Shown in pieces: positions 1-39,865 of a DNA stretch of 39,865 nt. Every line of letters begins with the position of its first letter. The first letter of the stretch is position 1. The stretch comes from Candidatus Bathyarchaeota archaeon. GTDB lineage: Archaea; Thermoproteota; Bathyarchaeia; Bathyarchaeales; Bathycorpusculaceae. The notes beneath the pieces are model-generated. The model made no database searches and had not been told where the DNA came from. It worked only from the letters and a program-made list of their open reading frames with translations. The stretch covers positions 1 through 39,865 of the forward strand of contig PIXZ01000010.1 in the NCBI GenBank assembly GCA_003601605.1, given 5' to 3'. The position numbers were made by a program, and so were the translations under genes.

Positions 1-487
1 CCAAGCAGCAGCCGTAGGCGACATATTCGTAACAACAACAGGCGATATAAACGTGATAAGAACAGAGCATATGCAAAAAATGAAAGACAGTGCAATACTT
101 GCAAATAGCGGTCATTTCAACGTGGAAATAGACATAAAAGGCTTAGAAAAAATTGCAGTCTCAAAAAGAAAAATGAGACAAAATCTAGAAGAATATACTT
201 TGGAAGATGGAAGAAAAATATATCTTCTAGCAGAAGGAAGGCTTATAAACTTGGCAGCAGCGGAAGGACATCCTTCAGAAGTTATGGACATGTCCTTTGC
301 AAACCAAGCTTTATCCGTAGAATATCTAACTAAAAAAGAAAGGTTGCCGCCAAAAGTGTATTCGGTGCCAAAGGAAATAGATGAAATGGTGGCAAGGCTA
401 AAGCTAAATGCTATGGGAATAAAAATAGACGAGTTAACAGAAGAGCAAAAGAGATATTTAGCAACTTGGGAAATGGGAACAATATAG
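1..487 (+). CDS. ahcY: S-adenosylhomocysteine hydrolase, C-terminal part (5' truncated by window)
   Basis: Hydrolyses S-adenosylhomocysteine to adenosine and homocysteine, clearing the by-product of methylation; cytosolic and NAD-dependent. The frame is open from base 2 with no start in view. The visible part holds the NAD-domain segment [14 protein letters not shown], then [40 protein letters not shown], and ends ATWEMGTI. All are typical of the C-terminal third of the family. Full-length proteins are about 420 residues, so roughly 160 are seen here. The GTG at 53 is an internal valine, not a start. The ending lacks the K-Y tail of bacterial and eukaryotic enzymes, as in archaeal forms. Confidence 0.95.
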
Positions 488-563
488 GCAATTGTTTGGA
501 AGCAATGGTAAACTTTAAAAAGAGTGTGAGAGTAAACATGGTTTAAATGTGGTGAATAGTGAA

Positions 564-908
564 ATGGTTAGTAAAGATCAAACAATAGGTGGAATAATAT
601 TCATAGTATGTTTAGTTGTAGCCATCTTCTATCTGGTAACACTCTTTTATCCACAATGGCTTGGAGTTTTCGGAGGAAGCGTGGATGCTGCCCAAGTACA
701 ATTCTGGGTTATTGCTGTGCCTGTTTTCATTGCTTTCATAGCGGTGATGGGCATAGGCGCATGGATAGGTTGGACTATGGCAACAACGCCACCGCCGAAA
801 CCAATAGAAGAAATCACAAGCGAGATTGAGGAGAAAAGCGAAGAAGAAACTGAACCAACCGTGGCTGAAGAGAAAAAGCCTGAGAGAAAGAAGAAAAGCA
901 CAAAATAA
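564..908 (+). CDS. Small two-helix membrane protein with charged tail, function unknown
   Basis: A 114-residue protein that I do not recognise. Two hydrophobic segments, about residues 9-30 and 48-71, are followed by a TPPPKP linker and a tail of about 30 residues almost entirely Glu/Lys, so it is probably a hairpin in the membrane with a long flexible cytoplasmic end. I prefer the ATG at 564 because GGTGA lies 8 nt upstream; GTG at 549 in the same frame would add five residues. It follows ahcY by about 75 nt on the same strand and may have its own promoter. Function unknown. Confidence 0.75.
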   Translation: MVSKDQTIGGIIFIVCLVVAIFYLVTLFYPQWLGVFGGSVDAAQVQFWVIAVPVFIAFIAVMGIGAWIGWTMATTPPPKPIEEITSEIEEKSEEETEPTVAEEKKPERKKKSTK

Positions 909-957
909 CAATTCGTCTACAAGCGCTTCTCAACAATTTACTCGCTTTAACTATATT

Positions 958-1329
958 CTAGAAGCCCAACATTTTTAATGCAAAATGCAAACCTATGTAA
1001 ACCGCCGCGGAAATTCCAAACATAAGTACTATTATTTTCGGAGAAATTGAAACAAACGGTGTTTCTTCACCTTTAGGCTGTATTTCGTATTCTTTGATTT
1101 CGTGGGTTTCCGCATCTACCCGCACAATGGCTATCATTTTTTTTAACTCCACTTCTACCATGTAGATTCCCTCTTCCAAAGAAACTCTTTTAGGCTTCAG
1201 ACCGCTCTTGTTTCCAATTCTTTTAAGAAAACCTGTAGCAATTGCTGTAACGGTTTCAGCGTTCAATGGTCTATTCTGGGAAGCTGCAGACGTAATGACG
1301 GAAGTTCTTCTTTGCACGGCTTTTGACAA
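958..1329 (-). CDS. Tail-anchored small protein of unknown function
   Basis: A 123-residue protein with a soluble N-terminal part and one hydrophobic helix in about the last 25 residues, suggesting a C-terminal membrane anchor. The middle, with VSLEEGIYMVEVELKKMIAIVRVDAETHEIKEYEI split over two strands, has the pattern of a small PepSY-like alpha/beta unit, but that is only a resemblance. The start is TTG at 1329, with AGGAG 9 nt upstream. It is convergent with the membrane protein to its left. No function is proposed. Confidence 0.65.
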   Translation of the reverse strand: MSKAVQRRTSVITSAASQNRPLNAETVTAIATGFLKRIGNKSGLKPKRVSLEEGIYMVEVELKKMIAIVRVDAETHEIKEYEIQPKGEETPFVSISPKIIVLMFGISAAVYIGLHFALKMLGF

Positions 1330-1406
1330 CTAGGCTGTCTCCTACTCGTTTAATAGGGAACCCTCAGGATGTTTAAAAGGACATGTGTGTATCATTCGCA
1401 AACAAC

Positions 1407-1805
1407 CTATTCCGTTACTTTTTTGAGCATGCACTGCACAATTTTCTCGCACATCATACATTCTTCGGGTATCTTTCCTTTTTTAGACCGTTCGGCAAGG
1501 TAACCGAAATAATGTGGACAGCCTTGTTTTTCTGGAGCTGGGTGGGGTTTCTCTTGTTTCAGAATTGGTTCTTTTTCTTCTACACTTACTGTTTTCTTTT
1601 TCCTAGACTTCGGCTTTTCTTTTGCAATTGGTTTTTCTTTTTCTATGGTTATTTCTGCCAAACAGTAAGGGCAAGCATCATAAACCTCTACTTTTTTCGC
1701 GCTTCTATTTTCAGCTTTTAGAGGGTTAGTGAAAACTCTACCGCACAGCGGATTAGGACACGTATAAATGCGCTCTTCGCTTACTGACCCTTTTTTCTTT
1801 GGAAT
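1407..1805 (-). CDS. Two-module zinc-binding protein with probable ATT start
   Basis: A 132-residue protein with two cysteine modules joined by a Lys/Glu/Pro-rich linker. The first has C16-x4-C21 and C45-x2-C48 (CPNPLCGRVF and CPYC), a zinc-ribbon pattern. The second has C96, C116, C119 and C125 in the block starting CPHYFGYLAER, a motif I associate with archaeal proteins of unknown role. No ATG, GTG or TTG lies upstream of TTG at 1661, which would cut off the first zinc module. The frame is closed by TAA at 1823-1821. GGGAGG at 1818-1813 sits 7 nt before ATT at 1805, so ATT is the likely start. CTG inside the CPNPLC motif is less likely. Confidence 0.7.
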   Translation of the reverse strand: MPKKKGSVSEERIYTCPNPLCGRVFTNPLKAENRSAKKVEVYDACPYCLAEITIEKEKPIAKEKPKSRKKKTVSVEEKEPILKQEKPHPAPEKQGCPHYFGYLAERSKKGKIPEECMMCEKIVQCMLKKVTE

Positions 1806-1812
1806 AGCTATT

Positions 1813-1818
1813 CCTCCC
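1813..1818 (-). promoter_or_regulatory. Shine-Dalgarno site that decides an ATT start
   Basis: GGGAGG on the minus strand, 7 nt from ATT at 1805-1803. It is the only good ribosome-binding site in the open stretch of this frame, and it places the start before the first zinc ribbon. ATA at 1811 is in frame but only 1 nt from the site, which is too close. Confidence 0.6.
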
Positions 1819-1908
1819 GTTTAGGTTATAACTTCGGATTCCGAGTTTATAGTCTTAATGAATCCAAAATTAATATTCTAAATACCTACCATTAGTGAAA
1901 CTGAAATG

Positions 1909-2487
1909 CTAAGGGGACGCCAGCTTTTTAAGGTCTTCTTCACCTTCTGCGTAGCCAGAAGCTATCAAAACATCGCCCACTTGAATTCTCGTTTCGGGTT
2001 TGGGTCGAACACATCTGTCGCCTCTTCTTATGGCGAGAACCCACATACCAGTTTCCTCTGGAACCTTAGCTTCTCTCAAGGTTTTATTTACGAGTGAAGA
2101 GTTTTCAGATACAGTTACATATGTGATTGTTTCTTCAGCTTCTTCTATAGTAAGTTTTAGCACTGGGTGAGGCTCTATTTCTCTTAATACAACTTCAGCT
2201 ATTTCCGCTGCTGCATCTGCTATTTTTTCAGTTACAACACCTAACCTTATTAGACCCAAGAACCCCTTGGCTTCTTCTTTCTTAAAGCCGCTGGACAACA
2301 CAAGTAATTCAAAATCCGTGTGCAGTTTATCTACGTATTCCTCCAGCTTCTGCACTTCTTCAGCTAGTTCTCTGCTATTCATTAACAACGAGGAATAAGC
2401 CAGATCCATCATCAGTTCGGAAGTGTCTTTAAGCTCAACAAACTTTTCCACAATTTCCTCAAATTTTCGTCTACGCTTTTTAGACAC
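1909..2487 (-). CDS. PhoU-like/RCK_C regulatory protein (copy 2)
   Basis: A 192-residue soluble protein: an N-terminal helical PhoU-like part (about 1-100, with SELMMDLAYSSLLMNSRELAEEV) followed by a TrkA C-terminal (RCK_C) domain from about 108 (SENSSLVNKTLREA, ending VGDVLIASG). RCK_C domains bind small ligands, including c-di-AMP in some bacteria, and gate cation channels. The start is GTG at 2487. The upstream paralogue ends 4 nt away, and the MgtE-like channel lies beyond it, so all three probably form one transcript. By family and position it is likely a regulatory partner of the channel; the ligand is unknown. Confidence 0.88.
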   Translation of the reverse strand: MSKKRRRKFEEIVEKFVELKDTSELMMDLAYSSLLMNSRELAEEVQKLEEYVDKLHTDFELLVLSSGFKKEEAKGFLGLIRLGVVTEKIADAAAEIAEVVLREIEPHPVLKLTIEEAEETITYVTVSENSSLVNKTLREAKVPEETGMWVLAIRRGDRCVRPKPETRIQVGDVLIASGYAEGEEDLKKLASP

Positions 2488-2491
2488 GCCG

Positions 2492-3100
2492 CTAATCCTC
2501 CAGTTTGCGTAGTTTTCCTTTGCAGAGTTCTTTGAATTCTTTTAAACCAGCAGAAGTTCCGCGGGCAATAAGAATGTCATCAATCGCGATTTTTTCGTTC
2601 TCTTTTGGGTCTATTATCCAGTCTTTGTTTCTGCGGATAGCAATTATGTCCACACCCATTCTTGCTGCCAGTTCCAATTCTCCTATTGCTTTTTCAGCTA
2701 AGATAGAATCTTTTGCCACTTTAACTCTCATTAAACGTTCTTCAACTTTTTCGAAAATTTCGCCTACTATAGGGTGTATGCCGATGTTTTGGGTTACTAT
2801 GGCAGCTATATCTGCGGCAGCGTCAGAGATTTTGTCTGCGGCAGACGCTACTGTAGATACACCGGTTAAGGCTTCAGCATCTTTGGAGTCTCTTGCTGCA
2901 AGCATTATTTCCATTTCTAGTAGGTAAGATGAGACATCAACACGGTTTTCAAGCTCTAAAACGTCTTCCGCCAGCTCCCTATCGTTAAAAAGAGCCGCAG
3001 AATATGCTAGGTCTATCATTAATTCTGAAAGGTTCTTCATTTCAAGCAGAAGCTCTCTCACTGATGTTGGGTGATATTCGATTTTTTCGAAGCGGGGCAT
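2492..3100 (-). CDS. PhoU-like/RCK_C regulatory protein (copy 1)
   Basis: A 202-residue paralogue of the next gene, with the same plan: PhoU-like helices (SELMIDLAYSAALFNDRELAEDV near residues 24-46), then an RCK_C domain from about 118 (AKDSILAEKAIGELEL, ending IDDILIARG). It starts at ATG 3100 and lies between the MgtE-like channel and copy 2, all leftward. The two copies share the helix motif and RCK_C signature but differ elsewhere, so they could form a heteromer. Neither has a membrane segment or a nucleotide-binding RCK_N domain, so they would have to act on a separate channel protein. Confidence 0.88.
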   Translation of the reverse strand: MPRFEKIEYHPTSVRELLLEMKNLSELMIDLAYSAALFNDRELAEDVLELENRVDVSSYLLEMEIMLAARDSKDAEALTGVSTVASAADKISDAAADIAAIVTQNIGIHPIVGEIFEKVEERLMRVKVAKDSILAEKAIGELELAARMGVDIIAIRRNKDWIIDPKENEKIAIDDILIARGTSAGLKEFKELCKGKLRKLED

Positions 3101-3169
3101 ATTTTTGAGGGCGCTCCAACTGACTATATGATAGAAGGATTTTAATTAATTATTCTTTTCTAAAACAGA

Positions 3170-4348
3170 TTATCCTATTAAAAATAGTGCAGCGAGCAAG
3201 GCTATGGTTGTGATGCTGTCGGCTATGGAACTTTCGATAGGGATAACAAAGTTGTCCGGGTCTAAGCCTTTTTGAAACGTTAAAATTGCCACTGCATAAG
3301 ATATTAGGATGATTGCTGCCGCTGCAAATAGGTTGGCTGTTAATAAGAGAGCGGTGAAATTGAGAAAGGTAGAAAACGAAAACATGTTGTTAACAGACAG
3401 TGATAAGGCTGAAAATAGAAGAAACATTATTAGGGACGCTGCCCATGCTGCAAAAATTTGTTTGGAATGGTCTCGTAAGCTAGAAAAAGAAGGTTTAAGC
3501 AAGCCTAATGCAAGTTTTGTTGTCGCCGTAGACCCCACAACAGAACCCACGTCTCCAACAGTGTCAATTAAAGCTGGATAAACAGTGTAAATTTCCTTAC
3601 GCCCCTCTATTCTGTTAAGAACTGTGCCTGTGATGTTAACAATAAAAGCTACAATTACTAATGTGGCGAACGATTCTTTTATTGTTTTAACGAACTCGTT
3701 TTTTCTGAAGTCTCGAATCACTATGTAAAAACTTAAGCATATATGGAACAGTGCAACCAAAACAACAGCATATTTAGAAACGGTGTATAGACTAAGCGTA
3801 AAAATGTAGCATAGCGTTATGAAAATGTCAGCAACAGTTGACATTACTGGATATTGGATAACGTCTGGGTCTAAACCCTTTTTGAAGGTTGTAAAACCAA
3901 CGCCCATTGTGAAAAAAGAAAGAACCAATCCAAAAGTCATGGTGGAAACAACAACAGCAAAAATATCAAAAAATCCTGTAGGAGAAACCTCCCAGAAAAA
4001 GCTGCCAAAAAGCATCGAAACGCCGCTCATAACAATGCTGGTTTCCAAAGTTATAACAATCACCGCATCAAACAACGCGTAAAAAGTTTTGGTGTTTCCA
4101 AAAAATTTTGGATAAATGGTACCTAAGTGCAATGCTGTGCCTAAACGCCCACTAAACAATCCGCTTATCATTCCCCGAGCACTTAAAATGGCAGGGTAAA
4201 CCGCTATAGTCCATGGGTATAATTGGAAAATGTTAAAGTAGTAAGCCACAAAGAAACCAGCTAATATGCCGCCAAAGTCGAAGGAGTAAGCCATTAAGGC
4301 TTCTCGAAAGGTCTTAGAAAATGCTTGGGAATTTTTAGAATTTGTCAT
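3170..4348 (-). CDS. MgtE-like divalent cation (Mg2+) transporter, membrane domains only
   Basis: A 392-residue integral membrane protein of the MgtE/SLC41 type. It consists of two homologous halves with the signatures KKGLDPDVIQYPVMSTVAD and QKGLDPDNFVIPIESSIAD, the acidic pore and hinge pattern of the family, each with about five hydrophobic helices. Bacterial MgtE has a cytosolic N-domain and CBS pair that sense Mg2+. Both are missing here, and the two PhoU/RCK_C proteins downstream may take over that gating role (inference). The start is ATG 4348, with GGGGAGG about 11 nt upstream. The ATGA at the start overlaps the stop of a short upstream ORF. Confidence 0.88.
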   Translation of the reverse strand: MTNSKNSQAFSKTFREALMAYSFDFGGILAGFFVAYYFNIFQLYPWTIAVYPAILSARGMISGLFSGRLGTALHLGTIYPKFFGNTKTFYALFDAVIVITLETSIVMSGVSMLFGSFFWEVSPTGFFDIFAVVVSTMTFGLVLSFFTMGVGFTTFKKGLDPDVIQYPVMSTVADIFITLCYIFTLSLYTVSKYAVVLVALFHICLSFYIVIRDFRKNEFVKTIKESFATLVIVAFIVNITGTVLNRIEGRKEIYTVYPALIDTVGDVGSVVGSTATTKLALGLLKPSFSSLRDHSKQIFAAWAASLIMFLLFSALSLSVNNMFSFSTFLNFTALLLTANLFAAAAIILISYAVAILTFQKGLDPDNFVIPIESSIADSITTIALLAALFLIG

Positions 4349-4521
4349 CGGCTAAGAGCCTCCCCTTCCTTTTGAAGCATCAAAAAATAATAATCAGAGA
4401 AAACTTCGGTGGGAAAACAGAAATTGTTTAGTTTAGATACGGCAACATTTTGAGGGCTCTCTATCTTGGGCAACCGTGTTGAACAGCGGAGTTTGTTGTG
4501 CGTAATGTTGGCTAGCCTCAT
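4345..4521 (-). CDS. Short ORF overlapping the mgtE start (candidate leader ORF 2)
   Basis: A 58-codon frame beginning MRLANITHNK at ATG 4521, with AAGGTG 6 nt upstream, and ending in the TGA of an ATGA that contains the start of the MgtE-like gene. The arrangement is that of translational coupling. I recognise no domain. It overlaps leader ORF 1 in another frame, so at most one of the two is likely to be well translated at a time. It could equally be chance. Confidence 0.3.
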   Translation of the reverse strand: MRLANITHNKLRCSTRLPKIESPQNVAVSKLNNFCFPTEVFSDYYFLMLQKEGEALSR

Positions 4522-4615
4522 CTTGTGCACCTTCTGAACTTTCTATTCCTTCACCCATCCATACACACCTCTTGGATATCGCTTGTTTCAGTGAGCCCTC
4601 AAGCTCCACTCTCAT
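4433..4615 (-). CDS. Short ORF at the 5' end of the mgtE transcript (candidate leader ORF 1)
   Basis: A 60-residue frame starting MRVELEGSLK at ATG 4615. It has a complete set of signals: AGGAG 5 nt upstream and a TATA-like TTATTTAAGG about 35 nt upstream of the start codon, which would give a leader of about 15 nt. It contains KRCVWMG but no known domain. It ends 84 nt before the MgtE-like start. The position suggests a regulatory leader peptide, but no homologue is known to me. Confidence 0.4.
   Translation of the reverse strand: MRVELEGSLKQAISKRCVWMGEGIESSEGAQDEASQHYAQQTPLFNTVAQDREPSKCCRI
4450..4602 (-). repeat. Inverted repeat enclosing the mgtE leader (possible structured RNA)
   Basis: TTGAGGGCTC at 4450-4459 and its exact complement GAGCCCTCAA at 4593-4602 could pair as a 10-bp stem around 133 nt of leader RNA. 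The enclosed segment contains the overlap of the two short ORFs and the second ORF's ribosome-binding site. The stem lies inside leader ORF 1, so translation of that ORF would open it. Whether it folds this way was not calculated. Confidence 0.4.
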
Positions 4616-4650
4616 TTTCGCTCCTAAACCCTAGAGAGTGATACAAAATT

Positions 4651-4660
4651 CCTTAAATAA
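4651..4660 (-). promoter_or_regulatory. TATA box of the mgtE operon
   Basis: TTATTTAAGG on the minus strand, the only good archaeal TATA-like element between the short gene at 4747 and the MgtE-like gene. A start site about 25 nt downstream would fall near 4630, just before the Shine-Dalgarno of leader ORF 1, leaving a leader of roughly 280 nt ahead of the transporter. Seen by eye only. Confidence 0.5.
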
Positions 4661-4746
4661 GTTTCCAACAATGCTTACACAAAATCCATATTAAGAATTC
4701 ATAACGGTTTTAATTTTCCAGATTCTAACCCCTTCTTGTCTAAAAG

Positions 4747-4923
4747 GTGAAAAACTTGTATACAGCATGGATAAAAATTGACGAAACTCTCCCATGGATT
4801 GAAATACAAAGAGATTATGCTACAAAGAAAGAAGCGAAAAAAGCAGCAAAAAAAGTGCTAAGCAACGCAAAAATCAAAATCGCAAAGATATCAGCCACAA
4901 CAAAAGTTTCACGCAAAAAATAG
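4747..4923 (+). CDS. Small basic protein of unknown function
   Basis: A 58-residue frame, KNLYTAWIKIDETLPWIEIQ followed by an Ala/Lys-rich helix and a basic tail ending KVSRKK. A beta-strand pair followed by a helix is plausible. The start is either GTG at 4747 or TTG at 4756; the latter has AAGGTGA 5 nt upstream and would give 55 residues. Codon pattern and lack of stops support a gene. It is convergent with the glycosyltransferase to its right. Function unknown. Confidence 0.55.
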   Translation: MKNLYTAWIKIDETLPWIEIQRDYATKKEAKKAAKKVLSNAKIKIAKISATTKVSRKK

Positions 4924-4938
4924 ACCGTCGCTTCCTGA

Positions 4939-6177
4939 TTAATAAAGCTCTATCAAATAGTTCCTTAATTTTCTAAAAGTTTCCATTTCTTGCCTAATTT
5001 TTCTCTCCGCTTCAAAATCATCCAGTTTTAATGCCTCCTTCACGAAAGCCCCAACTTTCCCAATCCAAAGAACTCTTAAAGCATCTAACACATATTCTCT
5101 TTCAAATTGTTTACAACGCTTAAAACCAACAAGAAAAGAATAAACAATTTTTGCCCAAGCTTCGCTAGAAAGAGAGAACTCTTCAGGTTTCGCCTTTCTA
5201 AGTTTTTCAACTTTATTGAACAAATCTTGGGGTAAAATAGTTTGGTAAAATTTTTTATAATTTTCAAAACCCTTTTTGTAGGTTTCCATAATATTTCGCA
5301 AATCCACTGAAACAGGTTCGGGTGTTCCAAAAGCCTTCTTTTCGCCTACAGTTTCAACTTTTTGAAAGCCTGACACTTTCTTCCAGCTTGTCTCGTAATT
5401 TTCAACACAGGTAAACATGGAGCCTACAACTTCTCGAAACATGGAAGCTAAATGTTTAGAAGGGTCTTTGGGCTCATGAATTTTTGTCCCCAAAAAAGCT
5501 TGTTTTACTTTGAATTTTTTAGCCAATGCAGTGTGCGTTTCAAAAATATCTATGCCGAATTTTGGCACATAAGGTGTCCGCCACAGAGGAGATTCCAAAA
5601 GTGTTTGAACAAACTCTATCGAAAGACCAAAATCTCCGCCAATGGGTTGTCTAATTTCCTTGCCGTATAGACTTGAGGTAAGAGGATAGCAAAGAAAGTT
5701 AGTAATTGTACCATCATATTTGTGTCTTACATAAAGTGGCGCTACAAATCCTGCACCAGCAAATATAGGCGACAGTAATAGTTTAACCCAGTCAGGGGTT
5801 ATGCTGCGCAAATCAGAATCCAAAAGTGCTACTGCTTCGGCCTCAAGAAGTTGTGCGGCTTCAAAAATTGCTTTGACAGCTGAACCTTTGCCAGAAACAC
5901 CGACATAGGTTGTGGAAACTAGTTGGGCTTTAGAAGGTAGTCGTATAGCATTTACCACGTCTAAAGTTCCATCGGTAGAACCGCCATCCGAAACAAAAAT
6001 TACTGATTTTCGTTCTGGGAAATAGGTTTCTAATGCCTTCGCAGCCTGATGCACCACATAGTTAATGGTGTGAGCATTGTTGAAGGAGGAAATTCCAACG
6101 ATAATGTCGGCTGCTTTTATTTTTTTCAGAGCTTTTCGTGTGGCAGATGACAAAGCAGAGCAGTAAGCTTTTTTCAT
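4939..6177 (-). CDS. GT-A fold glycosyltransferase (GT2/GT81-like)
   Basis: A 412-residue soluble glycosyltransferase. The nucleotide-sugar domain has DIIVGISSFNN (24-34), SDGGSTDG (63-70) and the metal-binding DSD (120-122), then QPIGGDFGLS near 178, which resembles the PLAGE block of glucosyl- and mannosyl-3-phosphoglycerate synthases. A helical C-terminal part of about 160 residues follows. It is likely a retaining transferase using a nucleoside-diphosphate sugar; the acceptor is unknown. A glycerate or phosphoglycerate acceptor is possible given the related enzyme at 8786-10195, but it is not shown. It starts at ATG 6177, divergent from the GT4 gene. Confidence 0.8.
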   Translation of the reverse strand: MKKAYCSALSSATRKALKKIKAADIIVGISSFNNAHTINYVVHQAAKALETYFPERKSVIFVSDGGSTDGTLDVVNAIRLPSKAQLVSTTYVGVSGKGSAVKAIFEAAQLLEAEAVALLDSDLRSITPDWVKLLLSPIFAGAGFVAPLYVRHKYDGTITNFLCYPLTSSLYGKEIRQPIGGDFGLSIEFVQTLLESPLWRTPYVPKFGIDIFETHTALAKKFKVKQAFLGTKIHEPKDPSKHLASMFREVVGSMFTCVENYETSWKKVSGFQKVETVGEKKAFGTPEPVSVDLRNIMETYKKGFENYKKFYQTILPQDLFNKVEKLRKAKPEEFSLSSEAWAKIVYSFLVGFKRCKQFEREYVLDALRVLWIGKVGAFVKEALKLDDFEAERKIRQEMETFRKLRNYLIELY

Positions 6178-6287
6178 GTTGAAAGTTCCATCGCGACTAA
6201 TTGTAGCAGATTTTTACACGTAATTAGTTAAATACTTTATTAATAAGCCATTTTAATGTCATTCAAAGAAACAAGGGGGCTGTTTAA

Positions 6288-7541
6288 ACGTCCAAAATAG
6301 GAATCGTCCACTTTACCGCACCTCCGAAAAACATTGCTGGTGTAGAAGTAGTAATCGATTACCACTCAAGATTTTTAACTAAACACGGCTATAAAGTTCG
6401 GATAATTTTTGGAAAGGGAGGGGGGCTAGAATATAATAGCCTAGAGGAATATAAAATTCCACTTCTCTCACCTGAAAACCCTCGAGTCCAAAAAGTGCAA
6501 AAAGAGATTCTTGAAAAAAATAGGGAAACTGAAAACTTCAGAAAATTAAAAGAAGATTTAAAAAAGGAGCTGAAAAAGGCTTTTTCAGGTCTTAACGCGT
6601 GTATTGTTCACAATATTCCATCTATGCCTTTTAACTTTGCAGCCACCGCCGCAATAAATGAGCTTGTAGACGAAGTGAAAACACGCTTTATTTTTTGGTT
6701 ACATGACACCATTCTTGTTAGAGACGAATGGCAAGATTATATCGGTAAATTTCCGTTAACATTACTACATTACAAAAACAAAAGAATCACTTTTGTAACT
6801 CCCACTAATTACAGAGCAAAACAGTTCGCCTCTTTAAAACCACCTTATGACATTCCTAAAATAATTGTAATTCCCAACGGGGTCAGCGTAGAAGAATACT
6901 TGAAAATAGACGAAATTACCAAACAACTAATGAAACGCCTCGGGCTCTCCTTCAACGATTATATAATAGTTACACCAGTTCGAATACTGCCGAGAAAAAA
7001 CATTGAACTTGCATTAAACGTAGTTCACGAGCTAGCCCACCTTACAGGGAAAAGAAGGAGAATAAGACTTCTTATCACCGGTCCACCAGGCACAGACCCC
7101 GAATCCGTTGCTTATGAAAGCAAGCTCAAAGAAATTATAAAAATGAGAAGATTAGAAGACAAAGTCATATTTTGCCACAACCTAATCAGCTTTAAAAGAC
7201 AACGTTTTAACGACAGGATTGTTAAGTGGAGCGTCGCGGACGTTTACAACATAGCTGACCTCGTCTTTATACCAAGCAAAGAAGAAGGCTTTGGACTTCC
7301 AGTAATAGAAGCAGGAGCAGCAAGAAAGCCTATCTTCTGCTCAAGAATCCCTCCATTTCAAGAATTAATTAGAGAAGACATAGAAGGTCACATGTTCGAT
7401 TTAAATAACGCTCCTGAAGACATTGCTTTCAGAATCTATAAAATGATGCTTGAAAGCACCGTGGATAACAATTTCGACCAAGTTATAGAAAAATATGATT
7501 GGGAGTCGATAGTTACAAAAAGGTTGATACCATTACTTTAA
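6288..7541 (+). CDS. GT4-family glycosyltransferase with probable ACG start
   Basis: A protein of about 417 residues, GT-B fold. The N-terminal Rossmann segment reads KIGIVHFTAPPKNIAGVEVV, the glycine-containing acceptor-side loop of GT4 enzymes. The C-terminal domain has VTPVRILPRKNIELAL, PGTDPES, and the donor-binding FIPSKEEGFGLPVIEAGAA. No ATG, GTG or TTG precedes GTG 6495, and that start would delete the first 69 residues including strand 1 and the glycine loop. TAA at 6285-6287 closes the frame immediately before ACG 6288. GGGGG at 6275-6279 lies 8 nt before the ACG. So the start is ACG, or the start was lost by mutation. It is followed 26 nt later by another glycosyltransferase. Confidence 0.75.
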   Translation, partial: TSKIGIVHFTAPPKNIAGVEVVIDYHSRFLTKHGYKVRIIFGKGGGLEYNSLEEYKIPLLSPENPRVQKVQKEILEKNRETENFRKLKEDLKKELKKAFSGLNACIVHNIPSMPFNFAATAAINELVDEVKTRFIFWLHDTILVRDEWQDYIGKFPLTLLHYKNKRITFVTPTNYRAKQFASLKPPYDIPKIIVIPNGVSVEEYLKIDEITKQLMKRLGLSFNDYIIVTPVRILPRKNIELALNVVHELAHLTGKRRRIRLLITGPPGTDPESVAYESKLKEIIKMRRLEDKVIFCHNLISFKRQRFNDRIVKWSVADVYNIADLVFIPSKEEGFGLPVIEAGAARKPIFCSRIPPFQELIREDIEGHMFDLNNAPEDIAFRIYKMMLESTVDNNFDQVIEKYDWESIVTKRLIPLL

Positions 7542-7567
7542 TGAAACTGAATACTTGAGGCGTACCG

Positions 7568-8773
7568 TTGCAGATTTCTGTGATAATACCTACCTATTGG
7601 ACATCCGTTAGACAGGAAATCAGATGTTTGAAGCAAGACGCTGTATATGACCATCCAACTCCAATAGAAGAACAAGGCACCCTTTCGCGGTTATTAAACA
7701 ACCTAAAGAAAACCGATATGCCAAAAAAGTCGACGATAATAACGGTTATAACAGCTGTAACTCATCAGGCTCTTGAAAAGAAAGCAGAAGAGAAAGTTAA
7801 AAGAATTTTAAACAGTTATGAAAGCGATTTTAATGTAAAACAGTTTTCAGCCTCTACCCTAAAAAAGATAGAAACAGAAGAAAAAAGTCTGTCAAAGCTT
7901 CTCAGCCTCTACGGCTATTCCAATGTCCGCAACCTAGGGTTAGCAACAGCCCAAATTCTCAATTCAGACATTATAGTTTTCTTAGACGATGACGTAATTG
8001 TTAATGACAGAGAATACTTCCGTAAAGCAACAGAATTCATCGGAAAACATATCGAAAAACAGCTAGTCGGAGGCATCGCTGGCTATTACGTAAACAAAGA
8101 TGGCAACTACTATTTAGATGTTGACAGAAAAGCTTGGTGGAGAACTGGATGGCCGAAAGAAGAAAAGATGAACCTAGCCTTTAAAGTAATAGAAAGCAAG
8201 CGAAGGCTTGTAGAAACTACTTTTGCCTTTGGCGGCAACATGGTTCTCCACCGGAAAATGTTCGAAAAGATTCCCTTCGATCCTTATATAACTCGTGGGG
8301 AAGACATGGATCTACTTGTAAACGCCAAAATGTTAGGCTTCAAATTTCTTTTAGACACAAAATTAAAAGTGGTACATCTTCCCGGAAAAGGAAAGAAATT
8401 ATGGACAGAAATGCAACAAGACTTGTACAGGTTTCTTTATATGCGAGAGAAAATTCTATCACAGAAATATGTCAAAAACATAAGAAAACTGCCTATTTCT
8501 TGCCTTGAACCATACCCGGGATACTTTTTACGTGCAACAATGCCGATTAAATTTGCCCTCTCAAGTGGTTTAAACAGTCTGCATTCTTTTCGGAAAGGAG
8601 GTTGTGAGAGTTTCAGGGCTTTCACTAGAAATTTAATGCATATTCCTCTTGCTATTAAATTCGCCAAAGAGCATGCTCTAAATTATTTTAAATTTCAGAA
8701 AAAATGGGCAGAAATTATGCCTAAACTTAGAGAATGCAAAAAGTTAAAAAGGATTTTAGACGGCCCAACTTAG
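7568..8773 (+). CDS. GT2-family glycosyltransferase
   Basis: A 401-residue enzyme beginning MQISVIIPTYW, the first strand of a GT-A domain. DDD at 140-142 (VFLDDDVIV) is the metal/nucleotide motif, and GGNMVLHRKMFEKIPFDPY followed by TRGEDMDLL near 238 gives the catalytic ED pair of inverting GT2 enzymes. Between strands 1 and 2 is an insertion of about 60 residues, longer than usual. The start is TTG 7568, with GAGG about 8 nt upstream. It is probably cotranscribed with the GT4 gene and is a paralogue of the gene at 12163-13272. Substrate unknown. Confidence 0.85.
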   Translation: MQISVIIPTYWTSVRQEIRCLKQDAVYDHPTPIEEQGTLSRLLNNLKKTDMPKKSTIITVITAVTHQALEKKAEEKVKRILNSYESDFNVKQFSASTLKKIETEEKSLSKLLSLYGYSNVRNLGLATAQILNSDIIVFLDDDVIVNDREYFRKATEFIGKHIEKQLVGGIAGYYVNKDGNYYLDVDRKAWWRTGWPKEEKMNLAFKVIESKRRLVETTFAFGGNMVLHRKMFEKIPFDPYITRGEDMDLLVNAKMLGFKFLLDTKLKVVHLPGKGKKLWTEMQQDLYRFLYMREKILSQKYVKNIRKLPISCLEPYPGYFLRATMPIKFALSSGLNSLHSFRKGGCESFRAFTRNLMHIPLAIKFAKEHALNYFKFQKKWAEIMPKLRECKKLKRILDGPT

Positions 8774-8785
8774 CCTTTCTCGATG

Positions 8786-10195
8786 TCAGCTTAAAAGCCC
8801 GCATTCTTTAAGCCTTGACCATGTGCTTTGATTACATCTTCTTCGAAGCATTTCTTTGAGAACAAAGTAGTTTCTGGTTCTCTCGTTTATTCTTCTCCAA
8901 GACGGATAACTGAAATAGCGTGGTCTCTTTTCTTTAGACTTACCCTCTAAAACCTCAAAAATAACTTGTTGTAGCCGTTTTTTCTTCTCTAAATCATCCT
9001 CTCGAGAATACAACAAGTTTTTTTCTATTTCTTTAATTTGTGAAGCCGTTTTTTCATAGTCATCGATAAGACGAGTAACGTTTTCTTCATAGGAAACAAT
9101 GAGTTGCTCTTTTTCTTCTCTGGTTAAAGGTCTCCCCAACTTTTCATCAATCAAACGAAAAACAAAGTCAACAATTTGGTAAGCCATGTTTTCAAGACGT
9201 TCAAAACGTTGCCCTATGTGACGGTAAATATCTAAATCCAACTGTGCTATGGACGTTGGACCAATCAAATCATATGTTTGAAAGAGCAGAGAAGTTTCTA
9301 TGGCGTAAGTATTAGGAAAATTCAGTTGCTCCATAGTGTCCCGTGAAACAGCAAACTCTCCAGCAAGAGGGTACTTCATGTTTTCTAAGCCTAAATACAG
9401 CTTAAAGGTTTCAACAATAGACCTTAAAAGAGGCATCGCAAGAAGGCGGCAGATACGCCCTCCAAGAAAAACCTTTTGCGGGTCTGTTTTGGTAACGGTT
9501 AATCTGGTGTAGTATGCCTTAACAAGTTTAATAGCCGCTTCTTGAATATTCCAAGAGTATATAATTGGATGGCAAAGTCCTGTGATAAATTCTTTTTGAA
9601 AGTTCATTATGTCCGCATCCACAAAGCATAGGATGTCTCCTCTTGTTAAAGGAACGGAAAGCCATAGTCCAGAACCCTTTCCTGGAAGTACACCAAAATA
9701 TCCGGTTACTCCAAACACGCCGTATTTTGCAAGCAATTTGGTTATGTTTGGGTCGAATTGATGAATCACCTTTAGAAAGAAGTCGATAAGTCCTCTTTTC
9801 GCTCTTTCTTTTTGGCTTCTATACTTGTTAAGCAGGTCCACTTGTTCTCTGAAGAGACCGAGTTCTTCGTAGGCTATTTTTACAGTTTTTTCGAGAATTG
9901 TGAAGTCTGGTTCTCCATTTTCATCTCGTGTAGCCCCCATAATGATTATTTCGTCTAAGTAGCCTGCGTCTACCAACTCGCTACACTCTGCCAAGATTCT
10001 GTGAAGCGTAGTTTCTTCTATTTCGAGGATTCCTTCTGGCTCAAATTTTGTGGGAATTACAAGAGAAATTGATAAAGGAGAAGATAAGCCACCCTCGTCT
10101 AATACAAACGTGTTAAACTTTTCTTGTATACACTCCTCAAACGTGAATCTTCGATAGCTACCTAAGTCTAATACTTTACCTTCTTTCGAAAACAT
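8786..10195 (-). CDS. gpgS: Probable glucosyl-3-phosphoglycerate synthase (GT81)
   Basis: A 469-residue retaining glycosyltransferase that would join a nucleoside-diphosphate sugar to 3-phosphoglycerate, the first step to glucosylglycerate. Family features seen: LVIPTKFEP (45-53), the metal-binding DAD at 193-195 (CFVDADIMNF), the PLAGE block (276-280), AIETSLLFQTYDLIG near 308 and the IAQLDLDIYRHIGQ segment with His 326. It is longer than the roughly 320-400 residues typical of the family, because of an N-terminal helical insertion (about 110-150) and a C-terminal helical tail. The phosphatase gene lies 9 nt upstream in the same direction, which supports the pathway. Use of mannose instead of glucose cannot be excluded. 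Confidence 0.8.
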   Translation of the reverse strand: MFSKEGKVLDLGSYRRFTFEECIQEKFNTFVLDEGGLSSPLSISLVIPTKFEPEGILEIEETTLHRILAECSELVDAGYLDEIIIMGATRDENGEPDFTILEKTVKIAYEELGLFREQVDLLNKYRSQKERAKRGLIDFFLKVIHQFDPNITKLLAKYGVFGVTGYFGVLPGKGSGLWLSVPLTRGDILCFVDADIMNFQKEFITGLCHPIIYSWNIQEAAIKLVKAYYTRLTVTKTDPQKVFLGGRICRLLAMPLLRSIVETFKLYLGLENMKYPLAGEFAVSRDTMEQLNFPNTYAIETSLLFQTYDLIGPTSIAQLDLDIYRHIGQRFERLENMAYQIVDFVFRLIDEKLGRPLTREEKEQLIVSYEENVTRLIDDYEKTASQIKEIEKNLLYSREDDLEKKKRLQQVIFEVLEGKSKEKRPRYFSYPSWRRINERTRNYFVLKEMLRRRCNQSTWSRLKECGLLS

Positions 10196-10204
10196 TTCTA
10201 TCTT

Positions 10205-10885
10205 TCAATAATTGCTACATCTCTCTAAAAAAGTTTTCAATCTACTTATCAGCTCGTAAAAATCTGTATGCACAACTATATCAGCAACTTTAGTGATAAC
10301 CTCATCTTTGGGTCGGAAGGCTACTCCAATCTTGGCTTTTCTAATTATGCACAAATCGCTTTGTGAATCGCCTACTGCAAGTGTTCTGTTGTTTTCTATC
10401 GAATATTCTTTTAGAAGTTCGTTCATAACATGCAACTTGCAAACAGCCTTTCTCTGACAGTTCTGTTGCCCCTCTTTCTCCCAACCCATCGGCATAACAA
10501 TATTCCCCGTAACAACACCGTTTTGTACTTCCAAAATGTTGCCTTTCACAATGTCTACGCCTAACTTTTTGGCTAACCTATGTGCAAGAAACTCGTAAGA
10601 GTCGGTTACTATTGCAGTAACAAAGCCTCTGGATTTAAGAAAATTTACAAACTCTTTTGCTCCGTTCACAACTGGAATCTTGTCAAAAATTTCCTCCAAC
10701 TTTGAAGCTTTTATTCCAGAAAAAAGCTTGGCAATTTTTAAGCTTACCTCGTAAGCCCACATATTTTTAGAAGCTTCGTCAATTTCCATGAGACTATCTA
10801 AAAAACCTAGCTTTTCACATAACACGTCAACCGTTCTACGCTCTAAAAGTGTTCCATCCATATCTAAAATAGCGAGCCACTTCAT
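10205..10885 (-). CDS. HAD-family phosphatase, probable glucosyl-3-phosphoglycerate phosphatase
   Basis: A 226-residue HAD phosphatase with LDMDGT at 7-12 (nucleophile D8, acid/base D10), TDSYEF motif II, a lysine region, and VGDSQSDL as the motif with the metal-binding aspartates. The SerB-like layout has a helical cap of about 60 residues after motif I. Alone it could be phosphoserine phosphatase. Its place between the GT4 gene (ATGA overlap) and the GT81 gene (9 nt gap) makes dephosphorylation of glucosyl-3-phosphoglycerate the better guess. That assignment rests on context. Confidence 0.75.
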   Translation of the reverse strand: MKWLAILDMDGTLLERRTVDVLCEKLGFLDSLMEIDEASKNMWAYEVSLKIAKLFSGIKASKLEEIFDKIPVVNGAKEFVNFLKSRGFVTAIVTDSYEFLAHRLAKKLGVDIVKGNILEVQNGVVTGNIVMPMGWEKEGQQNCQRKAVCKLHVMNELLKEYSIENNRTLAVGDSQSDLCIIRKAKIGVAFRPKDEVITKVADIVVHTDFYELISRLKTFLERCSNY

Positions 10886-12018
10886 GAAAGAACCTCACGA
10901 TAAACCTGCAATGTTTGTTCAGCCGCTTTATCCCAAGAAAAAAGCCGCAAAACCCTTTTTCTCGCTTCCAAACCCATACGAACACGCCGCTCTTTGTCCT
11001 TTAACAAAGAAATCAAAGCGTCAGCCAGCGCCCCAACATTTTTCGGCTCTACCAGTAATCCTGTACGGTTATTTTCTACAACTTCTGGTATAGCACAGGT
11101 GTTAAAGGCTACCACTGGTTTTCCACACGCTTGAGCTTCAGCTGGCGTTAAACCGAAACCCTCCCAAAGACTAGGATAGCAAAAGACATCGCAACATGCG
11201 TAAAAGTTGGGAACAACATGGTCGGGAACATACCCTGCGAAAATTGTAGCTTTTTTAATTCTTAACTTTTTAACAAGCCGCCAGAGGTCTGGTGTATCGT
11301 AACGGATAGCGCCGCCTATTAAAAATTTAGCTTTAGGCACTTCTTTCAAAACAAGGGGAATAGCCTCTATTAGAAACTGCACACCCTTATATGGGGCTAA
11401 CCTACCCAAATACAGAACAACGGGCGAATCACCCAATCCGTAAGCTTTTCTAATATTGTCTCCATTTACTTTAGGATTAAATCGTTCCGTATCCACACCA
11501 TTGTATATAACTCTAATTTTATTTTCTTCAACAAAATACTTGGCCACCAACTCCCTCTTTAAAAATTCACTTACAGTAATTATTCGGTCTACTTTAAAGC
11601 GCAGAGCAAAAAAGGTTCCGATTCTGTGATCTACCATTTTAAGCTTTTGTCTATAGCTCCGCCATGGTTTTACAGGTGCAAATCCATGATAAGTAAACAC
11701 GTGGGGTTTTTCAAAAACACTGGCAGCAACATTCCCTGCAAAAATGCATGGATGATACTGGGTATGTATTATATCGAAATTTTCGAGAACCTTTAAACTT
11801 TTGAATGGAAATATCATGTTCCTGATGAAAGGAACATTCTCTCCTTTAAAGTTAACCTCATAAATTCTGATTGCTTGCGGTTTAATTTCAGCTTCTCGAC
11901 ATACAACAGCAACTTCGTTTCCAGCTTTCTCCACCCTTTTCGCAATTTCCATCATGTGAGTTACTAAGCCAGACCCAGTATGCAAAGATGAACGAACATA
12001 GGCTATTCGCAAAAACAT
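10882..12018 (-). CDS. GT4-family glycosyltransferase
   Basis: A 378-residue GT-B glycosyltransferase. The N-domain has RIAYVRSSLHTGSGLVTHM, with the glycine loop, and FDIIHTQYHP. The C-domain has VLYLGRLAPYKGVQFLIEAI, FAGYVPD, and the donor site YPSLWEGFGLTPAEAQACGK with the two glutamates of the EX7E motif. This is the classic WaaG/PimA-type pattern. I use ATG 12018; GTG 12021 is adjacent. Its end overlaps the HAD gene by 4 nt, so it heads an operon with the phosphatase and the GT81 enzyme. It might extend the glucosylglycerate product or act on lipids or glycans; not decided by sequence. Confidence 0.9.
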   Translation of the reverse strand: MFLRIAYVRSSLHTGSGLVTHMMEIAKRVEKAGNEVAVVCREAEIKPQAIRIYEVNFKGENVPFIRNMIFPFKSLKVLENFDIIHTQYHPCIFAGNVAASVFEKPHVFTYHGFAPVKPWRSYRQKLKMVDHRIGTFFALRFKVDRIITVSEFLKRELVAKYFVEENKIRVIYNGVDTERFNPKVNGDNIRKAYGLGDSPVVLYLGRLAPYKGVQFLIEAIPLVLKEVPKAKFLIGGAIRYDTPDLWRLVKKLRIKKATIFAGYVPDHVVPNFYACCDVFCYPSLWEGFGLTPAEAQACGKPVVAFNTCAIPEVVENNRTGLLVEPKNVGALADALISLLKDKERRVRMGLEARKRVLRLFSWDKAAEQTLQVYREVLS

Positions 12019-12082
12019 CACCTACATGTAGTAAGTAAGGAGTAGTCAACGTAAATAGCGTAAACATAGAATTCTTGCAAAT

Positions 12083-12090
12083 CATTATAA
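12083..12090 (+). promoter_or_regulatory. TATA-like element in divergent glycosyltransferase promoter
   Basis: ATTATAAA in the 144-bp gap between the divergent GT4 and GT2 genes. It is placed for rightward transcription with a start near 12112-12115, giving a leader of about 50 nt for the ATG at 12163. Assigned by eye. Confidence 0.4.
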
Positions 12091-12162
12091 ATGTTACGTG
12101 CCATTTTAGCTGTGCAGATTCATTACTTATATGAAATAGTGCAAGTATACTGTGATTGGTTT

Positions 12163-13272
12163 ATGAGACTTACATTTGTGATCATAACAAGAAATCGTCC
12201 CCAAAAAATAAGAAATTTAGTGGATTCTATTCTTAAAACAGAATTAGATTCATTTTCAATAGTCTTGATAGATGACAGCGACAGAGAAAAATTTTTGGAA
12301 AATAGAAGATTTCTCCAGTCTTTATCTGTACCCTTTAAACACTTTAGCTCCATTCAAGCGGGAGAAAACGTTCAAAAAACTTTAGAAAAAATAAAATTGC
12401 CCGAGAAAGAAAGAAATTTTATAAACACTTGCACGGGTTTAGCCTCTCCCTTTAACGGTTACCAATTAATTTTTGATAGTGGTTTGCGGTTTGCTCCCTA
12501 TGCTCCAGCAAGAAACTTAGGAATTTACTGTGCTGCAAAATTTTTTAATCCAGAAATAATCCTTTTTTTAGATGACGACTGTCTACTTCTTTATCCAAAA
12601 AAACTGAAGAGCCATTTAAAACTTATTGGAACAAAACTAGGTCAAAAAACCATTGTTGCTGTATCAGGGCTTTACAAGGATATTCCAGTTTCTAAACAAA
12701 AAGCAGAAAAAATTCTAGAGAAAATTGTAGGAGTCCTTCGCGGAATGGATTCATTCTTAAGAAAGTCATTTAAAGTAGAAAGTGATAAGCGTTTTGTAGT
12801 TATGCCCCCTCACATGTTGGGTGGTGCACTCATTTTAAGCCGAGAAGTCTTCTGCAGCATCCCTTTTGACCCTTATGTAGCGAGAGGTGAGGATCACGCC
12901 TATGCCCTAGATCTAAAAAAGTTTTTAGGCGAAGGAAAAGTTGCTGTTAGAGATAACTACTTCGTAGTTGGGCATTTTAAGGAAGAAGAGCCCAAAAAAG
13001 ACAACGTAAATGTTCTTCGGGACATTTTTAGGTTTGTTTACATGCGCGTTAAAACTGGTCAAGCATTTATTCCATTCTTCACTTTGCGATGGTTATGCCT
13101 TTCCCTTTTTCGGTTATTCACAAATCCCTTGCAATGTAAAAATCAATTAAACGAACTGTTAACCTTATTGCTTCTTGCACCCAAGTTTGCAAAAAGCAAT
13201 GCATACAAGTATAGAGCAAACATAAAAGCATGGAGAAAGTTTCTAAAAATTGCCATTAAAAATGGTCACTGA
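12163..13272 (+). CDS. GT2-family glycosyltransferase
   Basis: A 369-residue GT-A enzyme starting MRLTFVIITRNRP. The frame is open further upstream to 12091, but the extra 24 residues precede strand 1 and look unlike the family. Motifs: IDDSDREK, the LFLDDDCLL metal motif, and GGALILSREVFCSIPFDPY followed by ARGEDHAYAL, the catalytic ED pair. The same sequence of motifs and the later RFVYMR segment are found in the gene at 7568-8773, so the two are paralogues. It lies alone, divergent from the GT4-HAD-GT81 operon. Acceptor unknown. Confidence 0.85.
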   Translation: MRLTFVIITRNRPQKIRNLVDSILKTELDSFSIVLIDDSDREKFLENRRFLQSLSVPFKHFSSIQAGENVQKTLEKIKLPEKERNFINTCTGLASPFNGYQLIFDSGLRFAPYAPARNLGIYCAAKFFNPEIILFLDDDCLLLYPKKLKSHLKLIGTKLGQKTIVAVSGLYKDIPVSKQKAEKILEKIVGVLRGMDSFLRKSFKVESDKRFVVMPPHMLGGALILSREVFCSIPFDPYVARGEDHAYALDLKKFLGEGKVAVRDNYFVVGHFKEEEPKKDNVNVLRDIFRFVYMRVKTGQAFIPFFTLRWLCLSLFRLFTNPLQCKNQLNELLTLLLLAPKFAKSNAYKYRANIKAWRKFLKIAIKNGH

Positions 13273-13344
13273 TTTTGACGTGGCATTGTTCGGATGGTGC
13301 TTCAAAAACTTCGTACATGGTCAAAATCTAAACAGTGTTTACCC

Positions 13345-14388
13345 CTAGCGCTGAGAAGTATCAAGTTTTGCAAAAATCTCTGATTTCTGATTTAATTCAT
13401 TTGTTTTCTGTCCCTCAATTTCTTGGAACTCCTCAACTTTGTTCTTAAATGATGCGGTTCTTTTTGCAACCTTAAACATTCTGAGCCATTCAGTGTCGGA
13501 TAAAAATAATCCCGAATACGCTCCAGCATAACAAGCTATTCCGCATCTTTCGCATATGGGTTTGATTCCATTCTCGTCTGCGCTGGATATGACGCATGGT
13601 TGTTTTGTTTTGCCGCTGCTATCCAAGTTTACAAAAAACCATGTTGGACAGTTCGCGGTCCATTTTCCATCTCTAAACAGGTTTAGCTGTTTTGATGTGT
13701 TGGCAATAAAATCTGGATGTTTTTCTTTTATTTTTAATAACTTATCTATGGTGTTGTTTCTTAGTTTTCCATAGGGCAACCATAATTTGTCATCATAAGA
13801 GAAGGGTGTATGAAATTGAAACGTGATAGCTCGAGCAAGGCTATACCATTCGTTGACAACGTCTTCCACGCATTCATAGTTTAAACTGTTTATTGTCATG
13901 TTAATGACAACGTTTACTTCAGGATGTTCCATAACGTTTCGTTTCACTTTACTGTATATTTTCATACCTCTGATTGCGTCGTGAATGTTTTCTGTTCCGT
14001 CTATTGAGATGAAGTAGCCAACGCCAAAATCGATTAATGGCAGGGTTCCGTTTGTCACTATGGTAACGTAGCGCCATTTCATCTCACTAAGAATTGCCTC
14101 AATAACGTCTGGTCTAAGAAGCGGTTCGCCGCCTGTAAGGCTGATGGATATTACATCGTTTTTTATGAATTTTTCCCTTACGACATTTCTCCATTCATCG
14201 GCACTCAATTCTTTATGCGGTGTTCTATTCAGCCACCAATAACAATGTTTACATTTCAGATTACAAAAATTTGTAATGTCAGCAGAACCAAATATGGGCA
14301 ATTTTTTCTTTAAATACCTTATTTGAATTATCTTATAAGCAACTTTTGTAACGCCAACTAGTTTTTTCAAATTAGAAAACCCATGCAT
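13345..14388 (-). CDS. Radical SAM protein, function unknown
   Basis: A 347-residue radical SAM enzyme. The cluster motif C42-x3-C46-x2-C49 (CNLKCKHCYWW) is followed by SLTGGEPLLRP for SAM binding and VTNGT. The C-terminal part carries further cysteines (CVISSADENG, then CERCGIACYAG), an auxiliary-cluster pattern like a shortened SPASM or HpnH-type tail. The first 30 residues are basic and amphipathic and could sit on the membrane. It is next to the glycosyltransferase island, so modification of a lipid or glycan is possible, but peptide modification is equally compatible. Start ATG 14388. Substrate unknown. Confidence 0.85.
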   Translation of the reverse strand: MHGFSNLKKLVGVTKVAYKIIQIRYLKKKLPIFGSADITNFCNLKCKHCYWWLNRTPHKELSADEWRNVVREKFIKNDVISISLTGGEPLLRPDVIEAILSEMKWRYVTIVTNGTLPLIDFGVGYFISIDGTENIHDAIRGMKIYSKVKRNVMEHPEVNVVINMTINSLNYECVEDVVNEWYSLARAITFQFHTPFSYDDKLWLPYGKLRNNTIDKLLKIKEKHPDFIANTSKQLNLFRDGKWTANCPTWFFVNLDSSGKTKQPCVISSADENGIKPICERCGIACYAGAYSGLFLSDTEWLRMFKVAKRTASFKNKVEEFQEIEGQKTNELNQKSEIFAKLDTSQR

Positions 14389-14394
14389 GATTAA

Positions 14395-14517
14395 TTATTT
14401 ACCTTCTCTTCTGTTTCTTTCCACCACGGGCTCTTCTAGTTTGATGTCCCCTTGTTTTCTTACGGCGAGTGCTCTCTTTGGCTTTTCTACGGAATCCTGT
14501 TCTCTACTCTTGTTCAT
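14395..14517 (-). CDS. Possible 40-residue charged peptide upstream of the radical SAM gene
   Basis: A frame beginning MNKSREQDSVEKPKR and ending NRREGK, with GAGG just before the ATG (spacing only 3-4 nt). It ends 6 nt before the radical SAM start. Radical SAM enzymes are often preceded by small substrate peptides, but this one has no cysteine, glycine-rich core or leader motif that I recognise. It may be chance coding. Confidence 0.3.
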   Translation of the reverse strand: MNKSREQDSVEKPKRALAVRKQGDIKLEEPVVERNRREGK

Positions 14518-14630
14518 TCACCTCATCTCTCTCAAAATATCAACAGCATCCTTTCCAAAAAAGCTTCTGTTAAAAATACAAGTCTGCTTTTTCTACTCAT
14601 ATTAAATTACATTAAATGGTTCGGTGTAAA

Positions 14631-14758
14631 CGCCGGGGAAGGGATTCGAACCCTTGCGAGCCCGAAGGCCCACTGGCTTACTTGTTCATTTTCAGCCCCT
14701 TTTGTACAAAGCTTTTTGGATCTCGAGGCCAGCGCGTTAACCACTCCGCCACCCCGGC
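14631..14758 (-). tRNA. tRNA-Ser(CGA) with anticodon-loop intron
   Basis: Reading the minus strand from 14758: acceptor GCCGGGG pairs with CCCCGGC (14638-14632), discriminator G at 14631. The D-arm region is TGGCGGAGTGGTTAACGCG. Anticodon stem CTGGC/GCCAG closes a loop with anticodon CGA at 14725-14723. The long variable arm (TGGGCCTTCGGGCTC) makes it type II, and GGTTCGAATCC is the T loop. Removing the intron gives an 85-nt tRNA. CCA is not encoded. It reads TCG codons. It lies just downstream of the nucleoside phosphorylase on the same strand. Confidence 0.95.
14679..14721 (-). other. tRNA-Ser intron, about 43 nt, position 37/38
   Basis: Between G37 (14722) and A38 (14678) there are 43 extra nucleotides, beginning ATCCAAAAAG and ending ACAAGTA. 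This is the canonical archaeal site, cut by the tRNA splicing endonuclease at a bulge-helix-bulge. The exact ends are set by the need for a 7-nt loop and could shift by one base. Confidence 0.85.
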
Positions 14759-14794
14759 AAGTGAGAGAAAGGGTGTTTTTGTCTAAAAACGTTT

Positions 14795-15616
14795 TCATAG
14801 CTTCTTTTTCAGTAACGATGGAAAGAGCCATTTTTTCCCGGTTCTACGCTTTCTCTTATCCCATTCAAACAATAGTCTCACTGCTTCGTTTGCCACTTTT
14901 ATGGCGTTTTCTTCACCTGCCCCTTCTTTAAACTGGTTTGTGCACCTGTTAGCGTATACGGCGCAAACAGTTCCTGCCCTTAGCCCGTGAAGGTTTGCCA
15001 AAGTGAAAAGGGTTGCTGCTTCCATTTCAAAATTTAACACTCCCGCTTTTTGAAGAATTTTCAACAAATTGGGGGCTATTGGCGGATAGTTGCTTGATGG
15101 AGCGCGGTTTTGTCCAGCATAAAAGTCCGCTGTGGTGGCTGTTACGCCCACATGATAGTTTGTTATGCCTAAGCTTTCAGCCGCCTCGATTAAAGCCAGT
15201 AAAACTTCATAGTTGGCTGTTGCAGGGTATTCAGGAATAATATAACAGTTGCTTGTACAGTCAAGGCGAACTGCTGCAGAAGAAATAATTAGATCTCCGC
15301 AATTAATCCCCTTGCTTATAGCGCCGGTGCTACCAACTCGAATAAACGTTTGGACTCCTATACGCGACGCCTCGTTAACAACAATAGCCATGCAAGCCGG
15401 ACCAATACCGCTGGATAGGGCAGAAACTGGAACTCCTTTGTATTCGCCAGTGAAACTGCAAAATTCCCGACGGCGTGAAATTTCTTTAGCAAAATCCCAA
15501 TGTTTAGCGATTTTGGGGACACGGTCAGGGTCACCCGGTACGAGCAGGTATTCTGCTAAGTCGCCTTTTCTGCAATTAATATGGTACTGTCTGTTGGCAT
15601 GAAAAGTGTGGGGCAT
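14795..15616 (-). CDS. udp: Nucleoside phosphorylase (uridine phosphorylase family)
   Basis: A 273-residue enzyme of the PNP/UDP family, which splits nucleosides with phosphate into base and (deoxy)ribose-1-phosphate for salvage. Seen: LVPGDPDRVPKIAKHW (phosphate-binding GDPxR), VSALSSGIGPACMAIVVNEA, FIRVGSTGAI, and NFEMEAATLFTLA, the ribose-binding E-M-E segment. These match uridine phosphorylase-like enzymes best, though purine specificity is not excluded. The ATG at 15616 gives MPHTFHANRQYHI; TTG 15631 would add five residues. It is divergent from the winged-helix gene with a short shared promoter. Confidence 0.88.
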   Translation of the reverse strand: MPHTFHANRQYHINCRKGDLAEYLLVPGDPDRVPKIAKHWDFAKEISRRREFCSFTGEYKGVPVSALSSGIGPACMAIVVNEASRIGVQTFIRVGSTGAISKGINCGDLIISSAAVRLDCTSNCYIIPEYPATANYEVLLALIEAAESLGITNYHVGVTATTADFYAGQNRAPSSNYPPIAPNLLKILQKAGVLNFEMEAATLFTLANLHGLRAGTVCAVYANRCTNQFKEGAGEENAIKVANEAVRLLFEWDKRKRRTGKKWLFPSLLKKKL

Positions 15617-15661
15617 TCTTGCATACCACAATAAAGATTAAGCCTTCACCATTTAATAATA

Positions 15662-15964
15662 GTGCTGAAATATTGGAGAATACGTTTATTGGACAAAGAA
15701 GCTAGAAGAACAAAATATGATATTTACGCTGATGTGATAGAGGTTATTGCAAAAAAGGGAGTTTGCTCGCTGACAAGGGTGTCTTATGGGGCGAACATGC
15801 CTGTAGACAGGGCGAAGAAAATTTTGGCTTTTCTTGTTTCTCACGGTTTTATCCGAGAAGTTCTCATAGGTGAACGTAAAAAATATAGGGCTACAAAATG
15901 GGGCTTAGAGTATTTAGAGACTTTCAAGCGGATGAAAAGGTTTTTCGCAGCCTTAAAAGAGTAA
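15662..15964 (+). CDS. Archaeal winged-helix DNA-binding protein
   Basis: A 100-residue single-domain regulator. The pattern is a helix (YDIYADVIEVIAKKG), a helix-turn-helix (SLTRVSYGANMPVDRAKKILAFLVSHG), and a wing (FIREVLIGERKKYRATKWG), then a C-terminal helix (YLETFKRMKRFFAAL) likely used for dimerisation. This is the ArnR1-like archaeal type. Start GTG 15662. It is divergent from the nucleoside phosphorylase, so it may control that gene, but no operator is evident. Confidence 0.8.
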   Translation: MLKYWRIRLLDKEARRTKYDIYADVIEVIAKKGVCSLTRVSYGANMPVDRAKKILAFLVSHGFIREVLIGERKKYRATKWGLEYLETFKRMKRFFAALKE

Positions 15965-16072
15965 ATATGAAGAGATAGTAACAACTTGTAATCACAGTAT
16001 GTCTTCTCTTTAAGTGCGTCGCCTTTTAAAGCCTCTAAAACAACGTATCCTTACAAAAGGAGGCTCGTAAGA

Positions 16073-16159
16073 ATGGAAAAATGTTTGGAAGAACTATTAA
16101 GAATGGAACAAATAAGGGCAGAAGCAATAGAAATTATTAGAAGGCGCTTCCTGTGCTGA
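16073..16159 (+). CDS. Candidate 28-residue microprotein
   Basis: A short frame, MEKCLEELLRMEQIRAEAIE followed by IIRRRFLC, predicted to be one amphipathic helix with terminal cysteine. The support is a strong AGGAGG (in AAAAGGAGGCTCG) about 10 nt before the ATG, in an otherwise empty 271-bp gap (15965-16235). It precedes the bactofilin-like gene by 76 nt on the same strand and may share its transcript. It could also be the remnant of a longer gene. Confidence 0.4.
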   Translation: MEKCLEELLRMEQIRAEAIEIIRRRFLC

Positions 16160-16235
16160 AAGAAACAGTCACAAATCGTGAGTTGCCCTTTTTAAACAGT
16201 AATTAAGCGAATAACTGCTGGGAGGAAGATAAGAA

Positions 16236-17456
16236 ATGAATAGTAATGTTTCAATACCTGCACATCAAACTTCAACTTTGGATGTTGTTGAAGGCAACTT
16301 ATCACTGGGGGAACATGCAACTGTAAAAGGCATGGGAAAGCCATCCTCTCTAAAAGTTTCTGGAACAATATACTGTGAAGGAGATAACATCTTCGAATGC
16401 AATCTTTCAGCAAGAAGTCTAGAAGCAGATGGTGATGTTACAGTTTATGGAAACTTAACCGTAGAAAATCGTGTTAGAGTTGAAGATGGACGGCTAGAGG
16501 TTTATGGCAGTATGTCCGCTAAAAGCGTTGATATCGACGAGTCTCTTCGCGTTAATGAACATTTAACTGTTGAAGAAGTTGATGTAGGCGGAAGCATAAA
16601 AGTTGAGGGAAATGTTAAAGCGAAGGAAATAGATGTGGGCGGAAGCTTCAGAAGCAAGGGAGAAACTGTTGCTGAAAAAATAGATGTGGGCGGAAGCGTT
16701 TCAGTGGAATCTAAAGTAGACATAATTGAGTTAGAAGTCGGCGGAACAGCAAAAGTTAATGGTGGCAAAATTCGCCGCATAGATGTGGGCGGAAGTTTCG
16801 AATCGGAAAACTCTCTAGAATTCGAGAAAATAGATGTGGGCGGAACTGTTCGCTTATCTGGCGACAACAAAGGTTTAGAAATAGAAGTTGGCGGCTCTTT
16901 AAAGGTTGAAGGTAATTTAGAGTTCGAAGAAATAGAAGTTGGAGGAAAAGTGGAGATTTCTGGTTCGGGTAAAGGTCAGGAAATGGATGTTGGTGGCAAA
17001 GTAGAAGTCGGCGGCTCTTTAACCCTTTCTGAAAGTCTTGAGGTAGGGGGAAAAGTGGAAGTAGGGAGAAATATATCTGCGAAAAATATTGAAGTCGGCG
17101 GAGTTTTAGACGCGTACAAGGTGGAAGCTGAGAATCGTGTGGAAGTGGGCGGTTCAATAACAACAATGGAAGGTGTAATCGCGCGTTTTGTTGAAATAGG
17201 GAAAAGAGGAAAAGTTCGAGGCTTAATAAGAGCAGAGAGAGTGGTTATCGGAAAAGAAGCAAGTGTGGAAAACATTTACGGAAAAGAAGTTTATCTCAAA
17301 AATGGAGCTATTGCAAAAAGCATTTACGGAGAACATGTTAAAATAGAACCTCACTGCCACATATTGGGTGAATTACATTATACCAATGAGTTGAAAATTG
17401 GTGAGAACGTTACATTAGCTAAAGAACCTCAAAAAGTGAACAAAATCCCGTTTTAA
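16236..17456 (+). CDS. Long bactofilin-like polymer-forming beta-helix protein with VGG repeats
   Basis: A 406-residue protein without signal peptide or membrane helix. From about residue 110 to 320 it contains about 12 tandem repeats of 16-18 residues, each with a xVGGxxxV core (DVGGSIKVEG, DVGGSFESEN, EVGGKVEVGG and so on). That is the spacing of one turn of a right-handed beta-helix, as in bactofilins and DUF583/DUF342-like proteins that polymerise into filaments. Less regular turns flank the core, including EIGKRGKVRGLIRAERVVIG. Bactofilins usually have one domain of about 100 residues, so this is several times longer. GGGAGGAAG lies about 8 nt before the ATG. A cytoskeletal or scaffold role is inferred from fold alone. 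Confidence 0.75.
   Translation: MNSNVSIPAHQTSTLDVVEGNLSLGEHATVKGMGKPSSLKVSGTIYCEGDNIFECNLSARSLEADGDVTVYGNLTVENRVRVEDGRLEVYGSMSAKSVDIDESLRVNEHLTVEEVDVGGSIKVEGNVKAKEIDVGGSFRSKGETVAEKIDVGGSVSVESKVDIIELEVGGTAKVNGGKIRRIDVGGSFESENSLEFEKIDVGGTVRLSGDNKGLEIEVGGSLKVEGNLEFEEIEVGGKVEISGSGKGQEMDVGGKVEVGGSLTLSESLEVGGKVEVGRNISAKNIEVGGVLDAYKVEAENRVEVGGSITTMEGVIARFVEIGKRGKVRGLIRAERVVIGKEASVENIYGKEVYLKNGAIAKSIYGEHVKIEPHCHILGELHYTNELKIGENVTLAKEPQKVNKIPF
16590..17160 (+). repeat. Tandem coding repeats (about 17 codons) of the bactofilin-like gene
   Basis: The protein repeats are also visible in the DNA: variants of GATGTGGGCGGAAGC recur about every 48-54 bases, several nearly identical (near 16635, 16683, 16782, 16836). 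Later copies use GAAGTTGGCGGC or GAAGTCGGCGGC. The similarity suggests recent duplication or recombination between turns, so the repeat number may vary among relatives. Confidence 0.75.
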
Positions 17457-18451
17457 ACCTCCTTCTTCTTATGGTTTTTTGGCATAACCAAGTCTGCAAT
17501 ATCCACACTATGCTCATACACCTGCCGTAGAAAAGAAGCTATCGCCAAAATTTGAGGCACAACATCCAAGGATTGCTCTCTTGCAACTTTTTCTATGTTA
17601 GCAAAAGTCTTGTCTATCCTTTCTCTCATGCCTCTGACGTTCTCTGCTAAGGTGATGTCGCCAGAAAAGAAAGCTCTTAAAGCGTTTTCATGAGCTTCAA
17701 AACAAGCCGTGTGAAAATCAACAAACAATTTTTTAAGGTTCTCAACCAATGGTTTCCCTTTCAACTCCATAACCTTTAGTGCAACACGAACACATTCATC
17801 TCCAATGGCTTCTACAAGACTCGCAGCCAAACGGTAATCAAGACACTCGATAGGGCTTACTCCTAACTTATCGCTTAAACTTGGGTTTTGAATTACTGTA
17901 CGCAAAATCCGCACTAGGAGAAAATACAGTCTATTGCTTTCGTTATCTCGCGCCATAACACTTTTTGCCAATTGCACATCTGCATCCACTAGAGAGTTAA
18001 CGACGTCTCGGTGCATACTTGCAACTATTGCGTAACCTCGGCGGAGAATTTTTTCAGGTGGAAAACTTGACGGTTCAAGTAAACATTGTAAAACAATGTT
18101 AGAGTAATCTTCTTCAACAATTTCAAGCCCTATCAAACGGCTTACAGTTTTCTTCACAACATCCCTAACCTCAAAGCTAATACGTTCCTTTGCCTCTACA
18201 CGAATAATGTCAAAACCAAGCAGATATGCACCCACAATTTCACGACTTAAATATGGTCCAGACTTAAGGTTCATAACATGGAGGGAAGGCTCAACACCGT
18301 GCTTAGGATCTATAAGGAGCCTACCGTCACTGGTCTCTTTAAGAGCGACGACGCTGCCTCGTTTGAGGCTGTAGCGTTCAGCCCAAGCCTTTGGAAGGCA
18401 AACGAAAAATGTTCCGCTTGGTGTTCGTTGCACTTTACGCAATTCGCTCAC
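17453..18451 (-). CDS. AbrB-PhoU family regulator (phosphate-uptake regulator type)
   Basis: A 332-residue protein. The N-terminus is an AbrB/SpoVT swapped-hairpin DNA-binding domain (RKVQRTPSGTFFVCLPKAWA, then YSLKRGSVVALKE), followed by about 250 helical residues forming two PhoU-like repeats. Archaeal proteins of this type are annotated as phosphate-uptake regulators. Here no pst genes are adjacent, so the target is unknown. I choose GTG 18451, 11 nt after GGGGG, because upstream residues lack the domain pattern; the frame is open to 18511. Its stop overlaps that of the bactofilin-like gene in a TTAA. Confidence 0.85.
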   Translation of the reverse strand: MSELRKVQRTPSGTFFVCLPKAWAERYSLKRGSVVALKETSDGRLLIDPKHGVEPSLHVMNLKSGPYLSREIVGAYLLGFDIIRVEAKERISFEVRDVVKKTVSRLIGLEIVEEDYSNIVLQCLLEPSSFPPEKILRRGYAIVASMHRDVVNSLVDADVQLAKSVMARDNESNRLYFLLVRILRTVIQNPSLSDKLGVSPIECLDYRLAASLVEAIGDECVRVALKVMELKGKPLVENLKKLFVDFHTACFEAHENALRAFFSGDITLAENVRGMRERIDKTFANIEKVAREQSLDVVPQILAIASFLRQVYEHSVDIADLVMPKNHKKKEV

Positions 18452-18548
18452 TCTACATAGCCCCCATTTATAGTTGATATTCGGAACTGGAATATTAACA
18501 CATCTAAACAAAAACTAGATATATAAATTTACATGTAAGTGTTGAAAA

Positions 18549-19136
18549 TTGAAGACAAAAGTCATAATTGGTATAGACCTAGCTGGAAAGAAAGAAAATC
18601 CCACGGGAATAGCTTTATTTAAAAATGCAACAGTAAATGCCAGACTTGTCTACACAAATGAAGAAATTTTAGAGAGCGTCTTTAAGAATACTCCCATACT
18701 TGTAGCCATAGATTCGCCTTTAAGCCTTCCAAAAAAGGGTTCAATGAGAAACTCTGACAGAGAAATGATAAAAAGAGGATACCGAGTTTTCCCTCCAACT
18801 CTACCAGCAATGAGGCAACTGACATTGCGTGGCATAGAAATAAACAAGTTAATAACCGAAAAAGGATATAAAACAATAGAAGTGCATCCCACATCCGCCC
18901 GAAAAGCGCTTAGCATGCCATTAAAGGATTGGAGGGAAGCACAGAAAACATTCGAAAAGATGGGGTTGAAAGGAGACATTCAGCAGAGAATGTTAACGAG
19001 TCACGAAATTGATGCAGTAACCTGCGCTTTAACAGCATTTCTCTATTTAAATAGCCAAACAGAAGCCATAGGGGATGACGAAGAAGGGTACATAATAGTG
19101 CCGCAAAAAAGAGACTGGAGAACGTTACAGTTATGA
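18549..19136 (+). CDS. DUF429 predicted nuclease
   Basis: A 195-residue protein with an RNase H-like fold. IGIDLAGKKENPTGIAL carries the first acidic residue, VAIDSPLSLP the second, and SHEIDAVTCALTAFLY the third, with EVHPTSARK and YRVFPPTLPAMRQL between them. This family is predicted to be a nuclease; no activity is established that I know of. Start TTG 18549. Its stop overlaps the ATG of the DP1 N-terminal ORF (ATGA), so it heads the DP1 transcript, suggesting a link with replication or repair. Confidence 0.85.
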   Translation: MKTKVIIGIDLAGKKENPTGIALFKNATVNARLVYTNEEILESVFKNTPILVAIDSPLSLPKKGSMRNSDREMIKRGYRVFPPTLPAMRQLTLRGIEINKLITEKGYKTIEVHPTSARKALSMPLKDWREAQKTFEKMGLKGDIQQRMLTSHEIDAVTCALTAFLYLNSQTEAIGDDEEGYIIVPQKRDWRTLQL

Positions 19137-19456
19137 GTGAAAACGAAAAATTGCAAAAAGCTGTCGATCTGGCAATTGCATCAGGATACCAGCTTAAAAA
19201 AGATGCTTTCGAATTTCTAACAACTGCAGCCGTAACAGCAGATCCAACAGAAATTATGAACAAAGCATTGCAAAAAATAGAAAGTTTAAAAGAAAAACCC
19301 CTTTTTATTGGTAGAGATACACTAGAAGAATTATTAGAAGAAGAACCAAAAATAGCAGAAGAAATCACTCCAACGCCTCAAACAGTTAAGATGGTAGAGG
19401 GAAAAAGAAAGTTTCAACCTTTCGCAAAAGAGGTTGAATCACATCAAAATAATTGA
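19133..19456 (+). CDS. polB: PolD small subunit (DP1), N-terminal part; split from the rest by a frame change
   Basis: A 107-residue ORF matching the N-terminus of DP1: a helical domain (residues 3-60, EKLQKAVDLAIASGYQLKKD through the IMNKALQKIESL helix), then an acidic and Pro-rich linker and KFQPFAKEVES, the conserved segment directly before the OB-fold domain. Normally this continues without break into the sequence found at the start of the next ORF (HIKIIEDPT), which lies in the +1 frame. This ORF instead ends SHQNN-stop. It is either a frameshifted single gene, a true gene split, or an assembly error. Confidence 0.8.
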   Translation: MSENEKLQKAVDLAIASGYQLKKDAFEFLTTAAVTADPTEIMNKALQKIESLKEKPLFIGRDTLEELLEEEPKIAEEITPTPQTVKMVEGKRKFQPFAKEVESHQNN

Positions 19457-20666
19457 AGACCCTACTGACAAATTAAACACAAGTGGAACAATTGAAGACT
19501 ATCTAGGATATTTTAGAGATAGATTCAAGCGATTAGAAAAACTGTTAAGACAAAGGCTAGATGTAAGAGCCGCTGCATCAATTATTGACGCCTTAAAAGC
19601 CCCAAAAAACACACGATTAAAAATAATTTGCATGATAACAGAGAAAAGAGAATCAGAACGGAAAACCTTGTTAACAATCGAAGATCTGCATGCCAGCACT
19701 ATAGCCCTTATACCACAAAATGCAAGTGAAAAACTGCAAAAAAAAGCGCGCCTCCTTCTGCTGGACCAAGTTGTTTGTCTAAGTGTTATGAAAACGAGAA
19801 GCAATCTCTTAATAGTAGAAGACATCATTTTGCCGGATGTTGCCCAAAAAACTCCGAGAAAAGCGTCAGTACCAGTTTACGCCGTTCTCACATCAGACCT
19901 TCATGTTGGAAGCACAAAGTTTCAAAGAGAAGCATTTAACCGGTTCATATTATGGCTTAACGGCAAATATGGAAACGAAAGACTGAAAGAGATAGCAAGC
20001 CACGTAAAATATGTTCTTATCGCCGGAGATATAGTAGATGGAATAGGCGTTTACCCCAACCAGCTAAAAGAATTGGCAATAAAAGACATTTACGAACAAT
20101 ACAAGTTTGCAGCAAAATATTTGGAACAAATACCCGACTACATAGAAGTTGTAATTATTCCTGGAAACCATGATGCCCCCAGAAAAGCCCTACCCCAACC
20201 AGCAATATCAAAAGATTTTCTCACCCTACTACAGGAATCAAGAAACATTTACTCTCTTGGAAACCCATGCTTCTTAACCCTCCACGATGTAGAATTCTTA
20301 TTATACCACGGGCGTAGCCTAGACGACATCTTATCAACTGTTCCAGGCGCAAACCATTCCAACCCGGAAAAAGCAATGAAAGTTCTGCTACAAAGCCGCC
20401 ATCTAGCCCCTGTATACGGTGAAAAAACGCCCTTATCCCCCGAAGAGAAAGACTTTCTAGTTATTAATCGCGTTCCAGACGTTTTTCACGCTGGGCATGT
20501 TCACGTTTTAGGCTATACAAACTATAGAGGAGTTCTGCTAGTAAACTCTGGAGGTTGGCAGGAGCAAACAGATTATATGCAAAGGCTTGGATTAACGCCA
20601 ACACCGGGAAAAGTTCCAGTGGTAAACCTTCAAACTTTGGATGTTACAGTAATTTCTTTTTCTTAG
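19434..20666 (+). CDS. polB: PolD small subunit (DP1), OB-fold and phosphodiesterase domains
   Basis: A 410-residue ORF with the DP1 OB-fold (about 10-135) and the Mre11-like calcineurin phosphoesterase domain with the nuclease motifs intact: DLH (155-157), GD (198-199), GNHD (244-247), HGRS (292-295) and HAGHVH (352-357). This is the proofreading 3'-5' exonuclease of DNA polymerase D. The nominal start TTG 19434 directly abuts GAGG, with no spacing, so independent initiation is poorly supported. ORF lengths 107 plus 410 add up to normal DP1 size. DP2 is 9 kb away rather than adjacent. The stop overlaps that of DUF99. Confidence 0.92.
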   Translation: MNHIKIIEDPTDKLNTSGTIEDYLGYFRDRFKRLEKLLRQRLDVRAAASIIDALKAPKNTRLKIICMITEKRESERKTLLTIEDLHASTIALIPQNASEKLQKKARLLLLDQVVCLSVMKTRSNLLIVEDIILPDVAQKTPRKASVPVYAVLTSDLHVGSTKFQREAFNRFILWLNGKYGNERLKEIASHVKYVLIAGDIVDGIGVYPNQLKELAIKDIYEQYKFAAKYLEQIPDYIEVVIIPGNHDAPRKALPQPAISKDFLTLLQESRNIYSLGNPCFLTLHDVEFLLYHGRSLDDILSTVPGANHSNPEKAMKVLLQSRHLAPVYGEKTPLSPEEKDFLVINRVPDVFHAGHVHVLGYTNYRGVLLVNSGGWQEQTDYMQRLGLTPTPGKVPVVNLQTLDVTVISFS

Positions 20667-21220
20667 GAAAGCCCACGGGCAATTAACCTGGCAACACGAA
20701 CTGGTTCTGGAACCCTTCCACAAACAGACAAAGCTCTAATAATACTGGAAGCCCATTTCACACCTGCTCCAATAACATTAAAGTGTAAAGGCGGCTCACC
20801 AGCCAAAACTGAAACTTGACTGAAATTGGCTGTTTTTTCAAAAACTTTCCAGCGTAGTTCCCAGTCTTCGAAATGCCGTTGAAGAGCATTCTTAACTGCC
20901 CTGTTATCTGGTTTGGTACGTGTTATCACGATAACGGGTTTTGCAAATTTTTCTTGAACAAGAAACGGATTTATAACATTAAAGCCTGCAAAAGATATTC
21001 CAGCAAGCATCACTACCTTAAACTTCCAGCCTTTTAGGGTTTTAATGAAAATTTCCGTGGCATCTAAACCATCGACGGTTATTTTAGCTGTTCTCACATC
21101 CTTGATCCATGTCCCCTTAAACAGGACTGCGGCAAGAATTGCCTTTTCAGTTAAGCCTTTCTGAAAACTTCCATCCTCAACTCCGACTACGGGCAGATCT
21201 TGAAAGAGATTTGGCATCAT
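20663..21220 (-). CDS. DUF99 family protein (endonuclease dU-like)
   Basis: A 185-residue protein of the DUF99 family. GVEDGSFQKG near the N-terminus is the family signature; LDATEIFIKTLKGWKFKVVM, GISFAGFNVI, VIVITRTKPDN and the C-terminal PEPVRVARLIARGL complete the pattern. A Pyrococcus member was described as an endonuclease acting on deoxyuridine in DNA; by family this one may do the same, protecting DNA from cytosine deamination products. ATG 21220 is chosen. The start overlaps the last 44 nt of cdc6, so the two are likely cotranscribed. Confidence 0.85.
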   Translation of the reverse strand: MMPNLFQDLPVVGVEDGSFQKGLTEKAILAAVLFKGTWIKDVRTAKITVDGLDATEIFIKTLKGWKFKVVMLAGISFAGFNVINPFLVQEKFAKPVIVITRTKPDNRAVKNALQRHFEDWELRWKVFEKTANFSQVSVLAGEPPLHFNVIGAGVKWASSIIRALSVCGRVPEPVRVARLIARGLS

Positions 21221-22427
21221 ATTCAATCAGTCGCCCAAGCCTACTATCATCAGAAAAAACGTTTCTAATAAGAGTACGGGATAACTCTAACCTAATCTTT
21301 TTAGTGCGACCATAACGCCCCATACTTACAACCTTAGCGTTCACCAACCCCATAGAATCCAGCTCATTAATCAAAGTGCTTAAACGACGCTGCGTCAAAG
21401 GAGCAACACCAAGTTCCCCGCAAAGCTCAGAATAAATCTCATAAATCTCACCCGTAATAGCCCGGTGCACTCCAGCCCTACTGAGATGATAAATGCTTAA
21501 AAGCACAAGCTTAGAATGCAAAGTCAGATTTTTTATTGCCTCAAAAACACGGTTATGTTCTATACAGCTCTCAGCCTCCCGAACGTGATCTTCCAAAACA
21601 ATTTGGGCACCCTTACGTTCTGCAACTTCACCAGCAACACGAAGCAGGTCCAAAGCTCGTCTGGCATCTCCATGCTCGGCCGCGGCTAAAGCTGCACAAA
21701 GGCTGACAGCAGCGTCTGATAATGCCCCTTCACAGAAGGCAATTCGTGCACGTTCAAGAAGAATGCTTTTCAGTTCGCTAGCATCGTAAGGTCTAAAAAC
21801 AATTTCTTCTTCGCTAAGAGTGCTAAAAACGCGTGGGTCGAGAAATTCTTTTAACCTTAGGTCGTTTGATATTCCAATAATAGATAATTTGCTGTTGCGT
21901 AAAGTCTCGTTTATTCTTGTCAACTCGTAAAGAAGCCCGTCACCACGAGCCTTTATTAGCACGTCAATTTCATCCAGAACAGCAATGAACAATATTTTTG
22001 AGGAATCTAAACCATTTTTAAACCTATCAAAAACTTCTCCAACAGATAATCCTGTAAAAGGTACAGACACCCCAATATTTTTACACAAACTCGAAAAAGT
22101 GCGATATTCAGACCCCACCATGCGACAGTTAACATAACAAAATCGCACTGGAGCGTCAAACTCCTTTGCCTTACTTTCAAGATAACTCAACACATATTTG
22201 GTAACAGCAGTCTTTCCTGTACCGGTTTTACCATACAAAAAGACGTTGGAACATCTTACGTTTTTAAGGACAGGGGCAACAATTTCACCTAATCGTCTAA
22301 TCTGTTCTTCCCGATGTGGCAACTTTTCAGGTAAATAATCATGGCGGAGAACCTCTCGGTCTTTGAAAATGTGTGAACTTGTTATTGACTTGTTAAATAT
22401 TTCCTCAAGTATGTTTCCATCAGTCAT
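21177..22427 (-). CDS. cdc6: Origin recognition protein Orc1/Cdc6
   Basis: A 416-residue AAA+ initiator that binds origin DNA and loads MCM. Walker A GKTGTGKT (66-73), Walker B VLDEID (about 150-155) and sensor 1 IGISNDLRLKEFL are all present. The C-terminal winged helix contains TGEIYEIYSELCGELG and RRLSTLINELDSMG with wing MGRYGRTKKIRL. The start is ATG 22427 with GGGAGGAG about 9 nt upstream; the frame is open to 22499, but the extra 24 residues precede the family's usual N-terminus. It reads away from the AT-rich gap holding ORB-like sites, the normal arrangement. Confidence 0.95.
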   Translation of the reverse strand: MTDGNILEEIFNKSITSSHIFKDREVLRHDYLPEKLPHREEQIRRLGEIVAPVLKNVRCSNVFLYGKTGTGKTAVTKYVLSYLESKAKEFDAPVRFCYVNCRMVGSEYRTFSSLCKNIGVSVPFTGLSVGEVFDRFKNGLDSSKILFIAVLDEIDVLIKARGDGLLYELTRINETLRNSKLSIIGISNDLRLKEFLDPRVFSTLSEEEIVFRPYDASELKSILLERARIAFCEGALSDAAVSLCAALAAAEHGDARRALDLLRVAGEVAERKGAQIVLEDHVREAESCIEHNRVFEAIKNLTLHSKLVLLSIYHLSRAGVHRAITGEIYEIYSELCGELGVAPLTQRRLSTLINELDSMGLVNAKVVSMGRYGRTKKIRLELSRTLIRNVFSDDSRLGRLIEYDAKSLSRSARSRS

Positions 22428-22548
22428 GAAAGCCTTCTCCTCCCTCTGATTTTTCAAGGGTAACACCTCATTTTCGTGTGGAGTAATAAAGCCTATCATA
22501 CAGAAAACTAAAGTTTAAGCACAAAATTCCTTTTAAAGCAAAGGCACA

Positions 22549-22568
22549 CCCCATCTTTTCTAGTGGAA
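22549..22568 (-). promoter_or_regulatory. ORB-like origin recognition box 1
   Basis: TTCCACTAGAAAAGATGGGG on the minus strand. It matches the archaeal ORB plan, TTCCASTGGAAA followed after a few bases by a G run, with one mismatch (TAG for TGG) in the core. It lies about 120 bp upstream of the cdc6 start, with its G run towards cdc6. Confidence 0.65.
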
Positions 22569-22600
22569 CTCCGTGTTTTTTCTTTAGAGAGAAATGTTGA

Positions 22601-22618
22601 TTTCTGTTGAAACAGAAA
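22601..22618. repeat. Perfect dyad within the origin
   Basis: TTTCTGTTGAAACAGAAA: two 8-bp arms, TTTCTGTT and AACAGAAA, around GA. Each arm resembles half an ORB core (TTCTGTTGAAAC). It is followed by ACTCCAGTAGG (22622-22632), which on the minus strand gives CCTACTGGAGT, another partial ORB core. A binding site for the initiator or another origin protein is plausible. Confidence 0.5.
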
Positions 22619-22723
22619 TATACTCCAGTAGGTAAGAACATTAAAGCTAATAAAACTGTTCTTGTATAGAAAACTAAACTTCTGCAATATCTTACTTTCA
22701 ACTGGCATTTGTTTGAAAAATAC

Positions 22724-22743
22724 TTCCACTGGAAATATAGGGG
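22724..22743 (+). promoter_or_regulatory. ORB-like origin recognition box 2 (best match)
   Basis: TTCCACTGGAAATATAGGGG on the plus strand, followed by TCTCCC. It has the full TTCCASTGGAAA core and the downstream G run of archaeal ORBs, and is the best match in the window. It is inverted with respect to box 1. Confidence 0.75.
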
Positions 22744-22756
22744 TCTCCCACTTTTG

Positions 22757-22930
22757 CATATTTTTGTTAATTGTTTATCTCAGAGTTCTAATGCGCACAT
22801 AAACTAATTCTTTTAATATGCTCTATTGTTCACTTTTTGTTAAAATCTTGTGAAGTTGATTTAGTTATACAATTTTTCCTACGAGTTTTTCGGTAAAATT
22901 AACTTTTTTATGTCTTTTTTCTGTGAAATA
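22757..22930. other. AT-rich stretch, candidate duplex unwinding element
   Basis: Between ORB-like boxes 2 and 3 the sequence is mostly A/T with runs such as ATTTTTGTTAATTG, TTAATATG and AATTAACTTTTTTATG. It would be the easiest part of the gap to melt. No numerical stability profile was computed. Confidence 0.45.
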
Positions 22931-22943
22931 ACCACCCCTACAT

Positions 22944-22962
22944 TTCTACTGGAAAAAGAGGT
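22944..22962 (+). promoter_or_regulatory. ORB-like origin recognition box 3
   Basis: TTCTACTGGAAAAAGAGGT, plus strand: core TTCTACTGGAAA with one change from box 2 and a weaker G run (GAGG). Same orientation as box 2, on the right side of the AT-rich stretch. Confidence 0.6.
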
Positions 22963-23106
22963 ATAATTCTAAACCAATTTCCTTTTTTGTTTTCAAGAAA
23001 ACGTGAAGCTTGTAAAACCTAAAACAGTGAAATTTTTGTTTCTTTTACCTTTTTAAGCATTCTAGTAAGCATTTTCATTTTACCTTTTAACCGCAACACC
23101 TATAAC

Positions 23107-23129
23107 TTGTGAACTGTAAAATTGTGAAC
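23107..23129 (+). repeat. Direct repeat TTGTGAAC upstream of the origin-side winged-helix gene
   Basis: TTGTGAAC occurs at 23107-23114 and 23122-23129, 15 bp apart, 27-49 bp before the ATG at 23156. It therefore overlaps where that gene's promoter should be. A related TGTTCAC lies in the AT-rich stretch near 22831. It may be an operator for the winged-helix protein itself or another protein site of the origin. Confidence 0.4.
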
Positions 23130-23155
23130 ACTAGATAAAGGTGCATTCTGTTTAA

Positions 23156-23590
23156 ATGCCAGCGAGAAAAATGCGCATCGAGCTATTCGACAGCGAAGGC
23201 AACAAATATACTGTGTCCTTTGAAGGACAGATAACTAGAGATAAAGCTCTTCGTTTGTTAGATTTGGTGGAACTTTTAGGCGGGATGCCTGAAGGCGAAG
23301 CACTCGCTGTTGGTAACAACCCTTTAGCGGCACCTACTAACCTCTCTAAATACGACAAGGTTCGCATAGCAATTCAGAAGAATTTTCCGCTCGCATGGTT
23401 TTCTTCACGAGAAGCTCAAACAGTATACGAACAAGAGTTTAAAGAACCTATCAGTCTAAGCACCGTAGCAACTTACCTATCCAGAATGGCGAATAAAGGT
23501 CTTCTTCTAAAAACGGGCTCTTCAAACCGTTTGAAATATAGACTTGCACCAACATATACTCCAGCCATACTTAAACAAAAAACACCTTAA
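23156..23590 (+). CDS. Winged-helix protein next to the origin, function unknown
   Basis: A 144-residue soluble protein. The N-terminal 55 residues form beta strands and a helix (RKMRIELFDSEGNKYTVSFE, then RDKALRLLDLVELLGG). From about 68 there is a winged helix-turn-helix: YDKVRIAIQKNFPLAWFSSR, ISLSTVATYLSRMANKGLL and a wing with SSNRLKYRLA. I do not recognise the full-length family. It begins at the right edge of the origin and reads away from it, mirroring cdc6. It could be a simple regulator or an accessory origin-binding protein, comparable in position only to the WhiP initiator of Sulfolobus. Confidence 0.75.
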   Translation: MPARKMRIELFDSEGNKYTVSFEGQITRDKALRLLDLVELLGGMPEGEALAVGNNPLAAPTNLSKYDKVRIAIQKNFPLAWFSSREAQTVYEQEFKEPISLSTVATYLSRMANKGLLLKTGSSNRLKYRLAPTYTPAILKQKTP

Positions 23591-23594
23591 CCTA

Positions 23595-24302
23595 CTAGCT
23601 TTCCGCTTTTTTCAAAATCTTCTCCATTTCTTTCTTTATACGATACTTAAAAGGAATTTTATTTGTATCTCTTTCTAAATAGCCTTCCTCGTAAAGTTTT
23701 TTCATAAGCCTTGCCGTGTGCTCCCTGCTAAGCTTAATTCTTTCCTTTATTTCAGGAGCAGTTTTAGGCCCTTCAGAAGATAGCATTTCCAAAACTGTTA
23801 ACTCCGTCTCGGTCAAAGGTGCAATGGCCTTCTCCCTCTTTATTGGTATTACTGCCTCAATTTTTCCCTCTTGAACTGAAGGAAAGCTTACTGTTGCCTT
23901 CTCCTCCAACTCCGAAACTTTCACTGACAACTGCTTCTGTGATTTCGTAACATCACGCAGTTCCTTCTCAAACAAATCAAGCTTAGCCAACAAATCTTTT
24001 TTATCCTCTAAAATAGGCTCAACTTTGCTTTCCAAAGAACTCAATCGTTTTTCAATACTTGACATCTTCTCAGAAGCACTCCCGCTTTTGGCGGAAACAG
24101 CCTCTAACTTGTAAGCAATAGCTTCAACCTTTTCCGCTTCTTGCCTAAGCTGCCTGTTAAAACTTAAAATAATATCTTTAAGAACATCTCTCGCTTTCTC
24201 GTACTCCTTTTTAACACCACGGAGCTGCCTGTAATACTCAAGTGCAGCACCCACAGTTATCGCAGCTAAAACGCCTGTAAGAATTGCCATCACTTCAATC
24301 AT
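23595..24302 (-). CDS. Membrane-tethered coiled-coil protein with C-terminal winged helix
   Basis: A 235-residue protein in three parts: an N-terminal membrane helix (about 3-22, MAILTGVLAAITVGAALEYY), a long coiled coil (about 25-130, with KLEAVSAKSGSASEKMSSIE and SSLESKVEPILEDKKDLLAK heptads), and a MarR/IclR-like winged helix at about 160-220 (LTETELTVLEMLSSEGPKTA, LSREHTARLMKKLYEEGYLE). The topology should put the DNA-binding domain in the cytoplasm on a membrane stalk. The start is ATG 24302, 6 nt after AAAGGTG. It is convergent with the origin-side winged-helix gene, 4 nt apart, and has TGTGAT repeats directly upstream. Confidence 0.8.
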   Translation of the reverse strand: MIEVMAILTGVLAAITVGAALEYYRQLRGVKKEYEKARDVLKDIILSFNRQLRQEAEKVEAIAYKLEAVSAKSGSASEKMSSIEKRLSSLESKVEPILEDKKDLLAKLDLFEKELRDVTKSQKQLSVKVSELEEKATVSFPSVQEGKIEAVIPIKREKAIAPLTETELTVLEMLSSEGPKTAPEIKERIKLSREHTARLMKKLYEEGYLERDTNKIPFKYRIKKEMEKILKKAES

Positions 24303-24314
24303 ATAATACACCTT

Positions 24315-24366
24315 TGTGATTTAAGTGTGATTAAATGTGATTTGATATGTAATATCACACATCACA
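24315..24366. promoter_or_regulatory. Phased TGTGAT/ATCACA cluster (candidate operator)
   Basis: TGTGAT occurs at 24315, 24326 and 24336, that is 11 and 10 bp apart, about one helical turn. It is followed by inverted copies ATCACA at 24354 and 24361. The array lies 13-64 bp upstream of the membrane-tethered winged-helix gene's start, over its promoter. The best reading is a binding site for a winged-helix dimer array, possibly autoregulation. Confidence 0.55.
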
Positions 24367-24424
24367 TTTTCTTCATTTTACATTTAAAGGTTATGGTAAA
24401 AATCGAGAAATAAAACTCTATGAT

Positions 24425-24437
24425 GTCACACATCACA
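24425..24437. repeat. Second ATCACA-type tandem element
   Basis: GTCACACATCACA, one base different from ATCACACATCACA at 24354-24366, with the same 7-bp offset between half sites. It lies in the 284-bp non-coding gap 24303-24586, otherwise AT-rich with no gene seen. Confidence 0.45.
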
Positions 24438-24572
24438 AGAAAAACTGTGGCTTCCCCTATTCGGAGGTCTTGGCAAATAAGCCTTTTTGGAAGCTTTTCA
24501 AGAGTTTAACGCCTTTTTTGATAAGTATTTTAAACGCGTTGTAACAGTCAAAGAAATTGACTAATACTTTGA

Positions 24573-24591
24573 TGTGATTTGTGACATCACA
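24573..24591. repeat. Palindromic TGTGAT-N7-ATCACA site
   Basis: TGTGATTTGTGACATCACA: half sites TGTGAT (24573-24578) and ATCACA (24586-24591) facing each other with 7 bp between. It overlaps the stop codon of the gene at 24587-25066. It is the cleanest palindrome of the TGTGAT family in this gap. Confidence 0.45.
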
Positions 24592-25066
24592 AGAAGCCTT
24601 CTGACGGATTTGATAGCTTTTTTAGCCCTTTTTCAAGCTCTTCTCTTAATATTTCTATGAGTTTTAGTTGGTCATTTTCATGTAGGCCTTTGTTTGCCAA
24701 TGTTTTGTATGCGTCTAAATATTCCTTTAATTTGTTGGCTATTTCTAAATATGGGTCGAGAGTTGTGCTTTCAAAAACTCCTAGGTATCCTAAAAGAAGT
24801 ATGGTGTAGATAGATTTTACAACGTTTTCTTTTGCCTGTTTTAGTGTCCTATTAAAGGCTCCGCGGCTTATTTTTGCCTTTGTTAGCCTTAATCTTGCTT
24901 TTTCGTCGTATTTTAAAGGTTTTCTGGCGATATTTTCGGATAGGATGTCGATGAGCAGTGTTTCTAGCTGTGTTTTTGTTAAATGGCTTTTTTTAGCCAG
25001 TATTTTCACAATAGGGTCGTTTAAGGAGGTTAAAAGCCATGTCTGAACGCTTTCTTTCAGCTTCAA
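24587..25066 (-). CDS. All-helical protein of unknown function
   Basis: A 159-residue protein, predicted almost entirely helical. KKSHLTKTQLETLLIDILSE and ISRGAFNRTLKQAKENVVKS have helix-turn-helix character, followed by a hydrophobic helix SIYTILLLGYLGVF that is short for a membrane span and more likely packs in the core, then a charged C-terminal helical pair. I do not recognise the family. Start TTG 25066. It reads towards the TGTGAT repeat gap and could be another DNA-binding protein of the origin neighbourhood. Confidence 0.65.
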   Translation of the reverse strand: MKLKESVQTWLLTSLNDPIVKILAKKSHLTKTQLETLLIDILSENIARKPLKYDEKARLRLTKAKISRGAFNRTLKQAKENVVKSIYTILLLGYLGVFESTTLDPYLEIANKLKEYLDAYKTLANKGLHENDQLKLIEILREELEKGLKKLSNPSEGFL

Positions 25067-25212
25067 ATTTTGTTCACTTCCTCGTAATGGCTAATGGATA
25101 CATTTTTGTATACGGGCCCTATTAAACCTAACTGTTTCACCATCATTTTCATAATCTTCTTAACGTAAACATTTTATGCACAAAATATCAATGAATGATG
25201 AGGTAAAAACCG

Positions 25213-26385
25213 TTGACCCCAAAAATTAAGCCCACAGAACGCTTTAAAAATGTAAAACCCTCTGGAATTCGCCGATTTTTCAGTTTAGCTCAAAAAACAC
25301 CTGAAAGTATCAATTTAAGTGTAGGAGAACCAGACTTTACACCTCCAAAACACGCTTTGAAAGGTGGACTGCAAGCAGCAAAAGAAGGTAAAACTCACTA
25401 TGCGCCAACTAACGGTATTCAGGAGCTTAGAGAAGCCTTGGCACAGAAAGCTTACCGCGAATACGGTCTCAGTTATGACCCAGATTCTGAAATTTTAATA
25501 ACTGTTGGTGGGACAGAAGCTGTTTTCTTAGCCCTATTCAGTCTAGTAAATCCGGGTGAAGAAGTTCTTATTTCAGATCCAGGGTTTGTATGTTACGAAC
25601 CAGGAGTGTTTTTGGCTGGGGGTGTACCTGTCCGTTTTCCTTTGTTTGAGAAGAACGAGTTTAGGCCTTCTGTTGATGATGTGATGTCACTTATCACAGA
25701 GAAGTCACGTGTGATGATATTAAATTTTCCCAATAATCCAACAGGGGCCGTGCTTTCTTATGATGAAATGGCTTCTTTGGCGAAAATTGCTGTTGAACGT
25801 GACATGATTGTGATTTCAGATGAGGTTTACGAGAAAATAGTTTATGACGGTGTGAAACATTATTGTCTTGCAACTTTTCCTGGAATGCGGGAACGCACAT
25901 TGGTGGTTAACTCGTTTTCCAAAACTTACGCAATGACCGGTTTGAGAGTGGGATATGTTTACGGGCCTAAGGAGCTTATTTCTCCTCTTTGGCTTGCTCA
26001 TCAGTATGCTGTGGCTTGTGTGGATACGTTGGCGCAACGCATAGCCTTAGCTGCCTTAAAGGGGCCTCAAGATTTTGTTGAAAACATGGTGCAAGAGTTT
26101 GATAGACGGCGGCGGCTCGTTTACAAAAGGCTTAATGAAATTGAAGGTTTTCGGTGTCTTCTTCCGAAAGGAGCTTTCTACGTTTTTCCAAGCATAAAAG
26201 ACTTTGGCATGTCTTCTGAGCATTTTGTAGAGTTTTTAGCGAAGGAGGCAAAAGTTATTACGGTTCCAGGTTCAGCATTTGGCAACTACGGTGAAGGATA
26301 TATTAGAATTTCTTATGCTGCAGCCTATAAGAAGTTGGAAGAAGCGTTAAATCGCATTGAAAAAGCTGTGAAAAAACTACACTAG
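25213..26385 (+). CDS. PLP-dependent aminotransferase, class I/II (aspartate aminotransferase-like)
   Basis: A 390-residue fold-type I aminotransferase. LSVGEPDFTPP (substrate/PLP N-terminal motif), HYAPTNGIQELREALA, FPNNPTGAVL with the conserved Asn, SDEVYEKIVYDG, and the PLP-lysine motif NSFSKTYAMTGLRVGY (Lys near residue 237) are all present, as is the C-terminal YIRISYA arginine motif. Members transfer amino groups among aspartate, alanine, aromatic or other amino acids; specificity is not visible. The start is TTG 25213 with GAGGTAA upstream. It is convergent with the nitrilase gene. Confidence 0.93.
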   Translation: MTPKIKPTERFKNVKPSGIRRFFSLAQKTPESINLSVGEPDFTPPKHALKGGLQAAKEGKTHYAPTNGIQELREALAQKAYREYGLSYDPDSEILITVGGTEAVFLALFSLVNPGEEVLISDPGFVCYEPGVFLAGGVPVRFPLFEKNEFRPSVDDVMSLITEKSRVMILNFPNNPTGAVLSYDEMASLAKIAVERDMIVISDEVYEKIVYDGVKHYCLATFPGMRERTLVVNSFSKTYAMTGLRVGYVYGPKELISPLWLAHQYAVACVDTLAQRIALAALKGPQDFVENMVQEFDRRRRLVYKRLNEIEGFRCLLPKGAFYVFPSIKDFGMSSEHFVEFLAKEAKVITVPGSAFGNYGEGYIRISYAAAYKKLEEALNRIEKAVKKLH

Positions 26386-26389
26386 TCAT

Positions 26390-27223
26390 TTATATGTTTT
26401 CAGCGCTTTTCTTGAGGGCGTCAAAAAGCTCTGGGCGTAAGTCTTTCAGCGTGGGAACAAAAGTTTCAATGGGTTTTATGTCGCTGTAATTCACATCACA
26501 CATCACAAGGTCTTCTTCGTCGTATTTTGCTTTAACAAGAACTTTTCCATTAGGGGCGATAAGACGGCTTCCTCCCCAGAATTGTAGGCCGTTTTCAATG
26601 CCAACAAGGTTTACATAGGCAAGAAAAGCCGTGTTTTCGATGGCTCTTGCGGCTGTTAGGATTTCAAAAAATGTTTTACGAACAGCTGGCGAAGCGGAAA
26701 TGCAAACTATGAGTTGTGCTCCTTTTAGTCGGGTTAGGCGGCTGACTTCTGGAAAGAAAATATCATAACATATGATTAAGCCTATTTTTCCAATTTCTGT
26801 ATCAAAGGCTACGGCTTGGTATCCTGGGCGGAAATACCTTTTTTCTTCAAAGACACTGTGGGTTGGGAGATACATTTTTCGATATTTTCCAATGTACCCT
26901 TTTGGGCCCACTAGAACTGCTGTGTTGTAGATTGTTGCTTGGGTTTTTTCACTTAGTTCGGGCATGCCGAAAACGATGTACGTTTGGGTTTTTTCCGCTA
27001 TTTTCTCTATGACTTGTGTGGAGGGTCCAGGTATTGTTTCTGCTAGTTCGTAAATTTGGTCTCTGACCACATAACCTGTTAAGGATAGTTCTGGAAAAAC
27101 TATGAGGTCGGCTGATTGGTTCTTGGCTTTTTCCACAAAGTTTTCAATTTTCTTTAGGTTTTCTTTTTTGTCTGCTCGTTTGCAGCCGATTTGTGCTAGG
27201 GCTATTTTGAATTTTTCTTTCAT
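26390..27223 (-). CDS. Nitrilase-superfamily amidohydrolase, possible glutaminase partner of NadE
   Basis: A 277-residue carbon-nitrogen hydrolase with the full triad: E45 in FPELSLTGY, K116 in KYRKMYLP, and C152 in IICYDIFFPE. Family members hydrolyse amides or nitriles through a cysteine thioester. It lies 13 nt downstream of NAD synthetase on the same strand. In many organisms NAD synthetase carries a nitrilase domain that releases ammonia from glutamine, so this could be that domain as a separate subunit. Omega-amidase or N-carbamoyl hydrolase activity is also possible. Confidence 0.88.
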   Translation of the reverse strand: MKEKFKIALAQIGCKRADKKENLKKIENFVEKAKNQSADLIVFPELSLTGYVVRDQIYELAETIPGPSTQVIEKIAEKTQTYIVFGMPELSEKTQATIYNTAVLVGPKGYIGKYRKMYLPTHSVFEEKRYFRPGYQAVAFDTEIGKIGLIICYDIFFPEVSRLTRLKGAQLIVCISASPAVRKTFFEILTAARAIENTAFLAYVNLVGIENGLQFWGGSRLIAPNGKVLVKAKYDEEDLVMCDVNYSDIKPIETFVPTLKDLRPELFDALKKSAENI

Positions 27224-27236
27224 TTTCTGTCACACT

Positions 27237-28076
27237 CTAATAGTCGCGTGGGAGTCTAAAGTCTGCTCCTATGGTTCGATATTCAAGCTTTGGTGTTAAT
27301 AAAATTCTTCTTTTGTGTTCTGTTGAAAGCCATCTTTGTTTTATTTGCTTCACTAGAGTTTCATTTATTCTTAACTGGCTTGCTATTTCTTCTGTTTTCA
27401 TGAAATGTTCAAGTCCGTAGAGAATTAAGTCAAGGTTTTCATATTTTATGCCTAGTTCTTTTTCTGCGGATTGCTCTGGCCACAGGGTGGGTGATGGTGG
27501 TTTTTCAATTATTTCGTCTGGGATGCCTATGTGCTTGGCGAGCTTTTGCACTTGGGTTTTGTATAAGTCCATTATTGGGTGTATGTCTGCTGCCACGTCT
27601 CCCCATTTTGTAAAATATCCTATCATTGTTTCGGATTTATCAGAGCTTCCACACACTAGCATGCCAAGTTTGTTTGCGTAATAGTATATGTAAATCATCC
27701 GCGTTCTGGCTTTGATGTTGCCTTTGCACACTTTGTCTAATGGGTCAAATATGGGTATGGAGTTGTAGAAGTTTTCTAAAGTGGGCGTAATATCTACAGT
27801 TTCTGTTTTTATACCAAAATTTTTTGCGACTAGTTTCGCATGTTCAACATCCTTCTTGTTATAGGTTTCCTTTTCCGGTAGAATAAGCCCTAAAACTTTA
27901 TCACCGCCAATTGCTAACGCTGAAAGGGCAGCTGCTGTGGAGCTGTCAATCCCGCCTGACATTCCTAAGACTATGCCTTTTGCTTGTGTTTTAGAAACGT
28001 AATCTTTAATGAAACGCTTTATTTTGGATGCAACTTCTGCCCAGTCCAAATCTAGAACTGATGGTTTTAACTCCAA
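27237..28076 (-). CDS. nadE: NAD+ synthetase (ammonia-dependent type)
   Basis: A 279-residue ATP pyrophosphatase that amidates nicotinic acid adenine dinucleotide to NAD+. GMSGGIDSSTAAAL is the P-loop-like SGGxDSS motif; LPEKETYNKKDVEHA, ARTRMIYIYYYANKLGMLVCGSSDKSE split across the active site, GYFTKWGD and KPPSPTLWP match single-domain NadE. No nitrilase domain is fused. I choose TTG 28076, 8 nt after GAGG, giving normal family length; the frame is open to ATG 28127, but a TATA-like CTTAAATACC (near 28105) falls inside that extension. Cotranscribed with the downstream nitrilase. Confidence 0.93.
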   Translation of the reverse strand: MELKPSVLDLDWAEVASKIKRFIKDYVSKTQAKGIVLGMSGGIDSSTAAALSALAIGGDKVLGLILPEKETYNKKDVEHAKLVAKNFGIKTETVDITPTLENFYNSIPIFDPLDKVCKGNIKARTRMIYIYYYANKLGMLVCGSSDKSETMIGYFTKWGDVAADIHPIMDLYKTQVQKLAKHIGIPDEIIEKPPSPTLWPEQSAEKELGIKYENLDLILYGLEHFMKTEEIASQLRINETLVKQIKQRWLSTEHKRRILLTPKLEYRTIGADFRLPRDY

Positions 28077-28174
28077 TGTTGTTGCCTCGTTTTTTATGGA
28101 GTAGTAGAGGTATTTAAGGACAAACATAAAATATTGGTGTGTTCCACTTTTAGAGGTATAGAAGGAATAAGGCT

Positions 28175-28441
28175 ATGGGGCGAAGAAGAAGAAAGGTTGT
28201 TCGCATTCCTAAGAAGCGTTTGCCCAAATTCTTCTCTTGCCCAAAGTGTGGAAAGGAAGCGGTTAGGGTTGAGATTTTCAGAGAGGAAGGGCGTGCAGTT
28301 GTAGGCTGTGGCAGTTGCGGTGTTAAAGACGAATTCTTTATTAAGCCCGCCCAAAGTGAAATCGACGCTTACTGCATGTTTACGGACAAGTTTTACGGAA
28401 GCTTTAGAAAGACTTCGCCATCTCAATCTGAAAGTAGTTAA
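28175..28441 (+). CDS. Elf1-type transcription elongation factor
   Basis: An 88-residue protein with a basic N-terminal tail ([19 protein letters not shown]) and a four-cysteine zinc ribbon, [10 protein letters not shown] and GCGSCG, followed by [14 protein letters not shown]. This is the pattern of eukaryotic Elf1, which helps RNA polymerase through nucleosomes, and of archaeal homologues in several TACK and Asgard lineages. GAAGGA lies about 9 nt before the ATG. It precedes the GGGP synthase gene by 18 nt. Confidence 0.88.
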
Positions 28442-28459
28442 GTTTGGGTTGGAGCCTTT

Positions 28460-29212
28460 ATGGTTGGGCGTGTTGAAAAATATCTTCTTGAAAAAATAAA
28501 GAGTGAAAATTCTATTCATATCACGCTTATAGACCCTGAAAAAGTAACTGCCTCTCAAGCTTCTGCTGTAGCTGCCAAAGCGAAACTTGGTGGAACATCA
28601 GCGATAATGATTGGAGGCTCAACCTTTACCTCAACAAAACACTTGGACACTGTTGTTAAAGCTGTTAAGCGTACAGCAAAGCTTCCAGTAATACTGTTCC
28701 CAAATAATGTTACGGGAATAAGCCGTTACGCTGATGCCATATGGTTTATGTCCCTCTTGAATTCGGTTGACCCCTACTTCTTGGTTGGCGCCCAAATTTT
28801 AGGTGCGCCCATGGTTAAAAAGTACCGTTTGGAACCAATTCCTATGGGCTACATTATTGTAGGTGATGGCGGTACTGCGGGTGTTGTGGGCAAGGCTGTT
28901 CCGATACCTTATAATAAGCCAGAACTTGCTGCGGCTCATGCTTTGGCTGGGCAATATTTGGGTATGCGTTTCATTTATTTGGAGGCGGGTTCTGGGGCTA
29001 GAAAACCTGTTCCGTCTGGAATGATTCGTGCTGTTAAAAGCTATATTGATGTGCCTTTGATTGTTGGGGGTGGTATAAAAACTAGGAAGCAAGCGTTAAC
29101 TGCTGCTGCTGCTGGAGCGGACATTATTGTTACTGGGAATATTGTTGAAAACGCTGAAGTTAAGGATAAAGTTTCAGAAATTATTAAGGGTATAAAAAGC
29201 GGTAGGTTGTGA
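28460..29212 (+). CDS. Geranylgeranylglyceryl phosphate synthase
   Basis: A 250-residue TIM-barrel prenyltransferase making the first ether bond of archaeal membrane lipids from glycerol-1-phosphate and geranylgeranyl diphosphate. Seen: HITLIDPEK near residue 20, AIMIGGST, LPVILFPNNVTGIS, FIYLEAGSGA, VPLIVGGGIKT and ADIIVTGN, the phosphate-binding loops of the family. The length is normal. GGAG lies 6 nt before the ATG. The next gene overlaps its stop. Confidence 0.95.
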   Translation: MVGRVEKYLLEKIKSENSIHITLIDPEKVTASQASAVAAKAKLGGTSAIMIGGSTFTSTKHLDTVVKAVKRTAKLPVILFPNNVTGISRYADAIWFMSLLNSVDPYFLVGAQILGAPMVKKYRLEPIPMGYIIVGDGGTAGVVGKAVPIPYNKPELAAAHALAGQYLGMRFIYLEAGSGARKPVPSGMIRAVKSYIDVPLIVGGGIKTRKQALTAAAAGADIIVTGNIVENAEVKDKVSEIIKGIKSGRL

Positions 29213-29529
29213 TTTTTGTGACGTGTTTTGAAAACTATTTTTATGCTTTAAAAAAGGCTTTAGGTAACGAAACAGTTTACGATGTTTGGCCTGATTTTGA
29301 GCCTCAATATGATGAGCAGGAATATGCTTGGACAACTTTGAGAGGTTTGGGCGAAGTTTTGCTTTTAAACTGTGGAGTCTGTGATGGGCCTTCAGATTTG
29401 AGGCATGCGCGTTGTAAAGAATGTGTTAATAAAAGAACCAAAATTGCGAATGAGGCTTATCAAAAGGCTGTTGGTCGTTCGAAGGAGAAATGGTCTACTA
29501 TATTTTTATGTAGAATTCACACGGAGTAA
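29209..29529 (+). CDS. Cysteine-containing protein of unknown function
   Basis: A 106-residue protein starting at GTG 29209, which overlaps the GGGP synthase stop (GTGA). The core is CGVCDGPSDLRHARCKECV, four cysteines plus a histidine in 19 residues, suggesting a metal site. Aromatic residues are frequent (YDVWPDFEPQYDEQEYAWTT). I do not recognise the family. Tight coupling to lipid synthesis may be only operon economy. Confidence 0.65.
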   Translation: MIFVTCFENYFYALKKALGNETVYDVWPDFEPQYDEQEYAWTTLRGLGEVLLLNCGVCDGPSDLRHARCKECVNKRTKIANEAYQKAVGRSKEKWSTIFLCRIHTE

Positions 29530-29621
29530 CCACTAGTATCTAATCGCGTTTTTGATTTTTTCATGTCACAAAACCAAAATAAACTATAACTTGCGAAAAG
29601 AGTTGTGCGGAGACAAGGAAA

Positions 29622-32600
29622 TTGAACAACAACAATATGAGCGAAGCCTATCAGCAATACGTGAAAACTCTGGAAAAAAAGCTTGAACAATTATATGGTA
29701 TAAGCGAAGAAGCTAGGAAAAAGGGATTAGACCCCACGCTAACAACGGAATGTAGAATCGCTAAAGACTTGGCAGATTTAGTTGAAGGCTTGGTGGGACC
29801 GAAAGGCGTTGCAGAAAGCATTAGAGAATTGAGTGACAAACTCTCAAGAGAAGAACTTGCTTTTAAAATAGCGGAAGAAATTGTTTACGGCAAATTTGGA
29901 CATATGGATGAGGAAAAGGCTGCTGAACAAGCCATACGCACTTCTCTCGCTATCTTAACTGAGGGGCTTACAGCTGCTCCGCTTCAAGGAGTAGCCAGAG
30001 TAAAAATTAAAACTAATCGTGACCGAACGCGGTATCTCGCCATCTATTTTGCTGGTCCCATTAGGTCGGCTGGAGGAACAGATCAGGCTTTAACTTTGGT
30101 TGTGGGCGACTTTGTTAGGCGGTTGTTGGGTCTTGACCGTTACAAGCCTACAGAAGAGGAGATTTCGCGTTTTATTGAGGAGATGCGGCTTTATGAACGT
30201 GCTGTTGGACGTTTTCAATATCATATTTCAGATGAGGAGCTTAGAAAGGCTCTCGAGTGGCTTCCTGTAGAGGTTACTGGCACAGAATCAAACCCTGTTG
30301 AAGTTTCTTCTTATAGAAATCTGCCAAGGATTGAAACTAACCGTGTTAGAGGGGGTGCTCTTCGTGTTGTAAATGACGGGGTTGTTGGGCGTGCTCCAAA
30401 AGTTTATGCAATAATTGAAAGGCTTAAGATTCAAGGTTGGGATTGGCTTAAAGAGTTTCGCCAAAAGTCTGCACACAAGTCTGCTGGCTTTATGGACGAA
30501 GTTATTGCAGGACGCCCAATCTTTTCTTTTCCGTCAAGACGTGGAGGCTTCCGTCTACGTTATGGTAGAGCCCGAAACACTGGTTTGGCTGCTGTGGGTG
30601 TTCATCCAGCAACTATGCTTGTGCTTCAAGGTTTTGTGGCGGCGGGCACACAATTACGTTTGGAGCTTCCCGGGAAAGGTGGAATAGCTGTTCCTGTTGA
30701 TAGTTTAGAACCTCCTATAGTTCGTTTGAAGAACGGGTCTGTGGTTCGTGTGTCTGTGGAAAACTTTGGTGGGTTGAAGGATGGTATAGAAAAGATTTTG
30801 TTTTTAGGCGATATTTTGATTAGCTTTGGCGATTTTCTCTATAATAGTAAGCCTCTTTCACCTTCTGGGTATGTGGAAGAGTGGTGGGCTGAAGATTTAA
30901 GAAAAAGCATTTTTGAAAAGTTTGGTGGAAACCTTGCGAAGGCGTCTGAAGCAACGCAAATTCCAATCGGCAAGTTAGAAGAATTTTTGAAGAACCCGTT
31001 TGTTTACAAGCCAAGCCTTAAAGAAGCCATAACAATATCTTCATTGTTGCATATCCCGCTTCACCCATCCTATACCTTTTTCTGGTCTTTCCTCCAGTCA
31101 ACAGACAATCTGGAATTACTTAAAAAATGGCTTAACAGTGCAAAAGTATCGCTGGATGGCAATATCGCTTACAATGTTGTTGGAGACCTTGTGGCAGAAG
31201 TGAAAGAGGCTTTAGAAACAATATGTTTGCCTCATAGCGTGACTGATGGGAAAATTGTTGTTAAGGGCGATGATGCTGGAGCTTTTGCATTTTCCTTAGG
31301 ATATGGACGCGAAACAAGCGTAGACTTTTCCTCAGTTTCTTCTGTTTTAGAGGCTGTTAGTTTGCTTTCTGGTGTAGAGGTTAAAGAAAAAGCGCCAACT
31401 CTTGTGGGTGCGCGTATGGGTAGACCGGAAAAGGCTAAAAGGCGTGAAATGAAGCCTTTGGTTCACGTTCTCTTTCCGGTGGGTTTGGCTGGGGGTTCTC
31501 ATAGGGATGTTGTTGAGGCAGCTAAGAAAGAGAGGGTTTTTGTGGAAATTGTTAAACGGAAATGTCCCAACTGTAATACGGTTACTTTTAGCGTTAAATG
31601 TCCCGCTTGTGGTTCTGAGACGGTTTTTGAGAGAACTTGTCCTCGCTGTGGTCGAATACAAAACAGTGAAGGTGTATGTCCAGTATGCAAGGTGCCGGTT
31701 GTCTGCTATCAGAAGCAGTTTGTAAACTTTAAAGAAATGCTTGGGAAAGTATGCAAAAATTTGAACGTGCCCATTCCTAAACTCTTGAAAGGCGTCAAAG
31801 GTTTGACGAATGAAAAGAAGATTCCAGAAATTCTGGAAAAAGGCGTTTTACGTGCAAAATACAATCTATCAATATATAAGGATGGTACAATCCGTTTTGA
31901 CGCTACAAACGCTCCATTAACTCATTTTAAACCATCAGAAATCGGAGTTCCCGTTGAAAAGCTTGCAGAGCTTGGTTATACCCATGATATTGACGGCGAA
32001 CCCTTGACACGTGAAAGCCAAGTTTGCGAACTAAAGATTCAAGACGTTATTATCCCCGTGAAATGTGCCCAATACTTTGTTCGTGTTGCAAACTTTCTTG
32101 ACGAACTGCTGGAGAAAGTGTATGGGCTACCATCCTATTACAATGTTAAGAAAATTGAAGACCTTGTGGGGCACATCGTTGTAGGTTTAGCTCCTCACAC
32201 TTCAGTCGGCATTTTAGGAAGAATAATCGGTTTTACAAGCTTGAACGTGTGTTATGCGCATCCTATTTGGCACTCTGCAAAGCGAAGAGACTGTGACGGG
32301 GACGAAGACACGTTAATGCTTGCTTTAGACACGCTCATCAACTTTTCCCGTGAATATTTGCCCGCCCAGATAGGTGGAATAATGGATGCTCCACTGCTTT
32401 TAATACCAGTGGTTAAAACTATGGAGGTGCAGAGGCAAGCACATGATGTGGACGTTGCAAAAGAATACCCTTTAGAGTTTTATGAAAAGACATGGGAGAA
32501 CGCGGAAGCCAAAACTGTAAGCAGTCTTGTAGATATTATTGAGTATAGGCTTGGTTCAGAAGCACAGTTTGAAGGCTTCCACTTTACGACGCCGGTTTCT

Positions 32601-33044
32601 GACATCAATATGGGTAATGCGGAAAGTTCTTACAAACGGTTAAAGACGATGATTGACAAGCTTAACAGTCAGATGGAATTGGCGGAAAAAATAGAGGCTG
32701 TAGACGCTAAACATGTTGCCTTAAAGGTTTTAACAACTCATTTTATCCGTGACATTTCTGGAAACCTTCGTGCCTTTTCTACACAAAGCTTCAGATGTAA
32801 ATCTTGCAACAAACGTTTTAGAAGACTGCCTCTTCGCGGTTCATGCCCTTTCTGTAAGGGTGAATTAACCCTCACGGTTTATCGGGGTGGAATTGAAAAG
32901 TATTTGGAGGCAGCCCAGCGTTTGGTTGAAAAGTATGAGTTGCCGCAATACTATATTCAGAGGATTATGCTTGTAAAAGAAGAAATTGACGCTTTGTTTG
33001 AAGGGAAAAAGCCGAAGCAAATCAGTTTGATGGACTTTGCTTAA
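29622..33044 (+). CDS. polC: DNA polymerase D large subunit (DP2)
   Basis: A 1140-residue catalytic subunit of the archaeal replicative polymerase D, which has a two-barrel active site like RNA polymerase. Seen: the N-terminal KH-like region, IYFAGPIRSAGGTDQALTLV near 140, SFPSRRGGFRLRYGR near 303, a zinc cluster at about 648-694 (CPNCN, CPACG, CPRCG, CPVCK), the catalytic DCDGDED near 890, and a C-terminal zinc module near 1059-1080 (CKSCN, CPFC). No intein interrupts it, although inteins are common in this gene. The start is TTG 29622 or ATG 29637. DP1 lies 9 kb upstream on the same strand. Confidence 0.97.
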   Translation: MNNNNMSEAYQQYVKTLEKKLEQLYGISEEARKKGLDPTLTTECRIAKDLADLVEGLVGPKGVAESIRELSDKLSREELAFKIAEEIVYGKFGHMDEEKAAEQAIRTSLAILTEGLTAAPLQGVARVKIKTNRDRTRYLAIYFAGPIRSAGGTDQALTLVVGDFVRRLLGLDRYKPTEEEISRFIEEMRLYERAVGRFQYHISDEELRKALEWLPVEVTGTESNPVEVSSYRNLPRIETNRVRGGALRVVNDGVVGRAPKVYAIIERLKIQGWDWLKEFRQKSAHKSAGFMDEVIAGRPIFSFPSRRGGFRLRYGRARNTGLAAVGVHPATMLVLQGFVAAGTQLRLELPGKGGIAVPVDSLEPPIVRLKNGSVVRVSVENFGGLKDGIEKILFLGDILISFGDFLYNSKPLSPSGYVEEWWAEDLRKSIFEKFGGNLAKASEATQIPIGKLEEFLKNPFVYKPSLKEAITISSLLHIPLHPSYTFFWSFLQSTDNLELLKKWLNSAKVSLDGNIAYNVVGDLVAEVKEALETICLPHSVTDGKIVVKGDDAGAFAFSLGYGRETSVDFSSVSSVLEAVSLLSGVEVKEKAPTLVGARMGRPEKAKRREMKPLVHVLFPVGLAGGSHRDVVEAAKKERVFVEIVKRKCPNCNTVTFSVKCPACGSETVFERTCPRCGRIQNSEGVCPVCKVPVVCYQKQFVNFKEMLGKVCKNLNVPIPKLLKGVKGLTNEKKIPEILEKGVLRAKYNLSIYKDGTIRFDATNAPLTHFKPSEIGVPVEKLAELGYTHDIDGEPLTRESQVCELKIQDVIIPVKCAQYFVRVANFLDELLEKVYGLPSYYNVKKIEDLVGHIVVGLAPHTSVGILGRIIGFTSLNVCYAHPIWHSAKRRDCDGDEDTLMLALDTLINFSREYLPAQIGGIMDAPLLLIPVVKTMEVQRQAHDVDVAKEYPLEFYEKTWENAEAKTVSSLVDIIEYRLGSEAQFEGFHFTTPVSDINMGNAESSYKRLKTMIDKLNSQMELAEKIEAVDAKHVALKVLTTHFIRDISGNLRAFSTQSFRCKSCNKRFRRLPLRGSCPFCKGELTLTVYRGGIEKYLEAAQRLVEKYELPQYYIQRIMLVKEEIDALFEGKKPKQISLMDFA

Positions 33045-33086
33045 GAAAACTTTTCTATTCTAAAAGCTATTCTTTTTTGGTAAGGC

Positions 33087-33359
33087 ATGTTAAAAGAGGC
33101 TTATCACCCTAACGCGTACTTGACAAGCATAAGAAATGTTAAACTTGGGCTTAAAGCAAGAACTAAGATACTGAAGGTTCTGGAGTCGCGTTCTCTTGAA
33201 ACCAAAAACATTGCTAGAGAGGCAGGTCTTCACTATCATGTTGTTCGGTATCATCTAAAACTTTTGGAAAAAGAAGGCATAGTTCAACGCAAGGGCAGTA
33301 GACCCTACGTGTGGGGGCTTACGGGCTTGGGACAAAAACGCTTAGTTGATTTGCGTTAG
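33087..33359 (+). CDS. Small ArsR-like winged-helix regulator
   Basis: A 90-residue protein: GLKARTKILKVLESRSLETK (first helix), NIAREAGLHYHVVRYHLKLL (recognition helix-turn-helix) and EGIVQRKGSRPYVWGLTGLG (wing). No cysteines for metal sensing. ATG 33087, 42 nt after DP2 on the same strand, possibly cotranscribed. Its stop overlaps that of the MazG-like gene in TTAG. Target unknown. Confidence 0.8.
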   Translation: MLKEAYHPNAYLTSIRNVKLGLKARTKILKVLESRSLETKNIAREAGLHYHVVRYHLKLLEKEGIVQRKGSRPYVWGLTGLGQKRLVDLR

Positions 33360-33646
33360 AAAGTGCATTGGCAAGGCGATTGTTGACATTTCGGGCATTT
33401 CCCCGCGTACTTGTTTAACGCTGCCTTTTCTAAGTCTATGCCAAGAACGTTTGCAAGAGAAGCCAACCATGCAATAACATCGGCAAATTCGTCTTCCAAA
33501 GCCTTTTTTTCATGCAGTTTTAATGCTTCGCCTAATTCTTTCACTTCGTCCACAAGCCAATCAAACGTTCCTTCTACGCCGCGTTGAGAATCTCTATGAA
33601 AATACAACAACTGATGCATCATTTCCTGAAATTCTGATATGTGCAA
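33356..33646 (-). CDS. MazG-like nucleotide pyrophosphohydrolase with C-terminal metal motif
   Basis: A 96-residue protein of the all-alpha NTP pyrophosphatase superfamily. The N-terminus MHISEFQEMM and RGVEGTFDWLVDEVKELGEA are typical, and the metal-binding pattern EVKELGEA then LEDEFADVIAW is complete. Members remove unwanted nucleoside triphosphates. The end KCPKCQQSPCQCTF adds C-x2-C-x4-C-x-C, a possible zinc site not in the minimal family. Start TTG 33646. Confidence 0.88.
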   Translation of the reverse strand: MHISEFQEMMHQLLYFHRDSQRGVEGTFDWLVDEVKELGEALKLHEKKALEDEFADVIAWLASLANVLGIDLEKAALNKYAGKCPKCQQSPCQCTF

Positions 33647-33762
33647 GCTTTTTCACCAACCCTTTTGAAAAGAGGATACAACATTTAAGATAAAAGCTTA
33701 CTGATTACTGGTGGAAAACGGGACCAGAACTCTTCGAGTGCAACTTTAACTTTTAACATCCT

Positions 33763-34212
33763 TTAATCTTGCAAACTCTTTTGTTCCTTTCCAATTATGT
33801 GTATGACTTTAACTTTTTTCCTTTCTAAATGTGCAGAAACGAATCTCCGATGGCAATATTTCGGGTTGGCTTCCATACACATTATACACGTCCGCTTTTC
33901 CTTGGCAGTTTCTAAAAGCTTCTCTATTCCTTTTCTGAAAAGTTTTGTTCGCATATGCCTTTTGTATCCGCCTTTTCTGTAGCCCCCTAACTCTCTGCCA
34001 AGCCAAACATATTCTATACTGTTTTCTGGAAGCCACTTTTCCAGCTTTTCTTTTTTGAAATGTTCAATTTTTGATGTTGGAAAACGACGGATATCTGCAA
34101 TAACTTGGATTTTATGTTCTTTTAGTAGTTCTAAGAAGTTTTCCTTAGAGCGGTTGCTATGTCCTACAGTCCATAGGATTATTTGTGTGCTGTCGCTCTT
34201 TTCCATTTTCAA
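33763..34212 (-). CDS. DUF488 family protein
   Basis: A 149-residue DUF488 protein. WTVGHSNRSKENFLELLKEH, VIADIRRFPTSK, WLGRELGGYRKGGY and the cysteine motif MCMEANPKYCHRRFVSAHLE are family landmarks. The conserved Arg and Cys residues suggest an enzyme, but no activity is established to my knowledge. TTG 34212 overlaps the glyA stop (TTGA); ATG 34206 is an alternative. It is cotranscribed with glyA. Confidence 0.88.
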   Translation of the reverse strand: MKMEKSDSTQIILWTVGHSNRSKENFLELLKEHKIQVIADIRRFPTSKIEHFKKEKLEKWLPENSIEYVWLGRELGGYRKGGYKRHMRTKLFRKGIEKLLETAKEKRTCIMCMEANPKYCHRRFVSAHLERKKVKVIHIIGKEQKSLQD

Positions 34213-35525
34213 CGGATTTTAATGTATTTGTAGGCTTCAACCGCATTTTCAAAGCAGTAATGCACTTTCTGATAATCCTTGCGAAACTCTGCCACGTCTG
34301 CCCTTACCTTTTCAAGCGGCTCTTTATCTATTATCACGCGTTTGATAAACTCTGCTATTTCCTGCATTTCCGACTCTTTCATTCCCAGTCTAGTAACTTC
34401 TGAAACCCCCAGTCTTATTCCGCCCGGATGCTGGAAATGTCTTCCTTCCTTAATGTCCCAGGGCAGCAAGTTCCTGTTTATGATAATGTTCGCCTTTTCC
34501 AAAGTTTCTTCTATGGTGCCTCCGTCGCCATACTTTGTTATGTCAATCAAAATCACATGAGATTCTGTAAACCCTTTGTGTTCAGCCAACACGTTAAAGC
34601 CTCTTTCATAAAGTGCTTGAGCCAAAGCCTTCGCGTTTTTCACTATTTGGCTAGTGTATTCTTTTCCAAACTCAAGCATCTCCGCACATGCGATAGTAAC
34701 ACCCGCCACTGCATGCAGATGATGGTTGCTAACCATTCCAGGGAAAGTCGCTCGCTTTATCTTATCCGCATATTTTTCCCAAGAGAGGACTCCACCGTGT
34801 TGAGGTCCGAAAAATGTTTTGTGAGTGCTTAAACTGACTACGTCTGCCCCTTCTCTAAGAGGGTCTTGGAATTGTCCTCCAGCTATTAAGCCTGCCACGT
34901 GGGCTGCGTCATATCCGACAGTTGCTCCTACAGAGTGAATGGTGTCGGCTAATTCTTTTACTGGGTGGGGAAATGGGAAGACGCTTGCACCGAACATTAC
35001 AAGTTTAGGCGGTCTATTTTCGGCGACAAGCTTTTCAATTCTCTGTTTAGCCCTGTCAACGTCTATATTCAACTCTTTATAATCTAAAGGCAAGTACTCA
35101 ACAATCAAACCGTGAACAGCCCCTGCTGTGCCTCCAAGCTTTTTCTTGCCCATAGTTATATGTCCACCGCAAGGAATAGACAACGCCATCATAGTGTCGC
35201 CCGGCTCTGTAAAAGCCGTGTAAACAACAAGATTTGCAACCACGCCGGAAATGGGTCTTACATCTACGAACTCCGCGTTAAAAAGCCTCTTCATAAGTTC
35301 AATACATTTGAACTCTACTTGGTCTATGTAGCGGCATCCAGCATAGACGCGTTCTCCAGGCCATCCCTCGGCATAACGGTTTCCGAAATCTGATGTGAGA
35401 GCTTCACGGACAGCGGGGCTTGGAATGTTTTCGCTTGCTATTAACGGGATGCTTTCTTTAAACCATCTGTGATGCTGTTGTAAAAGGTCAAAAACGTGAT
35501 TATACTCTTCTCTCGAACTTTTCAT
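34209..35525 (-). CDS. glyA: Serine hydroxymethyltransferase
   Basis: A 438-residue PLP enzyme interconverting serine and glycine with a one-carbon carrier (tetrahydrofolate or a methanopterin; not visible from sequence). Seen: SIPLIASENIPSPAVREAL, NRYAEGWPGERVYAGC, the PLP-lysine segment VSLSTHKTFFGPQHG, and HPGGIRLGVSEVTRLGM. ATG 35525 has AAGGTG 7 nt upstream; the frame extends seven codons to 35546. Followed by the overlapping DUF488 gene. Confidence 0.95.
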   Translation of the reverse strand: MKSSREEYNHVFDLLQQHHRWFKESIPLIASENIPSPAVREALTSDFGNRYAEGWPGERVYAGCRYIDQVEFKCIELMKRLFNAEFVDVRPISGVVANLVVYTAFTEPGDTMMALSIPCGGHITMGKKKLGGTAGAVHGLIVEYLPLDYKELNIDVDRAKQRIEKLVAENRPPKLVMFGASVFPFPHPVKELADTIHSVGATVGYDAAHVAGLIAGGQFQDPLREGADVVSLSTHKTFFGPQHGGVLSWEKYADKIKRATFPGMVSNHHLHAVAGVTIACAEMLEFGKEYTSQIVKNAKALAQALYERGFNVLAEHKGFTESHVILIDITKYGDGGTIEETLEKANIIINRNLLPWDIKEGRHFQHPGGIRLGVSEVTRLGMKESEMQEIAEFIKRVIIDKEPLEKVRADVAEFRKDYQKVHYCFENAVEAYKYIKIR

Positions 35526-35647
35526 AGTAAACACCTTTGCATTCACACTATCTTTCTACGAAATAAAAAATCTTTTGAGAGTAACGTAACATTAATAATG
35601 GAGAATCTGCTAGCTAAAGTTAGTGCCAGAGATAAAGGTGCATACGG

Positions 35648-35815
35648 ATGAGTAAGAAAAAGAAAGAAAAGTCTGCGCCGATGCCTGCTGCAAGCGCTGG
35701 GTTACTGCGATTTTTTGAAGAAGAAACAGAAGGCGTTAAAGTTAGACCAGAGCTTCTTGTGGGTTTTGCAATAGCCCTAATAGTAATATGCGTGTTAGCC
35801 AATGCCTTCTTATAA
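35648..35815 (+). CDS. Sec61-beta subunit of the protein translocase
   Basis: A 55-residue protein: a basic N-terminus MSKKKKEKSAPMPAASAG, the conserved LLRFFEEETEGVKVRPELLV, and one C-terminal membrane helix VGFAIALIVICVLANAFL. This is the archaeal/eukaryotic SecG/Sec61-beta pattern, the small tail-anchored part of the SecYE channel. AAGGTG lies 7 nt before the ATG. It is divergent from glyA and convergent with the Sm-like gene, alone in its transcript. Confidence 0.93.
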   Translation: MSKKKKEKSAPMPAASAGLLRFFEEETEGVKVRPELLVGFAIALIVICVLANAFL

Positions 35816-35830
35816 GGGTTTGAAAGCGCC

Positions 35831-36118
35831 TTAACGCCGAGAAGGTGAATGTAAAACTTCTATCCGCTGAACAGAGTTAAGGTGCAAAAATATTTCACTT
35901 CTTTCTTCTCTGCTGGCAACCTGCGGTATAGGCTGAGCAATTGTTGCCCTTAATATGATCGCTTCAGCTTCAGAAAGCCATATTCCAGCGGGTTCACGGG
36001 TAACTGCGGTTAGTGTGCCTTCGAAACCGTAGGACGGGTCTAAAATAACACGTAGTTTTTTCCCTAAATTTTTTTCTAGCATGTGGAATATTGTGGGTGG
36101 GATGCTCTGCTCTGGCAT
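35831..36118 (-). CDS. Probable Sm-like (LSm fold) protein
   Basis: A 95-residue protein. FHMLEKNLGKKLRVILDPSY, FEGTLTAVTREPAGIWLSEA and the end FLHLNSVQRIEVLHS follow the strand order of an Sm fold (helix, bent strands with a G-x-L turn, final strand), with an insertion where Sm1 and Sm2 join. It is not a standard SmAP1, so ring formation and RNA binding are guesses. ATG 36118. Confidence 0.6.
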   Translation of the reverse strand: MPEQSIPPTIFHMLEKNLGKKLRVILDPSYGFEGTLTAVTREPAGIWLSEAEAIILRATIAQPIPQVASREERSEIFLHLNSVQRIEVLHSPSRR

Positions 36119-36360
36119 AGGGTTCGCAAATCTTCTATAATTGTTGTCTCGTAAATAAAACCATTGCTCTCCACAATAAACATTAGATTTTATGATTTGA
36201 AACGGTTAAGTTCGTTTTGTCCCTATACCTTTTTAATTATTTTGTGTTAAAAAAGCAAGTTCTGTTACGCAAGGTTTATTTCAATTTTGTTGTTTCTTGG
36301 ATTTTCGACACTTTAATATGTTTAAGAGTATCTGATAGAAAATCTAACTGGAAGGAAGCG

Positions 36361-38190
36361 ATGGTGGCGACTGAAAAATCGTTAAACGAGTATCTGGATG
36401 GGGCTGTTAAACATTATTCTTCCTTGTTTAAGCTTCCTTCATACCGAAAAATAGTTCTGTTTCTAGCCTTCATTTGTATAGGTGGCGGCTTATTTTCTAC
36501 ACTTTTAATTTTCACAAGTTTTGATGGCTTACTTTACGGTTTTCTTCTGGGCGTTTCGCTTTTTTCTACAACTGTTCTTTCAGACTGCATTGTTAATGCG
36601 GTTGTTTTAAAAGGCGATTTAATTTATGATTTGCGAAGAACAGAAGCTCTTTCCCTTTTCTGTTGGGTTATATGGTTTCTTTTCATTTTTCTTAGCGCCG
36701 TTATTGGCAGCTTTTTCGATTTTAATTGGTGGATACGCCTTTCGCTGCTGGGTTTTTCAGCAGTGCTAATTTCCCGTTCAACGATTTTCGCCTACACATC
36801 AAACATAAAATCTAAAGCTAGATTGTTAACAGCTTCCATTCTTCAACCAATCTTGTGTCTTATTCCATTCGTAGCGCTTTGGACGAAAATCGGCTACACA
36901 TTTACCCCCTACTTTTTCCTGTTTTTACCCTTCTCTATAATCGTAAGCCTTTTTTCAAGCTATTTCTTCATCTTTCTTTTGAACCGTTTGAGTGAAAACA
37001 CGCTTGGCATATCTTCTATGGAACTTTTCAAGGCTTTTCTACTTAACTGGGTAATAGGCCTGCACGCTCCTTTTGAAGAGTTTTTGGAGAAGTTAGGTGA
37101 AAAGAGAGATGTGGAAGTGTCGCTGCTAAGGTTTGATTCTTCCAAACCAAAGGCTGTTATAGCTGTTCCATCTGTTCACCCAGGACCTTTCAAAAATGTT
37201 GGAAGCAGCCTTTTGCCTTCGATGCTGAAGAGTAGTTTAGAGAAAGAATTGAATTGTGTTGCTTGTGTTCCTCATGGTTTGCTTGGGCACGAGTTTGATT
37301 TGGCTTCTCAAGGGCAAACTGAAAAAGTAATTAACAGCGTTTTGAAGTCTGCGGTGTTTGACGCTTGTGAAGAAGCAAAAGCTACGCCCTTCATTGAGGT
37401 TAGTAATGGTTTGGCTACGGCTTGCTGCCAAATATTCGGTAAAACCGCCTTGCTTTCGTTTACTCTTGCGCCGAAGACAACTGAAGACTTTCCACAAGAA
37501 CTAGGATTGTTTGTTTGCCAAGAAGCACGAAAACACGGTTTGGATTACTGTATAATTGTTAACGCCCACAACAGTATTGATGGAACAGTGAATATCGACA
37601 AAACGTTAGATGCCCTCAAACAAGTTGCCGTTGAATGCTTGGAAAAAGCGGCTTCTCAAAAGAAATCGCCCTTTGAGATAGGTGCTGCCACAGTTTTTCC
37701 CAACGAGTTTAGCCTTCAAGACGGTATGGGTCCCGGGGGCATTACCGCAGTTGTTGTCAAGGTAGGCGAGCAAAAGACCGCTTACATTGTTATTGACGGT
37801 AACAATATGATTTCTGGGCTACGCGAAAAAATCTTGTCTGCCGTTCGCTCCATGAGCGTGGAAGCGGGAGAGGTTTTTACAACAGACACTCACTCGGTAA
37901 ACGCTGTGATATTAGGCGAACGGGGCTATCACCCTATAGGCGAAGTTATAAACCATGAAAAGCTAATCAAACATGTTAAGAACGCCGTGACTACGGCTAT
38001 TTCTAATTTGGAACCCGCTAAAAGTGCTTGCCGCCGAATAACAATTTCAGACATAACAGTCATTGGAGAAAAACTCTTGGAAAAACTCTGCTTTCTCGTC
38101 GATAAAACAATTCAGAGAGCGAAAAAAATAGTGGTTCCCATATTTGCAGTTACAGGCTTAATTCTAATGTTGTTTTTACTGCTTGTTTAA
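36361..38190 (+). CDS. DUF2070 family membrane protein
   Basis: A 609-residue protein. About six membrane helices in the first 215 residues ([20 protein letters not shown] onward), then a soluble domain (about 240-580) with [49 protein letters not shown] and [13 protein letters not shown], and a last C-terminal helix [19 protein letters not shown]. The conserved His/Asp residues (HPGPF, HGLLGHE, NAHNS) look like a metal-dependent active site, but no function is established for this family. ATG 36361 follows GGAAGGAAG; upstream residues to 36217 do not match. The 240-bp gap before it holds no gene that I can see. Confidence 0.85.
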
Positions 38191-38248
38191 GCTAACACTA
38201 ATAAAGATAAAGCGATTCAATTTTCAATTCTCAATGGAAGGGAGAAGT

Positions 38249-38806
38249 GTGCTTAAAGAAATCAGAATCCACGGACGCGGCGGACAAGGAGCGGTAACCG
38301 CTGCGCAGTTGTTGGCACACGCAGCTTTCTTAGAAGGTAAATGCGTTCAAGCCTTTCCATACTTTGGTGCAGAACGACGAGGAGCTCCGGTGAAAGCTTT
38401 CACAAGGATAAGCGATGAGCCAATACGTATACACAGCCAAATTATCAATCCTGATTACATTGTAGTTTTATCTCCCGAACTCATGCAAATTGTAAACCTA
38501 ACTGAAGGTTTGAAAAAAGAAGGCTTGGCTCTCATAAACACGACAAAAAAACCTGAAGAAGTTAACTTAAATGGCTGGAGAGTAGCCACCGTGGATGCAA
38601 CTGGAATTGCACTTGAATTAGGCTTGCTTGTCGCTGGATTTCCAGTTGTTAACACCTCAATTTTAGGAGCTTTCGCAAAAGCAACAAACGAAGTTAAACT
38701 TGAAAGCGTTTTGAAAGCCATAAAAACAACATGGTCTGGAAGCGCTGGAGAGAAAAACGCTAAGGCAGCGGAACTTGCCTATGAACGGTTGATAAAAGGA
38801 TGGTGA
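38249..38806 (+). CDS. porG: 2-oxoacid:ferredoxin oxidoreductase, gamma subunit
   Basis: A 185-residue subunit of pyruvate (or another 2-oxoacid) ferredoxin oxidoreductase. [40 protein letters not shown] and [11 protein letters not shown] are the family landmarks. The start GTG 38249 lies just after GGGAG; ATG 38234 in frame would add five residues but lacks a ribosome-binding site. It is followed 5 nt later by a GltD-like gene, with delta, alpha and beta subunits expected beyond the window. Confidence 0.9.
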
Positions 38807-38811
38807 AATAA

Positions 38812-39865
38812 ATGCTTGTTATACCAAAAAACCGTAAAGAAATGCCCGTTACAGCGCTATCTGTTCCAACAGTCGGAAGCGCCGGAAAAACAGGCTTTTG
38901 GAGAGACTTCAGACCCGTTTGGATTGAACTTATCTCACCATGCACATACAACTGTCCAGCCCACAATAACATTCCAAAAATTTTCGAACAAATTAGAAAT
39001 GGAAAAATCGAAGAAGCAGCAAAAATACTCTTAGAAACAAACCCTTTCCCATCCATCACAGGAAGAGTTTGCCCCCACTTTTGTGAACAAAATTGTAACC
39101 GCAGCGAATATGATGAAGCCATATCCATAAGGGCTGTGGAGAGGTTCTTAGGCGACCAAATCCTTGAAAAAAAGACTAAAAGTGATTTCCTTGAAATTTC
39201 TGCAGAAACAGATAAGAAAATTGCCATAATAGGTTCTGGACCCGCCGGTATTTCAGCAGCCTATTACTTAAGAAAGGCAGGACATAGAGTAACTATATTT
39301 GAAAGCGAAGAAAAACCAGGTGGAATGCTCACATACGGAATACCCCCCTATAGGCTTCCAAAAGAAATAGTGGAGAAAGAAGTAGCTGCACTCGTTGAAA
39401 TGGGCGTAGAAATTAAAACTAAAACGGCTATAGGTGGAAACCTAACTTTTGAAGATAATATCAAGCGGGAATTTGATGCTGTACTGTTAGCGGTTGGTGC
39501 ATGGAAAGAAAGAAACATCGGGATACCGGGTGAAGAACTCATGATGGCGGGATTAGACTTTCTAAAAAGAGTAAATAGAGGATTAAAAGAGCCTCCAGGA
39601 ACGGATGTAGCGGTTATAGGTGGAGGAAACGTTAGCATAGACGTCGCTAGGACTCTGAAAAGGCTAGGTGCCAAGCCGACGATTCTCTATAGGCGGACGG
39701 AAAAGGAGATGCCTGCCATAAGTGAGGAAATAGAGAAGGCAAAGGAAGACGGCATAGAATTTCGTTTTCTAACTCAACCCGTAGAAGCGTCAAAGAAAGA
39801 CGATAAAATAGTGCTTAAATGCGTTAGAATGAGGCTTGGGGAGCCGGATGCAACTGGAAGAAGAA
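38812..39865 (+). CDS. GltD-like NAD(P)H-dependent flavoprotein (3' truncated by window)
   Basis: The first 351 residues of an FeS-flavoprotein related to the glutamate synthase small subunit. An N-terminal bis-[4Fe-4S] domain has CTYNCPAHNNIPK and GRVCPHFCEQNC. The FAD Rossmann motif IIGSGPAGISAAYYLRKAGH lies near 140, PGGMLTYGIPPYRLPK follows, and the NAD(P) motif VIGGGNVSIDVARTLKRLG near 267. It is 5 nt after the oxidoreductase gamma subunit, so it probably passes electrons between NAD(P)H and ferredoxin or the 2-oxoacid enzyme rather than making glutamate. The gene is open to the window edge. Confidence 0.9.
   Translation, partial: MLVIPKNRKEMPVTALSVPTVGSAGKTGFWRDFRPVWIELISPCTYNCPAHNNIPKIFEQIRNGKIEEAAKILLETNPFPSITGRVCPHFCEQNCNRSEYDEAISIRAVERFLGDQILEKKTKSDFLEISAETDKKIAIIGSGPAGISAAYYLRKAGHRVTIFESEEKPGGMLTYGIPPYRLPKEIVEKEVAALVEMGVEIKTKTAIGGNLTFEDNIKREFDAVLLAVGAWKERNIGIPGEELMMAGLDFLKRVNRGLKEPPGTDVAVIGGGNVSIDVARTLKRLGAKPTILYRRTEKEMPAISEEIEKAKEDGIEFRFLTQPVEASKKDDKIVLKCVRMRLGEPDATGRR

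Follow-up and report, generated by a model that had tools for sequence, protein, structure and literature searches.

An acidic, overlapping upstream ORF before mgtE in Bathyarchaeia: a probable translational gate and candidate Mg2+ sensor

Bathyarchaeia are an archaeal group known mostly through metagenomes. The stretch of DNA analysed here (hereafter the window; 39,865 nt of contig PIXZ01000010.1, assembly GCA_003601605.1, Candidatus Bathyarchaeota archaeon) carries a gene for the Mg2+ transporter MgtE, the only mgtE copy in this genome. No match to CorA was found in the genome assembly, which is 80% complete, and CorA is present in only 34 of 101 related genomes, so that MgtE seems to be the principal route of Mg2+ import in this lineage. 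Directly downstream of mgtE lie the genes of two tandem PhoU+TrkA_C proteins (1909-3100, minus strand), which probably serve the transporter as cytosolic partners or regulate it. On its other side, a divergent small ORF (4747-4923, plus strand, 58 aa, YTAWIKIDETLPWIEIQ...) is separated from mgtE by a box, AATTAAAACCGTTATGAATTYTKAATATG, at about 4683-4720; ORF and box are both conserved in four relatives (loci L031, L032, L033 and L035 in our numbering) and in others, and the region is likely a divergent promoter or a regulator site. Elsewhere in the window, a tRNA match at 14631-14758 (minus strand) spans 128 nt and therefore probably contains an intron. The gene and its leader comprise the following features, in the direction of transcription:

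4653..4660, minus strand: TATA-like box TTATTTAA, by direct reading
4613..4630, minus strand: S1, the conserved box GGTTTAGGAG with ATG 4615, the start put forward by the initial annotation
4593..4602, minus strand: 5' arm of the stem proposed in the initial annotation; real sequence, unsupported as a part of the device
4566..4571, minus strand: Shine-Dalgarno site of S2, GAGGTG
4433..4558, minus strand: uORF1, 41 aa, MGEGIESSEGAQDEASQHYAQQ..., with an acidic N-terminus; it overlaps S3 and runs 86 nt past it
4528..4533, minus strand: Shine-Dalgarno site of S3, AAGGTG
4345..4521, minus strand: uORF2, the relay ORF, 58 aa, MRLANITHNK...EALSR; it starts at S3 inside uORF1 and ends on the mgtE start
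4450..4459, minus strand: 3' arm of the proposed stem; likewise real sequence, unsupported as a part of the device
4359..4365, minus strand: Shine-Dalgarno site of mgtE, GGGGAGG, by direct reading
4345..4348, minus strand: ATGA overlap of the uORF2 stop and the mgtE start, by direct reading
3170..4348, minus strand: mgtE, Mg2+ transporter of 392 aa with two MgtE domains (PF01769, E=5e-23, in two stretches)

The TATA box that the initial annotation placed 5' of mgtE was borne out at 4660-4653, where the aligned relatives keep TTAAG or TTTAAG, and a transcript start about 20-25 nt downstream of it, just 5' of the GGTTTAGGAG box, is implied. The same annotation described a 60-codon ORF with a good ribosome-binding site. 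This ORF is present (4615-4433), but its best start is the internal ATG 4558 (S2), served by GAGGTG at 4571-4566. The GGTTTAGGAG box is strongly conserved in the family, the S1 ATG itself is often TAA/TAG or GTG in relatives (L031, L105, L123, L126, L138), and S1 is doubtful as a start codon. The Shine-Dalgarno site of S2 is better and far more conserved than that of ATG 4615; GAGGTG, GGGGTG, GGAGTG or GGAGG stands 5' of S2 in most loci, and in the window genome the motif occurs once, at S2. Because S1 is often destroyed, S2 is kept and a stop codon closes the frame just 5' of ATG 4558 in five relatives (L012, L028, L030, L091, L113), ATG 4558 and not 4615 is the best-supported start of uORF1 on comparative grounds. 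The second overlapping ORF of 58 codons was found as described, with its ATG at 4521 (S3) and with its stop overlapping the mgtE start as ATGA at 4348-4345. AAGGTG, AAGGCG or AGGGTG is conserved just 5' of S3, and the use of GTG 4530 instead would give a uORF2 of 61 aa. The Shine-Dalgarno site of mgtE is AAAGGAGG-like in relatives.

Two further observations concern the mgtE start in other lineages. Eleven loci of genus g12 (L094, L099, L101, L109, L110, L117, L119, L128, L137, L146, L151) carry AUU, AUA or AUC at the homologous position, after a good GGAGG site and in place of AUG, GUG or UUG, which suggests a conserved non-canonical start codon of mgtE in this genus. In other classes of the phylum, a (T)ATGGGGCAAYAT element is conserved 5' of the mgtE start in nine loci (L192, L193, L195, L203, L205, L206, L208, L209, L210), and three more (L200, L202, L204) have it as ATGGGGAGT. 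The element can be read as a minigene MGQ(H)*, the stop of which often overlaps the probable mgtE start, and it is possibly another leader device.

To place the window leader among its relatives, the leaders of 124 distinct mgtE loci, drawn from 151 genomes of relatives and from GTDB contigs, were assembled, with mgtE loci from other classes added later. A hidden Markov model iterated from six leaders recovered uORF1 homologues in 50 upstream fragments, and the element extends over families of the same order and reaches a second class, there in a single family (L170-L179, MGEKEETEGATDETHQHS). The conservation of either ORF or of the stem pairing in relatives had been named in advance as the test of the annotation's reading; both ORFs proved to be conserved as open frames, together with their overlap, in many families including that of the other class, and the coupled-ORF reading stands on this architecture of open frames and overlap.

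In all of the 49 loci compared, uORF1 overlaps S3 out of frame and its frame stays open beyond S3 for 50-131 nt; the standard deviation is 18 nt, against 63 nt under Markov resampling, in which a mean of 17 loci and a minimum of 9 ended before 50 nt. In the gamma-frame control, 17 of the 38 loci of the window type (architecture B, described below) ended before 50 nt, versus 0 of 38 for the uORF1 frame. uORF1 is probably translated, from 4558. Its C-terminus is hypervariable. The S1-S3 stretch differs at codon positions 1/2/3 by 58/44/51 over 12 pairs, with no third-position excess, and has mostly lower synonymous divergence than mgtE; within it, most pairs show stronger nucleotide conservation in the S1-S2 stretch (4560-4625, minus strand) than at mgtE's synonymous sites, again without a codon signature. 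In this pairwise comparison of codon positions, codon-level selection in the uORF1-only stretch was weak to absent, and the closest pair, the window and L033, looks codon-like for uORF1 when taken alone. A conserved 60-aa protein was accordingly rejected as a description of uORF1, the amino-acid conservation of the first codons following nucleotide conservation. Several loci (e.g. L165, L011, L103, L108) also contain a mini-ORF of basic composition (MDGRKRGKPRGWTR*, MEHGKKPAKPRRRKR*), which lies in the third frame and stops exactly on the TGA within the ATGA of S3; it was set aside as a third ORF of the device, being broken in the window (MDG*) and in many other loci, and is treated as a shadow of the purine-rich Shine-Dalgarno site.

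What lies beyond S3 divides the leaders into two architectures. In architecture A, mgtE itself starts at S3 and is overlapped directly by uORF1, so that the C-terminus of uORF1 is an out-of-frame reading of mgtE; architecture B, to which the window belongs, has uORF1 followed by uORF2 and then mgtE. The mgtE start of A loci (protein MKLAN) is the same GATGARGCTAGCC site that begins uORF2 in B loci. Since A loci use S3 for mgtE, several of them having no other plausible mgtE start, S3 is established as a real start. In B loci the uORF2 frame is open from the uORF1 stop to the mgtE start in 31 of 38, where 13.9 were expected, and the other two frames are open over the same span in 2/38 and 0/38; in several of the non-open loci the uORF2 frame ends beside an upstream in-frame mgtE start. 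In most B loci uORF2 either overlaps mgtE by 4 nt or stops no more than about 20 nt away from the mgtE start, and in a distant clade (L144, L152, L161) uORF2 shrinks to 12-13 codons that still end next to the mgtE start. The sequence of uORF2 is hypervariable, with 105/100/111 differences at codon positions 1/2/3 summed over 12 pairs, compared with 78/47/192 for the first 50 codons of mgtE, and these 12 pairs reveal no amino-acid constraint in its interior. The codon-level selection that the initial annotation had suggested looking for in the ORFs was therefore absent in uORF2, as it was weak to absent in the part proper to uORF1. Openness without protein constraint is what a frame serving only termination-reinitiation should look like.

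A tree of 85 MgtE proteins showed A and B each clustered, yet repeatedly interchanged; A requires 10 changes and B 13, of which well-supported branches force at least 6 and at least 9, respectively. Gains or losses of uORF2 have therefore happened several times, with the uORF1/S3 junction kept. Judged by these patterns, what selection retains is the open frames, the start sites, the overlap and the acidity of uORF1, and not the detailed sequence.

The linkage of this arrangement to mgtE was measured by a strict automatic rule that uses no homology. It asks for an ATG uORF with a Shine-Dalgarno site, 13-61 nt 5' of a start, in the +1 frame to that start and extending at least 45 nt past it, and the overlapped start must enter mgtE or relay to mgtE. 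The rule picked out 61 of 122 mgtE loci (34 A, 27 B), 8 of 122 when applied in the alternative frame, 4 of 276 control genes from these same contigs, of which none has a comparable acidic cluster, and 0 of 30 corA loci. Fisher's test gave P 2e-32 for the enrichment, a value that overstates independence, the loci being related. About half of the mgtE loci fall outside the rule; some have GTG or TTG starts or were missed, and others have different leaders.

The peptides that begin at S2 are acidic, with 4.5-5.4 D/E against 0.6-1.9 K/R in residues 2-16, counts for which S3 was set by hand in some distant loci, a step that the strict rule avoids. The window uORF1 has five acidic residues and no basic one in this interval, and with 3 acidic residues in its first 11 (MGEGIESSEGAQDEASQ) it compares with the weakest of the known destabilisers. 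A conserved acidic core, MGEsegSEGGQDEASQ, runs across the 50 uORF1 fragments, with MDGSDADDDDQHS, MGEDECDDGSQ, MAGSDDDDHP and MDNGDISDGEEDESDQQS as examples of S2 peptides, and peptides that are not alignable to the window's uORF1 are acidic too (MDSEGEEDASG, MGREKEDFEDVQDEG, MEGESDGDPER). The acidity is partly forced by the code, because ATGA in the +1 frame reads D-D/E and GGTGG reads Gly-Gly. Over 15 alpha-frame codons, mgtE leaders have 4.6 acidic and 1.3 basic residues, compared with 2.6 and 2.6 in the open shadows of SD-ATG sites of other genes (P=2e-8); against ATGA-only shadows (3.4 acidic, 2.7 basic) the excess is modest (P=0.004, the loci being non-independent). Asp/Glu codons near the N-terminus are thus present above the expectation from ATGA shadows.

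The initial annotation had enclosed the uORF2 start in a 10-bp stem, and the perfect inverted repeat 4593-4602/4450-4459 does exist and is unique and fairly strong in the window. A perfect repeat of at least 10 bp arises in 16 of 251 window tiles and in 4.5% of the sequences made by first-order Markov shuffling of the region, and the stem is gone in L031, L032 and L033, the three relatives nearest to the window. The covariation sought in the relatives' leaders did not appear, there being no group-level pairing of the arms in 35 relatives (mean P 0.46). The own-versus-cross permutation gave P 0.06-0.18 for the stem arm, and two neighbouring arm positions with P 0.002-0.009, uncorrected among 18 tests, were not counted. 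Counterparts of the stem occur in L009 (12 bp) and L156 (9 bp). As a conserved part of the device, the long-range stem was rejected as a marginal chance event. Riboswitches, including the M-box, were likewise rejected: with relaxed thresholds, Rfam models matched neither the window leader (E up to 5) nor the loci of 20 relatives, apart from microRNA matches in L206 below gathering scores. No conserved fold over S3 or over the Shine-Dalgarno site of mgtE was found in the leaders.

Taken together, these comparisons make a functional overlapping-uORF gate with coupling at mgtE very probable, and translation of uORF1 probably decides whether MgtE is made. By analogy, the leader may plausibly sense Mg2+ in the manner of bacterial leader ORFs, because uORF1 is acidic like mgtQ and sits at mgtE, with few counterparts among the control genes and none at the 30 corA loci. 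Previous studies showed that nascent chains rich in D/E at the N-terminus abort translation in bacteria and in factor-based yeast and human systems, and that added Mg2+ relieves this abortion in the yeast and human systems (PMC9718836). In Haloferax, genes that overlap by ATGA are strictly coupled (PMC6728339), and reinitiation falls to near nothing by ~20 nt (PMC10666635).

The comparisons support the reach of uORF1 past S3, the passage from S3 to mgtE directly or via a relay kept open, the linkage to mgtE and the acidity of uORF1, and from these we infer a working model. A ribosome starting at S2 (4558) would translate the acidic uORF1 and pass over S3 (4521), occluding it; with S2 only 16-40 nt 5' of S3, the two initiations would also compete. 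At high Mg2+, uORF1 would be read to its stop, and the ribosome would end 50-150 nt beyond S3, too far to reach back, leaving S3 unused. At low Mg2+, the acidic nascent chain would loosen the ribosome (intrinsic ribosome destabilisation), and abortion would free it at or near S3, so that S3 could be used and MgtE would rise as Mg2+ drops. In architecture A, use of S3 would start mgtE directly; in architecture B, it would open uORF2, a relay indifferent to sequence, from which the ribosome would be passed to mgtE by termination-reinitiation at the ATGA. We know of no demonstration of intrinsic ribosome destabilisation in archaea. The model does not need the nucleotide conservation of S1-S2. A full Mg2+-responsive translational gate on MgtE, with Mg2+ as the presumed signal, is about an even bet; for the particular reading of an archaeal ribosome-based Mg2+ sensor, in which the stability of the ribosome on an acidic uORF would choose between read-through and an overlapping out-of-frame start, with a relay ORF in about half of the device-bearing lineages, we put the probability at roughly 0.4.

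The main rival keeps the anatomy and drops the sensing. uORF1 and uORF2 would then be a constitutive brake that holds MgtE synthesis low or even, the acidity of uORF1 a by-product of reading the SD-ATGA sequence in the +1 frame, and all the anatomical evidence fits this account equally well, as does the acidity that ATGA-only shadows already possess. We nevertheless hold it to be rather unlikely, considering that the mgtE leaders exceed those shadows in acidic residues and are depleted of basic ones, that acidic clusters recur in peptides not alignable to the window's, and that the device stands at mgtE and at none of the 30 corA loci. A further reading is that of chance ORFs in a spacer. Short ORFs commonly arise by chance and the single-genome stem is marginal, but the openness, the end points, the overlap and the control comparisons exclude this explanation, to which we assign a negligible probability.

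A sensor made of RNA, in which a hairpin between S1 and S2 would hide the Shine-Dalgarno site of S2 (or the S1-S2 stretch would pair with a distant arm, as the initial annotation proposed) and Mg2+ would shift the fold, draws on the codon-position pattern and low synonymous divergence of S1-S3. In one clade a hairpin over this site pairs in register in 94.7% of cells versus 31-43% when slid, and the own-versus-cross pairing of -42..-26 with the site gives P=0.001 in 17 tests. The covariation of this hairpin, on the other hand, is not above shuffles (89/500), for which it was rejected as a part of the device; the window leader folds worse than its shuffles (z=+1.6), minimum free energy has z of about 0 in 29 leaders, and with the lost long stem and the Rfam result this makes such a sensor unlikely. 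Functional microproteins, for example small regulators of MgtE or Mg2+-binding peptides, could explain the acidic core conserved across the fragments. They appear very unlikely, since uORF2 lacks amino-acid constraint and the uORF1-only part a codon signature, the C-terminus of uORF1 varies freely or is mere out-of-frame mgtE, architecture A has no uORF2 and one clade a uORF2 of 12-13 aa, and there is no Pfam or NCBIfam match.

The nearest parallel to the acidic-uORF sensor is mgtQ of Salmonella, in which Asp2 and Glu5 promote mgtB translation (PMC8092293). In both leaders a short ORF with a strong Shine-Dalgarno site and early Asp/Glu codons stands just 5' of a Mg2+ transporter gene to which it is linked, and the abortive translation proposed to promote transporter translation at mgtQ (PMC8092293) is proposed here at mgtE. 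The two differ in build: mgtQ has 8 aa, does not overlap mgtB and remodels a stem-loop over the mgtB ribosome-binding site (PMC8092293), whereas the uORF at mgtE overlaps the next start out of frame, may use uORF2 as a relay and shows no conserved fold that hides a ribosome-binding site. Nor is there homology between them, the transporter being a bacterial P-type ATPase there and an archaeal MgtE here. The ATGA overlap, or the very short distance from uORF2 stop to mgtE start, recalls archaeal termination-reinitiation pairs (PMC6728339, PMC10666635); in contrast to those pairs, the upstream place is taken not by a protein gene but by a hypervariable relay frame that itself begins inside another ORF.

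In the mgtL leader of mgtA, translation of the leader ORF is inverse to transporter output and senses intracellular Mg2+, and the leader acts via RNA structure on Rho-dependent transcription termination. To our knowledge archaea are without Rho, and the mgtL/corL mechanism is not applicable to them as such. The corL/corA leader (PMC11552253) would share with the mgtE leader the inverse relation of leader ORF translation to transporter output and the sensing of intracellular Mg2+; corL acts via RNA structure on Rho-dependent termination, and no such fold is seen at mgtE. The M-box (ykoK) riboswitch and the M-box/uORF leader of Mtb (PMC12810186) are likewise cis leaders of Mg2+ transport or stress genes, with the uORF of Mtb downstream, and differ from the mgtE leaders, which contain no M-box or other Rfam family. 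In vertebrates, two conserved uORFs in the 5'-leader of TRPM7 jointly repress this Mg2+ channel at high Mg2+ and permit its synthesis at low Mg2+ (PMC4227784). TRPM7 thus resembles architecture B in having two conserved uORFs before a Mg2+ transport gene, and differs in belonging to eukaryotic mRNA and initiation, in sharing no sequence, and in a Mg2+ response demonstrated by experiment, compared with the presumed one of mgtE.

In the literature searched, largely without subscription journals, no archaeal Mg2+ sensor at the level of RNA or translation, no regulatory uORF 5' of an archaeal metal transporter and no account of the mgtE device was found. The architecture is directly testable, since a reporter allows separate changes to the acidic codons, to S2, to S3 and to the frame of uORF2. 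The relay uORF2, selected for its openness and end point and not for its sequence, would be a clear example of a frame retained only for coupling. If the sensor reading is true, each of the three domains would use ribosome stability on leader ORFs as a Mg2+ gauge, one that arose independently at transporters of unrelated kinds, namely bacterial MgtB/MgtA, vertebrate TRPM7 and archaeal MgtE. Because both the feature that sequesters a ribosome-binding site and a riboswitch are missing, the mgtE leader lies outside the mgtQ and riboswitch families; it would work like mgtQ and the TRPM7 uORFs, and belongs to none of the families described.
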